A stretch of DNA of 14,616 bases from Prevotellaceae bacterium. Its GTDB lineage: Bacteria > Bacteroidota > Bacteroidia > Bacteroidales > UBA932. The notes below the pieces were generated by a model, which did not search any database, was not told the origin of the DNA, and was given only the letters and a program-made list of their open reading frames with translations. The position numbers were made by a program, and so were the translations under genes. Shown here in pieces: positions 1 to 14,616 of this stretch (position 1 is its first letter; each line of letters begins with the position of its first letter). The stretch is from the NCBI GenBank assembly GCA_031268055.1, contig JAIRXY010000092.1:1-14616 (forward strand), written 5' to 3'.

Positions 1-13
1 TAATTAACGCCCC

Positions 14-33
14 CCTATGCTTTCCTGCATAGG
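14..33. repeat. Perfect inverted repeat (7-bp stem, 6-nt loop)
   Basis: CCTATGC at 14-20 and GCATAGG at 27-33 are exact reverse complements around the loop TTTCCT. The hairpin sits one base before the terminator stem that starts at 35, so the two may stack in the same RNA. It has no T-run of its own on either strand and so is not a terminator by itself. It may be part of the 3' end of a transcript coming from left of the window. Confidence 0.6.
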
Positions 34-34
34 C

Positions 35-71
35 AAGCCTCTCCAGCAGGGGCTTTTTTTTATTTTTTTTT
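35..71 (+). terminator. Rho-independent terminator, + strand
   Basis: AAGCCTCT (35-42) pairs with AGGGGCTT (48-55), with one T-G wobble, around the 5-nt loop CCAGC. It is followed by a long T tract (54-71) broken by a single A. This orientation stops + strand transcription arriving from left of the window. It also insulates the lipoprotein promoter at 126-133. There is no T-run on the opposite side, so it should not stop the minus-strand tail operon. Confidence 0.85.
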
Positions 72-125
72 GATATGGCTACTTTGAGTGGTGGGCAATT
101 TTTTTCTTTCATTTAAAAAAATATT

Positions 126-133
126 TACCTTTG
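126..133 (+). promoter_or_regulatory. Bacteroidetes-type promoter, -7 box TACCTTTG
   Basis: TACCTTTG matches the Bacteroidetes -7 consensus TAnnTTTG exactly. The expected -33 TTG/TTTG element, roughly 20 bases upstream, is not well matched: that region is a T-rich run (99-109, T-tract with TTTC). Transcription would begin at about 139-141, leaving a leader of about 25 nt before the ATG at 164. The TTG codon at 131 lies inside this box, so it cannot be the start of the downstream gene. Confidence 0.65.
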
Positions 134-163
134 CAAATCATTACCAACTTAATTTTTGCCAAT

Positions 164-622
164 ATGAAAAAATTATTCTACCTCGCCGCTATTGTCGCGA
201 TAATGTTGATGACTATTATCGCATGTAATGATACTAACAATTCCGAGCAAGAGCAAGAGCAACCCCCTCCTGAGGAAATTCAGGATTACACCAGCTTTAT
301 TATAAAATTAGAAAATTACAGAATACCTTTGCCTAACGTCGTGAGCGGATATTTTGACAAAAAAGGTTACTGCTGGAAAATTGCCGAACACGGGATATTA
401 TTAGCAGGGCAGGAAACTGAAGAAACAATTATAACAATTAACGTGGATAGTGTTTATATCTTTAGCGATTACCTTTCAGTTGTTATTGACGATTACCTTT
501 CAGTTATTAGGCTTAAGGATCCATTTGTTATCAGAAAAAACAGAAAAAATATATTTAATATAAGCGGAGGCCCTTTAGCCATACACGTAAATAAACAAGA
601 TTCTTTACAGTATCCGCAGTAG
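164..622 (+). CDS. Predicted lipoprotein, AT-rich accessory (moron-like) gene
   Basis: This 152-residue protein is the only + strand gene. It begins MKKLF, has a hydrophobic stretch (residues 4-19) and the lipobox-like motif IIAC with Cys21, so it should be exported, lipidated and membrane-anchored. A flexible acidic linker follows (EQEQEQPPPEE, about residues 28-38), then about 110 residues that I do not recognise. The position +2 to +5 region after Cys (NDTN) is only weakly like a Bacteroidetes surface-export signal. ATG at 164 is chosen because it gives a normal signal peptide and lies just downstream of the promoter; the leader is A/T-rich with no Shine-Dalgarno. The gene converges on the tail-fibre gene with abutting stops. 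GC is about 30% by hand count in three sampled 60-base lines. A role in superinfection exclusion or lysogenic conversion is inference from position only. Confidence 0.85.
   Translation: MKKLFYLAAIVAIMLMTIIACNDTNNSEQEQEQPPPEEIQDYTSFIIKLENYRIPLPNVVSGYFDKKGYCWKIAEHGILLAGQETEETIITINVDSVYIFSDYLSVVIDDYLSVIRLKDPFVIRKNRKNIFNISGGPLAIHVNKQDSLQYPQ
466..513 (+). repeat. In-frame 24-bp tandem duplication in the lipoprotein gene
   Basis: CGATTACCTTTCAGTT occurs at 466-481 and again at 490-505, a 24-bp period (8 codons). The protein therefore reads DYLSVVID then DYLSVIRL. The second halves of the two units have diverged, suggesting an older duplication of one beta-strand-like segment. Confidence 0.75.
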
Positions 623-3600
623 CTATATGGCAACACACAATATGTTTCCATTTCTATATAGCGTCCCTGCCGAAAGCCCATTATTTGATGTTGGCAAATT
701 ACTAAACACAACTCCACGGTCAACTGCTAATGAACCCACCCTTGTTGATGGGCCAATATTTGCCAAAATTGTTCCATATGGGTCATAGTATATAAGATTG
801 TCTGTTGAAAGGTTAAATAATGGGATAGTTTTTCCATTGCTATTAATACTATAGTATGAAATTATACCATTTTCTTTCATTTCAAAGTAGTATGTTCCGT
901 AATACGGACTGACGTTTTCCAAACTTTTAATTAAAATATTTCTCAAATAACCTGATGTAGCGTTGATTTCACCGGTAAACTTTCCACTTGTAGCGTTGAT
1001 TTCACCGGTAATCTTAGCATTTGACGCTACGAGCTCGCCATTTTGCGTTACTCGAAACGGTGCGGCAGCCCTGCTCTCCTTGGAACCCCCCGCCCAAATG
1101 CGCACTTGGTCATCCCCTCTACCCTCGCCGGTAATCCCCGCCAAAATACTGCCACCTGACCCCCCTCCGGCAAGCTGTATGGTTCCGGAGGTTATGAGGC
1201 CGCCTTCAATTACCGTTTTGGTATTGTCGTAGCTCACGGCTACTGCCCAATCACCTGCATTGTAGCTGCCCGAGGCTCTTGCATTAATGCACCAGCGCAG
1301 GATCTCTCCGTTTGGCCACAAATCCCCAACGTCATACGGCGTAGTTGGTGTCGACACAAATACGCGCCGCTTGCCGTCGGCGGCATCCTTGGCTTGGCCG
1401 GCCAGCACCAGCGCTTTGGTAGCGGCCGAGTCTGCCATCAGCGTCCAGCTGTAGGCGCTGCCTGCATCCTTTGTAAACCGCCACGATTGGCCGCTATCCA
1501 AGTTGGTGAACGTATCGTCCAGATGGGCTTCTTTGAGCGCCGCCGTTGTCCAGTCCGATGCGGGGGCGTTGGTCAGGTCCGGGTCGTAGTGGTAAAACCA
1601 CGATTCTATGGCGTTGTCTATTTGCTCCTGCAGCCGCTCCAGCGCGCCGGGTAGCGCGTTGTCGAGGTAATTTACGGCGTCGTCGTAGGGCGACAGGTTG
1701 GGCTTGTCCGCTATGTTGTTGTAGCCGGATGAGCCTGAATAGAAAGTAGCCTTTCCTGCAATTTCGATTCCATCTGGGCTGTCAAGGTCGATATAACCCG
1801 GTCCGCCGCCGCTGCTTTCAATTCTTCCCGTTTTGAGAAAGCGCCCGTTTATGGTGCTGCTCCCGTAGGTAAGGGAAACGAGGCGCGCGGGCCGCCCCCC
1901 TCCGTCATCCGTCACCACGCTGTTCAAAACGCCTACCCAAAACGTGTAGTATCCGGCTTCGCCGTCTACCTTTCGCTGGTTGGTATCCAAGATTATGCTG
2001 CCTGCGCTTCCGCTCCTTTGGCAGCGGGCGTAAATGTAGTACGCGGCGCTGTCTACCAGCTGGCTATACTCCACGGCGGCAATAGTCCACGCTCTGATGG
2101 TTGGCTCAATGGTAGCGTGCACAAGGCTTCCGCCGCTTATGCGTATATAGCTGGGGTTGCTCTGGTAGTTTGGCTCAAACATAACGCCCTGCAGGGCAAA
2201 CTGCATGGACTTTGCGCCTACCTGTAGCATGCCGGTTTCTATGCTCAGCGGCTTTATCTTGCTGCTGTAGTAGTCTCCGTCGGGGTCAAAGGTCATCGCC
2301 AGCACATCTTGGCTGGCGCGCCAGCTGCGGCGCGCCCTCGCGGGGTCGGCAAGGTTGTTTGTTTCCACTATCCGGTTGAGATTCCGTATGTTGTTCAGCT
2401 GCCGGATGTACGCGGTTTTGGTGACGCTGTCGCTCAGGGTAATGGCGTACTTGTAGGGCTGCATCAGGTCGCGGGTGAGCGCCGTAATCCTTACGGACTT
2501 GCTTACGCCTACGTCTTCGTCCTGCACCGGTATGTGGTCGCCCACGAGGAAAAGGTTTGGCACGGCCAGCTTTCCGCCAAACTGCGCTATGAAGCTTTCG
2601 TCAATGGTTAGCCCGTACTGCACCCGCGGCTGGCTGTGCTGCTCGTAGTAGGCCTGCGCTTCCTCGTAGAGCTTTTGCTCGGCTTCTGCTACGTAAGCGT
2701 CAGGGAGGTTTATGTCTACGAAGAAGTACTTGTCGCCGGGCGCCAGCTGAAAGGCTGCGCTCGTTTGGCTCGGAAACCATTCGCCCGTTTCGTCCTGAAA
2801 CGGAATGAGCTTAAACGCTTGGCTTTGCCCGCTCCACGCGCTCACAGCGTCTCTCTCTATCTCAAATTCGTACCCTGCCAAATTTCCGCTGTTGAAGTGT
2901 ACCTTTGCGTTTACGCCGCTTATCAGCCACTTTGTGCCGTTGGCGTCCGATTCTTTTAAGTCAAAGGGCATATTGTTGTCCCTGAACGTCAAGTAGTCTA
3001 CTACTTCATCTACCTTTCCGTAGCGGTTGGGAAAAATATCGTCAAAGTCCTTTTTGTTTTCCTTTAGCCCAAAGCGGGCTACGGCATCGCTGCTCTGAAT
3101 GTAGGAGGCGTTCTTGTTTTTTCCCGGCAGGCACAGCTTTGCGCTGTGCCTGCCGTTAAGGTAGGCGCTCTTTACGTTGCTGCTCCCGCCGTAGGCGTAC
3201 AGGCGTGTAACGATGTTCTGGGAGTTGACGTTTTGCCGGGTTAGCTCGTAAAGGCCGCCGGTGCGCCCGTAGCGAAAGGTGAAGGGAAAATCTACCCCCG
3301 CCTGCCGGATGTGCAGCGTTCGCGCTCCGTCCTTCTGCACTATTTCAAACTCCTGCTGGTATTCTTCGCAAAGGCGCTGTAGGGCGGACAGGCAGCTGTC
3401 GCCGTTAAACGTCATGGTTTTGTACTCTGTCTCGTCGGGATAGCTGCCGATTGTCCACTTGTTTGGGAAAACGCGGTTTGCGTTGTCCACAAGTATTTGC
3501 AGGAAGTCGGGCAGCGTTCCGGTAAGGCTGTCGCCTATGGTGTTGTCGGGCAACAAAAATTGCGCGTCTATCAGCTCGTACTGCACGCCTTCGAACATCA

Positions 3601-3853
3601 AATCGTAGGCAAACCGCCGCTCTCCGGTTTTCTTTATGGAGGGCAGCTGGTTTAGGGTGTAGGTTTTTCCGTACACCTCCATCGTGTCTCCCAGCGAGAA
3701 CTGTAGGGGCGTCGCGCTGCTGACGGAAACGGTCACTATGTCCTCGGCCAAAAGCGCAACGATTTGCTCGGCCTTGGTTACGGCCGATACGCTGGCCCTC
3801 GATGTTAGCAGCGTATGGCTGCCGTCCGGGTGCTTTACTATAAATTGCTCCAT
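623..3853 (-). CDS. Tail hub / tail-tip protein with C-terminal fibre and receptor-binding tip
   Basis: This 1076-residue protein is the last gene of the tail operon, 12 bases after the distal tail protein. Residues 1 to about 430 look like the tail-hub (gp27-like / prophage endopeptidase-tail) fold: it carries the typical segment around SCLSALQRLCEEYQQEFEI (about residues 153-171). About 430-730 is a linker with beta-rich segments, including YNNIADKPNLS. About 738-860 is a recurrent siphovirus fibre module: QIDNAIESWFY, ASDWTT, then DGKRRVFV and PYDVGDLW. Residues about 948-966 carry a duplicated GEINATSG unit. The last ~110 residues are encoded by AT-rich DNA and end in a pattern (NLPTSNN..LSAGTLYRNGN) seen at the C-termini of phage fibres. 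It probably forms the tail tip, contacts the receptor, and may guide DNA ejection. I see no clear peptidase catalytic motif. Hub and fibre calls are family knowledge; receptor binding is inference. Confidence 0.85.
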   Translation of the reverse strand: MEQFIVKHPDGSHTLLTSRASVSAVTKAEQIVALLAEDIVTVSVSSATPLQFSLGDTMEVYGKTYTLNQLPSIKKTGERRFAYDLMFEGVQYELIDAQFLLPDNTIGDSLTGTLPDFLQILVDNANRVFPNKWTIGSYPDETEYKTMTFNGDSCLSALQRLCEEYQQEFEIVQKDGARTLHIRQAGVDFPFTFRYGRTGGLYELTRQNVNSQNIVTRLYAYGGSSNVKSAYLNGRHSAKLCLPGKNKNASYIQSSDAVARFGLKENKKDFDDIFPNRYGKVDEVVDYLTFRDNNMPFDLKESDANGTKWLISGVNAKVHFNSGNLAGYEFEIERDAVSAWSGQSQAFKLIPFQDETGEWFPSQTSAAFQLAPGDKYFFVDINLPDAYVAEAEQKLYEEAQAYYEQHSQPRVQYGLTIDESFIAQFGGKLAVPNLFLVGDHIPVQDEDVGVSKSVRITALTRDLMQPYKYAITLSDSVTKTAYIRQLNNIRNLNRIVETNNLADPARARRSWRASQDVLAMTFDPDGDYYSSKIKPLSIETGMLQVGAKSMQFALQGVMFEPNYQSNPSYIRISGGSLVHATIEPTIRAWTIAAVEYSQLVDSAAYYIYARCQRSGSAGSIILDTNQRKVDGEAGYYTFWVGVLNSVVTDDGGGRPARLVSLTYGSSTINGRFLKTGRIESSGGGPGYIDLDSPDGIEIAGKATFYSGSSGYNNIADKPNLSPYDDAVNYLDNALPGALERLQEQIDNAIESWFYHYDPDLTNAPASDWTTAALKEAHLDDTFTNLDSGQSWRFTKDAGSAYSWTLMADSAATKALVLAGQAKDAADGKRRVFVSTPTTPYDVGDLWPNGEILRWCINARASGSYNAGDWAVAVSYDNTKTVIEGGLITSGTIQLAGGGSGGSILAGITGEGRGDDQVRIWAGGSKESRAAAPFRVTQNGELVASNAKITGEINATSGKFTGEINATSGYLRNILIKSLENVSPYYGTYYFEMKENGIISYYSINSNGKTIPLFNLSTDNLIYYDPYGTILANIGPSTRVGSLAVDRGVVFSNLPTSNNGLSAGTLYRNGNILCVAI
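956..1011 (-). repeat. 33-bp direct repeat in the fibre region
   Basis: A 23-base sequence at 956-978 recurs exactly at 989-1011, spaced by 33 bp (11 codons). It encodes two copies of GEINATSG flanked by IT.. and FT.. . Such short in-frame repeats extend fibre shafts and can change copy number. The repeat lies at the junction between the GC-rich shaft and the AT-rich tip of the tail-fibre gene. Confidence 0.85.
3125..3155 (-). repeat. Perfect 13-bp inverted repeat inside the tail hub gene
   Basis: On the minus strand CGGCAGGCACAGC and GCTGTGCCTGCCG are exact reverse complements around the 5-nt loop GCAAA. The element is fully coding (NGRHSAKLCLPG). In the mRNA it would be a strong hairpin lying immediately upstream of GGAAAAAAC. 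It is not followed by a T-run, so it is not a terminator. Confidence 0.8.
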
Positions 3854-3865
3854 TGCTGTATTACG

Positions 3866-5071
3866 CTATATTTTTGACCACACTAAAATTCCGTTTGTTG
3901 AAAATGCTGTAATTTCTTCGATAACCCCGGTGATAACCGCAAAAAACACGCCGTCTGCGCTGTAGCTGTGCGAAATTGTGACGTTTTCGCCAAAAACGTC
4001 GTAATCCTTGGCGCCATCCCCCCAGTGTATGGTGACGGACTTTGCCGTGGTGATGGTGATGGTGAGCGTTTTTGTTTCTTCGCTTATTCGCTGGTGCCGC
4101 AGCACCCTTTTCACGGGGTCAGGCTCCCTCAGCTTTAGGGTGAACTCCCCTACCATCTGCTCATCGCGCCATCGCTTGGAAACGCTCAGCCCGCTTTCGC
4201 AGTAGACCTCAAACAGGAGGGGCTTTGTTGGGTGTATGTCAATGGTCAGCCGCTGCGTTCCATCGGACTGAAACAGCTCCATGAATCGGTTGAGGCGGTT
4301 AACGAAGTCTACCTTTCCGCTGGCCAGCATCCAGCATTTGAGCTCAATTTCGCGGGCTTCTACCCGCTTTTGCGTTAGGTCTACCACCTCGCCGTGGTAG
4401 CCCGGCCAGTCGACCTTAACGGGCGGTTTTAGCTTCGGGAGGTCGAGTATGCCGCTCGATTCGGAAACGGTAACGCCAAAGTCTTTGAGGTTTACGCCCG
4501 ATATCAGGTACGATAGCCGCGCGGCGGAGCTTATCAGCTCGCCTACCTCGGCCTGCGAAAGCGCCACGCTGTACGCGCGCAAATCGTCGACCAGCCCGTA
4601 CCCATGCTCGGTGAAGTAGGCATCCTGCAAAATGGCAAACCCCGTTGGCTGCACCGGCAGGGCTACCGTATCGATTAGCTGCCCGTTGAGGTATATGCGG
4701 ACGGTAAGCCCCGACTTTGTAACCGCAACGTGGTGCCAGCCGCTGAATATCCTTATCCATCTTTCTCTAAAGCCGTTTACGTCGCTCCACGCAAACCAGA
4801 ATCCCAGCATTTTTCCGGTAAACCCGTCCTGCGATTCGCCGGGCATAAGCCACGCGGCTACCGTGAAGCTGCCGGAAACGGGGATTAGATTTTTCGGTAT
4901 TTGGCAGTATCCGCTGCCGTTAAACTCTATGCAGCTGCCCCTTCGCCCGGCAACAAACTTGCTGCTCACCACTGCGCCGTCGGCGCGGCTCGGCGAGTAG
5001 TCGTATGCTACCGGGGAGCGCTCCGGCTCATCAAAGGGCATGTTCAAAATCATGCTGCTGTCGGCTGCCAT
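3866..5071 (-). CDS. Distal tail protein (Dit-like) with N-terminal LamG and C-terminal PKD-like domain
   Basis: This 401-residue protein shows three parts. Residues about 8-180 form a LamG/concanavalin-like domain, with the typical GWHHVAVTKSG and RIYLNGQL (111-131) and the closing motif VDDLRAYSVALSQAEV (161-176). Residues about 185-318 match the Dit baseplate-ring pattern: GVNLKDFGVTVSESSGILDLP, then REIELKCWMLA (240-250). Residues about 333-383 look PKD-like, with WGDG (350-353) and ISHSYSADGVFFAVITG (366-382). Dit rings join the tail tube to the hub protein encoded next; the LamG and PKD parts may bind host surface glycans or proteins. The ATG at 5071 lies 41 bases inside the preceding gene and follows an A-rich leader; ATG at 5053 is an alternative. 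Baseplate role is family knowledge; carbohydrate binding is inference. Confidence 0.82.
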   Translation of the reverse strand: MAADSSMILNMPFDEPERSPVAYDYSPSRADGAVVSSKFVAGRRGSCIEFNGSGYCQIPKNLIPVSGSFTVAAWLMPGESQDGFTGKMLGFWFAWSDVNGFRERWIRIFSGWHHVAVTKSGLTVRIYLNGQLIDTVALPVQPTGFAILQDAYFTEHGYGLVDDLRAYSVALSQAEVGELISSAARLSYLISGVNLKDFGVTVSESSGILDLPKLKPPVKVDWPGYHGEVVDLTQKRVEAREIELKCWMLASGKVDFVNRLNRFMELFQSDGTQRLTIDIHPTKPLLFEVYCESGLSVSKRWRDEQMVGEFTLKLREPDPVKRVLRHQRISEETKTLTITITTAKSVTIHWGDGAKDYDVFGENVTISHSYSADGVFFAVITGVIEEITAFSTNGILVWSKI

Positions 5072-5591
5072 TTTTGTATGTTTTTGATTGTTTGCGAATG
5101 ATTTTTACTTTTGCGCCATCCAACTCTGATGATGCAACGCTCCCGCCGTATTGGTTTACGCAAATTTTGGCGTTGCCTTTTGCCGCTACCTCAACCTGCG
5201 CGCCATCGAATACATCAACCATGACAAAGGCGCTGCCGGAGGCCGTAACGCTCAGCTTGGTATTGTGCTTCACAAAAACCTGCCCAACGGCGTAACCCGT
5301 ATACGTTGCCGCTCCTTGGCACTGGCCAAGGGCGACCACGTATTCGAAGTTTTCCGCCTGTATCTGCTCGCTTTGAAATATCCCGTGCTGCTGGCGGATT
5401 CCGTCAAACTGCCGAAAAAGCCGGGGCGACGGGTAACCCTCGGAAATACAAAAGTCTATCCCCTTGAGAAACATTTTTATGAGGGCGTGCTTGTCCTCGG
5501 TATGCAGCAGCTGGCTGTACCACTCCGCGCATACTCCTTTTTTCTTTGCTTCCTCAGCTAACTCTTTATTCAGCTTCATACAATTATTCAT
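5031..5591 (-). CDS. Conserved phage tail-region protein of unknown function, beta-solenoid-like C-terminal half
   Basis: This 186-residue protein sits between the tape measure and the distal tail protein, where I recall similar proteins in many Bacteroidetes phages. Residues 1 to about 80 are mostly helical and charged (KLNKELAEEAKKKGVCAEW; KGIDFCISEGYPSPRLF). Residues about 95-165 are a run of short beta-type repeats, for example GQVFVKHNTKLSVTASG, then SAFVMVDVFDGAQVEVAAKG, then NAKICVNQYGGSV. These alternate hydrophobic and Gly/Asp/Asn turns like a small beta-helix. It overlaps the tape-measure stop by 8 bases (ATGAATAA); a second ATG at 5579 (MKLNKE) is equally plausible. Its 3' end overlaps the next gene by 41 bases. 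Position suggests a tail-tip or tail-assembly role, but no function can be assigned from sequence. Confidence 0.8.
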   Translation of the reverse strand: MNNCMKLNKELAEEAKKKGVCAEWYSQLLHTEDKHALIKMFLKGIDFCISEGYPSPRLFRQFDGIRQQHGIFQSEQIQAENFEYVVALGQCQGAATYTGYAVGQVFVKHNTKLSVTASGSAFVMVDVFDGAQVEVAAKGNAKICVNQYGGSVASSELDGAKVKIIRKQSKTYKNGSRQQHDFEHAL

Positions 5592-8500
5592 CTGTTCCTT
5601 GCGCCCGCGACGGGTCGTAAGGCCTGTTACTTATTTTTCCATCGATGCTCTCTAAATGCCGTCCGGCCTTGCTTGTGTTGCTGTCAATGTTTGCCAGGTG
5701 AAGCAGCTGCTGCCTGATTAGCTCTGTTGCATCGCGCTGGCTAATCATTGCGCTATTCATGTATCCTGCCAAAACATTAATTTCTTCTTGGCTTGCACCC
5801 TTAATTGCGCCGGAAAGGCTGACTTTGGAGCTATCCTGCGTTCCGAGAAAAAGCTTTTTTACTTCTTCCGGCAGCTTTTCAAAATCCTTTGCAAAAGATG
5901 CTGTCAGGCTATTTAGCTCAGAAGAAAAATTGACGATGGAGCTCGTTACTGCGCCAAACCCCTTAAAGTTACCTTCATTATCTACCCACTCCTTTGAGTA
6001 TTTATCCAGCACGCTTCCGATTGGCTTTTGCAGCAGCTCTTGAATTAGCATGTTTCGGGCAATTTTTGAAACAATCTCGTTTACCGAATTGCCCCACGCC
6101 TGCGCCGCATTTTCTCCCTTGGAGAAAGCCGTAATAAAGGCATTGCCCAGCTGGTCTGCGATAGCTTTTGCATCTGTAGAAATGATGCTGCTTACCATAT
6201 CATCCATCATATCTTCTATTGCGTTCCCTAATGCTTCTACCTGCGCTTCGTACTCTTTCGCCTTGCTTTCGTCGCCTTTCTTTTTTGACCTTTCGTCATC
6301 CGCCATTTGCAGCAGCTCCAGCCGTTGCTGCTTCATGTTGTCAATGGAGGCTTTTTGTTTTTTGTAAACATCATCGCCCAGGGATTTTTCAACAGCGCGC
6401 TCAAGCTGGGCGTATGCACGCTCTAAATCGTTAACCGCCTCGGCGTGCTTTTGGATGTTTTTTTCTATGTCCTTATCGTGTATTTTGTTGAGCGTTGCGA
6501 GTAGCTTAAACGGCATGGAAATAGCGTCGGAAATTGCGCCCATTACATTTCCGCTTTTAAGGTTTTCCCATCCGCTCATGGCGGTTTCATTTACGGCGTT
6601 TATCGTGTCTGCCCAGTCGCCCAAAGTGTCGGCGGCATCGGAGTTGCCTATGCTGTCTTGATATTCGGCTATGGTTTTTAGCGTGCTCGAAATAGCCGCC
6701 AGTGTTTGATACACCCCTTTTATAATGGCGTCTACAATTGCCAACGTGCTGGCTGCCCCGCCTGCCGCCCCTTGTGCACCCTGCGCCGCTTCGCCCATGT
6801 TGCCCGCCGCTTCGCCGGAATCCCCGGCTATACTTGCCATATCTCCCTTTGCGCCGGAAAACATCGTTTTGAAGCCTTCTACCTTACTTTGAAAGTCCCC
6901 TTCACCAAACATCATGTTCATAAACCCGCCTCCCTTGCCATTACCGAAAGCGGCTTCTATGCCGCGCCCTTTATATGCGCTGTCGGCCTGCTGGTTTATT
7001 TCTTTAATGAGCTGCTTGTACTGCTCCGCGGTTATTTTTCCGGCTTCATAAGCGGCTTTCATCATTGCAAGCAGAACGTTGCGGGTATTCTCTAACGTTT
7101 TGATTGAAATATCCGAAATATCCCCGAAAAATTCTTGATACTGCTTCGTTTCTTTTGAAATTTCCAAGTCCCGTTCACCCTCCAGCTTTTTTGCCACGTC
7201 TTCGTTGCCGGCAGCCCGCGCCGCGCCGATTATCTTTGCGTACTCTTTGGTGATTTGCAGCTTCTTTTGTTCGTATGTACCGTAGCGATAAATTGATTCG
7301 ATGTTTACCTGCTCCAGCTCTGCAAAGCTCTCAATATGAGCATCGTGCATTTTTCCGTACAGCGCTATCAAATCGTTTATTTTTTTCTTTTCTTCCTCCG
7401 TTTCGGCTTTGTTGGCGAGCTTTTGTATGGAGCTTATTTTGCTGCTATAGGCAATTTCTAAGTTTATCTTTTTATCAAGATAATCGGTATACTGCATTAG
7501 CGCCTCGCGCGCTTCTTTTTCGGCTTCTTTTACAACATCTTCCTCCTGCTTACCTAACGTTTCAATTTTTTGCTCCCTCAGCGGATCGTCGCTTTTCAGC
7601 GCATCGCGCATTTCCTGTATGGTTTTCAGCCGCGCCATTATGACTTGAGAATCGCTAAGCTGCTTTTGCAGGTTTTTTTCCCACTCGCTCATTACGGTTT
7701 TGCTCGATTCGCTCTGCATGGCCGTTGTGAGCTTGCGGAGGTTTTCTACTTGCGCTGCCGTTATTTTGCCCTCGCTCTGCACCTGCTGCAAGGCTGCTAT
7801 TTCGCTGCTCAAGTACTCTTTGTAGCTTCCGCCGCCTTTGAGCAGCTCGGAAAATTGCGCTTTTGCGGCATTTCTTACGCTTTCGTCAACGGAGTTTATC
7901 CACTTGAGGTATTCTTGGTAGGCTTTTTTCTTTTCCTCCAATTCCTTTAAAAACGGGTCGGATTCCTTGCTTTTTTTGCTCTTGACAGAACGCAACAAAT
8001 CCATTTTGGCGAGTAGCTCTTCTTGCTCCCGTATCTGTTTTGCTAAGCTATTGCGCTCCAAATCGCTACCGGCATTTTTGTATTTTTCTTTTAGCTCGCT
8101 GATTGCTTTTTCCAGCGCGGCAATGCTACCTTCCGTTATGTTGCTTGCCGATTGCCCTATTTTGGCTAAAATTTCCTGCTCTCTTTCGGTATATTCTGCC
8201 GCCTGTTCAAATAAATCATTCGCCTCCTTCTCTAATTTATTCTTTTCTTTTTCAATATTTTGATACCTGAAATTGGGTATCATTTCCCACTCCACAGGAG
8301 CTCCGTTGACTGATTTTGTAACCGCTTTTACCTCTTTTGGCGTAGCTTCTAACTCTTGCTGCTTTATGTATGCATTTTTATATTTTTCGCTGGCCAATTC
8401 AGTAGCAGCCAGCGCTTTTGCCTTTAAAATCTGCGCCTCTACAAAATCCTTTTTATTGTCAATAAGCAGCTTTTCGGCTTCGGCTACATTTTTCACAGAA

Positions 8501-9621
8501 ACGCCCAGCGAGTTGAACTTATCCTTATTGTTGTCAATAAATTTTTCCTTTTCCTTTATGTCATCCCCTAACTTTGCCCATGCCAATGACAGCTGCTTAA
8601 TAGTTGATATTGGCTTAATGGATGTTTCGGCAACCGCTTTATTAAATTCTTCTGTTGCTTTTTTTGCTTCTTTTTGCTTGCTTACGTATTTTGAAATTAA
8701 GCCTATTACTACAGGAATTGCAACGCCCAATCCGAGCGTTAGCGTTCCATAGAGCGCCCGCGCTGCAATTCGTGCGGTGTTTGCGGACACTCCAAGCTTA
8801 ATCAGCGCTTTTCCGGCGGTTAGCACAGCGGCAGAGTAGGCTGATTGCGCTTTTGTCAATACCGTAAGCCTGAAAGCGGATGTTTGGTGAAGCGTTGCGC
8901 TTACTGCCTGCAACCCCATTGTTATTGACATGAGGCTTTGGACTTTAAGCATTATTTTTTGCAAATCTTCGTTCTTCTCTGCAAACAGCCCCATTGCGCC
9001 TTGCGCAGCAGTAAAGGCGCCCGAAACGCCCGACAAGCCGGATACAAGCCCCTGTAGCGTAGCCCCCTTTACGCTGGTTAACGTTTTGATTTGCTGGTTG
9101 GTGGTGTATATTGCACTTGTTAATCGTTCGGCTTCTTTTGTTAGTCGGTCAAAATCCGCTGCGTTTTGGGCGGTGCGCGGGCCTAACTGCATTAATTCGT
9201 TTTTCACGTTCAGTACTTGTGTCCTGAAGCGCGTTTGCGCGTTGGTGGCGTTATCGAACTTCGCTTTAGTATCGCCAAGTTTTTCGTTGTACAGGTTTAT
9301 TTGCCGTTCCGCTTCTGCAATTTCCTGCGAAATTTTGTTGAATTCGCCTACTAAGGCTTTATTCGGAGCTCCCCATTTGGATGCGCTATCCATTATTTTC
9401 TGTAGGGCGTATTGCTGTGATTTAAGAGTTTGCAGCTTATTTGTTAGGGCATCAACGGCTTCAGAGGCCTTTTTAAAGGCATCTTCATACACATCCCCGC
9501 TATTGATGGTTAGCGAGGTGAAAGATTTTATAAGGTCTCCTGTTGTTTTAAGCCCTTGCTCCATTTTTCCTGTCTCAAGCAAGGCCTCAAATGATATTGC
9601 CCCTCCTTGTATTACATTCAT
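5584..9621 (-). CDS. Tail tape-measure protein
   Basis: At 1345 residues this is the largest gene here, placed right after the tail chaperones as in other siphoviruses. It is largely Lys/Glu/Ala-rich helix and predicted coiled coil (about 45-180 and 330-860). It has hydrophobic segments about 185-215 and 291-310 (LTLGLGVAIPVVIGLI), a Gly/Ala-rich stretch about 925-960, and another hydrophobic segment about 950-980. Such segments are typical of tape measures, which fill the tail tube, set its length and leave during DNA ejection. At roughly 1.5 angstrom per residue the tail would be about 200 nm (inference). I see no lysozyme, CHAP or M23 motif, so it may lack a muralytic domain. The start ATG overlaps the upstream stop as ATGA, so it is translationally coupled. 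GC is uneven, with AT-rich patches around 8640-8700. Confidence 0.93.
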   Translation of the reverse strand: MNVIQGGAISFEALLETGKMEQGLKTTGDLIKSFTSLTINSGDVYEDAFKKASEAVDALTNKLQTLKSQQYALQKIMDSASKWGAPNKALVGEFNKISQEIAEAERQINLYNEKLGDTKAKFDNATNAQTRFRTQVLNVKNELMQLGPRTAQNAADFDRLTKEAERLTSAIYTTNQQIKTLTSVKGATLQGLVSGLSGVSGAFTAAQGAMGLFAEKNEDLQKIMLKVQSLMSITMGLQAVSATLHQTSAFRLTVLTKAQSAYSAAVLTAGKALIKLGVSANTARIAARALYGTLTLGLGVAIPVVIGLISKYVSKQKEAKKATEEFNKAVAETSIKPISTIKQLSLAWAKLGDDIKEKEKFIDNNKDKFNSLGVSVKNVAEAEKLLIDNKKDFVEAQILKAKALAATELASEKYKNAYIKQQELEATPKEVKAVTKSVNGAPVEWEMIPNFRYQNIEKEKNKLEKEANDLFEQAAEYTEREQEILAKIGQSASNITEGSIAALEKAISELKEKYKNAGSDLERNSLAKQIREQEELLAKMDLLRSVKSKKSKESDPFLKELEEKKKAYQEYLKWINSVDESVRNAAKAQFSELLKGGGSYKEYLSSEIAALQQVQSEGKITAAQVENLRKLTTAMQSESSKTVMSEWEKNLQKQLSDSQVIMARLKTIQEMRDALKSDDPLREQKIETLGKQEEDVVKEAEKEAREALMQYTDYLDKKINLEIAYSSKISSIQKLANKAETEEEKKKINDLIALYGKMHDAHIESFAELEQVNIESIYRYGTYEQKKLQITKEYAKIIGAARAAGNEDVAKKLEGERDLEISKETKQYQEFFGDISDISIKTLENTRNVLLAMMKAAYEAGKITAEQYKQLIKEINQQADSAYKGRGIEAAFGNGKGGGFMNMMFGEGDFQSKVEGFKTMFSGAKGDMASIAGDSGEAAGNMGEAAQGAQGAAGGAASTLAIVDAIIKGVYQTLAAISSTLKTIAEYQDSIGNSDAADTLGDWADTINAVNETAMSGWENLKSGNVMGAISDAISMPFKLLATLNKIHDKDIEKNIQKHAEAVNDLERAYAQLERAVEKSLGDDVYKKQKASIDNMKQQRLELLQMADDERSKKKGDESKAKEYEAQVEALGNAIEDMMDDMVSSIISTDAKAIADQLGNAFITAFSKGENAAQAWGNSVNEIVSKIARNMLIQELLQKPIGSVLDKYSKEWVDNEGNFKGFGAVTSSIVNFSSELNSLTASFAKDFEKLPEEVKKLFLGTQDSSKVSLSGAIKGASQEEINVLAGYMNSAMISQRDATELIRQQLLHLANIDSNTSKAGRHLESIDGKISNRPYDPSRAQGTDE

Positions 9622-9803
9622 CGGTAAAACTTGCTTATTGTGTTCAAAACTTCGTCTGCATTTTCGTTTGTTATTGCTATTTCCTTTCCGTCTTTATCTG
9701 CATCGGCGTCTACGCTGGGCGCGTCAAGCAATATCCGCTGCACTACGCACCACGCTATTTCATGGTGCAGGTAGTCCCACGTCCATCCGAGGTGCGCGCA
9801 AAT
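9618..9803 (-). CDS. Second tail-assembly chaperone segment, -1 frame, no standard start codon
   Basis: Read in the -1 frame relative to the preceding chaperone gene, the minus strand encodes ICAHLGWTWDYLHHEIAW, then CVVQRILLDAPSVDADADK and an acidic tail ending NTISKFYR. The WTWDYLHHE...VVQRILLDAP pattern looks like a real downstream tail-chaperone product (lambda gpT-like). It stops with TGA overlapping the tape-measure ATG. The frame stays open upstream through the end of the first chaperone gene, but contains no ATG, GTG or TTG there. The coordinates given start at an ATT codon only for convenience. Most likely it is made as a -1 frameshift fusion with the upstream chaperone, as in lambda G/GT. 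Start from a non-standard codon or an inactivating mutation are alternatives. That the segment is coding is fairly secure; how it is expressed is inference. Confidence 0.65.
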   Translation of the reverse strand: MCAHLGWTWDYLHHEIAWCVVQRILLDAPSVDADADKDGKEIAITNENADEVLNTISKFYR

Positions 9804-9836
9804 CGAACCTCGGCGACCAAAAGGGCTGTCGAGCCC
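9781..9836 (-). repeat. Two consecutive hairpins at the chaperone junction
   Basis: Just after the first chaperone's TAA, GGGCT (9836-9832) pairs with AGCCC (9827-9823) around a 4-nt loop. Next, CCGAGGT (9813-9807) pairs with ACCTCGG (9793-9787) around a 13-nt loop, and the stem extends through GTC (9817-9815) with GAC (9783-9781) across a small internal loop. Both lie where a frameshift-stimulating structure would be expected, but they also lie within coding sequence, so chance cannot be excluded. Confidence 0.55.
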
Positions 9837-9838
9837 CG

Positions 9839-10420
9839 TTACTCTACACGATTCTTTCTCGTTTCGGTTGTTCTTGCGCCGCTTAGCAACCGCATAGAGG
9901 CGATAAAATCCGCAAGGTTGGAGATGCTGGTTATGGCCGAGGCCAACCCCACCAGCTGGGAGGGCTTCACTGCGTGAAAAAACAGGTCGGTAAGCCGGTC
10001 GAGCTCCTTGTCGTTGGCGCGCCGCGTTATTTTTCCGGATTTGGCAACCTCGGTAATGTAGTAGCCCTCGCCAAGCGCGGCAATGGCCACTACGCGCGCC
10101 AAGCGCCGGGCGTTGTCCTTTACCAGCCCCCTGGCCTTGGCTACTACCTCGTCGCTATTGGCCGTTAGCTCGTCGCTGTTAACGACCATCGCTAAGGAAA
10201 CATCGCTTATCCTGTCGAGCGTGGACAGCGTAGGCTGCTGTATTTCAAAGTTCATCAATTCTTCGGCGGCCTCCGTTTTACCGAGAAATCCCCTTATTCC
10301 GCCTGCGCGCCTCCGCACCTTAACGGTAACGCCAAACGCCATGCCGCGCTGCATGAGCAAATTCAGCTCGTTGCGCTCCATTTCGGCGGCTGATTTTTCC
10401 TGCTCCAAAATTTCATTCAT
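9839..10420 (-). CDS. Tail-assembly chaperone (lambda gpG-like position)
   Basis: This 193-residue protein lies between the major tail protein and the tape measure, the fixed place of tail-assembly chaperones. These coat the tape measure while tail tube subunits polymerise. The sequence shows an N-terminal helix, then FEIQQPTLSTLDRISDVS (about 57-74), a helical region rich in Ala/Arg (RLARVVAIAALGEGYYI), and the ending SMRLLSGARTTETRKNRVE. That last pattern resembles, from memory, the C-termini of Bacteroidetes phage chaperones, so the gene seems full length. It starts 102 bases after the major tail protein gene, downstream of an intrinsic terminator, which should make it less expressed than the tube protein. 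Its 3' end is overlapped by the -1 frame segment described at 9618-9803. Confidence 0.82.
   Translation of the reverse strand: MNEILEQEKSAAEMERNELNLLMQRGMAFGVTVKVRRRAGGIRGFLGKTEAAEELMNFEIQQPTLSTLDRISDVSLAMVVNSDELTANSDEVVAKARGLVKDNARRLARVVAIAALGEGYYITEVAKSGKITRRANDKELDRLTDLFFHAVKPSQLVGLASAITSISNLADFIASMRLLSGARTTETRKNRVE
9854..9857 (-). promoter_or_regulatory. Candidate A_AAG frameshift site near the end of the first chaperone gene
   Basis: In the chaperone frame the codons read ACG AGA AAG AAT. The tetramer A_AAG lets lysyl-tRNA slip back one base onto AAA, moving into the frame of the downstream WTWDYLHHE segment. There is no full X_XXY_YYZ heptamer in the last 25 codons, so this is a weak candidate. 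The nearest hairpin starts 17 bases downstream, farther than the usual 5-9 bases. Confidence 0.3.
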
Positions 10421-10450
10421 AAATCAAAGCTGCTGTTTTTAGGCCCCTGT

Positions 10451-10491
10451 AAAAAAGCCCTCCCGAAACTTTGCAATTTAAGGAGGGCTTT
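10451..10491 (-). terminator. Intrinsic terminator/attenuator between major tail protein and chaperone genes
   Basis: On the minus strand AAAGCCCTCC (10491-10482) pairs perfectly with GGAGGGCTTT (10463-10454) around an 18-nt loop, and the T-run continues to 10451. It lies 31 bases after the major tail protein stop, in the only intergenic gap of about 100 bases in the operon. It should end most transcripts after the abundant head and tube proteins and let a fraction through to the chaperone and tape-measure genes. The long loop makes partial termination likely. On the + strand it lacks a good T-run. Confidence 0.8.
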
Positions 10492-10522
10492 CGGGCTGTG
10501 AATAAATGATAACCTCTTTCCG

Positions 10523-11035
10523 CTAAGCGGCAACCACGTTCGTGGCCTTCATTTTACGCTCGCCTGCTTTTGTTGGCTGGAGCACCGTGCCGACAACATC
10601 AATCACGAAGATGTTGCTTTTGCTGAAGCTCCCGTTAATCTTGGCGACAATCTTCATGCGGGGTATGCTGAATATCAAGCCCTGCTGCGGGGTAATCTTC
10701 ACGGATTGCTCAATTACCGGCATGTTATCCGGCGCGCTCCACGTATCCACGTCGCCTGCTGTATCAACGGTTCCGCCGAGCAGCTTAGCCAGCACATTTA
10801 CGTCCGCATTCATTACCGAAAAGTTGAATGTGGTTTTTCCCGCGCGGGCAGCGCTCACCACGGGATCGTCTACTTCCTCTGCCGTAAAGTCGGTTACCGT
10901 GGGGTCTTCCTGCGTCATGGAGCAGCTGTCGGTAAGCGTGTAGCCCACCTGCGCCAAAGTTGTGCCCATTCCGCCGCTGGGGTCAACGTCGCCCATCTCA
11001 ATTTTTGACAGGCCAATTGTGTATACATTTGCCAT
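10523..11035 (-). CDS. Major tail (tube) protein
   Basis: This 170-residue protein begins MANVYTIGLSKIEMGDVDP. Its length, beta-rich character, and the placement after the tail-completion gene and before the chaperones fit the siphovirus tail-tube subunit that polymerises into hexameric rings. Conserved-looking stretches include TVTDFTAEEVDDPV (about 47-60), GKTTFNFSVMNADVNVLAKLLGG (split here as GKTTFNFSVM and NVLAKLLGG, about 66-88) and KITPQQGLIFSIPRMKIVA (about 113-131). A short A/T-rich leader separates it from the upstream gene by 20 bases. It is followed by an intrinsic terminator, in line with a need for many copies. No sheath gene accompanies it, so a contractile tail is unlikely. 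Confidence 0.85.
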   Translation of the reverse strand: MANVYTIGLSKIEMGDVDPSGGMGTTLAQVGYTLTDSCSMTQEDPTVTDFTAEEVDDPVVSAARAGKTTFNFSVMNADVNVLAKLLGGTVDTAGDVDTWSAPDNMPVIEQSVKITPQQGLIFSIPRMKIVAKINGSFSKSNIFVIDVVGTVLQPTKAGERKMKATNVVAA

Positions 11036-11055
11036 AGTAATAAAATTTATTTTTT

Positions 11056-11472
11056 TTAGTTGTTAATTCGCTGAATGTTCCATTCTATCCGTAAGTTGGT
11101 ATAGTGCTGGCAAATCACCGCTTCCTTGAGAACGGTTTCGTTGGCAACCCAAAGCGCAGCGCCGTCTACGGTGGTTGCCTCCAAAATGGAGATAACCATA
11201 TCCGTTAGCTCCCGCAGCCGCTCCCTGTTGGCTTGCCGCTGCTCCTGCCCGCCTATTCTTGTCGCCACGTCCGGCACGTAAATGTTCACGTTTGAAGTTC
11301 CTCGCTGGGGAGCGCCTCCGGTAATGGTAATGGCGCCTACGGTTATGTCCTCTTTTTCGGAGCTGTCGGGTCTGCCGGTGGTGTATATGCCGCCGGAAAT
11401 GGCGGCTACCAGCCCTGCGTTTCCGCTCAGCGCCCTAAATAGCATATCGTCCGTATCGAAGCTTGTAACCAT
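11056..11472 (-). CDS. Tail completion / tail terminator-like protein
   Basis: This protein is 138 residues from the ATG at 11472 (MVTSFDTDDMLF). An upstream in-frame ATG at 11511 would overlap the previous gene by 32 bases; the inner start, 7 bases after that gene's stop, fits the family better. The segment ISGGIYTTGRPDSSEKEDI, then ITITGGAPQRGTSNVNIYV, is characteristic of tail-completion proteins in Bacteroidetes phages as I recall them. These cap the tail tube at its head-proximal end and provide the head-attachment surface. The C-terminal half contains a helix (QANRERLRELTDMVISILEA) and ends LRIEWNIQRINN. Position between head-closure and tube genes supports the call. Confidence 0.75.
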   Translation of the reverse strand: MVTSFDTDDMLFRALSGNAGLVAAISGGIYTTGRPDSSEKEDITVGAITITGGAPQRGTSNVNIYVPDVATRIGGQEQRQANRERLRELTDMVISILEATTVDGAALWVANETVLKEAVICQHYTNLRIEWNIQRINN

Positions 11473-11479
11473 AGCGCGC

Positions 11480-11866
11480 TTAAATCCATAGCCTGCAATG
11501 CAGGCGGCCAAAATCGTACTTCATGCATTTTCCTGCGGCAACGATAGCCCCGCTTATTTTTCCCTGCCTTCTAAAATCGTCGCTCAAGAGGTTTTCCGGC
11601 GCAACCTGCTCGCGCGTTATCGCTACCTGCGTTCCCTCATTAATGCGGGGCGTTCCTTTCGGAATTTGAATAAGCGATGAGAATATAACCGCTTCGCCGC
11701 CGGAGGTGGTCACGCTGTGGCCTTTTCCGTTGGTTTCCTCGCGGCAAATGCCCATTAGCTCCCACGCGGCGGGGCTGTCCTCCCAGCTTCCCGTTTGAGG
11801 GTTTTGCGTGGCTTCTTCTGTGCGCAGGGCGTACAGGTATTGCGGATATTGGTAGTTTGCGTTCAT
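11480..11866 (-). CDS. Head closure / head-tail joining protein
   Basis: This 128-residue protein starts MNANYQYPQYLYALRTEE, immediately after the preceding stop with no spacer (TAAATG). CREETNGKGHSV (about 41-52), VIFSSLIQIPKGTPRINEG (about 60-78) and VAITRE form the small beta-barrel pattern of SPP1 gp16-type head-closure proteins known from Bacteroidetes phages. Such proteins form a ring under the connector that plugs the packaged head and receives the tail. The C-terminal KCMKYDFGRLHCRLWI ends 7 bases before the next gene. The exact family is from pattern memory; the joining role is supported by order. Confidence 0.72.
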   Translation of the reverse strand: MNANYQYPQYLYALRTEEATQNPQTGSWEDSPAAWELMGICREETNGKGHSVTTSGGEAVIFSSLIQIPKGTPRINEGTQVAITREQVAPENLLSDDFRRQGKISGAIVAAGKCMKYDFGRLHCRLWI

Positions 11867-12178
11867 TTACCAGCAGCTGCTTTTGTCTCTGATTTTAGGC
11901 GCGCTCTTCGGTACTATCCCCACCTCGGCGCATGCCTGACTATACCAAAATTTGATAGCTTCCCAATTCCAAGAAATGGAGAAACCGCCCTCGCCTACGT
12001 CTGCAAGCGGGATGAGGCTGGAAAACTCTTTGCAGAGCGCCTTTTTTGCCGTTACAGCGTTTGCCTCGGCGTTTTCGTCCGGTATCAGCGTACGCTGATT
12101 AAAGAGAATTAGCTCAACGTCTGCCGCGCCAATGGTGAAGCGCGAGGCGGTTGCGGTTATCCATTCCTTGTAGGTCAT
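11867..12178 (-). CDS. Head-tail connector (adaptor) protein
   Basis: This 103-residue, largely helical protein begins MTYKEWITATASRFTIGAAD and ends KSAPKIRDKSSCW. Between these are a helical stretch (NAVTAKKALCKEFSSLIPLADVG, shown here only in part: AVTAKKALCKEF) and EGGFSISWNWEAIKFWYSQA. Size and helical content fit the gp6/gp15-like adaptor ring that sits under the portal. The ending KIRDKSSCW resembles a conserved terminus I recall in Bacteroidetes phage connectors. It follows a 35-base gap after the small capsid-adjacent gene and abuts the head-closure gene. Function is inferred from order and fold type. Confidence 0.7.
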   Translation of the reverse strand: MTYKEWITATASRFTIGAADVELILFNQRTLIPDENAEANAVTAKKALCKEFSSLIPLADVGEGGFSISWNWEAIKFWYSQACAEVGIVPKSAPKIRDKSSCW

Positions 12179-12213
12179 GCTTGTGTTGGAGTAAAAAATT
12201 AATGGTTAATACT

Positions 12214-12501
12214 TTACTCCTTTGCAAGGTTTTCAATCCGCTCTTCGATTGCTTTCACAACCGTTTGGCGCGGCTTTTCGGCTGCCTTTTCCGCTGTGCT
12301 TTTGGCATCCTGAGGGTTTCCGCTTTCGCTTCCTTTGCCAGTTTCGGCCTCGGAATTCTCCACTTTTGCAAGCCCCATTTTCACAATGTAGGCAAGCCTT
12401 TCTTCTCCAAACGCACCGGGGAGTTCATCCCCCGGATTGTAGTGCTTGGCGATGTTGTTTCTGTCGGCAAATTCTTTTAGAACGATGTACTTTTTTTTCA
12501 T
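12214..12501 (-). CDS. Small capsid-adjacent protein of unknown function
   Basis: This 95-residue protein starts MKKKYIVLKEFADRNNIAK. Residues 1 to about 45 form a compact unit (YIVLKEFADR, YNPGDELPG, RLAYIVKMGLAKV) of a type often found next to capsid genes in Bacteroidetes phages. The remaining 50 residues are low-complexity and rich in Glu/Ala/Lys/Ser, ending in a charged helix (VVKAIEERIENLAKE). Its ATG overlaps the capsid stop codon (ATGA), so it is probably translated by coupling with the capsid gene. It might be a head accessory or assembly protein. I do not recognise a defined function. Confidence 0.75.
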   Translation of the reverse strand: MKKKYIVLKEFADRNNIAKHYNPGDELPGAFGEERLAYIVKMGLAKVENSEAETGKGSESGNPQDAKSTAEKAAEKPRQTVVKAIEERIENLAKE

Positions 12502-13595
12502 GCGCTTACGAGCTTTGCATCTATCTGATAGATTTGTTCAACGTTGCAAATAACCGGAACAACGCGCGCCTGCGAAGTGGTATGTTCGGAAAGCGAGGGC
12601 TTGTTTTCGCGATATTTTGAGACTAAAATGTAATCGTCGGCGGTTTGGTAGGAAACGCCCGCTACGGGGTGGTTTTGCTCTGCCAGGCGCGCCCACATCA
12701 AAACGCCAACTTGCGGCGTGGCGGTTAAAATAACCTTTCCCTCGCTCCACGGCGTAACGACGGTGCGTACCCCGTTTTTTTCGTTGATGATTTTTCGGTC
12801 AACAATGGTGATTTGGAATTTGTAGCGGCTGTCCGCTTTCAGGGCGGCGTTAACCTTTTCCAAGCTCGGAACGGGCACAATCGCGCTGTTGAGAAATCCG
12901 ATTGAGAAAGCGAAGAACTCCTTTACCTGCGTTGTCTTTGCGAAGCTGTCAAAGGTAACGTCATCCATGTACACGTGGGCAACTTTGTTCCCATCCGCCT
13001 TTGCCTTCTGCAAGGCTTGGCGAATATCGTCCAGCGGCTTTGCGGCTACGTCGCTCCAAGCGGCGGAAACGCCAAATTTGTTGGCGTCAAAGTATCTGTA
13101 ATCGAGGCGAACGCTCGTACCTACGTTTTCGGTGTCATCAACTGCGGCCACGCCCGTGGATAGCCCCTCCAAAAAGGTTTTTTCCATAAGCTCGAAAATG
13201 CCGGTAATAACCGTTGCCGTGTCCTGAAGCAGCTTTGCCGAAATCTCCAAATCGCTCATTTTCTGAGCAATCATGGCATCAATATCGGATAGCTGCTTTT
13301 CGTTTAGCCAAAGCTCCATGCCCGACTTTACAATATCGCCCGACGCCTTTCCCATCGACGGGCGGCGCTTGAGCGGCAATGAAGAATCCATTGCTACGTA
13401 ATCAGCAGAAACTCTCGTGTTTAACATGCTGATTGCATCCCACTTTCCGCTTGTGGAGTATTCTTTGCGGAGCATGGCTTTGAACATGTACGTCAAATCC
13501 TGCCCGCTGTTCTTTCCGTTAAGCGTTTCTATGGTTTTGACAACAACCCCCTTGAGGTATTTGTCAACTATCTGTGCGTATAAGCTACTTTCCAT
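12498..13595 (-). CDS. Major capsid protein (HK97-fold, gpE-like)
   Basis: This 365-residue protein has the length and placement of a major capsid protein, downstream of scaffold and decoration genes and upstream of connectors. The N-terminal third is helical and charged. The C-terminal part carries the pattern typical of gpE-like capsid proteins: VVTPWSEGKVILTATPQVG (about 282-300), LMWARLAEQNHPVAGVSYQ (about 302-320), DDYILVSKYRENKPSLSEHT (about 323-342), then SQARVVPVICNVEQIYQID. It forms the icosahedral shell. The gene begins 2 bases after the decoration gene stop, and its stop overlaps the next start. Recognition is by pattern; I did not align it to a reference. Confidence 0.88.
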   Translation of the reverse strand: MESSLYAQIVDKYLKGVVVKTIETLNGKNSGQDLTYMFKAMLRKEYSTSGKWDAISMLNTRVSADYVAMDSSLPLKRRPSMGKASGDIVKSGMELWLNEKQLSDIDAMIAQKMSDLEISAKLLQDTATVITGIFELMEKTFLEGLSTGVAAVDDTENVGTSVRLDYRYFDANKFGVSAAWSDVAAKPLDDIRQALQKAKADGNKVAHVYMDDVTFDSFAKTTQVKEFFAFSIGFLNSAIVPVPSLEKVNAALKADSRYKFQITIVDRKIINEKNGVRTVVTPWSEGKVILTATPQVGVLMWARLAEQNHPVAGVSYQTADDYILVSKYRENKPSLSEHTTSQARVVPVICNVEQIYQIDAKLVSA

Positions 13596-13597
13596 CG

Positions 13598-14236
13598 TTA
13601 ATCCTCCCTGAAATCAATTAAGGGCAAGGCCGCTTTTACGGCTGCCAGAATGTTACCCATAGGATACGGGGCCGCTGCCGGGTTTACCGTTCCATGTACC
13701 ATAATCCCCGCGAGGGGCCTCTTTGTTAGTATGCTTGCAATGAGAATGCCTGCATATTCGTGTCCTTCGGGCAAAGAGCCGTAACCGGCTGCGTTTACCG
13801 ATGCTACTGCTACGGAGAATTCGACGCCTCCGGCAATACCGGTAAGCACGTCTCCTGCCTGATAGCCTTTGCCGCCGTTTGCGGCTCCTATGTCCGTTAC
13901 TGCATTACCGGTAACGCCAACGTTTGCTGAGGCTCCGCTGCCGCTTCCGCCGCTCAAAGCAACTTCGAGGTAATTCCCGTCAGTGGCTCCGCTGCTGCCG
14001 CCGGTAATGGCTCCAAATGTGGCTATGGCATTATCGCCGGTAACGGGCATTGGCTTGTACTCCTTTGCCGCCGTTTCCTTGATAATGACGTGCCCCGCCT
14101 TGATGACTTCCGGAGCGAATCCGGCGGTGTCAAGGGTGCGCCCACCGCGCACGGTCAGCAAGTTATCCACGATAACGATGTTGTCGTTTCCGGTGATTAC
14201 CTCCTGTGGCTCGTTCGTTAAGTTTGCTACTGCCAT
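13598..14236 (-). CDS. Capsid decoration-like protein with an inserted Gly-rich beta module
   Basis: This 212-residue protein starts at MAVANLTNEP (ATG 14236). The open frame continues upstream, but that part overlaps the scaffold gene and looks non-coding. Residues 1 to about 65 (NIVIVDNLLTVRGGRTLD, IKAGHVIIKE, YKPMPV) and about 153-212 (SLPEGHEYAGILIAS, RPLAGIMVHGTVN, AAPYPM) read as two halves of a small head-decoration-type beta barrel. Between them, about 66-152, is a Gly/Ser/Ala-rich insert (GGSGSGASANVGVTGNAVTD, GGKGYQAGDVLTG, FSVAVASV). This resembles a module that recurs in many phage surface proteins. The barrel would bind the capsid exterior and the insert could project outward. 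The gene precedes the capsid gene by 2 bases. Decoration role is inferred from fold pattern and order. Confidence 0.72.
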   Translation of the reverse strand: MAVANLTNEPQEVITGNDNIVIVDNLLTVRGGRTLDTAGFAPEVIKAGHVIIKETAAKEYKPMPVTGDNAIATFGAITGGSSGATDGNYLEVALSGGSGSGASANVGVTGNAVTDIGAANGGKGYQAGDVLTGIAGGVEFSVAVASVNAAGYGSLPEGHEYAGILIASILTKRPLAGIMVHGTVNPAAAPYPMGNILAAVKAALPLIDFRED

Positions 14237-14286
14237 TTTTTTTGTTGAAAATTTAGTTGTTACTACTCTCTTTTTTCCAATCACGC

Positions 14287-14616
14287 TCAAATGCCCATCT
14301 TCTCCATTATGGCGCTTATTTCTTGGTCTGTGGCCTCCTTTCCGCCGCCGCTTGGGTCGGCAACAGTGGGGCGGCCGTATGCGCTCAATCCTGAGTCGGC
14401 TGCGCCTTGGTTGGCGATTTTTACGTCGGCTTCTGTTTCGGTCAAGTACTCCGTAAACGCATCTTCCGTGGCAAACGTCATTCTTGCAAAGTCTTTTAGC
14501 GCCTTGGCTTTGAAGCTTTCGTCCCTGCAATCTTTCAGCTTGTCGGTTAGGGTTTGGAGCCTTGATTTTGCCACATTTCCGGCCTCAAACGCTGCCACTT
14601 TTTCAAGTAGCGGCTT
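14287..14616 (-). CDS. Putative capsid scaffold protein, C-terminal part (5' end outside window)
   Basis: The frame is open to the right edge of the window, so only the last 109 residues are visible. A GTG at 14598 is in frame, but reading continues upstream through LLEK with no stop, so it is probably internal. The visible part is helical and charged (SRLQTLTDKLKDC, FKAKALKDFARMTF, AFTEYLTETEADVKIAN). A Gly/Ser/Pro-rich linker follows (PTVADPSGGGKEA), then a short terminal helix, DQEISAIMEKMGI. A charged helical body with a C-terminal capsid-binding helix is typical of scaffold proteins, and the location upstream of the decoration and capsid genes agrees. A protease-scaffold fusion cannot be excluded because the N-terminus is missing. 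Confidence 0.65.
   Translation of the reverse strand, partial: KPLLEKVAAFEAGNVAKSRLQTLTDKLKDCRDESFKAKALKDFARMTFATEDAFTEYLTETEADVKIANQGAADSGLSAYGRPTVADPSGGGKEATDQEISAIMEKMGI

Follow-up and report, generated by a model that had tools for sequence, protein, structure and literature searches.

Gene organisation of the locus

The window, a 14,616-nucleotide stretch of a contig from a Prevotellaceae bacterium, carries on its reverse strand two overlapping open reading frames, G and T, ahead of a tape measure protein. T lies in the -1 frame relative to G and has no usable start codon of its own. The features of the region are as follows.

10420-9839, reverse strand: gene G, a short tail-assembly-chaperone-like protein of 193 amino acids in the zero frame (open reading frame; stop codon TAA at 9841-9839)
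9911-9905, reverse strand: slippery heptamer G_GAT_TTT (GGATTTT; zero-frame codons GCG GAT TTT ATC), conserved in relatives
9621..9908, reverse strand: T-frame coding segment, 96 codons from the F of FYRLYA, putatively entered by a -1 shift (PHROG 11996 match; T-frame residues kept upstream of the G stop)
9900..9904, reverse strand: 5-nt spacer between the heptamer and stem arm 1
9899-9888, reverse strand: stem arm 1, CTCTATGCGGTT (covariation and covariance-model match)
9853-9842, reverse strand: stem arm 2, AATCGTGTAGAG, immediately before the TAA of G (forms 12 pairs with arm 1, of which three are G-U)
9823..9836, reverse strand: possible second hairpin, GGGCT-CGAC-AGCCC (weak, mostly codon-constrained)
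9620-9618, reverse strand: T stop codon TGA, within ATGA
5584..9621, reverse strand: tape measure protein, whose ATG at 9621 overlaps the T stop as ATGA

The initial annotation had described a -1 frame following G that encodes WTWDYLHHE and VVQRILLDAP, ends in an ATGA overlap with the tape measure gene and lacks an upstream start codon. This description is borne out by the sequence: both peptides are present after G, and the -1 frame, open from 10154, has its first ATG, GTG or TTG at 9743 (a GTG), past WTWDYLHHE. An ATT at 9803-9801 and a GTTTTTT at 9982-9976 are likewise where they were reported. The same annotation considered the canonical heptamer to be missing, but G_GAT_TTT occurs in the correct phase at 9911-9905, upstream of the interval it had reported. 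The heptamer is separated from the stop codon of G by 63 bases; the slip lies 22 codons ahead of that stop.

Relatives of G and T

Relatives were drawn from viral contigs, named phages and bacterial genomes. In a phage collection, tblastn matched G in two records and the T segment in 23. Of the 23, 18 are named Riemerella, two Porphyromonas and one Bacteroides phage Versailles; the remaining two are a 'Bacteriophage sp.' and a record with a Shigella label. Scans with a T alignment confirmed 217 loci in viral contigs, of which 80 were kept, and 34 in genomes; 16 of 393 genomes of the host's order were matched, the window's own genome included. A first scan of genome contigs with G alone gave no match. 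The 154 records amounted to 111 distinct by key, and 107 distinct contexts were analysed for the slip site. Two loci were set aside for partial profile hits (L135 and L150, whose sequence reads GGCTTTT and CCCTTTT). Collection was by similarity to the T protein and not by the heptamer as a DNA word.

In 105 of the 107 loci the G reading frame, offset from T by one base, stays open across the heptamer and terminates 18-41 codons beyond it. The two exceptions are L062, where the contig ends, and L126, where one base is missing. The remaining 105 loci are termed informative, and from these 85 representatives with less than 90% identity were drawn.

A stretch coded in two frames

Coding in the T frame does not begin at the stop codon of G, as had been supposed. 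In all 20 loci compared, a conserved FYxLYxI-like stretch is embedded within G in the T frame; in the window this upstream homology reads FYRLYAVAKRRKNN (9908-9867). T-frame homology upstream of the G stop is also present, with variation, in the wider set, with the exceptions of L150 (mis-anchored) and L062 (too short). In the T alignment (A7; 58 of 65 rows, cut at the slip codon), the sole invariant residue is F1, at which the rows start. In the G alignment (A6; 41 of the 45 sequences in A5, themselves taken from 84 listed G references), the sole invariant residue is F172, which is encoded by the slip codon. The fused reading would therefore begin at the slip codon and not at the stop of G.

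Two other positions for the slip were discarded. A site at or beside the stop codon of G was rejected because T-frame homology continues upstream to FYxLY. The GTTTTTT at 9982-9976 was rejected because conservation starts only at GGATTTT and because, in 11 relatives, a stop interrupts the T frame 9-12 nt upstream of the slip.

The slippery heptamer

A conserved slippery site lies within the G/T overlap. The T_TTT core is found in 105 of the 107 contexts, with T_TTC in L111. GGATTTT is by far the most common heptamer (83), followed by GGGTTTT (8), AAATTTT (7) and GTCTTTT (5), whilst AAATTTC, GGCTTTT, CCCTTTT and a shortened form (L126) were each seen once. The strict X_XXY_YYZ pattern is obeyed by GGGTTTT, AAATTTT, AAATTTC and CCCTTTT; the predominant GGATTTT is an in-phase heptamer when GGA is counted as a tolerated deviation, and GTCTTTT, GGCTTTT and L126 do not fit.

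The base preceding the P-site codon is silent in the zero frame, yet equals the first base of that codon in 81 of the 85 representatives against 17.8 expected from codon usage (the representatives are related by ancestry, and these counts are not independent trials). It changes together with the P-site codon, giving G_GAT, G_GGT, G_GCT, A_AAT and C_CCT. The matching base leaves the zero-frame protein unchanged and precedes the shift, so its presence is most naturally accounted for by a need to keep the P-site tRNA paired once the slip has occurred. TTT is used in 84 of the 85 representatives (43.1 expected) and an NNT P-site codon in all 85 (35.4 expected), excesses that are partly explained by coding in the T frame. 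A contrary point is the presence in four of the 85 of G_TCT_TTT, on which poor re-pairing of the P-site tRNA is expected.

Synonymous-codon identity, calculated for 75 of the 85 representatives, is 0.99, 1.0 and 0.97 at the three heptamer codons, compared with an upstream mean of 0.405 (sd 0.128, 161 positions). From the slip codon through the next 12 the mean is 0.589 (12 positions), although some of these positions (0.21 to 0.41) are no higher than those upstream.

An RNA stem downstream of the heptamer

Five bases past the heptamer begins a stem whose 3' arm finishes at, or within about 15 bases of, the stop codon of G. The longest ungapped stem has a mean length of 9.95 bp (n=85) as opposed to 5.49 bp in base-shuffled sequences; it reaches at least 7 bp in 74 of the 85 representatives and 10-13 bp in 63. 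No uninterrupted 7-bp stem is present in 11, eight of which are distant relatives (L144-L149, L151, L153). Alignment A2 holds 77 of the 85 representatives, and the alignments of two spacing classes, with loops of 28 or 34 nt, hold 62 (39 in A3; 23, including the window, in A4). Of the other 23, ten have arm 2 at +63, five have longer loops and eight are the distant relatives.

In these ungapped class alignments, standard pairs make up 88.0% (39 sequences) and 95.3% (23 sequences) of the stem, values that lean towards the stem because the classes were defined by where arm 2 pairs best. Double changes are found at six pairs in the larger class and five in the smaller; in L118, for example, TTGTATCAGATT pairs opposite AATCTGATACAA. 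Covariation was 0.183 and 0.236, respectively, compared with 0.085 and 0.139 after shuffling, and was reached by none of 500 shuffles in either class; shared ancestry can allow sequences to beat such shuffles, although according to the tool this seldom applies to the number of pairs changed on both sides. Controls with slid partners score lower than the true stem in both classes. On the same trimmed alignments RNAalifold predicts 8 (39-sequence class) and 11 (23-sequence class) of the 12 pairs. Applied to all 85 sequences in one alignment it returned no structure, probably due to the differing spacings of the second arm, and the stem was recovered once the alignment was split by spacing.

A covariance model built from the 39-sequence class, which excludes the window, has a single match in the window up to E 10, at 9911-9842 (44 bits, E 9.8e-9), and no other in the window's genome at E 0.001. 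The model matched 38 of 47 sources outside its training set; among the eight distant relatives only L144 was matched, weakly. With a stricter filter, two of the 395 genomes of the class were matched, the window's own and G652, and in this search G425, G455 and G683, genomes that carry distant T matches, were unmatched. The T gene of G652 is already among the loci, as L138. Rfam gave no match up to E 1 in the window at 9500-10500.

Considered as a family, the loci have a covarying structure that starts within the 5-9 nt range after the heptamer; in the window itself the structure is weak. Alone, the window's stem forms with a pair probability of 0.97, but with 40 more downstream bases this falls to 0.02 and another structure is preferred. 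With these extra bases the stem is retained in the best fold of 20/23 and 30/39 sequences and out-competed in 3/23 (among them the window) and 9/39. A second hairpin, after the stop codon of G, was set aside as weak: it has a single freely varying pair, paired in 52 of 75 sequences (0.693, against 0.578 shuffled; 2 of 1000 shuffles as high), and its other four pairs are no better than shuffled.

Protein families and predicted structure

G matches PHROG 15994 (E 1.3e-40) and T matches PHROG 11996 (58 of 58 aligned members), both listed as of unknown function; Pfam and NCBIfam gave no match. The tape measure protein has the unnamed PHROG 21917 as its best match and also matches PHROG 9959, tail length tape measure protein (E 5.1e-57). 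The AF2 model of G is confident (mean pLDDT 89.5). Its fold has no match in the PDB at E 0.001; in BFVD the best match is weak and unnamed (2.4e-3), and two named tail assembly chaperones appear at E 0.12 and 0.16. The T model (mean pLDDT 67.1) was left out of fold searching. In a Porphyromonas phage record, G lies between genes annotated as major tail protein and tape measure; the tape measure is not directly next in order in the Riemerella records. On the model of lambda, a chaperone role for G and T can be proposed from gene order together with the layout of the frameshift.

Discussion

Lambda G/GT-type -1 programmed frameshifting at G_GAT_TTT is very probably the correct explanation of the G/T arrangement, and comparison of sequences leaves its cis signal, heptamer plus stem, well supported. 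A frameshift of this type had been proposed in the initial annotation and is strongly supported by the comparative evidence, with its location corrected to 9911-9905.

Translation of T as a separate gene would require a non-standard start (the ATT at 9803, or an internal GTG or TTG), with reinitiation or translational coupling after the stop codon of G. The in-frame ATT at 9803-9801, which had been suggested as an unusual start, is compatible with this, as are 31 of the 105 informative loci that have ATG, GTG or TTG in the T frame upstream of the slip. Public records also carry T annotations that begin at internal starts: two Riemerella phages have one of 186 nt, Versailles one of 129 nt and a Porphyromonas phage two pieces. 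The annotated records examined give T as truncated fragments or omit it. However, T-frame residues are conserved upstream of these starts (FYxLY, GLxSPxGRRG). In the other 74 loci, as in the window, there is no ATG, GTG or TTG ahead of the conserved segment, from the upstream T-frame stop to the slip at FY, and 31 of the 105 additionally lack CTG, ATT, ATA and ATC, so that all seven start-like codons are absent. In nine loci the T frame is not open until 9 nt before FY, and in two more until 12 nt before it; in these 11 none of the seven lies between the T-frame stop and FY. No homologue with a separate ATG-started gene was found in the loci examined. Separate initiation would also leave the conserved heptamer and stem unexplained, and we regard it as very improbable.

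Slippage of RNA polymerase on the T run, which would shift a fraction of the mRNAs, predicts an identical fusion, and the core of the site is indeed a T run. Runs that support transcriptional slippage are usually longer than four T, whereas the window and most loci have only four. This mechanism accounts for neither the base that tracks the P-site codon nor the spaced stem and seems still less probable. A recent mutation or sequencing error that split one gene, also raised initially, might be entertained for a window that makes up a single contig in a fragmented assembly (74.5% complete, 313 contigs), but the relatives refute it by keeping the same out-of-frame relation in 105 of 107 distinct loci; its probability is close to nil.

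We propose that under programmed frameshifting the majority of ribosomes would read G through to its TAA, whilst on G_GAT_TTT a minority, holding tRNA-Asp at GAT and tRNA-Phe at TTT, would move back by one base. The Phe tRNA would re-pair perfectly (TTT to TTT) and the Asp tRNA would retain its first base pair (GAT to GGA). Reading would continue in the -1 frame as ...NLADF-YRLYAVAKRRKNN...VTGLDSPFGRRG..., giving a G-T fusion of ~267 amino acids whose end overlaps the start of the tape measure. The stem, which starts 5 nt downstream and whose two arms enclose the remainder of G, is likely to act as a brake on the ribosome and to determine how often the shift takes place. If the lambda analogy holds, the tape measure would be coated by G and GT at a set ratio, and these proteins would bring in the tail tube protein. 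The geometry might also be read as a sensor of ribosome traffic, a speculative and rather unlikely extension: termination on G would place a ribosome over the stem and unfold it, whichever ribosome came to the heptamer next would encounter no obstacle, and frameshifting would become rarer as ribosome loading rises. If so, the G:GT ratio would be tuned to the level of expression.

The lambda heptamer is GGGAAAG. The locus shares with lambda two overlapping reading frames before the tape measure, the second in the -1 frame, and a slip near the end of the first; it differs in its heptamer, GGATTTT, in a slip 22 codons before the G stop, in the covarying stem between slip and stop, and in the stretch coded in two frames. 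The E. coli dnaX signal combines a slippery heptamer and, after a few bases, a stem. G/T resembles it in heptamer and close downstream stem but places the second arm near the zero-frame stop, with a loop of 28 or 34 nt.

In lambda, gpG and gpGT are described as binding the tape measure and T as binding the tube protein, and G-T frameshifting as widely conserved in long-tailed phages (PMC5009743). The identical heptamer is found in plant and fungal RNA viruses (an umbravirus, unirnaviruses), which are different viruses with different genes, no relationship being implied. G_GAU_UUU is listed at an umbravirus site (PMC5009743) and is called a 'typical -1 slippery motif', with GGA a tolerated deviation from XXX (PMC11050907). 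Judging by its name, the 'twoonefour' class of PRFect (PMC10885494) may correspond, two-one-four fitting GG-A-TTTT. For two genes from a cluster of tail chaperones, the GeneTack authors measured 6% and 7% (PMC3711429), and frameshifts in a reverse transcriptase are mentioned elsewhere (PMC8008677). The main text of a Porphyromonas gingivalis phage paper contains neither 'chaperone' nor 'tail assembly' (PMC10367356). Open-access titles and abstract openings, among the matches listed, yielded no description of a frameshift or stem in the PHROG 15994/11996 family.

Frameshifting to -1 in tail chaperones is already known, and the G/T pair is probably a further case. PHROG 15994 and PHROG 11996 become a probable G/GT frameshift pair across Bacteroidota phages, a phylum in which recoding is, to our knowledge, little studied. 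Aligned with one another, the loci offer naturally occurring variants of a frameshift signal that differ in heptamer as well as in stem, the stem with compensating changes. Such variants could help to establish which mismatches in the P site are tolerated by ribosomes of Bacteroidota.

Annotation and hosts of T relatives

T, the segment in the -1 frame relative to G, is annotated in several public phage records as a short fragment beginning at an internal start codon.

T as a short annotated fragment in public records
L006, 2036-2207: internal start codon
L007 and L008 (Riemerella phages), 2022-2207: internal start codon
L009 (Bacteroides phage Versailles), 2103-2231: internal start codon

The public record of L011 (OQ791282.1, Shigella phage Henu10) has no annotation of T at all, and the conserved first part of T is missing from the annotations of L006, L007, L008, L009 and L011. 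Positions 1-4201 of L011 share 100% identity with L007 (Riemerella phage vB_RanS_PT33) across 4,201 bases; the Shigella host label looks wrong. In L007 and L008, the genes that come after T (2377-4201), an antirepressor among them, lie on the opposite strand, and the tape measure is not directly next to T.

Two loci from the genome scan with T, L112 and L118, were found in bins that carry the titles Clostridia and Lachnospiraceae, which would reflect either bin contamination or a broader host range. The remaining 32 genome titles are Bacteroidota, judged by name alone.

Variation at the probable slip site

L126 (Chryseobacterium sp. E1, CP078104.1, near 3000) reads AGTCTTT, one T short of the TTTT in L122 and L125, and this loss breaks the usual G/T frame relation. 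Either a sequencing error or a decaying prophage could account for it.

The T_TTT slip is retained in the distant relatives L144-L149, L151 and L153, in which no stem of at least 7 bp was found; L144 gave a weak match to the covariance model of heptamer and stem. These distant relatives may use a different stimulator.
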